40,544 bases of DNA, from contig CAIWWH010000136.1 in NCBI GenBank assembly GCA_903916385.1, forward strand, positions 1-40,544. The letters are read 5' to 3'. How positions within the stretch are numbered: the first letter of the stretch is position 1; every line of letters starts with the position of its first letter. Both the position numbers and the translations under genes were made by a program. Below, in pieces: positions 1 to 40,544 of this stretch. The notes beneath the pieces are model-generated. The model had not been told where the DNA came from. It made no database searches and worked only from the letters and a program-made list of their open reading frames with translations. The DNA is from an uncultured Actinomycetes bacterium (lineage in GTDB: Bacteria; Actinomycetota; Actinomycetes; Nanopelagicales; Nanopelagicaceae).

Positions 1-1
1 A

Positions 2-949
2 GAGGATGACGCTCCGGCGCAAACAGTTTTAACTGCTGGAGCGACTGCAGATCCAGTTAAGGACTATCTCAAGTTGATCGGTCGCGTCCCTCTTCTCAAT
101 GCTGAGATGGAAGTTGAACTCTCACTACAAGTTGAAGCTGGGCTCTTTGCCGAGGAGAAGTTGGCCCACGATAAGAAGTTAGATAAGAAGTTGAAGCGTG
201 AGTACGAGCAGTTGGTCCTACAAGGGCGACGCGCTAAGAACCACCTCCTTGAGGCTAATCTGCGCCTCGTAGTCTCTCTCGCAAAGCGTTATACCGGTCG
301 CGGCATGCTCTTCTTGGATCTGATTCAAGAGGGAAATCTGGGTCTCATTCGCGCCGTCGAAAAGTTCGATTACACCAAGGGATATAAGTTCTCCACGTAT
401 GCAACCTGGTGGATTCGTCAAGCGATCACTCGTGCGATGGCGGATCAGGCTCGCACCATTCGTATTCCTGTTCACATGGTTGAGGTCATCAACAAGTTGG
501 CCCGCGTACAGCGCCAGATGTTGCAAGATCTTGGACGCGAACCTACCCCTGAAGAGCTCGCTAAAGAACTTGATATGACACCCGAGAAGGTTGTCGAAGT
601 GCAGAAGTATGGTCGCGAGCCTATCTCGCTCCATACTCCACTTGGAGAAGAGGGCGACTCTGAATTCGGTGATCTTATTGAGGATTCTGAGGCCATCGTC
701 CCCGCTGATGCGGTCTCTTTCACACTGTTGCAGGAACAACTGCATTCGGTATTAGACACACTTTCAGAGCGTGAAGCCGGTGTAGTAGCGATGCGCTTTG
801 GTCTGACAGATGGACAGCCAAAGACGCTCGATGAGATAGGAAAGGTCTATGGAGTTACGCGCGAGCGCATCCGTCAGATCGAATCGAAGACGATGTCTAA
901 GTTGCGCCACCCATCGCGTTCACAGGTCCTCCGCGATTACCTCGATTAA
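2..949 (+). CDS. sigA: Principal RNA polymerase sigma-70 factor, 5'-truncated by window edge
   Basis: The reading frame is open from base 2, so the true start lies upstream of the window; 315 C-terminal residues are visible. The visible part opens with the region 1.2 motif DPVKDYLK followed by [15 protein letters not shown]. Region 2 follows, with [16 protein letters not shown] and the core-binding, -10 reading and melting stretch [16 protein letters not shown]. Region 3 contains [18 protein letters not shown]. Region 4 ends with a helix-turn-helix ([11 protein letters not shown]) that reads the -35 element. The conservation and the near-terminal LRDYLD are those of a primary (HrdB/SigA/RpoD) sigma factor rather than an alternative one. 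It would direct housekeeping transcription. An internal TTG at 74 is inside conserved region 1.2 and is not a plausible start. Confidence 0.95.
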
Positions 950-993
950 AAATAGATTAACCAACTAAATTCGGAGTAGGGGAGCGATTAGCT

Positions 994-1179
994 ATGAGCG
1001 AGAATCCCAAGATCTATCGCAACCCTAAGAGCGGTTCCATGCGCTTTACCGGAACCGCCGACTTTGTTGATAGCGAAGGCAATATCATTGAGAGCAGAAC
1101 TGATTTTAAGCTTTGTGGTTGCGGCCACTCCAAAGAGAAGCCATTCTGCGATGGCTCACATAAAGAGAATCAAGCGTGA
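994..1179 (+). CDS. CDGSH iron-sulfur domain protein
   Basis: This is a 61-residue protein whose C-terminal half carries the CDGSH-type 2Fe-2S site: CGCGHSKEKPFCDGSH, giving three cysteines and one histidine in the family spacing (C-x-C-x6-x3-C-x3-H). The N-terminal half (KIYRNPKSGSMRFTGTADFVDSEGN) resembles the MitoNEET-like N-terminal strand region of short bacterial CDGSH proteins. The start is supported by a purine-rich AGGGGAG element about ten bases upstream. Such proteins bind a redox-active, labile cluster, but their bacterial partners are mostly unknown. It stands alone 44 bases after the sigma gene and could be co-transcribed with it. Confidence 0.88.
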   Translation: MSENPKIYRNPKSGSMRFTGTADFVDSEGNIIESRTDFKLCGCGHSKEKPFCDGSHKENQA

Positions 1180-1224
1180 GTTAATCGCGAACATAATCGC
1201 TAAAACCCTCATAAATCACTGCTT

Positions 1225-1253
1225 TTGTAACTTAATAATCTAAAATTTACTCT
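1225..1253 (+). promoter_or_regulatory. Candidate promoter for the TetR-family regulator
   Basis: TTGTAA (1225-1230) is separated by 17 bases from TACTCT (1248-1253), which fits a sigma-70 type promoter with the TANNNT -10 used elsewhere in this window. It would give a leader of about 115 bases before the ATG at 1374. No clear palindromic operator was found in that leader. Confidence 0.35.
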
Positions 1254-1373
1254 AGATTCCTTGTATCGGACATAACAGGTCATTAGAGTCGGCAACTTAA
1301 CCGAACTCGCTGAAACTAAGACTTGGCAACCAACAATGACGTTGATTATGTGTCCACGAGAAGGAAATTACTA

Positions 1374-2012
1374 ATGGCCTCACTGACGGCTCAGGCGCGC
1401 GAAGCTCGAAATGGTATCCACCCGACTAAAGACGAATTAATCAAGACCGTTGTGGTCCTGCTCGATCATTTGACGCTCGATGAGATCACTAGCGAGAAGG
1501 TTTTGGAGATCTCCGGTATTTCGCGTGGCTCGCTCTATCACCACTTTCAGGACTTTGCAGAGCTCCTCGAGCTCGCTCAGGTCCGCCGCTTCTCCAACTA
1601 CGTAACCAACTCCATCGCAGTCCTCTCCGAGGTATTTGCTGCTGTTGGAACCCGCGAGGAACTCATCACCAAATTGACCGAGGTTTCCAAGGTCTTTCAG
1701 GCTCCCATTCTCGCCGATTCCCGGATTGAGCGCTTAACCGCGATCTCGAAGGTGATGCATAACCCGCGTATGGCTGCTGCCTTAGGCAACGAGCAAGAGC
1801 GCCTCACTGAAACGATCGCAGATCTCTATCGGGATTTACAGGCCCGTGGGCTCGGAAATCCAGCCCTGGCGCCCCGCACGGCGGCAGTCATGTTTCAGGC
1901 ATACAGCCTTGGACGAGCCGTTGATGATTTCACGGTCACGCACATGGACCAAGATAATTGGCTCTACGCAGTTTCGTTGATTGTGGAGCACATATTCTTT
2001 CCAGCAAAATAA
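1374..2012 (+). CDS. TetR/AcrR-family transcriptional regulator
   Basis: A 212-residue protein with an N-terminal TetR-type DNA-binding domain: a first helix (TKDELIKTVVVLLDHLTLDEIT) and the helix-turn-helix SEKVLEISGISRGSLYHHFQDFAELLELA, where the SxGSLYHHF core is diagnostic. The C-terminal part is helical and ligand-binding in type, with no recognisable effector class. I chose ATG 1374 because AGAAGGAA lies about eight bases upstream; an in-frame TTG at 1323 would add 17 residues. No divergently transcribed partner is adjacent (the next gene is convergent), so the regulated genes are not obvious. Confidence 0.85.
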   Translation: MASLTAQAREARNGIHPTKDELIKTVVVLLDHLTLDEITSEKVLEISGISRGSLYHHFQDFAELLELAQVRRFSNYVTNSIAVLSEVFAAVGTREELITKLTEVSKVFQAPILADSRIERLTAISKVMHNPRMAAALGNEQERLTETIADLYRDLQARGLGNPALAPRTAAVMFQAYSLGRAVDDFTVTHMDQDNWLYAVSLIVEHIFFPAK

Positions 2013-2020
2013 GAAGGTGA

Positions 2021-2242
2021 TTACTCCGCGATAACGGGAGTTTCAATCAACTTTGCGGTCTCGTCTTGAATCTTGGCGACGAGTGGCTTTAGCCCCGCGG
2101 CATACTCTTTTGCATGGTGAGCACAGAAGAGCAACTCTCCACCGTTGAGAAGAGTGGCACGGACATAAGCTTGAGCCCCGCAGCGGTCACAACGATCGAC
2201 GGCGCTTAGTGGGGTAGGTTCGAGGATCAACTGTTCGGTCAT
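2021..2242 (-). CDS. DUF7455-type zinc-ribbon small protein
   Basis: A 73-residue protein with the pattern DRCDRCGAQAYVRATLLNGGELLFCAHHAKEY: two CxxC-like knuckles (CDRC and CAHH) expected to bind zinc. This short form is common in actinomycetes beside the sigA and second topoisomerase region, and matches the family I know as DUF7455. Its biochemical role is not established. The ATG is preceded by a clear AGGAGA Shine-Dalgarno sequence, unlike many other genes in this window. It is convergent with the TetR gene (8 bases apart) and divergent from the topoisomerase B gene. Confidence 0.82.
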   Translation of the reverse strand: MTEQLILEPTPLSAVDRCDRCGAQAYVRATLLNGGELLFCAHHAKEYAAGLKPLVAKIQDETAKLIETPVIAE

Positions 2243-2421
2243 CGACTTCTCCTGTCTCTGCTTATGTGGTTCTATCGAACTTCTTAACTTCTTCTGACGG
2301 TAGTGGAACAGTAAAGCATGGTTAGTTTATTCCCCGCGCGCCACTTGCGCTTGTTTATCTGAATTCACAGAAAAAACTATCCATTTCCACCTCCAATCGC
2401 CTAATTCCAAGAGATCTGCCC

Positions 2422-2427
2422 TATAAC
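2422..2427 (+). promoter_or_regulatory. Candidate -10 element of the topoisomerase B gene
   Basis: TATAAC lies ten bases before the ATG at 2438. This implies a very short 5' leader, since there is no Shine-Dalgarno sequence in that interval. No good -35 is apparent. Confidence 0.35.
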
Positions 2428-2437
2428 CTTGCGCCTC

Positions 2438-4510
2438 ATGGCCACTGATGATAAAACCGCGACGACCGCCAATGGCTATACCGCCAAGGATCTCGCAGTT
2501 CTTGAGGGGCTCGACGCTGTTCGGAAACGTCCAGGGATGTATATCGGCACCACGGATTCGCGTGGGCTCATGCACTGCCTATGGGAGATTATTGATAATT
2601 CCGTTGATGAGGCGCTCGCGGGACACTGCACGAAGATTGAGATTAATTTAGAAGCGGATGGATCCGTTGAAGTCCATGACAATGGCCGCGGCATCCCCGT
2701 TGATAAAGAGCCAAAGACTGGGTTGACCGGCGTTGAAGTGGTAATGACTAAGTTGCACGCTGGTGGAAAATTTGGAGGCGGTTCGTATGCCGCGTCGGGT
2801 GGGCTGCATGGAGTTGGCGCGTCTGTAGTAAATGCGCTTGCCTCACGCCTCGATGTCGAGGTCGATCGCGATGGAAAGATCTATTGGATGTCTTTCCAAC
2901 GTGGAACGCCAGGAATCTTTGATGGTGACGGTCCCAAGGCTCCTTTCGACGAGAAATCTGGCCTGCGAGTCATCGGTAAGGTAGCTGCAAAGGTTACTGG
3001 AACTCGTACCAAATGGTGGGCCGATAAGCAGATCTTCCTCAAAGAGGCAGAACTATCTATTGAAGATATCCATGCCCGCGCGCGCCAAACTTCATACTTA
3101 GTCCCTGGGCTACAACTCACCGTCAACGACAGTCGTGGCAAGGTAAAGAGCTCGGAAATCTTTCTGCATAAAGGCGGAATCTCGGAGTTCTGCACCTTCC
3201 TTCGACCCGATGAACCCGTTGGTGAAGTTATTCGTCTGACAGGAAGTGGTGAGTACACCGAAACTGTTCCTGTGCTCGACGACAAAGGCCATATGGTTCC
3301 TACCGAAGTTAACCGGACCATGGGAGTTGATATTGCTATGCAGTGGGGCAATGGTTTCGATACGACCATGTCTTCCTTCGTAAATATCATTTCGACCCCC
3401 AAAGGTGGAACACACACCCAGGGTTTTGAGCGCGCAATAACCAAGGCTTTTAATGATGCACTGCGCGCCTCCAAAACTCTCAAGAATAATGAGATCGACG
3501 TCATTAAAGATGATGTCCTTGAAGGACTTACTGCGGTTGTTACCGTCAGAATGTCAGAACCGCAATTTGAAGGTCAGACAAAAGAGGTTCTCGGAACTGC
3601 TGCAGCCACAAAGATCGTTGCCAGTGTTGTGAGCGATGAGTTGAAGAGCTTCTTTGCATCAACCAAGAGGATTGATAAGGCCACCGCTCGCGCAATTCTG
3701 GAGAAGGTCGCGGCTGCCTCACGTACTCGTATCTCAGCTCGCGCACACAAGGATCTGCAACGTCGCAAGAGCGCTCTCGAGAATAGCTCGCTGCCAACAA
3801 AGCTTTCGGATTGTCGCTCGGATGATACGGCGCGCACCGAACTCTTTATAGTTGAGGGAGATTCTGCGCTCGGTACAACGAAGGCCGCTCGCAACTCTGA
3901 GTTCCAAGCTATCTTGCCGATCCGCGGAAAGATTTTAAATGTGCAGAAAGCATCCCTTTCACAGATGCTGGAGAACAATGAATGTGCCTCGATCATTCAA
4001 GTGATTGGTGCGGGTTCCGGGGCCTCCTTCACGCTGGATGATGCTCGCTATGGACGCGTCATTCTGATGTCCGATGCTGATGTAGATGGTGCGCATATTC
4101 GCTGCCTGCTATTAACGCTCGTGTATCGCTACATGCGCCCTTTGATTGAAGATGGGCGAGTATTCGCTGCAATCCCTCCACTGCATCGCATAGATGTTGT
4201 GGGAGGCAAGCGTGGAGAGTTGTATTACACCTACTCCGATGATGAGATGAAAAAAGTCTTGGCGGATCTGACGAAGGCTGGAAAGCGTTGGAAGGAGCCG
4301 GTGCAGCGCTACAAAGGTCTGGGTGAGATGGATGCGGATCAGCTGCGCGAGACCACTATGGACCCAGAAAAGCGCACCCTGCGTCGAGTAACGATGAAGG
4401 ATGCCAAGGCTGCTGAAGCGATTTTTGAACTGTTGATGGGCAACGAGGTCGCGCCACGGAAAGAATTTATTTCAACCGCAGAGATCGACCGTGATCGGAT
4501 CGACGCCTAG
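2438..4510 (+). CDS. parE: Type IIA topoisomerase subunit B (ParE/GyrB2 type)
   Basis: A 690-residue ATPase subunit. The GHKL ATPase domain has the EIIDNSVDEA N-box, DNGRGIP and the GLHGVGASVVNAL glycine-rich loop. The transducer and TOPRIM domains follow, with FIVEGDSALGTTKAARNSEFQAILPIRGKILNV and the metal-binding DADVDGAH. EGDSALG, rather than the EGDSAGG usual in GyrB, is typical of the second actinobacterial B subunit encoded near sigA and annotated as topoisomerase IV ParE. It relaxes or decatenates DNA with the A subunit encoded tail-to-tail nine bases away. ATG 2438 is preferred to TTG 2429. Without the rest of the genome, a role as the only gyrase B cannot be excluded. Confidence 0.93.
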   Translation: MATDDKTATTANGYTAKDLAVLEGLDAVRKRPGMYIGTTDSRGLMHCLWEIIDNSVDEALAGHCTKIEINLEADGSVEVHDNGRGIPVDKEPKTGLTGVEVVMTKLHAGGKFGGGSYAASGGLHGVGASVVNALASRLDVEVDRDGKIYWMSFQRGTPGIFDGDGPKAPFDEKSGLRVIGKVAAKVTGTRTKWWADKQIFLKEAELSIEDIHARARQTSYLVPGLQLTVNDSRGKVKSSEIFLHKGGISEFCTFLRPDEPVGEVIRLTGSGEYTETVPVLDDKGHMVPTEVNRTMGVDIAMQWGNGFDTTMSSFVNIISTPKGGTHTQGFERAITKAFNDALRASKTLKNNEIDVIKDDVLEGLTAVVTVRMSEPQFEGQTKEVLGTAAATKIVASVVSDELKSFFASTKRIDKATARAILEKVAAASRTRISARAHKDLQRRKSALENSSLPTKLSDCRSDDTARTELFIVEGDSALGTTKAARNSEFQAILPIRGKILNVQKASLSQMLENNECASIIQVIGAGSGASFTLDDARYGRVILMSDADVDGAHIRCLLLTLVYRYMRPLIEDGRVFAAIPPLHRIDVVGGKRGELYYTYSDDEMKKVLADLTKAGKRWKEPVQRYKGLGEMDADQLRETTMDPEKRTLRRVTMKDAKAAEAIFELLMGNEVAPRKEFISTAEIDRDRIDA

Positions 4511-4519
4511 ATTATTGAC

Positions 4520-6022
4520 TTAGGAAGCGCCGATTCTGGTGCGGCGTGGCGTAGCGAAGCTCTTCGATACCGCAGTGAGTTCAGCAGCGACTTGAACTTT
4601 GATCTTTGCCTCACTCGACAAGAGGCTCTTGAGGGCAGCAATTGTTTCGCTGAGGGCAGCTTGCTCGGTTTCAAGTTCTAGCTTGCTCACCTTCGTCAGG
4701 CGTCGTAGTGGCATGTCGAGAATATAAGTTGCTTGCTCGTCACTCAGTTTGAAGCCCTTCATGAGCGCCTCTTTGGCAGCAGCAGCATCTTCTGAGCCGC
4801 GGATGATCTTGATGACCTTGTCGATATCGATGATCGCTTTGAGTAATCCATCCACCAGAGTGAGGCGGCCCTCGGCTTTAGCTTTGCGGAATTCGGAGCG
4901 GCGTCGGACAACTTCGATGCGGTGCTCGATAAAGACTTCAAGCAACTCTTTGAGACCAAGAGTCTGTGGCTTTCCGTTAACGAGTGCCACTGCATTGACG
5001 GAGAATTGATCCTCCATAGGGGTTAACTTGTATAGCTTCTCGAGGATCTCTTCGGGCTCATACCCGTTCTTGATCTCGATGACGACCTTAGTGCCCTGCT
5101 GTCCATCAGATAGGTCGATGATGTCTGAGATCCCGAGGATCTTTTTGGCCTTCACGAGATCAGCGATCTTCTCGACGACCTTTTCAGGGCCGATATTGAA
5201 GGGAAATTCCGTGATGACGATGCCCTGCTTACGTGAGGTAACTTTCTCGACAACCGCCGTGGCGCGCACCTTGAAAGATCCACGCCCGGTGGCATAAGCA
5301 TCTGCGACACCTTCGAGGCCAATGATCTCGCCCCCGGTAGGGAAATCTGGAGCAGGGACAAATTTCATCAGTGATTTGAGGGTGGCCTTGGGGTTGTCAA
5401 TCAGGTGTTTGGCTGCGGCGACAACTTCCCCGAGGTTGTGCGGGGCCATGTTGGTAGCCATGCCCACTGCGATACCAGTTGCACCATTGACCAAGAGGTT
5501 GGGAAAGGCGGCGGGGAGTACCAATGGTTCGAGGAGTTGGCCGTCGTAATTACCGCCGAAGTCGACTGTATCTTCGTCGGCCTCATCGACCATTGCCATC
5601 GCAGCTGGAGCCAGACGCGCTTCGGTGTAGCGCATTGCAGCGGGACCGGCATCTAAAGAGCCAAAATTTCCATGGCCATCGATGAGAGGAAGGCGAGTTG
5701 TGAAGGGTTGAGCGAGACGTACTGCTGCATCGTAAATGGCACCATCTCCGTGCGGGTGCAACTTACCCATAACTTCCCCGACCACGCGGGCGCACTTCAC
5801 ATGTCCGCGATCGGGGCGTAGTCCCATTTCAAACATCTGATGCAGGATGCGGCGCTGTACCGGCTTTAACCCGTCGCGAGCATCAGGCAGCGCGCGGGAG
5901 TAGATAACTGAATATGCGTATTCAAGAAAGGAATCGGACATCTCTTGCGAGACATCGATATCGACGATCTTGCCTGGGTTCTCGCCGGCTTTCGGAAGAA
6001 CGGCTTTAGGGGTGCGTGCCAT
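4520..6022 (-). CDS. parC: Type IIA topoisomerase subunit A lacking the C-terminal beta-pinwheel
   Basis: A 500-residue breakage-reunion subunit. The winged-helix domain has the quinolone-region HPHGDGAIYDA (residues 89-99). The catalytic tyrosine is Tyr132 in AAMRYTEARL. The tower and coiled-coil region ends at roughly residue 490 with TAVSKSFATPRRTRIGAS. Actinobacterial GyrA/ParC proteins are normally about 800 residues or more; the roughly 300-residue DNA-wrapping pinwheel is entirely absent. The frame stops cleanly nine bases from the convergent B subunit, so this looks like a settled architecture rather than a frameshift. The position of GyrA Ser83 is glycine. The start at 6022 (MARTPKAV) is preferred over an in-frame upstream codon at 6043. 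Confidence 0.92.
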   Translation of the reverse strand: MARTPKAVLPKAGENPGKIVDIDVSQEMSDSFLEYAYSVIYSRALPDARDGLKPVQRRILHQMFEMGLRPDRGHVKCARVVGEVMGKLHPHGDGAIYDAAVRLAQPFTTRLPLIDGHGNFGSLDAGPAAMRYTEARLAPAAMAMVDEADEDTVDFGGNYDGQLLEPLVLPAAFPNLLVNGATGIAVGMATNMAPHNLGEVVAAAKHLIDNPKATLKSLMKFVPAPDFPTGGEIIGLEGVADAYATGRGSFKVRATAVVEKVTSRKQGIVITEFPFNIGPEKVVEKIADLVKAKKILGISDIIDLSDGQQGTKVVIEIKNGYEPEEILEKLYKLTPMEDQFSVNAVALVNGKPQTLGLKELLEVFIEHRIEVVRRRSEFRKAKAEGRLTLVDGLLKAIIDIDKVIKIIRGSEDAAAAKEALMKGFKLSDEQATYILDMPLRRLTKVSKLELETEQAALSETIAALKSLLSSEAKIKVQVAAELTAVSKSFATPRRTRIGAS

Positions 6023-6061
6023 GGCGCGTATCTTGCCACGCAAATAAGGCAGGATGGGGAG

Positions 6062-7153
6062 GTGGGCTTTGGACTAGCAGATCTGTCGCAATCGATCTTC
6101 GCCTCGCTCGGTATACCAGGCACAGCCAACAGGCTCTCACTCTCGCCCTCACGACGCACCTGCCTCTTATTGATTGATGGAATGGGATCTGCATCACTCG
6201 CCGCCTATGGCGCGCAGTTCCCAATTTTTTCAGAGGTGAAGAGCACATTTGGACTCACCTCACACTTTCCATCGACGACGGTTACAAATCTGACGAGTTT
6301 GGGAACGGGGGAGTTGCCGGGAGTTCATGGAATGTTGGGTTACACGGTGCGCGTACCAAACTCAGGAACACCTGGACGCTTACTCAATCCGTTGAAATGG
6401 GATGACCGCGTTGATCCACTCTTTTGGCAGAAAGTCCCTACGCTCTTTGAGAGAGCATCTGCACTTGGTTTTAGTATTACAAATATCGCTGAGAAACGTT
6501 ATGAAGGTAGCGCCTTTACTCAAGCCGCACTTCGTGGAGCGCGATATGTCGGCGCTAATCGCCGAAATGAAATGGTTGAGGCGGCAGTCGTTGCACTTGC
6601 AGAGCCCAACTCTTTTTCATACCTGTATGTCAACGGTTTAGATCATGCTGGACACAATGATGGCGTTGGTAGCGAGAAGTGGCTGCTAGCCCTCGCTGAA
6701 GTTGCAGAGTTGATTTCAGGCCTCGTCGCAAAGTTACCTAAGAACACCGACCTTTATGTAACCGCGGATCACGGCATGGTCAATGTGGGCGAGAAGGTCG
6801 TGTTGGGTGTCGAGAATAATTTGATGAAGAATGTAACTTTGGTCGGTGGAGAACCACGTGCCCGTCATATCTACGTGGCGGAAGGAGCCCTCGATGAAAC
6901 CGTTGCGCTATGGCGAGAATTTCTGGGAGAGCGCGCGACTGTTTTTTCTAAGAGTGAAGTGATCTCAAATAATTTATTCGGCGAAGAAGTTTCAATCGAG
7001 AGCTTTGATCGCATGGGTGACTTTATTGCAGTTGCCAATGGCGAAGTAATTTTGATCGACCCCACACGAGTTCCGCAGGAATCGGCGATGGTTGGACACC
7101 ATGGTGGCGTGAGCGATTACGAAGTTGCTATTCCTCTTCTGAAGTTCCTTTAG
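6062..7153 (+). CDS. Alkaline phosphatase superfamily / nucleotide pyrophosphatase-phosphodiesterase-like protein
   Basis: A 363-residue protein of the type I phosphodiesterase/nucleotide pyrophosphatase group. Metal and nucleophile motifs are visible in order: LLLIDGMGS (first metal Asp), TVTNLTSLGTGELPGVHGMLGY (nucleophile Thr region), NGLDHAGHNDG (Asp/His pair), VTADHGMV (Asp-His) and GHHGG near the C-terminus. No signal peptide is evident, so a cytoplasmic hydrolase is likely; the substrate is unknown. GTG 6062 gives a start consistent with the domain. Longer frames would run antisense into the topoisomerase A gene, and CAGGAT lies six bases before this GTG. Its 3' end overlaps the convergent sepH gene by 26 bases. 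Confidence 0.82.
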   Translation: MGFGLADLSQSIFASLGIPGTANRLSLSPSRRTCLLLIDGMGSASLAAYGAQFPIFSEVKSTFGLTSHFPSTTVTNLTSLGTGELPGVHGMLGYTVRVPNSGTPGRLLNPLKWDDRVDPLFWQKVPTLFERASALGFSITNIAEKRYEGSAFTQAALRGARYVGANRRNEMVEAAVVALAEPNSFSYLYVNGLDHAGHNDGVGSEKWLLALAEVAELISGLVAKLPKNTDLYVTADHGMVNVGEKVVLGVENNLMKNVTLVGGEPRARHIYVAEGALDETVALWREFLGERATVFSKSEVISNNLFGEEVSIESFDRMGDFIAVANGEVILIDPTRVPQESAMVGHHGGVSDYEVAIPLLKFL

Positions 7154-7964
7154 ATCCACCGAACATGATGTCATCCCATGACGGGATCTTTAGACGCTTG
7201 GTAATTCCATCGCGCTTCTCGGCCTCAGAGACCTCTTCTGTCTGACTTGGACCGCTATTGATGATGGCATCTAGCCCAGAGGACTTTGCAGAATCTACGC
7301 TTCCGCTCTGATCGACCGGTTCGCGGACGGCAACTAATCGGGGCGCGGGAGTCGTGGAGGGGTAAACAATTCCATGCGATGGAGATTGAGCGGGTGCTTC
7401 TAGATCGTCGCCAGAGATCCACGCAGCACCGTCATCAAGCGCTTCAAGGTTGCGATTAGGTAGATCAAAGGACCAGTTTGCCTCGCTTATTCCTCCACCT
7501 TTCGTCGGATAGAAGAGAACGATGTTCCACGTGCCATCGTGTAAGCGCCAGGTATTCCACTCCACAAGGGTCATGTCGACACCACGAGGAGCGAGCTGCG
7601 AGATCGTGGCGGCGGACAGTGTGGGTGCGTGCTTCTCTTTGCGGAGTTGCGCGGCGAGGGCAAGGCCAATCACATAGGCGCGCTCTTGCAAGATAGGGCC
7701 AGAGAACTTTTCGACTTTCTCGGGAGTCCAGTCTGTAGAGCGAGCAATCGCATCGACAGTCTCACCGCTACGCAACCTGGCCTGCACCTCTTTGACGGTA
7801 ACGGCGGAGTGTTCTTCTTCATCAACCACTGCAACGAGACGTGGTTGGTTCACGAGCGCGCGTAACTCATCATCAAGTTCGACCGTAAAGGTTTCGCCCT
7901 CTGCGGATTGAAACTTCAGGCTTTTGCCATCCTCGGTCCGTCCGATTAATCGTAATTCGCTCAC
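7128..7964 (-). CDS. sepH: SepH, actinobacterial FtsZ-regulating cell-division protein (DUF3071)
   Basis: A 278-residue protein. The N-terminal SepH domain runs from VSELRLIGRTEDGKSLKF through the AT-hook-like segment VKEVQARLRSGETVDAIARS and the helix-turn-helix-like WTPEKVEKFSGPILQERAYV. A low-complexity linker leads to a short conserved C-terminal motif, KIPSWDDIMFGG, which in known SepH proteins is characteristic. SepH binds FtsZ and stimulates Z-ring assembly in Streptomyces and mycobacteria. The GTG at 7964 matches the family N-terminus; upstream in-frame sequence (to 8186) is antisense to the MFS gene and was rejected. CACTCT lies six bases before the GTG, a weak TANNNT-like -10. Confidence 0.9.
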   Translation of the reverse strand: MSELRLIGRTEDGKSLKFQSAEGETFTVELDDELRALVNQPRLVAVVDEEEHSAVTVKEVQARLRSGETVDAIARSTDWTPEKVEKFSGPILQERAYVIGLALAAQLRKEKHAPTLSAATISQLAPRGVDMTLVEWNTWRLHDGTWNIVLFYPTKGGGISEANWSFDLPNRNLEALDDGAAWISGDDLEAPAQSPSHGIVYPSTTPAPRLVAVREPVDQSGSVDSAKSSGLDAIINSGPSQTEEVSEAEKRDGITKRLKIPSWDDIMFGGSKGTSEEE

Positions 7965-8019
7965 GAGCAAAGAGTGCCACAAGTGGGAGGGCAAGGTTGG
8001 GAACTGGGGTGGAACTGGA

Positions 8020-9216
8020 CTAGTGATCTGAGATGCGGCGCCAGGTTCGCAGGTAGGGAAGGGTGGCGAGGTTCGCCAGTAGAAGACAAGCCATCGGAAC
8101 GACGAAGGCTTTGCTCGCTCCCTGGGAGTCAATGATGTGACCAGTAAGAGTGCCCGGCAAGGCTCCACCAAGGGAGAGCCCAGCAATGACCCAAGAGAGG
8201 GTTTCAGTCACCTTTTCAGCTGGTACTGATTTCTCTGCAACGTTGTACCCGGCGACAATCAGCGGGGCGACTCCGATTCCTGAGAGAAAGAGCGCGATCG
8301 CGAGGGCAACCATCGAGTGGATGAAGAAGAAGGGAATAGAGAGCACCAAGATTGCACCGAGGTTGATGCGAAAGCGTGAAGCATCCTTCAACTTCCACTT
8401 AATCGATCCATTGAAGATTGCGGCTACTCCACTGCCAGCGGCCCAGATGGCGAGGACTAGCCCAGTGTATGGCGCATCATGGTGTTGTTGGGCATAACCC
8501 ACGACGGTCAGATTAGTTGAGCTAAAGAAAGCTCCGATAAAAATGAAGGGAAAGAAGACGGCCTGCACAACTGGCATGGCGAGAACAAATCCATGCTTCC
8601 CACTCTCATCTTTCTTAAATGGTGCGGGCTCTGTAGAGCGCTGCGAGATGAAAAGGGTGGTGCCCACTGCCATGAAAGAGAATCCCATGATCATTCCAGC
8701 GGCGGGAGAGATAAAAGTTGCCGCTGAAGTCGCTACGAGCGGTCCAATGATGAAGATGATCTCGTCCATCAAAGCCTCGTAGGAATACGCAGTATTGATC
8801 ATCACGCGATCTTCATTGAGGACCCAGAGCCAGCGTCGGCGCGTCAGCCCTCCAACATTGGGGAGAAAGACCTCTGCGAGAAATATGGCTGTCATCCAGA
8901 CATAAGTTGGCGCATGGTGGCTGATCGCAATTAAAAAGATGAGATCGAAGGCGATGTAGAAGGGGATGGTGTAACGAAGTACCTTGCGCTGCCCTAGTCG
9001 ATCGGCATATCTTGACCAGGTCGGGCTAAAAACGGTGGAGATAAGGGCAGCTCCAGTCGCGACTGTTCCAGCCAAGGTATACGAGTGTTTAACATGAACA
9101 ATCACAAATGTGATTGACAGAAGGGTCATCGAGATAGGCAAACGCGCTATCGACCCAGCGATGGAAAATCGTAAGGCTCCCGGTACCGCGAAAAGTTTGC
9201 GATACGGTGAAAACAT
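8020..9216 (-). CDS. MFS transporter
   Basis: A 398-residue membrane protein with about twelve hydrophobic segments and the cytoplasmic loop 2-3 motif RYADRLGQRKVLRY, the major facilitator signature (G-x3-D-x2-G-x-R/K). A cytoplasmic loop with charged residues (TEPAPFKKDESGKHG) separates the two six-helix halves. The substrate cannot be predicted; the family in this neighbourhood is usually annotated as a putative drug or sugar exporter. The ATG sits exactly six bases after a minus-strand TAGAAT, so the gene is predicted to be leaderless. It is transcribed divergently from the inositol phosphatase gene with only 15 bases between start codons. Confidence 0.88.
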   Translation of the reverse strand: MFSPYRKLFAVPGALRFSIAGSIARLPISMTLLSITFVIVHVKHSYTLAGTVATGAALISTVFSPTWSRYADRLGQRKVLRYTIPFYIAFDLIFLIAISHHAPTYVWMTAIFLAEVFLPNVGGLTRRRWLWVLNEDRVMINTAYSYEALMDEIIFIIGPLVATSAATFISPAAGMIMGFSFMAVGTTLFISQRSTEPAPFKKDESGKHGFVLAMPVVQAVFFPFIFIGAFFSSTNLTVVGYAQQHHDAPYTGLVLAIWAAGSGVAAIFNGSIKWKLKDASRFRINLGAILVLSIPFFFIHSMVALAIALFLSGIGVAPLIVAGYNVAEKSVPAEKVTETLSWVIAGLSLGGALPGTLTGHIIDSQGASKAFVVPMACLLLANLATLPYLRTWRRISDH

Positions 9217-9231
9217 ACCTAGATTCTAGCC
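9217..9231. promoter_or_regulatory. 15-bp divergent leaderless promoter with overlapping -10 elements
   Basis: The whole intergenic region is 15 bases and contains the palindrome CTAGATTCTAG (9219-9229). On the plus strand TAGATT (9220-9225) ends six bases before the ATG at 9232. On the minus strand TAGAAT (positions 9228 down to 9223) ends six bases before the ATG at 9216. The two -10 hexamers share positions 9223-9225, so polymerase could open only one direction at a time. Confidence 0.7.
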
Positions 9232-10017
9232 ATGAAGCAGAGTTCGCAAATTGAGTTAATAGATGAACTCCTCGCACTGGCCGAGGGGATTGCGCAACGC
9301 GCTGGAGAGTTGTTGAGTGAGCGCCCCGAGAACTTCGATATCAATCAGAAGAGTTCAGCACGCGATTTTGCGACGCATATGGATCACGCGAGTGAGAAGT
9401 TAATCGTCTCTGCTATTTTGGCAGCGCGCCCCGACGATGGAATCATCGGTGAAGAGGGCGCTAATCGCGAGAGTGAATCCGGAATCACCTGGGTGATCGA
9501 CCCAATCGATGGAACGGTTAACTATTTTTATAACCTGCCAGGGTGGAATATCAGCATCGCGGCTAAGGATGCGCAGGGGGTTCTCATCGGGGTCGTCTAC
9601 GCCCCTACCCTCAACTCGCTCTGGCACGCCAGTCGAGGGGGAGGTGCGTTTCTGAACGACCGCCCGATCCACGTGTCGACCGCCGATGCCCTCGAGGATT
9701 CTCTGATCGCTACGGGTTTCTCGTATGACCTCGCCGAGCGGGTTCGGCAGGGGGAGCAGATTGCCGCCCTCATTCCGAGGGTCAGGGATATTCGCCGCAA
9801 CGGGGCAGCCGCCGTCGACCTGTGCCACGTGGCCAGTGGCGCGGTGGATGGCTACTTCGAGACAGGCTTAAAGGAGTGGGATTTGGCCGCTGGAGGTTTG
9901 ATCGCTCGAGAAGCTGGAGCCCTTGTTACCGGGCGAAAGGGGGCCCCGGCAGGGGAGGCGATGGTGATCGCCGCCGGAGCGGCCCTCCACGCTCTGCTCC
10001 TGGAGGAAATTGGCTAG
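9232..10017 (+). CDS. Inositol monophosphatase family phosphatase
   Basis: A 261-residue metal-dependent phosphatase. The family signature is complete: GEEG (residues 73-76), DPIDGTVNY (90-98) coordinating the two to three magnesium ions, and the C-terminal [15 protein letters not shown]. It would hydrolyse inositol-1-phosphate, or alternatively histidinol phosphate or another sugar phosphate; sequence alone does not separate these. In many actinomycetes trmD precedes rplS, whereas here this gene does. A TAGATT -10 lies six bases before the ATG with no Shine-Dalgarno sequence, predicting leaderless translation. Confidence 0.88.
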
Positions 10018-10041
10018 CCCTGCCCGTCTATGGCAAGATAC

Positions 10042-10088
10042 GACCTTCAGCAAGTATGCAGACATTGGCGGACTTTCCGTTGAAGGTC
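10042..10088 (+). promoter_or_regulatory. Possible structured leader of rplS
   Basis: In the 91 bases before rplS, GACCTTCA (10042-10049) is the perfect complement of TGAAGGTC (10081-10088). The enclosed 31 bases can form two small hairpins (GCA-AGTA-TGC and CGGA-CTT-TCCG), giving a three-way junction shape. Ribosomal protein genes are often autoregulated through such leaders, and L19 leaders are known in other phyla. I see no match to a specific published actinobacterial motif, so the role is inferred. Confidence 0.4.
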
Positions 10089-10108
10089 CATTTAGAAAAG
10101 GATTACCC

Positions 10109-10618
10109 ATGAACGTTTTGGATGCGGTTGATGCCGCCTCGCTCAAAAAGGGCATTATTAACTTCCGCTCTGGCGATGAGATCAAGGTCCACGTTCGTGT
10201 TATTGAAGGATCCAAGAGCCGTATCCAGGTCTTCCAAGGTGTAGTGATCCGTCGCCAAGGTGCCGGTGTTCGCGAGACCTTCACAATCCGCAAGCTTTCA
10301 TACGGTGTCGGTGTTGAGCGTACCTTCCCAGTTCACACCCCAGTTATCGAGAAGTTCGAAATGGTTCGCCGCGGTGATGTACGTCGCGCGAAGCTTTACT
10401 ACCTTCGCGATCTACGCGGTAAGGCTGCCAAGATTAAAGAGCGTCGTGGCGCAAACAATGAGTTCATTGTTGAGGATGTAATTGTCGAAGAGGTGGTAAT
10501 CGAGACCCCAGTGGTCGAAGAGGTTATTGCACCAGAGGTTGTTGAGGCGGTCGTAGAAACTCCAGCAGCTGTTGAAGAAGTTGCTGTAGCACCTGAGACA
10601 CCAGCCGAACAAGCCTAA
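10109..10618 (+). CDS. rplS: 50S ribosomal protein L19 with acidic C-terminal extension
   Basis: A 169-residue protein. The first about 115 residues are a full L19 domain: [51 protein letters not shown] and [29 protein letters not shown]19 sits at the 30S-50S interface. A further about 54 residues form a low-complexity Val/Glu/Pro/Ala tail ending PETPAEQA, longer than the usual family length. The ATG at 10109 has an AAAGGA Shine-Dalgarno sequence. It heads the classical cluster lepB-rnhB-yraN-comM-dprA, with only 11 bases to lepB. Confidence 0.96.
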
Positions 10619-10629
10619 TTAACTTTCAG

Positions 10630-11307
10630 ATGCGCCTTCCCAAAAAAGGTTCGTTGCTCCGAGAGGTTCCAATAATTGTTATTTCGGCGCTGGTCGTCGC
10701 AGTAATCATCAAGACCTTCTTCATTCACTTCTTTTACGTGCCGTCGGGTTCGATGCAGAACACCTTGGGAATCGGCGATCGCATCGCTGTAAATAAGTTC
10801 TCCGCGATGTTCAGTGATATTCGTCGTGGTGAAGTTGTTGTCTTTAAAGATCCTGCCAATTGGCTGGGTTCACCACCCCCTGCAACGGGAAATGTCATCA
10901 CCCGCGATCTAAAGCGCGCACTCGTGGACGTGGGTGTGCTTCCAGATCCAGCAACCCAGTACTTGGTAAAGCGCGTTGTCGGAGTTGGTGGAGATCATGT
11001 TGTCTGTTGCGATGCAAAGGGGCGCCTGCAAGTCAACGGGACTTCGATTGACGAAAACTATCTATTCCCGGGTAACGCTCCGAGTGATTCTAAATTCGAC
11101 GTGACCGTTCCTAAAGGATTCATCTGGGTCATGGGTGATCACCGCGGTGCAAGTGCGGATTCTCGCTTCCATACCGACGATATCCATAAGGGCTTTGTTC
11201 CACTGAATGATGTTGTTGGTCGCGCGGAATTCGTTGTCTGGCCCCTTAATCACATCAAGTTCCTATCGGTCAGCCACGGTCTATCGAGGGTCCCGGTCAA
11301 GAAGTAG
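10630..11307 (+). CDS. lepB: Signal peptidase I
   Basis: A 225-residue S26-family membrane protease. A single N-terminal membrane segment (VPIIVISALVVAVIIKTFF) is followed by the nucleophile box VPSGSMQNTL (Ser41 before Met42). The general base lies in YLVKRVVGVGGD (Lys114) and box E in GDHRGASADSR. It removes signal peptides from secreted and membrane proteins on the outer face of the membrane. It is closely linked to rplS and rnhB, the usual actinobacterial order. Confidence 0.95.
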   Translation: MRLPKKGSLLREVPIIVISALVVAVIIKTFFIHFFYVPSGSMQNTLGIGDRIAVNKFSAMFSDIRRGEVVVFKDPANWLGSPPPATGNVITRDLKRALVDVGVLPDPATQYLVKRVVGVGGDHVVCCDAKGRLQVNGTSIDENYLFPGNAPSDSKFDVTVPKGFIWVMGDHRGASADSRFHTDDIHKGFVPLNDVVGRAEFVVWPLNHIKFLSVSHGLSRVPVKK

Positions 11308-11312
11308 CGGCA

Positions 11313-11915
11313 ATGCCGGGGATTGAAAGTTCGCTACGTGCGAGCGGGATTACACATATTGCAGGAGTTGATGAGGCCGGGCGTGGTCCCTGTGCTGGTC
11401 CACTGGTTATAGCGGCCGTCATCCTTAAAGATTCTGATTCACCAGCCCTTGCGCGCGTGCGCGACTCCAAGGCGCTTACTGAAAAGCTCCGCGAAGAACT
11501 CTTCGACGTCGTTGTACAGCAATCGCTGAGCTACTCGATCATTGAGATATCACCGGAGGAGATTGATCGCATCGGGCTTCACAAATCTAATCTCGAGGGA
11601 ATGCGACGAGCAATCAATTCTCTGGACGTTCTTCCGGAGTATGTTCTTACCGACGGATACGCAATTGAGGGGATAGCGATTCCGAACCTTGCGGTGTGGA
11701 AGGGCGATCAAGTCGCGCTCAGCATTAGCGCCGCCTCAATCTTGGCCAAGGTTTATCGGGATCGGATTATGAGAGAAATGGATATCAAATATCCGGGCTA
11801 CGGTTTTGCCAAGCACAAGGGGTATGTAACCGCGGCACATAACGCTTCACTCGCAAATATTGGAGTGACGGCGCTTCATCGCAGAAGCTTTGCGAATATC
11901 GCCGAACTCCTGTAA
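11313..11915 (+). CDS. rnhB: Ribonuclease HII
   Basis: A 200-residue enzyme cutting RNA in RNA-DNA hybrids and at single ribonucleotides. The opening AGVDEAGRGPCAGPLV provides Asp20 and Glu21. VLTDGYAIEG supplies the third acidic residue (Asp114). SISAASILAKVYRD and YPGYGFAKHKGY are the other RNase HII blocks. The start lies five bases after lepB, so the two are probably co-transcribed. Confidence 0.95.
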   Translation: MPGIESSLRASGITHIAGVDEAGRGPCAGPLVIAAVILKDSDSPALARVRDSKALTEKLREELFDVVVQQSLSYSIIEISPEEIDRIGLHKSNLEGMRRAINSLDVLPEYVLTDGYAIEGIAIPNLAVWKGDQVALSISAASILAKVYRDRIMREMDIKYPGYGFAKHKGYVTAAHNASLANIGVTALHRRSFANIAELL

Positions 11916-11933
11916 TTCACAGGGCGGATTTTT
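11909..11933 (+). terminator. Weak hairpin after rnhB
   Basis: CCTGT-AATTC-ACAGG overlaps the rnhB stop codon and is followed five bases later by TTTTT. The stem has only five base pairs, so termination would be partial at best. Confidence 0.3.
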
Positions 11934-11977
11934 CAACAAGATCCTAAATTCATGCAAGATATTGTTCCAACTCTTTT

Positions 11978-11983
11978 TACAGT
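11978..11983 (+). promoter_or_regulatory. -10 element of a leaderless yraN promoter
   Basis: TACAGT ends six bases before the ATG of yraN at 11990, with no Shine-Dalgarno sequence between. The -35 region is weak (TTGTTC is only 10 bases away). Confidence 0.5.
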
Positions 11984-11989
11984 TGCAAG

Positions 11990-12349
11990 ATGGGTCGCAA
12001 AGAGCAGGTACTGGGAGCTGCGGGCGAGGTGCTGGTTTCTTCCTACCTGGAATCGCTGGGCGCAAAGGTTGTCGAACGCAATTGGCGCATCAAAGGGGGC
12101 GAGATTGACCTCATCGCTCGTCATAACGGCACTTTGCTCTTTATTGAGGTTAAAAGTAGGTCGAGCGATAGATTCGGTCATCCTTTAGAGTCAATTGGGA
12201 GGGAAAAGGCGCTGCGGTTACAACGTCTGGCGCTGGCTTGGATTGCCACCCACGATCAGTGGGGAGCTGACTACCGCATAGATTGCGCTGCAGTGGATTT
12301 CAGTGATCGACTCAATCCCGTAATTGATTATCGTCCCGGAGTTCTGTGA
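11990..12349 (+). CDS. YraN family (UPF0102) endonuclease-like protein
   Basis: A 119-residue protein with a Holliday-junction-resolvase-like endonuclease fold: LGAAGEVLVSSYLESLG, then GGEIDLIARHNGTLLFIEVKSR, which holds the E-x-D and E-V-K catalytic-type residues. The biological substrate of the family is not settled. Its stop codon overlaps the start of the comM-like gene, and yraN-comM-dprA form a tightly linked group consistent with roles in handling incoming or damaged DNA. Confidence 0.9.
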   Translation: MGRKEQVLGAAGEVLVSSYLESLGAKVVERNWRIKGGEIDLIARHNGTLLFIEVKSRSSDRFGHPLESIGREKALRLQRLALAWIATHDQWGADYRIDCAAVDFSDRLNPVIDYRPGVL

Positions 12350-13869
12350 TGTCGCTGGGACGAATTAAGAGCGTAGCGTTATTGGGGATTCGCGGAGTAA
12401 TCGTTGATATAGAAGTTGATATCTCAGATGGGCTCCCTGGATATTCGCTATTGGGTCTGCCAGATACCGCCCTGCAGGAGTCGCGTGAGAGAGTTCGTTC
12501 CGCGTTACTCAATACAGGCGCTCCTTGGCCAAACAAGCGAACAACGGTTTCGCTTTCCCCTGCATGGCTGCATAAGAGTGGGTCAGGTTTTGATCTTCCG
12601 ATTGCCTTGGGGTTGCTAGTTGCCCAGGGAGTAATTCCGCAAGAACGATTAGCTGGTCAGGTAGTAATGGGTGAGTTAGCACTGGATGGTGCCATTCGAT
12701 CGGTGCGTGGAGTTCTACCTGCCCTCCTGGCCGCACAAGAGGAGGGGATTGTCTCCGCGCTTGTTCCCATCGCAAATCGTTTAGAGGCGCTGAGTGTCGA
12801 CAGAGTTAAATCCATTGCATTCGCCGACTTATCGCAACTCATGTCTTACATTCATGATGGCCTCCTGCCAGATTATGGTGAGGCTCCAGAACCCCAAGAG
12901 GGAAAAAATCTGCTAGATCTCAGTGAAGTGTCCGGACAGAGAGGCGCTCGCGATGCTCTCGAGGTATCCGCCATTGGAGGACATCACCTGTTGCTCATCG
13001 GTCCGCCGGGAACCGGAAAGACGATGCTCGCCGAAAGGCTTCCGACGATTCTGCCCCCACTGACTCAAAGTGCAGCTCTAGAAGTTGCGGCAGTTCACTC
13101 AGTGGCTGAGCGCGGGGTCGAGCGGCCACTGCTCTCTCTACTCCCACCCTTTGTTGCGCCGCACCACACAACCACCGCGACAGCGATGATCGGAGGGGGA
13201 GCACACACAATAAAACCAGGAGCTTGTTCACTTGCCCATGGAGGAGTGCTCTTCATTGATGAGGCTCCGGAATGTAGCCCTGGCGTGCTAGATGCGCTCC
13301 GTCAACCTTTAGAGTCTGCGAACGTTTCGATCTCTCGAGTCACAGGAACAGTTCATTTCCCTGCCAATTTTCTCCTCGTGCTCGCCGCAAATCCTTGCCC
13401 TTGCGGGAGATTTACTGGGAAAGGCAGGGGGTGCACCTGCTCCTCATTGCAGATTAGACGATACTTGCAACGCCTCTCGGGTCCACTGTTGGATCGGATT
13501 GATATCCGCAGCTTTGTAGAAGCGCCCTCGCGGCTAGATCTTGCATCAAACGAGCCGGGTGAATCGAGTGAAGTTGTCAGAACTCGAGTGATATCCGCCC
13601 GCGGGATTGCTGAAGAGAGATTTAAGAAAGAACCGTGGTCGCTCAACTCCAAGATTCCCGCAAGTCAACTTCGTGAACGTTATCGAGTGAGAAAAGATGG
13701 GTCTGCGTTCCTACACGCCGAACTTGATCACGAGCGGCTGAGCGCACGCGGCTATCACAAGGTGCTCCGACTAGCGTGGAGTTTTGCCGATCGAAATGGC
13801 ACTACGACTCCTGGATTAAACGAAGTTGAAGCCGCATATCAATTGCGACGTGGAATTGATCCAGCATGA
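12349..13869 (+). CDS. comM: YifB/ComM family AAA+ ATPase (Mg-chelatase-like)
   Basis: A 506-residue protein. The N-terminal S5-like domain (IKSVALLGIRGVIVDIEVDI, LPDTALQESRERVRSAL) is followed by an AAA+ module with Walker A GPPGTGKT (about residues 219-226), Walker B GVLFIDEAPE, and the cysteine-bearing loop NPCPCGRF. The C-terminal Mg-chelatase-like domain ends with NEVEAAYQLR. ComM helicases promote branch migration during natural transformation. The adjacent dprA (four-base overlap) supports a link to DNA uptake or recombination. Either GTG 12346 or ATG 12349 may be the start. Confidence 0.93.
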   Translation: MSLGRIKSVALLGIRGVIVDIEVDISDGLPGYSLLGLPDTALQESRERVRSALLNTGAPWPNKRTTVSLSPAWLHKSGSGFDLPIALGLLVAQGVIPQERLAGQVVMGELALDGAIRSVRGVLPALLAAQEEGIVSALVPIANRLEALSVDRVKSIAFADLSQLMSYIHDGLLPDYGEAPEPQEGKNLLDLSEVSGQRGARDALEVSAIGGHHLLLIGPPGTGKTMLAERLPTILPPLTQSAALEVAAVHSVAERGVERPLLSLLPPFVAPHHTTTATAMIGGGAHTIKPGACSLAHGGVLFIDEAPECSPGVLDALRQPLESANVSISRVTGTVHFPANFLLVLAANPCPCGRFTGKGRGCTCSSLQIRRYLQRLSGPLLDRIDIRSFVEAPSRLDLASNEPGESSEVVRTRVISARGIAEERFKKEPWSLNSKIPASQLRERYRVRKDGSAFLHAELDHERLSARGYHKVLRLAWSFADRNGTTTPGLNEVEAAYQLRRGIDPA

Positions 13870-14747
13870 CTGAAAGCGAATTAGCCGCTCACCTCGCACT
13901 ACTGGCCCTCTTTGAAGGAGGAAATGAATATTGGAGTAGCGAATATCTCCAGTTTGGGGCGGAAGAACTACTATCAAGAATTGCAGCGGGAAGTTACGCA
14001 GAGTTCAAGAGGAGCGGGCGGAAATTGAGCAGCACTCTTCTATCAATAGATCGGAGCGCACTGCTCGCACAGATCCACCAATGTAATGCATTTCTCGTCA
14101 CCCGCCACGATAAGGATTGGCCAACAAGTCTGAATGATCTGAAGGCCCCACCCATTGCTCTTGTTTGTAGAGGCACTCGTAGCGTTCTCGCTGATCTCAC
14201 TCAATCACTCTCAATTGTCGGAACTCGGAACCCGACTGATTATGGAGTTCGCGTTGCGGGAGACTTTGCCGCAGGCGCAGTGGATAGAGGTTGGATCGTG
14301 GTGAGTGGGGGTGCTTATGGGATAGATAGTGCAGCGCATCGCGGTGCGATACTCGCAGAAGGCCAGACCATCGCAGTTCTTGGTTCAGGGGTCAATGCAG
14401 TTTTTCCAAGCGGTAACGAAGGACTCTTCAGAGAGATAATGGAGAACGGCCTACTTGTTTCTGAGGTACTGCCAAATGTGCACGCTATTCCGGCTCGGTT
14501 TCTGATTCGCAATCGCTTGATCGCCGCCATCTCACGAGCAACTGTGGTAGTCGAGGCGGCATTCCGAAGCGGTTCGCTGCGCACCGCTCGCGATGCAGCA
14601 GAAATATTTAGACCTGTCATGGCGGTGCCAGGGCCGATTACCTCTCCTACAAGTGATGGTTGTCATCGCCTGATTGGCGAGCGGAGTGCCGAGATTGTTA
14701 CATCAGTTGCGGATTTGATGGAGTTGGTCGGCCCTCTAGCTGAATGA
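13866..14747 (+). CDS. dprA: DNA-processing protein DprA
   Basis: A 293-residue protein. The central Rossmann-like DprA domain is unmistakable: SIVGTRNPTDYG, VSGGAYGIDSAAHRGAI, IAVLGSGVNAVFPSGN, LVSEVLPNVHAIPARFLIRNRLIAAIS, VVVEAAFRSGSLRTARDA and MAVPGPI. It binds single-stranded DNA and loads RecA during transformation. A helical N-terminal segment precedes it, and the C-terminal winged-helix domain of longer homologues is reduced or absent. The start overlaps the comM stop (ATGA). Confidence 0.93.
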   Translation: MTESELAAHLALLALFEGGNEYWSSEYLQFGAEELLSRIAAGSYAEFKRSGRKLSSTLLSIDRSALLAQIHQCNAFLVTRHDKDWPTSLNDLKAPPIALVCRGTRSVLADLTQSLSIVGTRNPTDYGVRVAGDFAAGAVDRGWIVVSGGAYGIDSAAHRGAILAEGQTIAVLGSGVNAVFPSGNEGLFREIMENGLLVSEVLPNVHAIPARFLIRNRLIAAISRATVVVEAAFRSGSLRTARDAAEIFRPVMAVPGPITSPTSDGCHRLIGERSAEIVTSVADLMELVGPLAE

Positions 14748-14762
14748 TGGGAGACTATGCCT

Positions 14763-15671
14763 ATGACAACAGAGCACCGCGCCGGGTTCGTAGCGGTTAT
14801 TGGACGCCCCAACGTGGGTAAGTCCACACTCGTTAATGCCCTCGTTGGCAAAAAGATTGTGATCACCTCGGCGCACCCCAACACCACGAGAAATCCCATC
14901 CGCGGAATCATCTCGCGCCCAGATTTCCAGATGATCTTGGTCGATACACCCGGTATTCATAAGCCCAAGACTCTGCTTGGAACGCGTCTCAATGCAATGG
15001 TCCAAGAGAACCTTGAATCAGTTGATGCTGCCCTGTTGTGTCTGCCTGCCGACGAAGCTATCGGCGCGGGGGATGAGTACATCGTCAAGCAGTTGGGCCA
15101 TATCCGACATCTCTACATCGCGGTCACAAAGGTCGACACAGCGAAGAATGATGATCTCATCTCTAAACTTGTTGAGATCTCGAATTTCGTTACCAAAACC
15201 GGGATCACTGTCGATGAGATTGTTCCGATCTCAGCTAAGAACCTTGAACAGACCGACCTTCTGCTTGATCTCTTGGTGAAGGCGCTACCAACCTCTCCCT
15301 CGTTGTACCCCGAGGATATTGATACCGATCAGGCAGCGGAACTTCACATCACGGAGTTAATCCGCGAAGCTGCCATCCAGGACTTATATGAGGAGCTCCC
15401 GCACTCTGTCATGGTGACGATCGATGAGATGAGCAAGCGCGAAGGAAAGAACTTCTACGACATCCACGCCACTATCCATGTAGAGCGCGATTCTCAGAAG
15501 TCGATCATTATCGGTCCGCAAGGAAGCCGGCTCAAAGATATTGGAATGCGCGCCCGCGCAGGAATTGAGACTTTCCTTGATGCTAAGACCTACTTAGGGT
15601 TGCACGTTAAAGTGTCGAAGGAGTGGCAGCGCGATCCAAAAGCTCTCGCCCGATTGGGATTTACCGAGTAA
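14763..15671 (+). CDS. era: GTPase Era
   Basis: A 302-residue GTPase for 16S rRNA maturation and 30S assembly. G1 is GRPNVGKST, G2 lies at TTRNPIRGI, G3 is DTPGIH, G4 TKVD and G5 SAK. A C-terminal KH domain (KSIIIGPQGSRLKDIGMRAR) binds the 3' end of 16S rRNA. ATG 14763 is preferred because GGGAG lies nine bases upstream; the ATG at 14757 would be only three bases from it. The last 11 bases overlap the convergent DMT transporter gene. Confidence 0.94.
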   Translation: MTTEHRAGFVAVIGRPNVGKSTLVNALVGKKIVITSAHPNTTRNPIRGIISRPDFQMILVDTPGIHKPKTLLGTRLNAMVQENLESVDAALLCLPADEAIGAGDEYIVKQLGHIRHLYIAVTKVDTAKNDDLISKLVEISNFVTKTGITVDEIVPISAKNLEQTDLLLDLLVKALPTSPSLYPEDIDTDQAAELHITELIREAAIQDLYEELPHSVMVTIDEMSKREGKNFYDIHATIHVERDSQKSIIIGPQGSRLKDIGMRARAGIETFLDAKTYLGLHVKVSKEWQRDPKALARLGFTE

Positions 15672-16533
15672 CTGGTTTTCTGCTAGCAAAATACGAACCA
15701 AGAAGTACGAGCGGCAAGCCGACAAGAATTCCCGCAGTTAATTTCTCGTGGAGCACGATCACTCCTATCACGACAGCCACCCCAGTATTCACATAAGCGA
15801 CGAGAGATGCCCGGGCGTTTCCAATATCTGCAATGAGTTTGAAAAATATGACGAAACAGATCGCGGTTGGAAATATTCCCAGGGCAATCAGAGAGTAAAT
15901 GGAGTTGATACGAACATGATGATGTGGCCAGGCTGCGATCGCAAAGGGTGAATAAATCACTGCAGTGATGAGCATGGCTAGCCCGTTAACTGCGGCTCCG
16001 TCGATTTGTGGAATTTTTCGACGTGCCATAGTTGGAGCGATCGCGTATCCGATTGCTGCTAAGAGCAACATTAGTATTGCGAGCACGTTTACTTTTCCTT
16101 TAAGACTTTCCAATCCAACGACAAAGCAGATACCTATAAAACCAACTGCCAATCCGAGTAAGCGAGTTGAGTGCCAAACGGTTTTATCACCAAGAGCCCC
16201 ATTCAGGATAGTTGCCCAGATGGCCACAGTGGCAATAAGAAGGGCCGCCAAGCCGGAATTCACCTTGGTCTCTCCTTGGCTGATAAAGCCCCAAGGACCA
16301 ACCATTTCGAGGAGTGCATATGCGGCTATCCATCGCCATTGCTTGAGTGCGGGTCTGAGAACGCCTAGCTTGATCGCATATGGAATGAGGAGCACCGCTC
16401 CAATCGCCACTCGCGAGAAGACGACGAAGGCGGGGGTGAATTGACCCGGAGCAACTGCAACTCGGATGAACAGGTAAGGCACACCCCAGAGCAGGCTGAC
16501 TAGGACGAAGTAGACCCAACTAGTGCGCTTCAC
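15661..16533 (-). CDS. EamA/DMT-superfamily transporter (first copy)
   Basis: A 290-residue protein with ten hydrophobic segments arranged as two EamA repeats; SLLWGVPYLFIRVAV and LEMVGPWGFISQGETKVNSGLAALLIATVAIWA are typical of the first repeat. EamA permeases export amino acids or other metabolites, and the substrate is unknown. Its start overlaps the stop of the xylulokinase gene by four bases, implying translational coupling. Confidence 0.85.
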   Translation of the reverse strand: MKRTSWVYFVLVSLLWGVPYLFIRVAVAPGQFTPAFVVFSRVAIGAVLLIPYAIKLGVLRPALKQWRWIAAYALLEMVGPWGFISQGETKVNSGLAALLIATVAIWATILNGALGDKTVWHSTRLLGLAVGFIGICFVVGLESLKGKVNVLAILMLLLAAIGYAIAPTMARRKIPQIDGAAVNGLAMLITAVIYSPFAIAAWPHHHVRINSIYSLIALGIFPTAICFVIFFKLIADIGNARASLVAYVNTGVAVVIGVIVLHEKLTAGILVGLPLVLLGSYFASRKPVTR

Positions 16534-17924
16534 CAGTTGACCGTGGCGTCGCGGAGTAAGCGATACTTTTCGAGAACATGTGGCGTTGGTGAGCTCTGCA
16601 CATGTGCGACCTTACCTAAATCCCAATCCGGGGCGTCACCCAATAAAGCCCATGCGGCTTGCCGAGCGGCACCGTCGGCTACATATTCGCCAGCAGGGGG
16701 AATTATTACCTCACGTCCAAAGAGAGCAGAGGCTATGTGCGCGACCGCAGGATTCTTTGCAGCACCTCCGACTAAGAAGATGCGATTTATGGCAACGCCT
16801 TGAGCAGAAAGGGCTTCGACTGCGTCTGCTAATCCACAGAGCATTCCCTCAATCATTGCGCGCGCAATGGACTCAGGATTTGAATTCGTTAAATTCATCC
16901 CAGCAAATACTCCAGTTGCATCTGGTCGATTAGGTGTCCGCTCTCCTTCGAAATAGGGCAGGAGGGTTAAACCGTTGGCACCTGCAGGTGCGCTGAGGGC
17001 AAGCTCAGAGAGACGATCAAAGTTCACTCCCAAAATCCGCACCGCTGCATCGAGGATCCGCGCAGCGTTGAGAGTACAAACAAGCGGCAAGAAGTTACCC
17101 GTTACATCTGCAAAGCCCGCAACTGTTCCCGTGCCTTCGTGGGTGGGTGTTGTTGACACCGAGAAGGCAGTTCCACTCGTGCCAAGTGATACGACAACGT
17201 CACCGGGTTGGGCTTGGACGCCGAAGGCCGCGCCGGCATTGTCACCGGCACCAGCACCGATCTGAACTCCATCGGGAGTTACTCCACCAAACACGTTGCT
17301 CGCGACAATCCTTGGCAGGTAAATTTCGCGCTCGCTACGCAGTGCAAGTGCCAGGATGTCGCGGCGATAAGTTGAACTCACTGGATCGAAATAGCCGGTG
17401 CCTGAAGCGTCGCTCCGGTCGGTAAAGAGCTCCGTGAACTCATTGCCGCCCTGTAACTTCCAAGACAACCAATCGTGGGGGAGAGCAATTGCTGCAATTT
17501 GTGCCGCCAATTCTGGCTCTCGATCGGCCATCCAACGAACCTTGCTTGCGGTAAAGGAGGCGACAAGAACCGAACCGGTCGCGTCTGCCATCGCCTGATC
17601 GCCACCAATCTCACGATTGAGATCTGCCGCCGCGCTTGCTGATCGAGTGTCGTTCCATAAGAGGGCTGGGCGAAGAACTTTGCCCTGGTGGTCCATCGCG
17701 ACCAATCCATGCTGTTGTCCGCCGATGGAGATGGCTGCAACGTCCGATAGGCCACCGGCTGCGCTTAGAGCCTCTTGAAGGGCGCTCCACCAGCTCTGAG
17801 GGTCGACCTCAGTTCCTTCGGGGTGAGCCGCCCGCCCCTCCCGGATGAAGGCGCCGCTCTCGGCATCTCGGATGACGATTTTTACTGACTGGGTCGATGA
17901 ATCTACGCCTGCAACTAGGGCCAT
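16530..17924 (-). CDS. xylB: Xylulokinase (FGGY family carbohydrate kinase)
   Basis: A 464-residue FGGY kinase with the N-terminal phosphate loop AGVDSSTQSVKI. The xylulokinase-type substrate segment is ISIGGQQHGLVAMD, followed by LLWNDTRS; the mid-protein VSLGTSGTAF and C-terminal FLVGGAAKNPAVAHI loops bind ATP. It would phosphorylate D-xylulose into the pentose phosphate pathway. No xylose isomerase or sugar importer lies nearby; the partner gene is an EamA permease. A TACCCT -10 lies six bases before the ATG, and the gene diverges from pfkA. Confidence 0.88.
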   Translation of the reverse strand: MALVAGVDSSTQSVKIVIRDAESGAFIREGRAAHPEGTEVDPQSWWSALQEALSAAGGLSDVAAISIGGQQHGLVAMDHQGKVLRPALLWNDTRSASAAADLNREIGGDQAMADATGSVLVASFTASKVRWMADREPELAAQIAAIALPHDWLSWKLQGGNEFTELFTDRSDASGTGYFDPVSSTYRRDILALALRSEREIYLPRIVASNVFGGVTPDGVQIGAGAGDNAGAAFGVQAQPGDVVVSLGTSGTAFSVSTTPTHEGTGTVAGFADVTGNFLPLVCTLNAARILDAAVRILGVNFDRLSELALSAPAGANGLTLLPYFEGERTPNRPDATGVFAGMNLTNSNPESIARAMIEGMLCGLADAVEALSAQGVAINRIFLVGGAAKNPAVAHIASALFGREVIIPPAGEYVADGAARQAAWALLGDAPDWDLGKVAHVQSSPTPHVLEKYRLLRDATVNW

Positions 17925-17930
17925 GGCGCA

Positions 17931-17936
17931 AGGGTA
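17931..17936 (-). promoter_or_regulatory. -10 element of a leaderless xylB promoter
   Basis: On the minus strand TACCCT ends six bases before the ATG at 17924, with no Shine-Dalgarno sequence. Confidence 0.5.
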
Positions 17937-18010
17937 GACTGCGCCAGTCAGCGTTGACCACAGGCGGGAGCCTCTTCCCGTTATTCGAGATTTGATCTGG
18001 AGTTACATAA

Positions 18011-19036
18011 ATGCGTTTTGGAGTCCTCACAGGTGGCGGAGATTGCCCAGGCCTAAATGGCGTTATCCGCGCGGTAGTGCGCAAGGGTGTTAAAGAGTAC
18101 GGATACGACTTCGTCGGCTTCCGCGATGGCTGGAAGGGTCCTCTAGAGGGACTCACTATGCCTCTAGACCTCACCACGACCCGCGGAATTCTGCCTAAGG
18201 GTGGAACCATCCTCGGCTCCTCACGCACCAACCCCTTCAAGATCGAAGGCGGCGTAGAGAAGATTCAGGAGAATTTGAAGAACTTGGGCATCGACGCGCT
18301 TATTGCGATCGGTGGAGAAGATACTCTCGGCGTTGCAACCAAACTCGATGCACTTGGCGTAAAGGTCATCGGAGTTCCAAAGACGATCGATAACGATCTC
18401 AACAACACCGATTACACATTTGGTTTTGATACCTCAGTAAATATTGCGATGGAAGCGATTGATCGTCTCCACACCACTGCCGAGTCACACCACCGCGCTC
18501 TCGTCGTAGAAGTCATGGGACGTCACGCGGGATGGATCGCACTCCATGCTGGTATCGCAGGAGGAGCGGCCGCAATTTTGATTCCTGAAGTGAAGTTCTC
18601 GACGGACAAGGTTGCGCAATGGGTTAACTCACGCTTCGCAGATGGCTTTGCTCCCATCATCGTTATTGCCGAAGGCGCGATCCCACAAGATGGCGATATG
18701 AAGGTTAAGGATCAGACGCTCGACTCCTTCGGACACGTCAAGCTCTCTGGAATCGGCGATTGGCTCGCCGAAGAGATTGAGGCGAAGACCGGAAAAGAGA
18801 CTCGCACAGTAGTTCTCGGACATATCCAACGCGGCGGAAGCCCAACGGCCTTTGATCGCGTTCTTTCGACTCGCTTTGGTCTCGCTGCAATCACCGCAGC
18901 TCATGAAGGAAATTGGGGCACTATGGCTGCTCTGCATGGAACAAAGATTGAGATGGTTCCACTTGCATCAGCAACAGGCGAGCTAAAGCTCGTAGATCCT
19001 TCGCGTTACGCAGAGTCCGAGGTCTTCTTCGGATAA
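18011..19036 (+). CDS. pfkA: 6-phosphofructokinase, probably pyrophosphate-dependent
   Basis: A 341-residue group III phosphofructokinase. It starts with MRFGVLTGGGDCPGLN; the catalytic loop is PKTIDNDLNNTDYTFGFDT, and EVMGRHAGWIA and HIQRGGSPTAFDR bind fructose-6-phosphate. The phosphoryl-donor residues are Asp104 (in GGEDT) and Lys124 (in PKTIDND). ATP enzymes of the E. coli type carry Gly at both positions; Asp104 plus Lys124 is the pyrophosphate-dependent combination. It would run glycolysis reversibly and save ATP. A GGAG Shine-Dalgarno sequence lies about nine bases before the ATG. Confidence 0.92.
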   Translation: MRFGVLTGGGDCPGLNGVIRAVVRKGVKEYGYDFVGFRDGWKGPLEGLTMPLDLTTTRGILPKGGTILGSSRTNPFKIEGGVEKIQENLKNLGIDALIAIGGEDTLGVATKLDALGVKVIGVPKTIDNDLNNTDYTFGFDTSVNIAMEAIDRLHTTAESHHRALVVEVMGRHAGWIALHAGIAGGAAAILIPEVKFSTDKVAQWVNSRFADGFAPIIVIAEGAIPQDGDMKVKDQTLDSFGHVKLSGIGDWLAEEIEAKTGKETRTVVLGHIQRGGSPTAFDRVLSTRFGLAAITAAHEGNWGTMAALHGTKIEMVPLASATGELKLVDPSRYAESEVFFG

Positions 19037-19065
19037 TTAGTCGTCGTACTGACCTCTAACCTCCC

Positions 19066-19071
19066 TAGGCT
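19066..19071 (+). promoter_or_regulatory. -10 element of a leaderless DAHP synthase promoter
   Basis: TAGGCT ends six bases before the ATG at 19078. The same hexamer at the same distance precedes the alkylguanine transferase and nfo genes. Confidence 0.55.
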
Positions 19072-19077
19072 CCTCTT

Positions 19078-20421
19078 ATGACAAATCTCGATACCCTATT
19101 TGCGCCTGGACTCATTGCGGCACAACAACCGCAGTGGCCAGGCGGAGCAGATGGCGAACCCGTTGCTAAAGCCGTTGCTGAATTAAAGAAGTTGCCGCCA
19201 CTTGTCTTTGCAGGAGAGTGTGACAACCTCAAGGCAAAGATCGCCGAAGCGCAAGCTGGAAGAGCTTTCTGGTTGCAGGGTGGAGATTGTGCTGAGACCT
19301 TCGCAGCAGCGACCGCTGATTCTATCCGCAATCGTATTAAGACCATTCTGCAGATGGCTGCGGTTTTGCAGTACGCCTCCTCGCTGCCAGTAATAAAGGT
19401 TGGGCGCATGGCTGGGCAGTTTGCAAAGCCACGCAGTAATGACACCGAGACGCGTGATGGAGTTACTCTTCCCGCCTACCGAGGTGATGCGGTAAACGAT
19501 ATCGAGTTCACTCCTGAGTCACGCCAGCCCAATCCACAACGTTTAGTTCAGGTTTACAACACCTCTGCTGCAACTCTGAACCTTGTGCGCGCATTTACTC
19601 AAGGTGGTTTTGCGGACCTGCGACAGGTGCATGAGTGGAATAAAGGCTTTGCAAATGATCCACGCTTTGGTCAACGCTATGAGCAGATGGCCAATGAGAT
19701 CGGTCGCGCGCTTAACTTTATGACCTCAGCAGGCGTAGACCCTGAAAGTTTCAAGAAAGTTGATTTCTACTCCAGCCATGAGGCTCTGATCCTTGAGTAC
19801 GAGAAGGCACTTACCCGCATAGACTCTCGAACAGGGAACGCGTACGACGTCTCTGGCCACATGGTCTGGATCGGGGAGCGCACCCGTCAGCTCGATGGCG
19901 CCCACGTAGACTTCGCCGCAAAAATTCACAATCCGATTGGAATTAAGCTCGGGCCTAAGTCAACGCCAGAAGATGCGTTGACGATGATCAAGATTCTTAA
20001 TCCCACCAACGAACCTGGTCGACTTACCTTCATCACGCGCATGGGTGCAGGGCTGGTTCGCGAGAAGTTGCCGACACTTGTTAAAGCAGTGACGGAATCA
20101 GGAGCCAAAGTTCTCTGGGTCTGTGACCCGATGCATGGCAATACCTACGAGGCGCCAAGCGGCTATAAGACGCGCCGCTTCGATGATGTACTCGATGAGG
20201 TGCGCGGCTTCTTTGAGGTGCACAAGACGCTTGGTACCCACCCTGGCGGTATCCACATTGAATTAACTGGTGATGATGTTACCGAATGCGTCGGCGGAGG
20301 AGAACAGATTTCGGAAGAAGATCTTGCGCATCGCTACGAGACCGCCTGTGATCCGCGATTGAATCACACGCAATCCTTGGAGTTGGCATTCCTCGTTGCA
20401 GAGATGTTGCGGGACCGCTAA
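19078..20421 (+). CDS. aroF: Class II 3-deoxy-D-arabino-heptulosonate-7-phosphate synthase
   Basis: A 447-residue type II DAHP synthase, the plant-like form used by actinomycetes for the first step of the shikimate pathway (PEP plus erythrose-4-phosphate). Recognisable blocks are AFWLQGGDCAETF (metal-binding Cys), VIKVGRMAGQFAKPRS, PNPQRLVQVYNTSAATLNLVRAF, FYSSHEALILEYE, GERTRQLDGAHV, GIKLGP and WVCDPMHGNT, with HPGGIHIELTGDDVTEC near the C-terminus. The length matches the family. It stands alone in a probably leaderless unit. Confidence 0.95.
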   Translation: MTNLDTLFAPGLIAAQQPQWPGGADGEPVAKAVAELKKLPPLVFAGECDNLKAKIAEAQAGRAFWLQGGDCAETFAAATADSIRNRIKTILQMAAVLQYASSLPVIKVGRMAGQFAKPRSNDTETRDGVTLPAYRGDAVNDIEFTPESRQPNPQRLVQVYNTSAATLNLVRAFTQGGFADLRQVHEWNKGFANDPRFGQRYEQMANEIGRALNFMTSAGVDPESFKKVDFYSSHEALILEYEKALTRIDSRTGNAYDVSGHMVWIGERTRQLDGAHVDFAAKIHNPIGIKLGPKSTPEDALTMIKILNPTNEPGRLTFITRMGAGLVREKLPTLVKAVTESGAKVLWVCDPMHGNTYEAPSGYKTRRFDDVLDEVRGFFEVHKTLGTHPGGIHIELTGDDVTECVGGGEQISEEDLAHRYETACDPRLNHTQSLELAFLVAEMLRDR

Positions 20422-20455
20422 AAATTTAGGTCTATCTATTGCGGGCTTCCTGAAT

Positions 20456-20461
20456 TAGGCT
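20456..20461 (+). promoter_or_regulatory. -10 element of a leaderless ogt promoter
   Basis: TAGGCT ends six bases before the ATG at 20468, with no Shine-Dalgarno sequence. Confidence 0.55.
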
Positions 20462-20467
20462 ACCCGA

Positions 20468-20962
20468 ATGCTCCTGACCGCCAGTATAAAGACGCCGGTT
20501 GGCTCACTTCAACTTATTGCTTACGAGCATGTGCTACTAGCAGCCGGTTGGGGACCGCTACGCGAATTGAGTGCGCGCCTCGATAAATCTGATTACGACT
20601 TAGGCATGAAGTCCGCTAAAGAGATTCCGATCATCTCTGATCTCATTAAAGATTATTTTGATGGAGATTTTGCAGCCCTGAATGGCATCAAAGTACGTCA
20701 GCCAGGTGCTGAATTTTCACAAGCCGTTTGGAAAGCTATGCGCAAGATTCCTGCGGGTAAGACGATGAGTTATGCAGAGTTAGCCTCCCGTGCGGGTTCG
20801 CCTGCCGCGGTACGAGCAGCTGGAAGTGCCTGCGCACGTAATCTGATAGCCCCGATCATTCCTTGCCATCGTGTTGTAAAAACCGGGGGAGAGCTAGGTA
20901 ATTATGCCTACGGCATGCACTTTAAAGAAGAACTACTACGCTTTGAAGGCACGCTCCACTAA
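20468..20962 (+). CDS. ogt: Methylated-DNA--[protein]-cysteine S-methyltransferase
   Basis: A 164-residue suicide repair protein that removes alkyl groups from O6-alkylguanine. The active site is PIIPCHRVV with acceptor Cys133. It is preceded by the DNA-binding helix region GKTMSYAELASRAGSPAAVRAAGSACARN and followed by LGNYAYGMHFKEELLRFEG. The variable N-terminal domain is short, as in Ogt rather than Ada fusions. The 3' end overlaps the convergent threonine aldolase gene by 27 bases. Confidence 0.94.
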   Translation: MLLTASIKTPVGSLQLIAYEHVLLAAGWGPLRELSARLDKSDYDLGMKSAKEIPIISDLIKDYFDGDFAALNGIKVRQPGAEFSQAVWKAMRKIPAGKTMSYAELASRAGSPAAVRAAGSACARNLIAPIIPCHRVVKTGGELGNYAYGMHFKEELLRFEGTLH

Positions 20963-21979
20963 CTCAGGCAACACTGAATTCACGGTGATTATTTGCTCAG
21001 CGCTCACATCCAAGTGAGTCACAAGGCGCAAGGTGGTAGGGCCAACTGTGCTCGCCAAGATTCCTGCCTTCTTCAATTCGCCGTTGATATCTCCTGCAGA
21101 GATCGAAGAGCCTGTTAGATCCAAGATGACAATATTTGTATCAACTTCACTTGGGTCAACCACTGCAGGTGCGACGGCGTGAACAGCACTCGCCAGAGAG
21201 CGAGCATTTTCGTGATCGATAGCGAGGCGATCGATATTGTGGTCAAGTGCGAAGTGACCGGCAGCCGCCAGCATCCCAATCTGCCGCATTCCAGCGCCGT
21301 ACCGTTTACGCCAGATGCGTGCACTGGCAACACGCTCTTTGTTTGAAAGCATCAGAGAACCAACCGGAGCCCCCAAACCTTTGGAGAGGCAGACCGAGAC
21401 GGTGTCGAAGTACTTTCCGTATTCCAGAAACGAGACACCCGATGCGACATGAGCATTCCAGATACGCGCTCCATCGAGGTGCATGTAGAGCCCCATCTTA
21501 AGAGAAGCTTCGCGCAAGGCTCTGATCTCATCGATCGATTGAACTGTTCCGCCGCCGAAGTTGTGTGTGTTCTCGACTGCAATTGCAGTGGTTGAAACTT
21601 GATTGGGACCTGAATCGGGCCTTGCAATGCGGAGAGGATCGCCGGCAACTAGAGCGCCACGAGGTGACTCCCAGGTTCGGGTAGTGATTCCACTGAAAGC
21701 CGCCCCAGCTCCGAGCTCCGCACGGACGATATGAGAGAACGTCTCGGTGATTAACTCTTCGCCCGGCTTCACCAACTGGCGAATAGCGAGTTGGTTGGCC
21801 AATGAGCCAGTGGGAGTGAAGAGCCCCGCCTCAAATCCAAAGAGTGCCGCAACCCGCTCCTCAAGTGAGTTAGCGGTGGGATCATCCCCGTACACATCAT
21901 CGCCTACTTCGGCGCGCATCATTGCAGCACGCATTTCCTCGCTTGGTTTAGTTACGGTATCGGAGCGGAGATCAATCAT
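20936..21979 (-). CDS. ltaE: Low-specificity L-threonine aldolase
   Basis: A 347-residue PLP enzyme of the beta-eliminating lyase family that splits threonine to glycine and acetaldehyde. Blocks visible are IDLRSDTVTKPSEEMRAAM, VGDDVYGDDPTANSLEERVA, FTPTGSLANQLAI, the cofactor Asp region MHLDGARIWNA, and the PLP lysine in VCLSKGLGAPVGS (Lys200). It is the last gene of an nfo-EamA-ltaE operon with four-base overlaps at both junctions. The neighbouring EamA permease might therefore export an amino acid (inference). Confidence 0.92.
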   Translation of the reverse strand: MIDLRSDTVTKPSEEMRAAMMRAEVGDDVYGDDPTANSLEERVAALFGFEAGLFTPTGSLANQLAIRQLVKPGEELITETFSHIVRAELGAGAAFSGITTRTWESPRGALVAGDPLRIARPDSGPNQVSTTAIAVENTHNFGGGTVQSIDEIRALREASLKMGLYMHLDGARIWNAHVASGVSFLEYGKYFDTVSVCLSKGLGAPVGSLMLSNKERVASARIWRKRYGAGMRQIGMLAAAGHFALDHNIDRLAIDHENARSLASAVHAVAPAVVDPSEVDTNIVILDLTGSSISAGDINGELKKAGILASTVGPTTLRLVTHLDVSAEQIITVNSVLPELVERAFKA

Positions 21980-22875
21980 GAGGCAATCTTCTCATGATCC
22001 GACGGCATAACCGGGGCATCGGGCTGGTCGTAGAGGATTACTAGATAGAGCCCAACCATCATGCAGATCCCGCCAACGATTGTTCTCCATGTCAAATGCT
22101 CATGGGCCAGTGCGATGCCAAAGACTGCTGCGAAGATATATTCCATAGTCAGTACGATGCCAACGCTTGTGCCCGACATAAAAGATTGCGCCCAGGTTTG
22201 GATGATGAAGGCGCAGGCACTGGCGAAGATTGCACAGTAGACAACAACCGCCCAAACCCCTTGATCATGAGGGGCATGAAAACCGCTCTTGAGTGAGGCG
22301 ATCAGACATATCACGCCAACGGTGGCCATCTGGATCATCGTGAGAGCATAAGAATCTCGATTTGGACTCCAACGGCTCAACGCGATGATATGTAATGCGA
22401 AGCAGAGCGCGGCAATGAGAACAAGAAATTCGCCCCGCCCGATAGTCAGACCGTGCAACGAGAGAACCCCCATGCCGATCGTCGCAAGACCCACTGCGAA
22501 CCACTGAATCCTCGAGATGTGATGTTTAAAGAATATTGCCGCGATGAGAGGAGTAAATACGGCATAGAGGCCGGTGATGAATCCAGTTTTTGCAACGGTG
22601 GTAAGAGTGAGGCCAAAAGTTTGGAAGATGTACCCCGCACCTAACAGGGCTCCGGCTCCTATGCCTCGAAGGAGGAAATTGCGGTCAATGTGGCGAAAGG
22701 ATTTCGGGCGGAGTGCTGCCATAAGAAGTGCAGCAACGATGAAGCGCCAGGCCAGAAATGAGTTGACATCGATGCGATCCAGCGAGTTCTTCATGATGGC
22801 AAAGGTGCTACCCCAAACCAATGCAACCGAAAGAAGTAGGACCGTCGGGATAGTTTTGTGAGTTTTAAAATTCAC
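21976..22875 (-). CDS. EamA/DMT-superfamily transporter (second copy)
   Basis: A 299-residue, ten-segment membrane protein with two EamA repeats (ALVWGSTFAIMKNSLDRIDVNSFLAWRF and ASACAFIIQTWAQSFMSGTSVGIVLTMEYIFAAVFG). The motif LGAGYIFQTFGLTLTTVAKTGFITGLYAVFTPL is typical of RhaT/YdcZ-like drug and metabolite transporters. The substrate is unknown. It lies between nfo and ltaE with four-base overlaps on each side. Confidence 0.86.
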   Translation of the reverse strand: MNFKTHKTIPTVLLLSVALVWGSTFAIMKNSLDRIDVNSFLAWRFIVAALLMAALRPKSFRHIDRNFLLRGIGAGALLGAGYIFQTFGLTLTTVAKTGFITGLYAVFTPLIAAIFFKHHISRIQWFAVGLATIGMGVLSLHGLTIGRGEFLVLIAALCFALHIIALSRWSPNRDSYALTMIQMATVGVICLIASLKSGFHAPHDQGVWAVVVYCAIFASACAFIIQTWAQSFMSGTSVGIVLTMEYIFAAVFGIALAHEHLTWRTIVGGICMMVGLYLVILYDQPDAPVMPSDHEKIAS

Positions 22876-23753
22876 TTCTTCTTGGATCTCATCTTTTTGA
22901 GAAGAGTGATTTCAGCGCCATGCTCCGGTTCTTGTCCAGGAGTTTCAAGAATGAGTGGTGCATTTACTACTGCTGGGTGTGCGATCAACTCTTCAAATGC
23001 CTTTAGACCGATCTCTCCTTCACCGAGATTCTGATGGCGATCTTTGAGTGCGCCGCAAACATCCATAGAGTCATTCGTGTGAATAAGTTTGATGCGTTCT
23101 ATGCCGACAAGAGAGACGAGAAGATCTAAAGTCTCAGTCATTCCACCCTTCTTAGCGATGTCATGACCTGCCGCAAAGACGTGACACGTATCGAGGCAGA
23201 CTCCCACCCTTGGATGCCATTCGAGCGCATCGAAGTACATCAACAAATCATCGAGCTTCTTAACGAGTGATTGCCCTTGTCCCGCCGTCGGCTCAAGCAG
23301 TAGCCAAGGGTCATCTTCCTTCAATTTCTTAAGGACTGGCATTATGCCCTTATTGATCTGCTTCCACGCCATTGGGACGTGATTAACATCTACCGCAGAT
23401 CCGGTGTGAATCACAGTTCCTAAAGCACCGATCTCTCGCGCTCGCTTGAGTGAGTAGGCAGTGGATGCAACGGAATTCTCATATGTCGCTGCGGTCGGTG
23501 AACCGAGGTTAATCAAGAAGGGTGCATGCACGTACGTATGGATATCGAGTTCGTCCGCACGATCGCGAAAGGCGGTATCCGCTGCAAGATTTGCTTCGGG
23601 CATTGCCCAACCTCGAGGATTGGATGCGAAGACCTGGATTGCCTCAGCTCCGGTTGTAAGTGCGTATTCGATAGAACGCTTGGCCATTCCGCCGGAAGTG
23701 GGGGTGTGCGCGCCAATACGTGGGGCGGTACGGGGAGTTGCTGCTGGACTCAT
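22872..23753 (-). CDS. nfo: Deoxyribonuclease IV (AP endonuclease)
   Basis: A 293-residue EndoIV TIM-barrel enzyme that nicks DNA 5' of abasic sites. Zinc ligands lie in recognisable blocks: YVHAPFLINLGSP, VIHTGSAVD, LLLEPTAGQG, GVCLDTCHVFAAGHDI, KLIHTNDSMDVCGALKDRHQNLGEGEIG and LILETPG. Its minus-strand -10 (TAGGCT) overlaps the stop codon of the upstream kinase gene and ends six bases before the ATG, giving a leaderless transcript independent of the kinase gene. Confidence 0.93.
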   Translation of the reverse strand: MSPAATPRTAPRIGAHTPTSGGMAKRSIEYALTTGAEAIQVFASNPRGWAMPEANLAADTAFRDRADELDIHTYVHAPFLINLGSPTAATYENSVASTAYSLKRAREIGALGTVIHTGSAVDVNHVPMAWKQINKGIMPVLKKLKEDDPWLLLEPTAGQGQSLVKKLDDLLMYFDALEWHPRVGVCLDTCHVFAAGHDIAKKGGMTETLDLLVSLVGIERIKLIHTNDSMDVCGALKDRHQNLGEGEIGLKAFEELIAHPAVVNAPLILETPGQEPEHGAEITLLKKMRSKKK

Positions 23754-23759
23754 GGCGTG

Positions 23760-23765
23760 AGCCTA
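23760..23765 (-). promoter_or_regulatory. nfo -10 element built on the upstream kinase stop codon
   Basis: On the minus strand TAGGCT occupies 23765 down to 23760. Its first three bases are the TAG stop of the PASTA kinase gene, and it ends six bases before the nfo ATG at 23753. Confidence 0.55.
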
Positions 23766-25598
23766 CCCGAGGGTTATAACCACCGTGCTGCCGCGCTTGA
23801 CTGAGGTTCCAACCTTAGGAGAGATGTTGGTGACGTGTTTGCCGTTGCCGATCTTTCGAACAATCACCCTGAGTTGCAGGTTTTCAAGCTCCTTCGTTGC
23901 GTAGCTGCCCGAGAGAGAATAGACGTTAGGAATGTACACATTCGCCGCGCCTTGGGAGACCACGATGGTAACCGTAGAACCCGGAGTTACTGGCGCAGTT
24001 CCATCTGGCGTTTGTGATATCACGCTTCCAGTCGCAATGGTGTCGCTATACGCAAATGTTTGGTTAACGGTCAGCCCTGCCGCAGTTAATTCGCTCTGCG
24101 CTTGGTCGCTCGTAAGCCCCACGTAATTTGAGATTGTGATCGGCGCATTGGGATCTGTCGAGGTAGGGGTCGGTGTCGCACTCAGCGTGGGAATAGGTGT
24201 GGGGGTAGGCGTTGGCTCTATAGCCGTACCTTCAGAGATCGTCAGCGCCACCGTTCCGCCACGCTTTAGTCTTGCGCCACCGCCAGGTGATGAGGAGATT
24301 ACTTCTCCCTTAGGAACGCTGGAGTCGAACTCCCTCTGCGCAACCACAGTCTGCATTCCGATGTTCGAGAGCGTGCTGGTTGCATCAGTCAGATTCATTC
24401 CAACAACTGATGGCAAAGAAATTCCATTTACCGGCCATGCCAATTGGTAGAGGCCACCCGCAACCAAGAGCATGAGGATGATGAAGGCGATGTACCGATT
24501 GCGCTGCACGCGCTTTGAAGTCTTTCGCCTTTTTGCGACTGCTTTGGGCAAAAGTGGAGGCGTTTCTAGCTTGCCCTCTGGGATGAAGGTGGGCTTCTTC
24601 TCTTCCCTCTTAATATGAGTGGGCTCGGTGAAGTTTCGCACCTTGGTGACCAATGTGCTTCCAATTCGAACCTCCGGGCGCGCGCTCTTGCGTTTCGGAG
24701 TTGGCGGTTGTGGAGGGAGATCCAAATCCAAGGTGAGTTGTGAGCGCTTAGGATCTAAATAAATTTGAAGTTGGGTCAGTTCTTCCAGTAGTTCGGCCCC
24801 ATTGCGCTGACGTTGATCAGGATTATGTGCGGTTGCGCGGAGAACTAAGGTGTCGAGCGCAGGTGGAATTCCGGGTTGGAGGAGCGATGGAGCAGGAACC
24901 CGTTCATTGACGTGCTTGAGTGCAATCTGAATCGGCGTCTCTCCGTCAAAAGGTTTTACACCCGTGAGAAGTTCGTAGAACATAATTCCGAGAGAGTAGA
25001 TATCGCTTCGCGCATCGGAGATTCCTCGTTCCACCTGCTCGGGCGATAGGTAGGAGACGCTCCCGAGCACGATGCTCGATTCGACAGTCAGGGTGCCACC
25101 GAGGGTGGCGCCTCGGGCTAGTCCGAAGTCTGCGATCTTTATTCGTCCCTCTTTGGAGATCAAGATATTGTCTGGTTTGAGGTCACGGTGATTGATGCCG
25201 AGGCTATGGGCCTGCGCAAGAGCGCTCACGACCGGGATGGCGTAGTGCAAGAGCTCCTGTGGTGTGAGGCGGCCACGCTCTATGAGCAGTTCACGCAAGG
25301 TGAAGCCATCGATATATTCCATGACTATAAAGACGGCGGGAGTGCCGCCCTCATTCCAGCCTTGGTCTTGAATCGAGACAATATTGGGGTGGGAGAGTGA
25401 GGCGATCGCCTTGGCCTCACGGATAAAGCGATTTACAAACTCCTCATCATTGGCGAGGTGAGGATGCATAATCTTGACGGCGACCAGGCGATCGAGTCGC
25501 TGGTCAGTCGCCTTGTAGATAGAAGCCATCCCGCCGGCCGCTATGAGCGACAAGAGCTCGTAACGGTTATCGATTATTTCGCCGGATAGATCAGACAC
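23763..25598 (-). CDS. pknB: PknB-type Ser/Thr protein kinase with three PASTA domains
   Basis: A 611-residue membrane kinase. The kinase domain has IAAGGMASIYKA, ATP-lysine in AVKIM (Lys42), HRDLKPDN (137-144), DFG (157-159) and the SPEQ activation segment end. After a basic juxtamembrane linker comes one membrane segment (YIAFIILMLLVAGGLYQLAW). Outside are three PASTA repeats (starting near SLPSVVGM, ISNYVGLT and YIPNVYSL), with a Thr/Pro-rich spacer between the first two. PASTA domains sense muropeptides or lipid II, tying growth to cell-wall state. Homologues in the family usually have three to five PASTA repeats. GTG 25598 follows TAGAAT by six bases. Confidence 0.94.
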   Translation of the reverse strand: MSDLSGEIIDNRYELLSLIAAGGMASIYKATDQRLDRLVAVKIMHPHLANDEEFVNRFIREAKAIASLSHPNIVSIQDQGWNEGGTPAVFIVMEYIDGFTLRELLIERGRLTPQELLHYAIPVVSALAQAHSLGINHRDLKPDNILISKEGRIKIADFGLARGATLGGTLTVESSIVLGSVSYLSPEQVERGISDARSDIYSLGIMFYELLTGVKPFDGETPIQIALKHVNERVPAPSLLQPGIPPALDTLVLRATAHNPDQRQRNGAELLEELTQLQIYLDPKRSQLTLDLDLPPQPPTPKRKSARPEVRIGSTLVTKVRNFTEPTHIKREEKKPTFIPEGKLETPPLLPKAVAKRRKTSKRVQRNRYIAFIILMLLVAGGLYQLAWPVNGISLPSVVGMNLTDATSTLSNIGMQTVVAQREFDSSVPKGEVISSSPGGGARLKRGGTVALTISEGTAIEPTPTPTPIPTLSATPTPTSTDPNAPITISNYVGLTSDQAQSELTAAGLTVNQTFAYSDTIATGSVISQTPDGTAPVTPGSTVTIVVSQGAANVYIPNVYSLSGSYATKELENLQLRVIVRKIGNGKHVTNISPKVGTSVKRGSTVVITLG

Positions 25599-25604
25599 GC
25601 TTAA

Positions 25605-25610
25605 ATTCTA
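25605..25610 (-). promoter_or_regulatory. -10 element of a leaderless pknB promoter
   Basis: On the minus strand TAGAAT ends six bases before the GTG start at 25598. It lies in the 16-base gap after the P-loop kinase gene. Confidence 0.5.
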
Positions 25611-25614
25611 GAGG

Positions 25615-26109
25615 TTAATTCAAACCATTCAGGTGGAAATCAGCGGCGTCCCGTGTGCCTTCTTCGACAAAGTGCATACGTTGGTGCTCTAGAAAGGTCA
25701 ACATCTGCTCTTCAATCTGGAATCCGTCACGCGCCAGCACCCGGCGCAGGCCAACAATGGGTTCGAGGTCAATCCAGATTTTTGTCTCGGCGAACTCTCG
25801 GATTGACCTTTGGCCCGAGCCAACCCCCTCAAGGATGAGGAGGTGTGTTGGTGGAATAACCAACTCTGCGCCCGGTCGATCTGCGCTCCAGTCGTAACTT
25901 CGAGTTTTGACCACCGTTTGGTCGAGGTGGCCGCGGGCTATCGCACGTAGTTTCTGGGTGAGCGCAGCTCCCAGGGGATCGCTCCATCCGTCGTATAGAT
26001 CATCCATATGTACAACCTGCACAGAAGTTCTCTCTTCGTACTCAGCAGCCATAAATGCTGCAAGAGTTGTTTTACCTGCTCCCGCGACGCCATCAATTGT
26101 GATGATCAT
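25615..26109 (-). CDS. P-loop kinase of the uridine/nucleoside kinase-like family, in a TPP-riboswitch operon
   Basis: A 164-residue protein with Walker A GVAGAGKTT (residues 7-15), a base-binding Asp region VVHMDDLYDGW, the charged YDWSADRPGAE segment and VLARDG as a possible lid. By similarity it would be called a uridine or small nucleoside kinase. However, it starts directly after the stop of the pnuC-family gene and is therefore on a transcript headed by a TPP riboswitch. That makes a role in trapping or activating imported thiamine, or a precursor, a reasonable inference rather than a demonstrated function. Confidence 0.8.
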   Translation of the reverse strand: MIITIDGVAGAGKTTLAAFMAAEYEERTSVQVVHMDDLYDGWSDPLGAALTQKLRAIARGHLDQTVVKTRSYDWSADRPGAELVIPPTHLLILEGVGSGQRSIREFAETKIWIDLEPIVGLRRVLARDGFQIEEQMLTFLEHQRMHFVEEGTRDAADFHLNGLN

Positions 26110-26724
26110 CTATATCACGGCGCTCTTTTCAAGATTAGCGATTCGCAACCAACGCTTCCATCCTCCGATAGCGAGCAGGACAAAGATGAAGTACAAGATC
26201 GAGGTGAGGTAGGACTTACCATGCCAGAACTGATAGGTGTAAACGCCATCAACTACAAACCAGAGCGGCCACGTCTCATAGCGCTCGACGCACATAAGGA
26301 CTTGTGCGATACAACTTCCAACAAATCCGAAGGCATCGGTAAGTGAAGCAGCTGCGCCAATGTGAAGTAGCAATGGGTATAAGGAGAACCAGGCGATGGC
26401 ATATCCGATAATCCAGTAGATATTTGTTTTTAAAGAGAGCTTGGCAGGCTTCGCGCCCTTGGGCCCCCAGCCAAACCAGCCCCATATTCCGCCTGCGACG
26501 AAAACAAATTGGAGTATCGCACTCGCGTAGTACTTCTGTTCAAAGAAGAGCCCTGCATATAAAAGGCTACTGATATTCCACCACGGCCAAGTAACGCGTG
26601 GGCCAAATATCCCGTAGGCGACTCCCACCACCGACGTTATAAAGGCGAAGAATTCCAGATAGGTGAGTTGGTAACCCCAAGCCGTGAACATAACGGTCAT
26701 TACTGCGTGATTTATAGAATGCAT
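26110..26724 (-). CDS. pnuT: PnuC-family transporter, probably thiamine-specific (PnuT)
   Basis: A 204-residue protein with about seven hydrophobic segments. PnuC-family motifs are visible: YLEFFAFITSVVGVAYGI, GIWGWFGWGP after the third or fourth segment, and ETWPLWFVVDGVYTYQFW, the ligand-site region with tryptophans. PnuC proteins facilitate uptake of nicotinamide riboside; PnuT and PnuX relatives carry thiamine or riboflavin. The TPP riboswitch immediately upstream points to thiamine. An AAGGG Shine-Dalgarno sequence eight bases before the ATG overlaps the 3' end of the aptamer. It is translated just ahead of the P-loop kinase gene. Confidence 0.9.
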   Translation of the reverse strand: MHSINHAVMTVMFTAWGYQLTYLEFFAFITSVVGVAYGIFGPRVTWPWWNISSLLYAGLFFEQKYYASAILQFVFVAGGIWGWFGWGPKGAKPAKLSLKTNIYWIIGYAIAWFSLYPLLLHIGAAASLTDAFGFVGSCIAQVLMCVERYETWPLWFVVDGVYTYQFWHGKSYLTSILYFIFVLLAIGGWKRWLRIANLEKSAVI

Positions 26725-26732
26725 GATTGAAA

Positions 26733-26816
26733 CCCTTCCGCAGTTCGCATTACCGAACTGGTCATACGGTCGACCTGGCGATCAGGTCCTCTCAGCCACA
26801 ACTAGCGGCTCCCGTT
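26733..26816 (-). promoter_or_regulatory. TPP (THI-box) riboswitch
   Basis: The minus strand carries the aptamer core. A P2 stem AGCC/GGCT leads into the invariant GGCTGAGA. The optional P3a hairpin GACCTG-ATCGC-CAGGTC follows, then ACCGTATGACC and the P4/P5 arm CAGTTCG-GTAATG-CGAACTG, closing with CGGAAGGG. The spacing matches the THI-box consensus. The Shine-Dalgarno AAGGG of the pnuT gene is the final strand of the aptamer, so TPP binding should block ribosome access. The predicted transcription start (26816) is the first base of the closing stem. Confidence 0.93.
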
Positions 26817-26822
26817 GGTGGA

Positions 26823-26828
26823 ACTCTA
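26823..26828 (-). promoter_or_regulatory. -10 element of the riboswitch transcript, built on the crtB stop codon
   Basis: On the minus strand TAGAGT spans 26828 down to 26823. Its TAG is the crtB stop codon. Six bases later is A26816, the first base of the aptamer. Confidence 0.5.
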
Positions 26829-27725
26829 GCGCGCTCTTACCGCCTGCACATATGCAGGGAGGGCTACCTTGATGCGTCGCCAGGTTGAGGTGGTAGCGCG
26901 ATGGGTGAATATCTCGTAGTTGATCTTCTCAACCTCATCCACGATCCCGCAGTAGAGCTCTGATGCTGCGTTAATGCAGGGTTGGCTCGCCGCATCTAGG
27001 AGTTTGATACCTGCTGTAGCTTCACTCTGTAGGCGTCGCACGCGCTCAATTTGGAAGATGAGTGCGCTCTTGATCTCTGGGGTCAATCTCTTGGCAGCCA
27101 ACATTTCAGGAGTGACTCCAGAGGCCGCTAACTCAGCGAGCGGTAGATAGATTCGACCTCGATCAAGATCCTCGCTGACATCGCGGATGAAATTAGCGAG
27201 TTGAAAGGCGACACCTAGCTTCTCTGCAGCGGCGTAGGCAGCAGGATCAGTTGCACCCAATATAGGAACCATCTGTAGGCCTATTACTGCGGCACTTCCA
27301 TAAACGTACTCGGAGAGATCCGCGAAGGTCTCATAATGAGTGACAGAGAGATCCATCTCCATGGAGTGCAAGAAGGCCTCAAAGAGTTCGATAGGAATGG
27401 TGAATCGGTTGACTGTGTCGACCAGTGCTCGTCCAACGGGATCTTTGCTTGTCCCGCTACGGATGTCACTCAGCACTCCATCGCCCCAATTCTTCAGGAG
27501 CGCTGCCTTCTCTTCTATCGTCAGGGTTGAGGCAAGATCATCCACTATCTCGTCGGCATAGCGTGCAAAGCCGTACAGGGCATGAACGTGAGGACGCTTG
27601 GCTTTAGGTAAGAGCAGAGTTGCGAGGTAGTAGGTCTTGCCATGTAATGAGTTAAGCCGCTTGCACTCAGTATACGAGGCGCGCAGATCTGGATCTAGAA
27701 TCCCAGCGGCAGTTAACTCATCCAC
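26826..27725 (-). CDS. crtB: Phytoene synthase
   Basis: A 299-residue squalene/phytoene synthase joining two geranylgeranyl diphosphates. The family signatures are YYLATLLLPKAKRPHVHALYGFAR, the first aspartate motif YADEIVDD, the second motif ANFIRDVSEDLDRGRIYLP, and a C-terminal LYCGIVDEVEKINYEIF. The GTG start lies one base after the crtI stop, as the third gene of crtE-crtI-crtB. Its own stop codon TAG appears to be reused as part of the promoter for the thiamine riboswitch unit. Confidence 0.95.
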   Translation of the reverse strand: MDELTAAGILDPDLRASYTECKRLNSLHGKTYYLATLLLPKAKRPHVHALYGFARYADEIVDDLASTLTIEEKAALLKNWGDGVLSDIRSGTSKDPVGRALVDTVNRFTIPIELFEAFLHSMEMDLSVTHYETFADLSEYVYGSAAVIGLQMVPILGATDPAAYAAAEKLGVAFQLANFIRDVSEDLDRGRIYLPLAELAASGVTPEMLAAKRLTPEIKSALIFQIERVRRLQSEATAGIKLLDAASQPCINAASELYCGIVDEVEKINYEIFTHRATTSTWRRIKVALPAYVQAVRAR

Positions 27726-27726
27726 G

Positions 27727-29208
27727 TTACTTAATAGCTCCTACGATCCGCTCGGCAGCGAGGCGACCTGAAATCAATACCATTGGTACTCCAACTCCCG
27801 GTTGTGTTCCCGAACCAGCAAATACAACATTCTCGAAGCCAACTGCCATATTGCGTGGTCTAAAGGGGCCGGTTTGGAAGAAGGTATGTGCGCTGGCGAA
27901 TGGTGCACCGCGCTCCATCCCTTGCTCTTGCCAATCGAGGGGAGTAGTTAACTGCTCTACCTCGATTGAATCTGCAAAGCCTTCGTATCCACGAGCCTCC
28001 ATAACGCGAAGCATCTCGTTGCGATAGCGCGGACCTTCAACCTTCCAATCGATATCGGCGTCGAGGTTGGGAGTTGGGAAGAGGATGTAATACGAGGAGT
28101 GACCTTGAGGTGCAAGAGATGGATCGTCATAGGTTGGGATAGTTACCAGCAGGCTCGGATCAGTCATCAAAGTCTTCTTTGTAATGAGTTCATCAAATAC
28201 CCCCTCCCATGACTTACCAAAGTGAATATTGTGATGAGTAAGGTGGTCGTACTTCTTCTTGGTGCCCACCAGCAGAGTGACGCAGGACGGAGAGTATTTG
28301 AGGGTCTTCACACGTCGGGGAGTCGAACCAAGCAGGTCGCGATAAGCCACTGGAAGATCGGGATTCAAAATAAAAGTGTCTCCGGTAATTCGCTGCCCAT
28401 CTTCCGTCAGTACTGCGGTTGCTCGACCATTGCTATGTTCCACAGAAGTGACGGTGGTGTTGTATTTAAAAGTGACCCCATGTTTTTGCGCAGCTGCAGC
28501 TAGTGCGCGAGGAACCGCATGCATTCCTCCTTTGGGGAAGAAGACACCATTCACCGAATCCATGTATGCGATGACTGCGTAGAGAGCCAGGGCTTGCTGT
28601 GGACTTACCCCGGCATACATAGCCTGGAATGAGTACACCTTCTGAGTGCGCTCATCCTTGAGAAATTGATTGACTTTAGGTGCCAGATGGCGGAAGGCGC
28701 CGAGTCCAACGAGCTTGGCAAGATTGGGGGTCAACAAATTGAGAGGTGAATCGATATTGCGATCGATAAAGTCATTCATCTCGTACTTATATAACTTTGT
28801 CACAAAGTCGACGTACTTTCCGTAACCAATCGCCTCACTCGCGCTGATCTTGGTAGCGATCTCTTCTTGCATTCTCTTGGTATTGGCGTGCACGTCTAAT
28901 TGCGTGCCGTCATGATAGAAAGCGCGATAGAGGGGGTCGACAGGAACGAGTTCGAGCCAATCCTTCATATCTTCGCCGACACAAGAGAGCGCATCTTGAA
29001 TGAGCGATGGCATCGTAAGGACAGATGGGCCAGTGTCGAAAGAGTAGCCATCACGCTGCAGGAGGCCATTGCGACCACCTGGTACAGACTCACGCTCTAC
29101 AACGGTGACCTTGCGTCCCGCTCCCGCTAGCCGCAGAGCAGCACTGAGACCGCCAAGCCCCGCTCCAACGATGACGACGTGATCACTCTTGCCTTTTACC
29201 TGACGCAC
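27727..29208 (-). CDS. crtI: CrtI-type phytoene desaturase
   Basis: A 493-residue FAD enzyme. The N-terminal dinucleotide fold is VVIVGAGLGGLSAALRLAGAGRKVTVVERESVPGG (partial motif GxGxxG). GYSFDTGPSVLTMP and, near the end, FAGSGTQPGVGVPMVLISGRLAAERI are the bacterial phytoene desaturase signatures. It would convert phytoene stepwise to lycopene. The start GTG 29208 has an AAAGGGGA Shine-Dalgarno sequence. It follows crtE by 15 bases. Confidence 0.94.
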   Translation of the reverse strand: MRQVKGKSDHVVIVGAGLGGLSAALRLAGAGRKVTVVERESVPGGRNGLLQRDGYSFDTGPSVLTMPSLIQDALSCVGEDMKDWLELVPVDPLYRAFYHDGTQLDVHANTKRMQEEIATKISASEAIGYGKYVDFVTKLYKYEMNDFIDRNIDSPLNLLTPNLAKLVGLGAFRHLAPKVNQFLKDERTQKVYSFQAMYAGVSPQQALALYAVIAYMDSVNGVFFPKGGMHAVPRALAAAAQKHGVTFKYNTTVTSVEHSNGRATAVLTEDGQRITGDTFILNPDLPVAYRDLLGSTPRRVKTLKYSPSCVTLLVGTKKKYDHLTHHNIHFGKSWEGVFDELITKKTLMTDPSLLVTIPTYDDPSLAPQGHSSYYILFPTPNLDADIDWKVEGPRYRNEMLRVMEARGYEGFADSIEVEQLTTPLDWQEQGMERGAPFASAHTFFQTGPFRPRNMAVGFENVVFAGSGTQPGVGVPMVLISGRLAAERIVGAIK

Positions 29209-29223
29209 ACAATCCCCTTTGAT

Positions 29224-30291
29224 TTATGCAGTTCGCTGCGTGGCCGCGATGGCCATCTCTTCGAGGAGAGCGACTGCAGATGGCGTAATTCCACCAGTAG
29301 CCAGCGCATTGTGCGCTTTGAAAGTCATCTCTTCAATGATGGTTTCCAACTCGGCAAGAGCACCTGTCTCGACGATGATGCTTCGCAAGGTTTCGATCTG
29401 CGAGAGATCTAAATCTTTCCGTCCGAAGAGTTGGAGAAATTCTGTGCGTTGGATCACGTTTACTTTAGAAAGCGTTGTTGCCACAAGAACTGTGCGCTTA
29501 CCTTCGCGGAGGTCATCGCCAGCAGGTTTGCCAGTCTTCTCTGGGTCGCCAAAGACCCCAATGACATCATCGCGTAATTGAAATGCCTCACCGAGCGGCA
29601 AGCCGTAGTTGGAATAACTTTCGATGACCTGTGCCGAAAATTCGGGAGCGAGGCTCGCACCAAAGTGGAGCGGTCTTTCAATGCTGTATTTACCCGATTT
29701 AAAGCGCGCTACTTTGAGCGAGCGCTCGACGCTCTCGCTGGCTAGAGCTTGTTCATACATGTCGAGGTACTGACCGGCCATCAACTCAACTCGCATCTCA
29801 TCGTAAAAGGGGAGTGCGCGCAGGATGTTCTGTGAAGGAGCACCTGATTCGTGCAGAGCCTTAGCCGCCCAGACCAGGGCGAGATCCCCCAGAAGAATTG
29901 CGCTAGCCACACCGAATTGCGAGTTGCTGCCGTGTAAGTGCTCAGAGTCGTGCAGAGCCTCAAATTGTTTGTGGATGGCAGGGGCGTTGCGGCGGGTGTC
30001 AGAAGCATCCATTACATCGTCATGGATCAGCGCGCACACGTGGACGAGTTCGAGACTGGAAGTTGCTTTGATAATTTCAGGGGAGAGCTCCCCGCCCGCA
30101 CCAAGGAATCCGATGGTGGCGAAGAGCGGGCGCAGCCGCTTGCCGCTGTCAAGAAGGAAATGGCCGAGTACGTCGGCTACTGGGTCAAGTTCGCTACCAA
30201 TTTCGCGCAGATAGTGCGATTCTCTCTCAAAAAAATCAGCCAAGGAGGCGTTGATAGCCCCGGTAAGTCCACGAATGCCATCAAAATCCAC
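29224..30291 (-). CDS. crtE: Geranylgeranyl diphosphate synthase (polyprenyl synthase)
   Basis: A 355-residue trans-isoprenyl diphosphate synthase. The first aspartate-rich motif is HDDVMD in LVHVCALIHDDVMDASDTRRNAPAIH, followed by GVASAILLGDLALVWA. The second aspartate motif is FQLRDDVIGVFGDPEKTGKPAGDDLREGKRT. Length and motifs fit IdsA/CrtE enzymes. As first gene of the crtE-crtI-crtB operon it supplies GGPP for carotenoids. The GTG start lies six bases after TACCGT on the minus strand; metF diverges from the same 24-base gap. Confidence 0.93.
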   Translation of the reverse strand: MDFDGIRGLTGAINASLADFFERESHYLREIGSELDPVADVLGHFLLDSGKRLRPLFATIGFLGAGGELSPEIIKATSSLELVHVCALIHDDVMDASDTRRNAPAIHKQFEALHDSEHLHGSNSQFGVASAILLGDLALVWAAKALHESGAPSQNILRALPFYDEMRVELMAGQYLDMYEQALASESVERSLKVARFKSGKYSIERPLHFGASLAPEFSAQVIESYSNYGLPLGEAFQLRDDVIGVFGDPEKTGKPAGDDLREGKRTVLVATTLSKVNVIQRTEFLQLFGRKDLDLSQIETLRSIIVETGALAELETIIEEMTFKAHNALATGGITPSAVALLEEMAIAATQRTA

Positions 30292-30297
30292 GCGGTA

Positions 30298-30307
30298 ACG
30301 GTACCCT
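30298..30307. promoter_or_regulatory. Divergent crtE/metF promoter with overlapping -10 elements
   Basis: The gap between start codons is 24 bases. On the minus strand TACCGT (30303 down to 30298) ends six bases before the crtE GTG. On the plus strand TACCCT (30302-30307) ends eight bases before the metF ATG. The hexamers share 30302-30303. Confidence 0.5.
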
Positions 30308-30315
30308 GCTTCGCT

Positions 30316-31179
30316 ATGAACCCGAGAACTGAAAAGGCCCCGACGTTCTCTATCGAACTCTTTCCGCCGAAGGATGAGTTAGGAGAGGAGCGGCTGTGGG
30401 AGGCCGTTACCCAACTCTCTGCCCTTGCACCAGATTTCGTCTCGGTTACCTACGGCGCTGGAGGATCGACTCGAGATAGAACAATTCGCATCGCAGCGGA
30501 GCTCACCGCTCGGACTGGTATTTCAACTGTGGCCCACCTCACCTGCGTGGGTTCTACACGTGAAGAGCTAATCAAAATTTTGGAGCAATACAAGGGGGCA
30601 CAAATCTCCACGATCTTGGCGCTGCGTGGGGATCCCGTTGGCGGTCCAGGCGCTTCATGGGTAACAACGCCAGGTGGATTTGATCACGCTGATGAATTGG
30701 TCGATCTTGCTCGCGAGGTGGGGGGATTAACGGTGGGGGTAGCTGCCTTCCCCGATGGCCATCCCGCCTCGCAGGGCGATTTTGCCGCTGATGTTCAGAC
30801 CTTACTTCGCAAAGAAGCGCATGGCGCGACATTTGCAACGACGCAATTTTTCTTTGAAGTTGATGCGTACAAGAGATTAGTTGATGCGCTCCAAAAGGCA
30901 GGATCGCAACTTCCGATCATCGCCGGAATTCTTCCGGTTACCAACGTGAAGCAACTTACACGAATGTCCGAACTGCAAGGCACACCGATACCTGCTTCGA
31001 TCACTGAAAAGTTTATGTCTATCGCTGGGGATGAGAGCGGAGTCGTTGAGTTAGGAATTGAGATCGCCTCTGAGATGTGTCGTGATTTGATCGCGGCTGG
31101 CGCGCCAGGGATTCATTTCTATACTATGAATAAGGCCGCTGCTACGGCGGCGATTGTGCGGAATGCGGGGCTGCGATGA
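30316..31179 (+). CDS. metF: Methylenetetrahydrofolate reductase
   Basis: A 287-residue FAD TIM-barrel enzyme making 5-methyltetrahydrofolate for methionine synthesis. Signatures are FSIELFPPKDE (catalytic Glu), FVSVTYGAGGSTRDRTI, VAHLTCVG, ILALRGDP (flavin and folate site), GVAAFPDGHP and FATTQFFFEVDAY. The ATG 30316 gives the family N-terminus; the longer upstream frame is antisense to crtE. The stop overlaps the following CDP-alcohol transferase start by four bases. Confidence 0.94.
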   Translation: MNPRTEKAPTFSIELFPPKDELGEERLWEAVTQLSALAPDFVSVTYGAGGSTRDRTIRIAAELTARTGISTVAHLTCVGSTREELIKILEQYKGAQISTILALRGDPVGGPGASWVTTPGGFDHADELVDLAREVGGLTVGVAAFPDGHPASQGDFAADVQTLLRKEAHGATFATTQFFFEVDAYKRLVDALQKAGSQLPIIAGILPVTNVKQLTRMSELQGTPIPASITEKFMSIAGDESGVVELGIEIASEMCRDLIAAGAPGIHFYTMNKAAATAAIVRNAGLR

Positions 31180-31814
31180 ATCGTGAGAATTACTTCGCTG
31201 GGTGGAGCGAACTCCACGGTGGCGCGGAGATTTCAGGCATCGTCAAAGCGTGGCTCACAATTTCATATCGAATTTCCAGGCCGCTGGTTAGCTTAAAGAT
31301 CTCACCAAATGCGTTAAGTCTGTTGGGCGTAGTTGCCGCGATATTTACTTATACCGAGGCGAAGCACAAGTACGTGATTGCGATTCTCTTGCTCTCACTA
31401 CTTAGCGACGGAGTTGATGGCACGGTTGCGATATTGAGTGGCAAGGCATCGAAGCGCGGTGCGATGGTTGACGCTATCTGCGATCGCGTAGGTGAGACTT
31501 TTTGGGCGCTGGCTTTGTACAAACTAGGTGCGCCGGCATGGATCGTTACGAGCGCTTGGCTATTCGCCTTTACGCAGGAGTATGCGCGAGCTCGCATCGC
31601 GGGTCTAGGGGATTATCGAATAGATATCGTGACTATCGCTGAGCGACCAGTGCGCGCATCATTCTTGGCGGTAGCGATTGTGGCATTTGATTTGAAGATT
31701 GCGGCTGTGACGACTCTTGCCATCGTTTGGGCGCTACAACAAGCCGTTGCTCTAGTGATGGTGATGCGTAGCGGTTACAACCGCCTCAGTGCTACCGATA
31801 GCGTCAGCGACTAA
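31176..31814 (+). CDS. CDP-alcohol phosphatidyltransferase family protein
   Basis: A 212-residue membrane enzyme. The CDP-alcohol motif is present as LSDGVDGTVAILSGKASKRGAMVDAICDR, i.e. D-G-x2-D-G with downstream G-x3-D-x3-D, but the usual Ala-Arg reads Ala-Ile. I recall actinobacterial relatives with Ala-Val, so this may be a subfamily feature. The family joins a CDP-activated lipid to an alcohol (inositol phosphate, glycerol phosphate or other), and the acceptor here is unknown. It is coupled to metF by an ATGA overlap, and its last 63 bases overlap the convergent desaturase gene. Confidence 0.83.
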   Translation: MNRENYFAGWSELHGGAEISGIVKAWLTISYRISRPLVSLKISPNALSLLGVVAAIFTYTEAKHKYVIAILLLSLLSDGVDGTVAILSGKASKRGAMVDAICDRVGETFWALALYKLGAPAWIVTSAWLFAFTQEYARARIAGLGDYRIDIVTIAERPVRASFLAVAIVAFDLKIAAVTTLAIVWALQQAVALVMVMRSGYNRLSATDSVSD

Positions 31815-33284
31815 CTCCGCGCTAATACCAACGAGCGGAAGGCCACCTCCAGGGTGAGCGGAACCACCCACGCAGAAAAGTCCCTTCACAGGCGAGCGAT
31901 TGCGGGCTCTTGAAAAGGCAGACATCGCGCCATTGCTTGAAGTTCCGTAAATCGAACCGCCCGGAGCGTTCGTTGAATTTTGCAGATCGAGTGGCGTGCG
32001 AAATTCCATCACATCAAGGCGCTCACTTACACGCAGACCTAAGGCATCAAGCTTGGCAATTATCTTCGCTGCATAATCTGCTCCGCCGGTACTCCAATTC
32101 CAACCACCCGCAGGGTCGTGGGGTGGAGCATTTACTAGGACAAACCAACTTTCTGTTCCCGAACGCTTCACCATGAGGGGATCATTTGGAGCGCAGATGT
32201 AGATCGTTGGGTCGTTGACCGGAATCTTCTTGGTGAAGATATCGTCGAACTCTGCGTCGTAATCAGCGGGGAAGTAGATGGTGTGATGATTCAATTTTGC
32301 AGGAGCCTCTGAAATTTTGCTGTTATCAAGTCCCAAAAGGAGCGAGAACCCCGCCAGGGATTTCTCGGCTCGCTTAAGCTTCTTGCGTTCGGGCCTTGCA
32401 GCATAAACGCCAGGAGCTAAGAGTTGGTTATAAATAATTTCAGCATCGGCATTAGCGACGACGAAATCGGCTTCAATCACTTCGCCCGATGACAAGGTGA
32501 TTCCAGTTACACAATTGGATTCAGTGTTGATCTTTACAACAGGGGAGTTGAGATTGATATCGACTTTCAAAAGATGACAACGCTCCTCAAGCGCTACGCC
32601 TAGTTGGCCAATTCCACCTGCAAGATGCCAGGCACCGAAAGTCGCTTCGACGAAAGCAATCGTCAAAAGTGCGGCGGGGGCTTTGCGCGGATCTGAGCCG
32701 GTATAGGTTGCATAACGGTCGACGATCATCTGAATATGAGGATCTTTCGTGTAGTCACCGACAACTGAGCGCAGTGACTTCCACGGTGCGATCTGGCGAA
32801 TTCCACGGATCAGATCGCGTCGCTTGAGCAGACTCCAGACTGAAGTTAATTCGGATTGCACAAATGGAACTCTAGAAATATCCCACATAACTTCGGCGCG
32901 TTGCATGAGCGAATGCCACGCATTTCCAGCATCGACTCCAAGTGCATCATCGATCGCGCCGCATGTCTTTGGAAGATCCAGATTGATAAAGTCAACGCTC
33001 TTGCCATCGGAGAAGTTATAGGTGAAAGAGGGGTTTACAGGCTGGATGCTCAAGGCCTTTTCAAAGCGTGGGCCGGTTTTAATGAAAAGGTCTTTGTAGA
33101 TCGCGGGGAGAGTGAGCAGTGAAGGTCCGGTGTCGAAGGCGTAGTCACCGATCCACTCGGTGCGGCACTTTCCACCGGTGCGCTCTGCAGCCTCGTAGAT
33201 CGATACATCGTGTCCTTGACGGGCAAGGCGGGCGGCTGCGCTCATGCCACCGATTCCGGCTCCGATCACCACAATCTTTGCCAC
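31752..33284 (-). CDS. CrtI/CrtD-like carotenoid desaturase (second copy)
   Basis: A 510-residue FAD enzyme: IVVIGAGIGGMSAAARLARQGHDVSIYEAAERTGGKCRT, AFDTGPSLLTLP, ATYTGSDPRKAPAALLTIAFVEATFGAWHLAGGIGQL, VVANADAE and GLFCVGGSAHPGGGLPLVGISAELVADAI. It is distinct from the crtI at 27.7 kb. Its operon partners (hydratase, CrtA-like, glycosyltransferase) suggest a CrtD-like 3,4-desaturase acting after hydration; a ketolase or CrtI-like role is possible. The start abuts the glycosyltransferase stop. The C-terminus ends in four consecutive histidines within the antisense overlap. Confidence 0.87.
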   Translation of the reverse strand: MAKIVVIGAGIGGMSAAARLARQGHDVSIYEAAERTGGKCRTEWIGDYAFDTGPSLLTLPAIYKDLFIKTGPRFEKALSIQPVNPSFTYNFSDGKSVDFINLDLPKTCGAIDDALGVDAGNAWHSLMQRAEVMWDISRVPFVQSELTSVWSLLKRRDLIRGIRQIAPWKSLRSVVGDYTKDPHIQMIVDRYATYTGSDPRKAPAALLTIAFVEATFGAWHLAGGIGQLGVALEERCHLLKVDINLNSPVVKINTESNCVTGITLSSGEVIEADFVVANADAEIIYNQLLAPGVYAARPERKKLKRAEKSLAGFSLLLGLDNSKISEAPAKLNHHTIYFPADYDAEFDDIFTKKIPVNDPTIYICAPNDPLMVKRSGTESWFVLVNAPPHDPAGGWNWSTGGADYAAKIIAKLDALGLRVSERLDVMEFRTPLDLQNSTNAPGGSIYGTSSNGAMSAFSRARNRSPVKGLFCVGGSAHPGGGLPLVGISAELVADAIGSTEAVVTATHHHH

Positions 33285-34358
33285 CTACGTCACACTCCGT
33301 CCACGCCAGACCAATTGACCGTTTCGTTTTAGATACCAGGATCGTCCTATCAGGTAGATCAAGGTCAGGATAGCGAGTGGGTGGAGTAAAGCAGTGCTGG
33401 GAGTTGATCGCGTACGCGCGGCCGCGATGTAGCGAGTGATGACGATGACAAAGTAGGCGATCCAAGCGGCACGCAATCCCGCGACGGCAAGAAGAAAGGG
33501 GAGGACGCCAGTGACGAAGAGAAATATTGCGGAGGTGAGCGCGCCAAGCGGGGAGCCAAAAGCGCGCCAGAGAGATTTGGTGTACCCATTGAAAAGATCT
33601 GTGCGGCTGTCATACATGCGACAGGCAACTACTTCACTGCCTTCAGCGACTCCACCCTTGAATCCATTTTTGATGAGGGCGCGCGCCAGCTCTAGATCAT
33701 CAAGGACTTCATGACGAATTGCTTTATGCCCTCCAGCTGCGAGATAGGCGCTGCGTCGGACAATGAGGAATTGACCATTGGCAATCACCATGGAGGCGAA
33801 CTTTCCGCGCTCGGCAAAACGCAGCGGTACTGAAGAGATCCAGGACCACTGCAAGAGCGGTTGGATCAATCTTTCGAAGAAGCTCTCTGCAATCTGGCGT
33901 GGGTAGGGGGAGATGAAATCCCATCCGAACTTCTCCATATCGGTGATCGCAGCAGCAATCGCATTAGGCGCAACCCGAACATCGGCATCGACAAAGACCA
34001 GGTATTCGCCAGTTGAATGAGCAACCAGTTGATGGCAGGCAAAGTTCTTTCCGAGCCAACCATCAGGAAGGTCAAGGCCGGTGATGGTTTTGACTTCGGG
34101 GTAGCGCAAGAGGAGTTCTCTGGTCTCATCGGTCGATTGATCATCAAGGACGATTACCTCTGTTGCGTGCAGTAGCGAGGAGGCAAGAATCGATGGAATG
34201 ACACCTGCAACATTATTGGCTTCATTGCGCATTGGAATAAGGATTGAGAGCTGTTCGAAAACTTCGCGTGCATCTCTCGCTCTGACTACCCGTATTGATA
34301 GAGCATTGGCTAGCGAGAAGAGGAGAGGAATAGCGACAAGGAGAAGAATGAAGAGCAT
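33285..34358 (-). CDS. Family 2 glycosyltransferase, carotenoid type (CruG/CrtQ-like)
   Basis: A 357-residue protein with an N-terminal membrane anchor and a GT-A domain: LSILIPMRNEANNV, EVIVLDDQSTDETRELL, YLVFVDADVRVAP (nucleotide-sugar/metal Asp) and FLIVRRSAYLAAGGH with the acceptor-side EVLDDLELARALIKNG. Three or four membrane segments follow. This arrangement matches glycosyltransferases such as CruG or CrtQ that sit beside cruF-type hydratases and glycosylate carotenoid hydroxyls. The start is three bases after the cruF stop. Confidence 0.86.
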   Translation of the reverse strand: MLFILLLVAIPLLFSLANALSIRVVRARDAREVFEQLSILIPMRNEANNVAGVIPSILASSLLHATEVIVLDDQSTDETRELLLRYPEVKTITGLDLPDGWLGKNFACHQLVAHSTGEYLVFVDADVRVAPNAIAAAITDMEKFGWDFISPYPRQIAESFFERLIQPLLQWSWISSVPLRFAERGKFASMVIANGQFLIVRRSAYLAAGGHKAIRHEVLDDLELARALIKNGFKGGVAEGSEVVACRMYDSRTDLFNGYTKSLWRAFGSPLGALTSAIFLFVTGVLPFLLAVAGLRAAWIAYFVIVITRYIAAARTRSTPSTALLHPLAILTLIYLIGRSWYLKRNGQLVWRGRSVT

Positions 34359-34361
34359 CAG

Positions 34362-35174
34362 TTAAGCGGTATCGGGTCGACCAAAGCGGAGTTGGAAGGC
34401 GTAGGGGATGAGGTAGACAGCAAAGATGAGACCGACAAACTCTCCGATCTTTGGGTGATGAAAGAAGAAGATATTGCCAATTACTCCGCCAATGAGCGTC
34501 CAGAAGAGCAGAATGTCTGGAACTCTCGAATTGATGGAGTTTTTGCGGCGATCTTGGGGAAGCACTCGATGCAGCAGGGCCATCAAACCCATTCCTGCGA
34601 AGAGCCAACCAGCTGCATTCGAGAGTGGAATCATTGGCTCATTTGGAACGTGCGGACCTACGATCTTCCAACTCCAGCGTCCGGCATCTACCATCTGTGG
34701 ATCTAAGAAGAGATCCCAGATCATCAATCCGATTCCACCATATAAAAAGACCCAGTGGGCGGCCGCACGGCGAGCTGCAATAAGAATCGGGTAGGAGAGC
34801 ATCATCCATGCGAATGGAACCAGGAGGGGGACGCCAAAGATTTGAACACCTAAAGAGTGGTCGTAGTGATAACGGCCAAACGGCCAACCACTCTTTACGC
34901 CAATAGTTTCGATTGCTAGCGCGTAAGCAAATGTAAGGATCGTAAATGTGATCGCGAAGAATGGGCCGTAAACAAGGTAGGAGTGGAGAATCATCGTGGC
35001 TACCCCCACAAAGACTGTTGCAAGAGTGATGTCACGTAAAACTTCTCCGTGCACCAGCGGGTAGCTGATTTGCAGACCAATTACAGAGAGAAGTCCTAGA
35101 TAGAGAAAGAAGGTCTGCTTACCCGACACCGCTCGGCGACGATTGCGTCGCGGGCTGTAGTGGTGGATGGTCAC
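34362..35174 (-). CDS. cruF: CruF-family carotenoid 1',2'-hydratase
   Basis: A 270-residue protein with about seven membrane segments. It belongs to the CruF/bisanhydrobacterioruberin hydratase family (DUF422): KSGWPFGRYHYDHSLGVQIFGVP, VPFAWMMLSYPI, MIWDLFLDPQMVDAGRWSWK and MIPLSNAAGWLFAG. Family members add water to the terminal psi-end double bond, giving a tertiary 1'-hydroxyl that later enzymes desaturate and glycosylate. CAGAAT lies six bases before the GTG, so an internal promoter is possible, but operon transcription is likely. The gap to crtA is 14 bases. Confidence 0.9.
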   Translation of the reverse strand: MTIHHYSPRRNRRRAVSGKQTFFLYLGLLSVIGLQISYPLVHGEVLRDITLATVFVGVATMILHSYLVYGPFFAITFTILTFAYALAIETIGVKSGWPFGRYHYDHSLGVQIFGVPLLVPFAWMMLSYPILIAARRAAAHWVFLYGGIGLMIWDLFLDPQMVDAGRWSWKIVGPHVPNEPMIPLSNAAGWLFAGMGLMALLHRVLPQDRRKNSINSRVPDILLFWTLIGGVIGNIFFFHHPKIGEFVGLIFAVYLIPYAFQLRFGRPDTA

Positions 35175-35188
35175 CCGTTAATTCTGCC

Positions 35189-35869
35189 TTACCTGGTGGC
35201 GGTAATTGAGCCACGAACCTCGCGGAGCGCAAAGCGAGCGAAGAGCTCTTCGGAGTACCAAGCGCGCGAGCGCGTCTGTCGAATGACGGCCGAGTGTGCG
35301 TCTCCCTTATAGGCGAACTCGCGCAGTGCCGCACCATCGCTCCATATGGAGAGAGTCCCTTGCAGTCCGATAGGAGCCTCACCGATACCTATAGCGCTCT
35401 CTACCCCAGGTGAACCGCGCAAACTCGCGATAACAGGGGGAACTGCGCTCCAAAATTGCAGATTCTTGCGCCATCGGATTCGGGCTCTCGTGAGAGCCAT
35501 GACCTTGCCTTGCCAAGTTTTAGCAAGATCCTGATCAACCTCAAAGGGTTGGGCCTTTGACCATTGGCCATGCGATGAAATCGCGGTCGCAATGTAGCGT
35601 GCCTCGGAGGTTGCGAAGGCTCGCCACCTTGTCACCACAGACCCGCGGTCAAACTCCGCCAGTGCCGACTCATCAATCGTGAGGATCAAACCCCAGAGAG
35701 TTGAATCAGCGTCGCGCGGTGTGAAGGTCTCGCCGGTTCCGGTGCCGATTAATTTGAAGAAGCCAACACCGCGATCCCGCTTCAATGTGCGTCGGTCAGT
35801 TGTCATATGCCAGACGGCAAGTGGCACACTCCTTTTATTGATTCGCCAGAGATAGATAACGGTGATCAC
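35189..35869 (-). CDS. crtA: CrtA-like spheroidene monooxygenase (acyclic carotenoid 2-oxidase)
   Basis: A 226-residue protein lining up with proteobacterial CrtA throughout: ITVIYLWRINKRSVPLAVWHM, FFKLIGTGTGETFTP, VVTRWRAFATSEARYIATAISSHGQW, VMALTRARIRWRKNLQFWSAVPP, GVESAIGIGEAPIGLQGTLSIWSD and RSRAWYSEELFARFALREV. CrtA is a haem-dependent enzyme introducing the C-2 oxo group of spheroidenone and related pigments. The GTG at 35869 overlaps the hydrolase stop (GTGA) and reproduces the CrtA N-terminus, so I reject the upstream codon at 35926. Similarity was judged from memory. Confidence 0.82.
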   Translation of the reverse strand: MITVIYLWRINKRSVPLAVWHMTTDRRTLKRDRGVGFFKLIGTGTGETFTPRDADSTLWGLILTIDESALAEFDRGSVVTRWRAFATSEARYIATAISSHGQWSKAQPFEVDQDLAKTWQGKVMALTRARIRWRKNLQFWSAVPPVIASLRGSPGVESAIGIGEAPIGLQGTLSIWSDGAALREFAYKGDAHSAVIRQTRSRAWYSEELFARFALREVRGSITATR

Positions 35870-36654
35870 GATGCGAGGGCAGCGGTGTGAATTATTTCGG
35901 CGATGCACTCTTGCGGGCTGTCCCACATCGGGGCGTGACCCGATTCCGAGAGGGTGACCCAGCGAGCGTGTGCCGGCGCCAACGTGCGCTCCTGCGAGGT
36001 CTGTGCCGGCAGGGTTTTATCGCTATCTCCGAAGATGATCGTGACGGGAATCTGCGGTGAGATCGCTTTATCAAAGCGGCGCTTGAGCATTCCATCCCAG
36101 GCAGGGAAGTAGCCTTCCGATGATCCGTAGGCAACAACCGCATCAACGATCGTCTCATGCGGGAGCTCGCGCCAGCGGGGGCTCACCTCAACGAAGCCCA
36201 ATTTGCGGGCCCACTCTTGTTTCATCAATTGATCGGCGTACTTGTAGGTGTATTGCGCCATAAAGCGTGAAGAGGCGCCAAGAATCGAACGGTGGGTAGT
36301 TGGCACCAGCCAGAGCCCAGCAGGGGCCAGACCGATAACGCTCTTGGTGCGCTCGGGAAAGGCCGCGGCGATTTCGAGGGCAATCCACCCACCTAGGGAG
36401 TTCCCTGCTAAGTGCGCTCGCTCTATTCCCAATTCATCCAGTTGTTCCTTGATCAGAAGTGCAAGTGAGTATGGATCCATCGGTTGATCTGGATCGAAGG
36501 CAGTCTTTCCATGTCCCGGCAGATCGAAAGTAATGACCTGGAATTTGTCCTGCAGGGCGGGCCGAATCATCTTCCAGGAGTTGGAACTCGAGCCCATTCC
36601 GTGGAGGAGAACGAGAGGCTCTCCCGAGCCGGTGATATCGTTGGCGAGCTTCAC
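35866..36654 (-). CDS. Alpha/beta hydrolase, first gene of the carotenoid-tailoring operon
   Basis: A 262-residue alpha/beta hydrolase. The oxyanion HGMGSSSNSW, nucleophile elbow GNSLGG (Ser86), acid in IFGDSDKTLPA and final histidine in LSESGHAPMWD are all present. No signal peptide is seen. The operon position suggests an ester- or acyl-related step in carotenoid modification, but general hydrolases are often bystanders. The GTG start lies six bases after a minus-strand TAAAGT. Confidence 0.87.
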   Translation of the reverse strand: MKLANDITGSGEPLVLLHGMGSSSNSWKMIRPALQDKFQVITFDLPGHGKTAFDPDQPMDPYSLALLIKEQLDELGIERAHLAGNSLGGWIALEIAAAFPERTKSVIGLAPAGLWLVPTTHRSILGASSRFMAQYTYKYADQLMKQEWARKLGFVEVSPRWRELPHETIVDAVVAYGSSEGYFPAWDGMLKRRFDKAISPQIPVTIIFGDSDKTLPAQTSQERTLAPAHARWVTLSESGHAPMWDSPQECIAEIIHTAALAS

Positions 36655-36660
36655 GCTCCA

Positions 36661-36666
36661 ACTTTA
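36661..36666 (-). promoter_or_regulatory. -10 element of the carotenoid-tailoring operon
   Basis: On the minus strand TAAAGT ends six bases before the GTG of the hydrolase gene (36654). It predicts a leaderless polycistronic transcript reaching 31752. Confidence 0.5.
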
Positions 36667-36692
36667 CTCTGCGGCGCAGCGGCCGCCAGGCG

Positions 36693-37445
36693 CTATGAGT
36701 GGAAGATCCAGGTCTTGGCTATCGTGAAGAGGGCCAGCGCAAAGAGGAGGTATGAAAAGAGGCGGCGCAATAAGAGAACGGGGACGCGTTTGGTGTTGTG
36801 GGATGCGATCAGGGAAACAGTAACCGCAACTGCTCCGATTCCAACGGGGATACCCCATTTCACTTCATGCCACACGCCGTGGTGCCCTAAGAATGAGGTC
36901 AACGAGTTGATAGAGATGATCAGCAACGAAGTTCCAGCAGCCTTGTTTTGAGGGGTGTTGTAAAAGAGAACGAGGACGGGAATCGCGAGAAAGCCGCCAC
37001 CGACTCCGAAGATCCCGGTCATAGATCCGATCACGAGCGAGATCAAAATCAGGATGCCAAGTGGCATCCGCTTTTCGGCATCGGCCTTTACAGGCCCACG
37101 CAGAGTTGCTATTCCTGCGATAACCAAGATCAGGGCGAAGCCACTTGTGATGACTGAGTTCGGTAAATGCCTTGAGAGGGTAGCCCCTCCGATGTTGGTA
37201 ATAAGTCCGATTCCCCATATTGAAAAGGCCTCTCGGTAGAGAACTTCGTGAGTGCGCATCTTTGGAAGTGCTCCCGAAAGGGCTGCTAAGAAGACTATGG
37301 CTAACGCCGCAGTCGTTGCCTGTGTTGGAGTGAAGTGAAAGATGTAAAGCAATATCGGTACCGAAACCAATGCGCCGCCTGCTCCCACGAAGCCCAGCAC
37401 CGAGCCGATAAAGACTCCGCTGAATATCGCAAGCACTGCATTCAT
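36693..37445 (-). CDS. TauE/SafE family (TSUP) permease
   Basis: A 250-residue membrane protein with about eight segments in two repeats, each starting with the TSUP signature: GVFIGSVLGFVGAGGALVSVPILLY and LVIGSMTGIFGVGGGFLAIPVLVLFY. These permeases move organosulfur anions or similar across the membrane; the substrate is unknown. ATG 37445 is preferred (CAGGAT six bases upstream; AGGCAGGA could also serve as Shine-Dalgarno sequence). ATG 37463 is an in-frame alternative. Confidence 0.88.
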   Translation of the reverse strand: MNAVLAIFSGVFIGSVLGFVGAGGALVSVPILLYIFHFTPTQATTAALAIVFLAALSGALPKMRTHEVLYREAFSIWGIGLITNIGGATLSRHLPNSVITSGFALILVIAGIATLRGPVKADAEKRMPLGILILISLVIGSMTGIFGVGGGFLAIPVLVLFYNTPQNKAAGTSLLIISINSLTSFLGHHGVWHEVKWGIPVGIGAVAVTVSLIASHNTKRVPVLLLRRLFSYLLFALALFTIAKTWIFHS

Positions 37446-37508
37446 GGGTGCATCCTGCCTCATGAAAGTGAATGATTTGCGCTTATTCTCCTCCCAATCC
37501 TGACTTGC

Positions 37509-37514
37509 TAGTGT
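37509..37514 (+). promoter_or_regulatory. -10 element of the DUF952 gene
   Basis: TAGTGT ends seven bases before the ATG at 37522, with no Shine-Dalgarno sequence in between. Confidence 0.4.
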
Positions 37515-37521
37515 TATCAGC

Positions 37522-37872
37522 ATGAACGATGAGTTAGATGGCGTGGTTAGCAGTGACCTGATTTACCATGTAACAACTGCCAGCGAATGGACTCGCGCTC
37601 AACTCAACGGAATTTTCGAGCGATCCACTAAAGGTAAATCCTTTGAGCAAGTTGGATTCATTCACGCCTCAACGGCTATGCAGTTAGAGGGAATCAAAGA
37701 GATCCTTTATGGCAACACAACAGAGAAACTAGTAGTGCTGGTGCTCAGCCAAGAGAAACTACAAGCAGCAGGCATTGAAGTACGTTTTGAGGATGGGGGA
37801 GAGGGCGAGTTCTACCCGCACATCTTTGCCCCTATTCCGGTGCGCCTCATAGTCGATACAATTGAGCTCTAA
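37522..37872 (+). CDS. DUF952 family protein
   Basis: A 116-residue protein with the DUF952 pattern: LIYHVTTASEWTRAQLNGIFERST, GFIHASTAMQLEGI, LVVLVLSQEKL, VRFED and the C-terminal FYPHIFAPIPVRLIVDTIEL. The fold resembles ADP-ribosyltransferase/glutathione-related domains, but no function is established. It diverges from the TauE gene and is followed 14 bases later by a small unknown gene. Confidence 0.87.
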   Translation: MNDELDGVVSSDLIYHVTTASEWTRAQLNGIFERSTKGKSFEQVGFIHASTAMQLEGIKEILYGNTTEKLVVLVLSQEKLQAAGIEVRFEDGGEGEFYPHIFAPIPVRLIVDTIEL

Positions 37873-37886
37873 GGAAAAGAGCAGAC

Positions 37887-38066
37887 ATGGAAATCTTTAC
37901 CTACCAGATCGAGTACTACTCCGATAAAGCCAGCGAGCAAGTAAAAGCTGTTGCCTACGAGCTCAAGGACGGATGGTTCGTCTTCTATGGTGGAAAGTCT
38001 CAGGCTGAGCAAGTGCTGCGCGTGCGGGCAACAGAGGTCACCAGAGTGGTTTTGGTCGCGGAGTAA
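37887..38066 (+). CDS. Small hypothetical protein, 59 residues
   Basis: An uninterrupted 59-codon frame from ATG 37887 (MEIFTYQIEYYSDKAS) to TAA 38064-38066. The composition is that of a folded soluble protein with alternating hydrophobic strands (AYELKDGWFVFYGG, VLRVRATEVTRVVLVA). GGA-rich sequence lies about eleven bases upstream, right after the DUF952 stop, so the two are likely co-transcribed. I do not recognise the family. Confidence 0.65.
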   Translation: MEIFTYQIEYYSDKASEQVKAVAYELKDGWFVFYGGKSQAEQVLRVRATEVTRVVLVAE

Positions 38067-38106
38067 ACTGAAATCACATCATTGCTAATCGACCATTCGA
38101 CACCTC

Positions 38107-38143
38107 ATTAAAAGGGGGTCCAGAGTTCTCACCTAGGACCCCC
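38107..38143 (-). terminator. Rho-independent terminator of the tRNA gene
   Basis: On the minus strand, about 65 bases past the tRNA, GGGGGTCC and GGACCCCC form a perfect eight-pair stem around a 14-base loop, followed directly by TTTTAAT. In the plus direction no T-run follows, so orientation is toward the tRNA transcript. Confidence 0.75.
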
Positions 38144-38207
38144 GCTCAACGCGTTTTACCCTGAGGACCGGTGCCACTCGATCGGTAAAACTATTCTGAG
38201 ACTGCGG

Positions 38208-38281
38208 AGTTAGCGACGGGGTTTGAACCCGTACCTCCGGATTGGCAAAAGCCGATGTGCTGCCAGTTACACCACGCCAAC
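38208..38281 (-). tRNA. tRNA gene, closest to tRNA-Gln(UUG), with non-canonical anticodon arm
   Basis: The 74-base minus-strand sequence has a seven-pair acceptor (GTTGGCG/CGCTAAC, one G-U), T8 and G9, and a Gln-like D-arm GTGT-AACTGGCA-GCAC. The T-arm is perfect: ACGGG-TTCGAAC-CCCGT. U73 follows and CCA is not encoded. The middle 24 bases contain TTTTG, which with the D-arm suggests Gln UUG, but no regular five-pair anticodon stem with seven-base loop forms. Alternatives are TCGG/CCGG around eleven bases, or GGC-TTTT-GCC. The substring TTGCCAA equals a Gly(GCC) loop, and U73 also occurs in tRNA-Gly. It may be diverged, decayed or mis-sequenced. Confidence 0.7.
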
Positions 38282-38292
38282 CACGCGAGAGA

Positions 38293-38322
38293 ATTATCGG
38301 GAAGGTGTGATTTTTCAGTCAT
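38293..38322 (-). promoter_or_regulatory. tRNA promoter
   Basis: On the minus strand ATGACT (38322-38317) is separated by 18 bases from GATAAT (38298-38293), which lies 11 bases before the tRNA 5' end. The palindrome ATTTTCGAAAAT (38321-38332) overlaps the -35 edge. Together with the hairpin and SOS promoter further right, this is the content of the gene-free stretch 38282-38592. Confidence 0.5.
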
Positions 38323-38372
38323 TTTCGAAAATGGGAGATGCGAGCAATTTAGAAATGTGGATATTCAATGAC

Positions 38373-38404
38373 AAAGGGATTCAACCCGAAGGTTAAATCC
38401 CTTT
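38373..38404. other. Strong hairpin with UUCG tetraloop
   Basis: AAAGGGATT (38373-38381) pairs with AATCCCTTT (38396-38404); one C/A mismatch follows, then AACC/GGTT, closing a four-base loop. Read on the minus strand the loop is C(TTCG)G, the stable tetraloop common in terminators and structural RNAs. No T-run follows on either strand beyond TTT, so termination is uncertain. Confidence 0.6.
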
Positions 38405-38534
38405 GCCTGCCAATCCGGAAGTACTCAAAATTATGGCACAAGTAATTTTCGCAAGTGACTATTTCAATGTTGGAGTTGGAAAAGTGCACCTCGTTGGATT
38501 TAATTTCCTACGAAACCAGTCTTTTTGGGTGAAA

Positions 38535-38656
38535 TTACGCTTAAAACCCAACCACTTGCCCCTGTCAGCCGGGGGGACTATCTTTCGAACATATGTTCGA
38601 ACCAGCCATAAACCCCGAAACTCCAGGATCCGTCCCTGGGGTGGCTGGGGCTGGCC
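38535..38656 (+). repeat. Direct repeat, copy 1 (SOS promoter plus start of DUF6504 gene)
   Basis: A 122-base segment matches 40399-40520 at a constant offset of 1864 bases with no gaps and about nine mismatches counted by eye. It contains the promoter, LexA box and first codons of the DUF6504 gene. Confidence 0.9.
38556..38600 (+). promoter_or_regulatory. SOS promoter with perfect LexA box, copy 1
   Basis: TTGCCC (38556-38561), a 17-base spacer and TATCTT (38579-38584) form the promoter. TCGAACATATGTTCGA (38585-38600) fits the actinobacterial/mycobacterial SOS-box consensus TCGAAC-N4-GTTCGA exactly. The ATG of the DUF6504 gene (38593) lies inside the operator, so LexA would cover the transcription and translation starts together. 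Confidence 0.85.
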
Positions 38657-38961
38657 AGGCACCTGGGGCGCGGGTAATTGCGCCTCAGGGTGAGCCCCTT
38701 GAGTTCATGTACAAGGGGCGGCGCTTTCATGTGCACGCCATTGTGTCGCGCTGGCGTGAGTCTGGGGGGTGGTGGAACCGGATCGATGATGGTCGGTTGC
38801 AGAAGGCTCCGCTTGAAGATGTGATCTTTGATGATGGGGGTAAGGCGATCTGGCGGGTCGAGGCAGCTCCCGAGGGGGCGGTGGCGACCTTTGAGATCGA
38901 ACTCGATGAGATCACCGGCAAGTGGCAGATCCGCCCCACATCTCGACCCTCCCTTTTTTGA
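38593..38961 (+). CDS. DUF6504 family protein, predicted SOS-regulated
   Basis: A 122-residue protein. The N-terminal about 30 residues are Pro/Gly-rich and probably flexible. The conserved part has LEFMYKGRRFHVHAIVSRWRESGGWWNRIDDG and, near the end, IWRVEAAPEGAVATFEIELDEITGKWQIR. This matches the small actinobacterial family I know as DUF6504, which, from memory, is often encoded beside ImuB-like polymerases and dnaE2 of the mutagenic repair cassette. The start codon lies within a perfect LexA box and only eight bases after the -10, so transcription is almost leaderless and should be LexA-repressed. Biochemical function is unknown. Confidence 0.78.
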   Translation: MFEPAINPETPGSVPGVAGAGQAPGARVIAPQGEPLEFMYKGRRFHVHAIVSRWRESGGWWNRIDDGRLQKAPLEDVIFDDGGKAIWRVEAAPEGAVATFEIELDEITGKWQIRPTSRPSLF

Positions 38962-38976
38962 GATCTCAATTAAGTA

Positions 38977-39023
38977 AATAGTACTATGAAACATATCTAA
39001 TAAGTATGTTTCATAGTACTATT
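38977..39023. promoter_or_regulatory. AbiEi operator and leaderless abiE promoter
   Basis: A perfect 19-base inverted repeat: AATAGTACTATGAAACATA (38977-38995) and its complement (39005-39023), nine bases apart. Each arm contains the smaller palindrome ATAGTACTAT. The -10 TACTAT (39017-39022) lies in the right arm and ends six bases before the ATG at 39029. AbiEi antitoxins repress their own promoter by binding inverted repeats, so this is a likely autoregulatory site. Confidence 0.8.
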
Positions 39024-39028
39024 GAGCC

Positions 39029-39646
39029 ATGAGGAAGACATTGGCATCATTAAGACAAGGGGTTTTGCGACCTCAGGATGTCATCAGCATCTACACACAA
39101 CCCCACGTGCAGTTCCGCAGACTAGAAAAGGACGGAGTGCTCCTAAAGATTGCTCACGGCTACTACGCGCTGATCCCAGAGGCGAGCAGGGGGAGTAGAT
39201 GGCGCCCGGAAGTTGAGTCTCTGGCTCTTGGAATCGGCCAGGCAGATTATGGGGTTAACGGAGCCGTCTTGATGCATTTGTCAGCTGCTCGGCTCCAAGG
39301 TGCCATTCCTCGTGCCATTGCTGTCGCGGTTGTCGCCATTCCAAAGCAAAGGCCCATGCTGCAAACCCCTTATGGTCGAATAGTCTTTGTGCAGAGAGAC
39401 ACAGCGCGTTTAAAACGCATGAAGGTCAAGACCGAACTGGGAGAAGGATGGTCTACAAACAAGGAGCAAACGACACTTGATTTAGCGCGGAGACCCGATC
39501 TGGTTGAGGGAATGTCATCTGTTGCGCACGAAGCGGCCCGTACATTGTACTTTCTGAGCGATAAGAATAAATTGGATTTAATTGCAAATGATCAAAGATT
39601 AAAATCTGCTCTTGGTCGAGTGACTCAATGGGCTCAGAATGCTTAA
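39029..39646 (+). CDS. abiEi: AbiEi-type antitoxin
   Basis: A 205-residue protein. An N-terminal winged-helix part (VLRPQDVISIYTQPHVQFRRLEKDGVLLKIAHGYYALIP) is followed by the AbiEi-like C-terminal domain with VNGAVLMHLSAARLQGAIPRAIAVAVVAIPKQRP and the conserved EQTTLDLARRPDL segment. It is predicted to neutralise the downstream nucleotidyltransferase toxin and to repress the shared promoter. The 3' end overlaps the toxin gene by eight bases. The start follows TACTAT by six bases. Confidence 0.86.
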   Translation: MRKTLASLRQGVLRPQDVISIYTQPHVQFRRLEKDGVLLKIAHGYYALIPEASRGSRWRPEVESLALGIGQADYGVNGAVLMHLSAARLQGAIPRAIAVAVVAIPKQRPMLQTPYGRIVFVQRDTARLKRMKVKTELGEGWSTNKEQTTLDLARRPDLVEGMSSVAHEAARTLYFLSDKNKLDLIANDQRLKSALGRVTQWAQNA

Positions 39647-40370
39647 CCCACAAGAGCGACAGAACATTCAAGATTTATTTAGTGTTAGTGAAGCACAAGT
39701 CAATCGCGATCATGCAATAAGCCATACGCTGGCAGCTTTACAAGAAATTGATACTAAGTTCATTTTTTTTGGTGGTACCGCACTTTCTCGCACCTATTTA
39801 GTTAATGGACGCTTGTCGGAAGACATTGATCTCTACTCTGGAGATCGGGAAACCCTCTGCAGAGAGTTAGATCACCTACCCAAATTTCTAGAGCAGGAAT
39901 TTCCACAAGCTCAATGGAATTTGACACCGTCTCAAACTAGTGACGTTCAAAGTTCACTCTTGATCTGTGATGCTTCAACTCAAATTAAGATTCAAGTAAT
40001 TGAGGCCAATACGCGCAATTGGTTAGCTATTCCGACTGAATTGGCCGAAATTCATCAACGATATTCTGATTCACCGCCTGTCAAATTATTCACCCCTACA
40101 TTTGACGGCTTTGTTGCGATGAAAGTAGCTGCCTGGATTGACCGACGGGCTCCACGAGATTTATTTGACCTTGAGGGCTTATCTCAGATTGGGGAGGCCT
40201 CCGAAGGCGCACGCGTTTTGGCTAGTGAATTATCAGGATTCCAAGTCAGTACCCGGATGTTGAAGTTACGCGTTCATGGCCGTTGGCACGAAGAGTTGGA
40301 GCATCAGACGAATCTTCAGATCACCCCCGAAGAATGTTTAGAGAGGGTTCTCAATTGGTGGAGTGAGTGA
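39639..40370 (+). CDS. abiEii: AbiEii/AbiGii-type nucleotidyltransferase toxin
   Basis: A 243-residue DUF1814-type protein. The nucleotidyltransferase motif FFGGTALSRTYLVNGRLSEDIDLYS supplies GG-T and D-x-D; a later FVAMKVAAWIDRRAPRDLFDLEGL block contains the conserved Lys and the RDLFDL motif. Such toxins transfer nucleotides to targets such as tRNA acceptor ends and halt growth, acting as phage-abortive or stabilising modules. Base composition is more AT-rich than the neighbouring core genes, consistent with transfer. Confidence 0.9.
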   Translation: MLNPQERQNIQDLFSVSEAQVNRDHAISHTLAALQEIDTKFIFFGGTALSRTYLVNGRLSEDIDLYSGDRETLCRELDHLPKFLEQEFPQAQWNLTPSQTSDVQSSLLICDASTQIKIQVIEANTRNWLAIPTELAEIHQRYSDSPPVKLFTPTFDGFVAMKVAAWIDRRAPRDLFDLEGLSQIGEASEGARVLASELSGFQVSTRMLKLRVHGRWHEELEHQTNLQITPEECLERVLNWWSE

Positions 40371-40400
40371 TCTAACTTCAGACACTCCCACCCCTCTTTT
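40357..40400 (+). terminator. Terminator of the abiE operon
   Basis: GGTGGAGTG (40357-40365) pairs with CACTCC and ACC (40383-40392, one bulged C), followed by CCTCTTTT. The stem begins inside the last codons of the toxin gene. Confidence 0.5.
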
Positions 40401-40520
40401 ACGCTCAAAACCCACCTACTTGCCCCTGTCGGTCGGGGGGACTATCTTTCGAACATATGTTCGAATCAGCCATAAACCCCGAAACTCCAGGATCCGTCCC
40501 AGGGGTGGTTTGGGCTGGCC
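40399..40520 (+). repeat. Direct repeat, copy 2
   Basis: Second copy of the 122-base repeat at 38535-38656. After position 40520 the similarity resumes five bases later with TCTCGACCCTC (40526-40536), which equals the end of the DUF6504 gene (38941-38951). Confidence 0.9.
40420..40464 (+). promoter_or_regulatory. SOS promoter with perfect LexA box, copy 2
   Basis: TTGCCC (40420-40425), 17 bases, TATCTT (40443-40448), then TCGAACATATGTTCGA (40449-40464), identical in all elements to copy 1. It should drive the genes beyond the right edge of the window. Confidence 0.85.
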
Positions 40521-40540
40521 CTGCCTCTCGACCCTCATGA
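40457..40540 (+). pseudogene. DUF6504 remnant: 27-codon frame with in-frame internal deletion
   Basis: From ATG 40457 the frame reads MFESAINPETPGSVPG, then VVWAGPASRPS and TGA at 40538-40540. It corresponds to the first about 21 and last about 5 codons of the DUF6504 gene; the missing piece is 279 bases, exactly 93 codons. The stop overlaps a new ATG at 40537 (ATGA) that opens another frame running off the window. It may be a dead copy, or a short leader peptide coupled to the next SOS gene. Confidence 0.6.
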
Positions 40541-40544
40541 AACT

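Follow-up and report, generated by a model that had tools for sequence, protein, structure and literature searches.

A 15-base divergent junction with overlapping -10 boxes as a probable bidirectional leaderless promoter in a genus of Nanopelagicaceae

Gene and box arrangement at the junction

The DNA under study, referred to here as the window, is a stretch of 40,544 nucleotides from an uncultured member of the Nanopelagicaceae. It carries a gene for an MFS transporter and a gene for an inositol monophosphatase family protein (IMPase) that diverge from each other, and the septation protein gene sepH lies downstream of the MFS gene on the same strand (Table 1). The MFS ATG occupies 9216-9214 on the minus strand and the IMPase ATG 9232-9234 on the plus strand, leaving a gap of 15 bases, 9217-9231, that reads acCTAGATTCTAGcc. 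The whole of 9214-9234 is CAT ACC TAGATTCTA GCC ATG, and within it the 11-mer CTAGATTCTAG (9219-9229) is a palindrome except at its centre. The likely start of sepH is a GTG at 7964, located 55 bases past the MFS stop, and no TANNNT box was present 6-7 bases ahead of this GTG. It is possible that sepH is the second gene of an MFS transcription unit and is co-transcribed with the MFS gene.

Table 1. Genes and proposed promoter elements at the junction, in window coordinates
Feature	Coordinates	Strand	Basis
sepH (septation protein)	7128..7964	-	NCBIfam SepH, 166 bits against a cut-off of 40
MFS transporter, 398 aa	8020..9216	-	Pfam PF07690, 72 bits; start kept in relatives
-35-like TTGCGA, putative, for the plus promoter	9197..9202	+	17-base spacer to the plus box; inside MFS codons 5-7
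Proposed bidirectional leaderless promoter core, intergenic	9217..9231		Sequence; equal length in 19 of 32 genus genomes
-10 box TAGATT of the IMPase family gene	9220..9225	+	TANNNT six bases before ATG; invariant in 19 distinct junctions
-10 box TAGAAT of the MFS gene	9223..9228	-	TANNNT six bases before ATG; invariant in 19 distinct junctions
Inositol monophosphatase family protein (IMPase), 261 aa	9232..10017	+	Pfam PF00459, 209 bits; start kept in relatives

The original prediction described the gap as a 15-base palindrome with a TANNNT box six bases before each ATG and with -10 boxes that overlap by three bases, and both descriptions were exact when read off the sequence. TAGATT and TAGAAT each end 6 bases before their own ATG, within the 6-7 bases typical of leaderless starts, and they share 9223-9225, which gives the overlap of opposite-strand -10 elements that is characteristic of bidirectional promoters. 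Each box begins with TAG, which also acts as an in-frame stop codon four codons ahead of the ATG that the box serves; neither the MFS gene nor the IMPase gene can therefore begin farther upstream. Both genes thus lack an upstream in-frame start, and both have a conserved start position. The complete pattern of both boxes and both ATGs, CATN3TANANTNTAN3ATG, is expected to occur 0.01 times in the window.

Promoter statistics were collected from sampled stretches of seven genus genomes that together cover 607 kb, some of which are orthologous, so that the counts are not fully independent. The distance between TANNNT and candidate starts peaked at a spacer of 6, with 123 occurrences compared to about 8 at most other spacers, and the same ORF-anchored counts were 28 and 19 at spacers 7 and 8. 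In this lineage, then, starts are signalled mainly by TANNNT at spacer 6, so that leaderless transcription is to be expected; the same arrangement is a known signature of leaderless genes in actinobacteria (PMC3160421; PMC3898074). When leaderless starts were aligned, C was favoured at -1 and -2 and A at +1, and there was nearly no -35 signal, just a weak C at -32. Anchoring to ORF starts was needed to see the signal. Counted over the whole genome without it, TANNNTN6ATG was no more frequent than its reversed control because most matches lie away from gene starts, and this uninformative raw count was replaced by the ORF-anchored histogram. That raw count, and the fact that TANNNT is short and frequent, would suit a chance resemblance with the true translation or transcription starts located elsewhere. 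Such a coincidence is extremely unlikely given the low expectation per window, the in-frame TAG stops directly upstream and the conservation of the exact gap length across the genus.

Conservation of the junction and of its separate halves

A scan of 32 genus genomes with the full pattern returned 18 sites, 17 of which were the MFS/IMPase junction, and the reversed-pattern control returned one site. The MFS start codon is GTG at the junctions of three genomes (G015, G028 and G030), and when GTG starts were counted the 15-base junction was present in 19 of the 32 genomes. Conservation in relatives had been put forward as a check on the original prediction, and it was borne out in both length and sequence. 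Across 19 distinct junction sequences the gap was always 15 bases long, with no variation in the box, spacer or start position of either gene. The nine-base core TAGATTCTA did not vary, even at the N positions of TANNNT, nor did the C at 9218 and at 9230, and the only variable gap positions were 9217, 9219, 9229 and 9231. The mean pairwise difference was 0.08 in the gap, compared to 0.21 and 0.43 in the first 60 bases of the MFS and IMPase genes, respectively, and 0.28 deeper in the MFS gene. Among junction-bearing genomes the MFS identity to the window ranged from 58 to 96%, so the conservation of the junction is not merely a matter of recency. In the IMPase tree, the deepest split of the genus separates two groups that each include 15-bp junctions. 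This fits a single origin at or before the genus ancestor followed by later losses, with the direction of change left unfixed by the tree alone. The entire junction was present twice in the G007 bin, in copies that differed slightly (G007:C57 and G007:C120), probably due to a strain mixture or bin contamination.

In most relatives that lack the MFS gene beside the IMPase gene, sepH is the direct divergent neighbour, so that the MFS gene has apparently either been lost from between sepH and the IMPase gene in these genus members or been inserted there in the others. Inspection by eye showed that relatives without an adjoining MFS gene mostly keep TANNNT 6-7 bases ahead of the IMPase ATG and lack the palindrome, and that MFS homologues in other genera retain a TANNNT of their own at 6-7 bases upstream. 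An MFS homologue in G016 that is unlinked to the IMPase gene has TAGAAT six bases before its GTG and has neither the plus box nor TTTGCG; being only 58% identical, it may be a paralogue. Several other actinobacterial genera retain the gene order IMPase, MFS and sepH (window 7128-9216), and in other genera with the same divergent pair the start codons were seen by eye to lie farther apart, with separate boxes. Since single halves occur in relatives and separate boxes in other genera, the 15-bp form appears to have arisen by fusion of two leaderless promoters that already existed.

The single halves also bear on the nature of the palindrome, because where one partner is missing the half of the other occurs as TANNNT at promoter distance. 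Being a nearly perfect inverted repeat of 11 bases between divergent genes, the palindrome could instead be the operator of a regulator, replacing the two -10 boxes. We consider this very improbable and rejected it, since CTAGANTCTAG was found once in the genome and hence is shared by no regulon and recurs at no other promoter. The families of the two flanking genes are not those of transcription regulators. An operator that exists in addition to the promoter is possible.

The same geometry was present in 10 of 395 genomes of the class. At the sites examined outside the genus, only one of the two sides carried a gene of substantial length, and these sites were not counted as double-leaderless pairs. 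Among them are those of four genomes of one other genus (L138-L141), in which a similar palindrome of the TAGACTCTA type stands where a LysR-family gene begins; the opposite side has no long ORF, and the palindrome is possibly an autoregulatory site. An 18-bp version of the pattern was no commoner in the genus than its control. A second compact divergent pair in which both genes appear leaderless was observed in two genomes, L118 (G012:C2 49553-49582) and L131 (G028:C23 116630-116659). It has a 28-bp gap with back-to-back boxes, AGTCTA..TAGACT, between ORFs of 873/885 aa and 135/145 aa. The window itself contains another divergent gap, 38994-39029, where the gene at 39029 has a TACTAT box immediately preceded by an inverted repeat, ATGAAACATA..TATGTTTCAT, and G002 (L099) has a very similar stretch.

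A -35-like element within the MFS coding sequence

At the junction, TTGCGA is the sole -35-like element that is conserved. TTGCG was present in all 19 junctions and the final A in 18 of them, and a Lys-to-Asn replacement at MFS residue 7 (L161) left TTGCG intact. MFS codons 2-7 showed a synonymous difference of 0.08 compared to a gene mean of 0.57, the lowest value among all six-codon windows. In six MFS homologues unlinked to the IMPase gene (L064-L067, L079 and L084), the Arg-6 codon varied between CGC, CGA and CGT. This pattern of constraint supports a location of the putative -35 of the IMPase promoter inside the MFS gene. The conservation of TTGCGA could partly be a general codon effect at the 5' end, because several other genes here likewise show reduced synonymous change at their starts and because TTGCGA is not a lineage consensus; genome-wide there was no -35 motif beyond the weak C at -32.

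On the IMPase side, the junctions of relatives held no comparable conserved -35-like element for the minus promoter, which probably relies on its -10 box alone. The minus strand does carry a TTTGCGA at 9250-9244 that resembled a symmetric -35; relatives do not conserve it, and it was dismissed as chance. The expectation that any -35 element would lie inside the opposite gene is matched by a conserved element in the plus direction only.

It can be asked whether only one direction is truly leaderless, most likely that of the MFS gene, with the other box a by-product of the palindrome and its gene transcribed from elsewhere. TAGAAT does stand 6-7 bases upstream of MFS homologues in other genera (L086, L087 and L094), and -10 elements are inherently near-symmetric (PMC10268837). 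Against this, both boxes with their spacers and starts are fixed across the 19 junctions, and the IMPase gene keeps TANNNT at 6 or 7 bases in most relatives without the MFS gene as well as in genera with separate boxes. The sole conserved upstream element, moreover, serves the plus direction, and we regard a one-sided arrangement as unlikely.

Proposed mode of action and relation to known promoters

The 15 bases are very probably a bidirectional promoter for the housekeeping sigma factor from which both messages are leaderless. The original prediction had proposed a bidirectional leaderless promoter, and the comparative evidence favours it through the invariant core, the conserved starts, the lineage signal of TANNNT at spacer 6 and the halves that occur alone. 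From the sequence and its conservation we infer the start sites, the binding of polymerase in two orientations, mutual exclusion and the use of the -35-like element. RNA polymerase would have two alternative orientations in which to bind the near-palindromic TAGATTCTA core. In the first it would melt TAGATT and start at 9232, the A of the IMPase start codon, and in the second it would melt TAGAAT and start at 9216, the A of the MFS start codon, giving two leaderless messages. The plus direction would be aided by TTGCGA within the MFS coding sequence, and the minus direction would work from the -10 box alone. The two bound states would overlap, allowing one polymerase at a time.

This mutual exclusion is a physical expectation rather than a demonstrated regulatory effect. 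Opposing polymerases are unable to bind simultaneously at bidirectional promoters (PMC10268837; PMC12825309), and the predicted exclusion of one direction by the other is sound in this steric sense. An effect on expression does not necessarily follow: at the five bidirectional promoters tested in E. coli, competition did not matter because basal activity was too low (PMC12825309). Only tentatively do we put forward the fuller reading, namely a genus-conserved and obligatorily double-leaderless bidirectional promoter with a 16-bp start geometry and a 3-base box overlap, in which all core bases serve both directions, the -35 lies in the codons of the opposite gene, and polymerase competition couples the MFS-sepH unit to the IMPase gene.

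The junction shows how far two leaderless promoters can merge. Nine bases contain the two -10 boxes together with the upstream in-frame stop of each gene, and they fix the start codons of the two genes; this arrangement has been retained across the genus. Together with the halves that stand alone in relatives and the wider, separate versions in sister genera, it provides a natural series on coordinated versus competitive expression.

The geometry of bidirectional promoters was taken from the work of Warman, Grainger and co-workers (PMC10268837; PMC12825309). As in these prokaryotic promoters, the junction has near-symmetric -10 elements that overlap on opposite strands, could be bound by polymerase in either orientation and would sterically bar double binding. 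Their common start-site spacings are 18, 10 and 23 bp, with small variations allowed (PMC12825309), whereas the predicted starts at the junction are 16 bp apart, and the junction boxes overlap by 3 bases compared to 5 at the 18-bp spacing. Divergent starts 10 bp apart are reported to be common (PMC12825309), so the description of the junction as close to the minimum possible divergent promoter was too loose. Unlike in the known bidirectional promoters, both products at the junction are coding and predicted to be leaderless, with the start sites fixed by the start codons.

The junction also resembles the leaderless genes of actinobacteria, including those of M. tuberculosis, in having a TANNNT some 12 bases upstream of the start codon, a weak or absent -35, a purine as the first base and a favoured C at -1 (PMC3160421; PMC3898074). 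Such genes normally have one promoter per box, whereas here two promoters share bases. In the literature searched we found no double-leaderless pair that shares -10 bases, which is weak evidence of absence since subscription journals were largely outside the search. The divergent M. tuberculosis pair prpD / Rv1129c is similar in that both genes were mapped as leaderless, but their starts lie 120 bp apart (1254630 and 1254510) and the promoters are separate, unlike at the junction (PMC3898074). The junction thus belongs to a kind that is already known, both from bidirectional promoters and from leaderless actinobacterial genes, and its double-leaderless 16-bp geometry is a compact variant of it.
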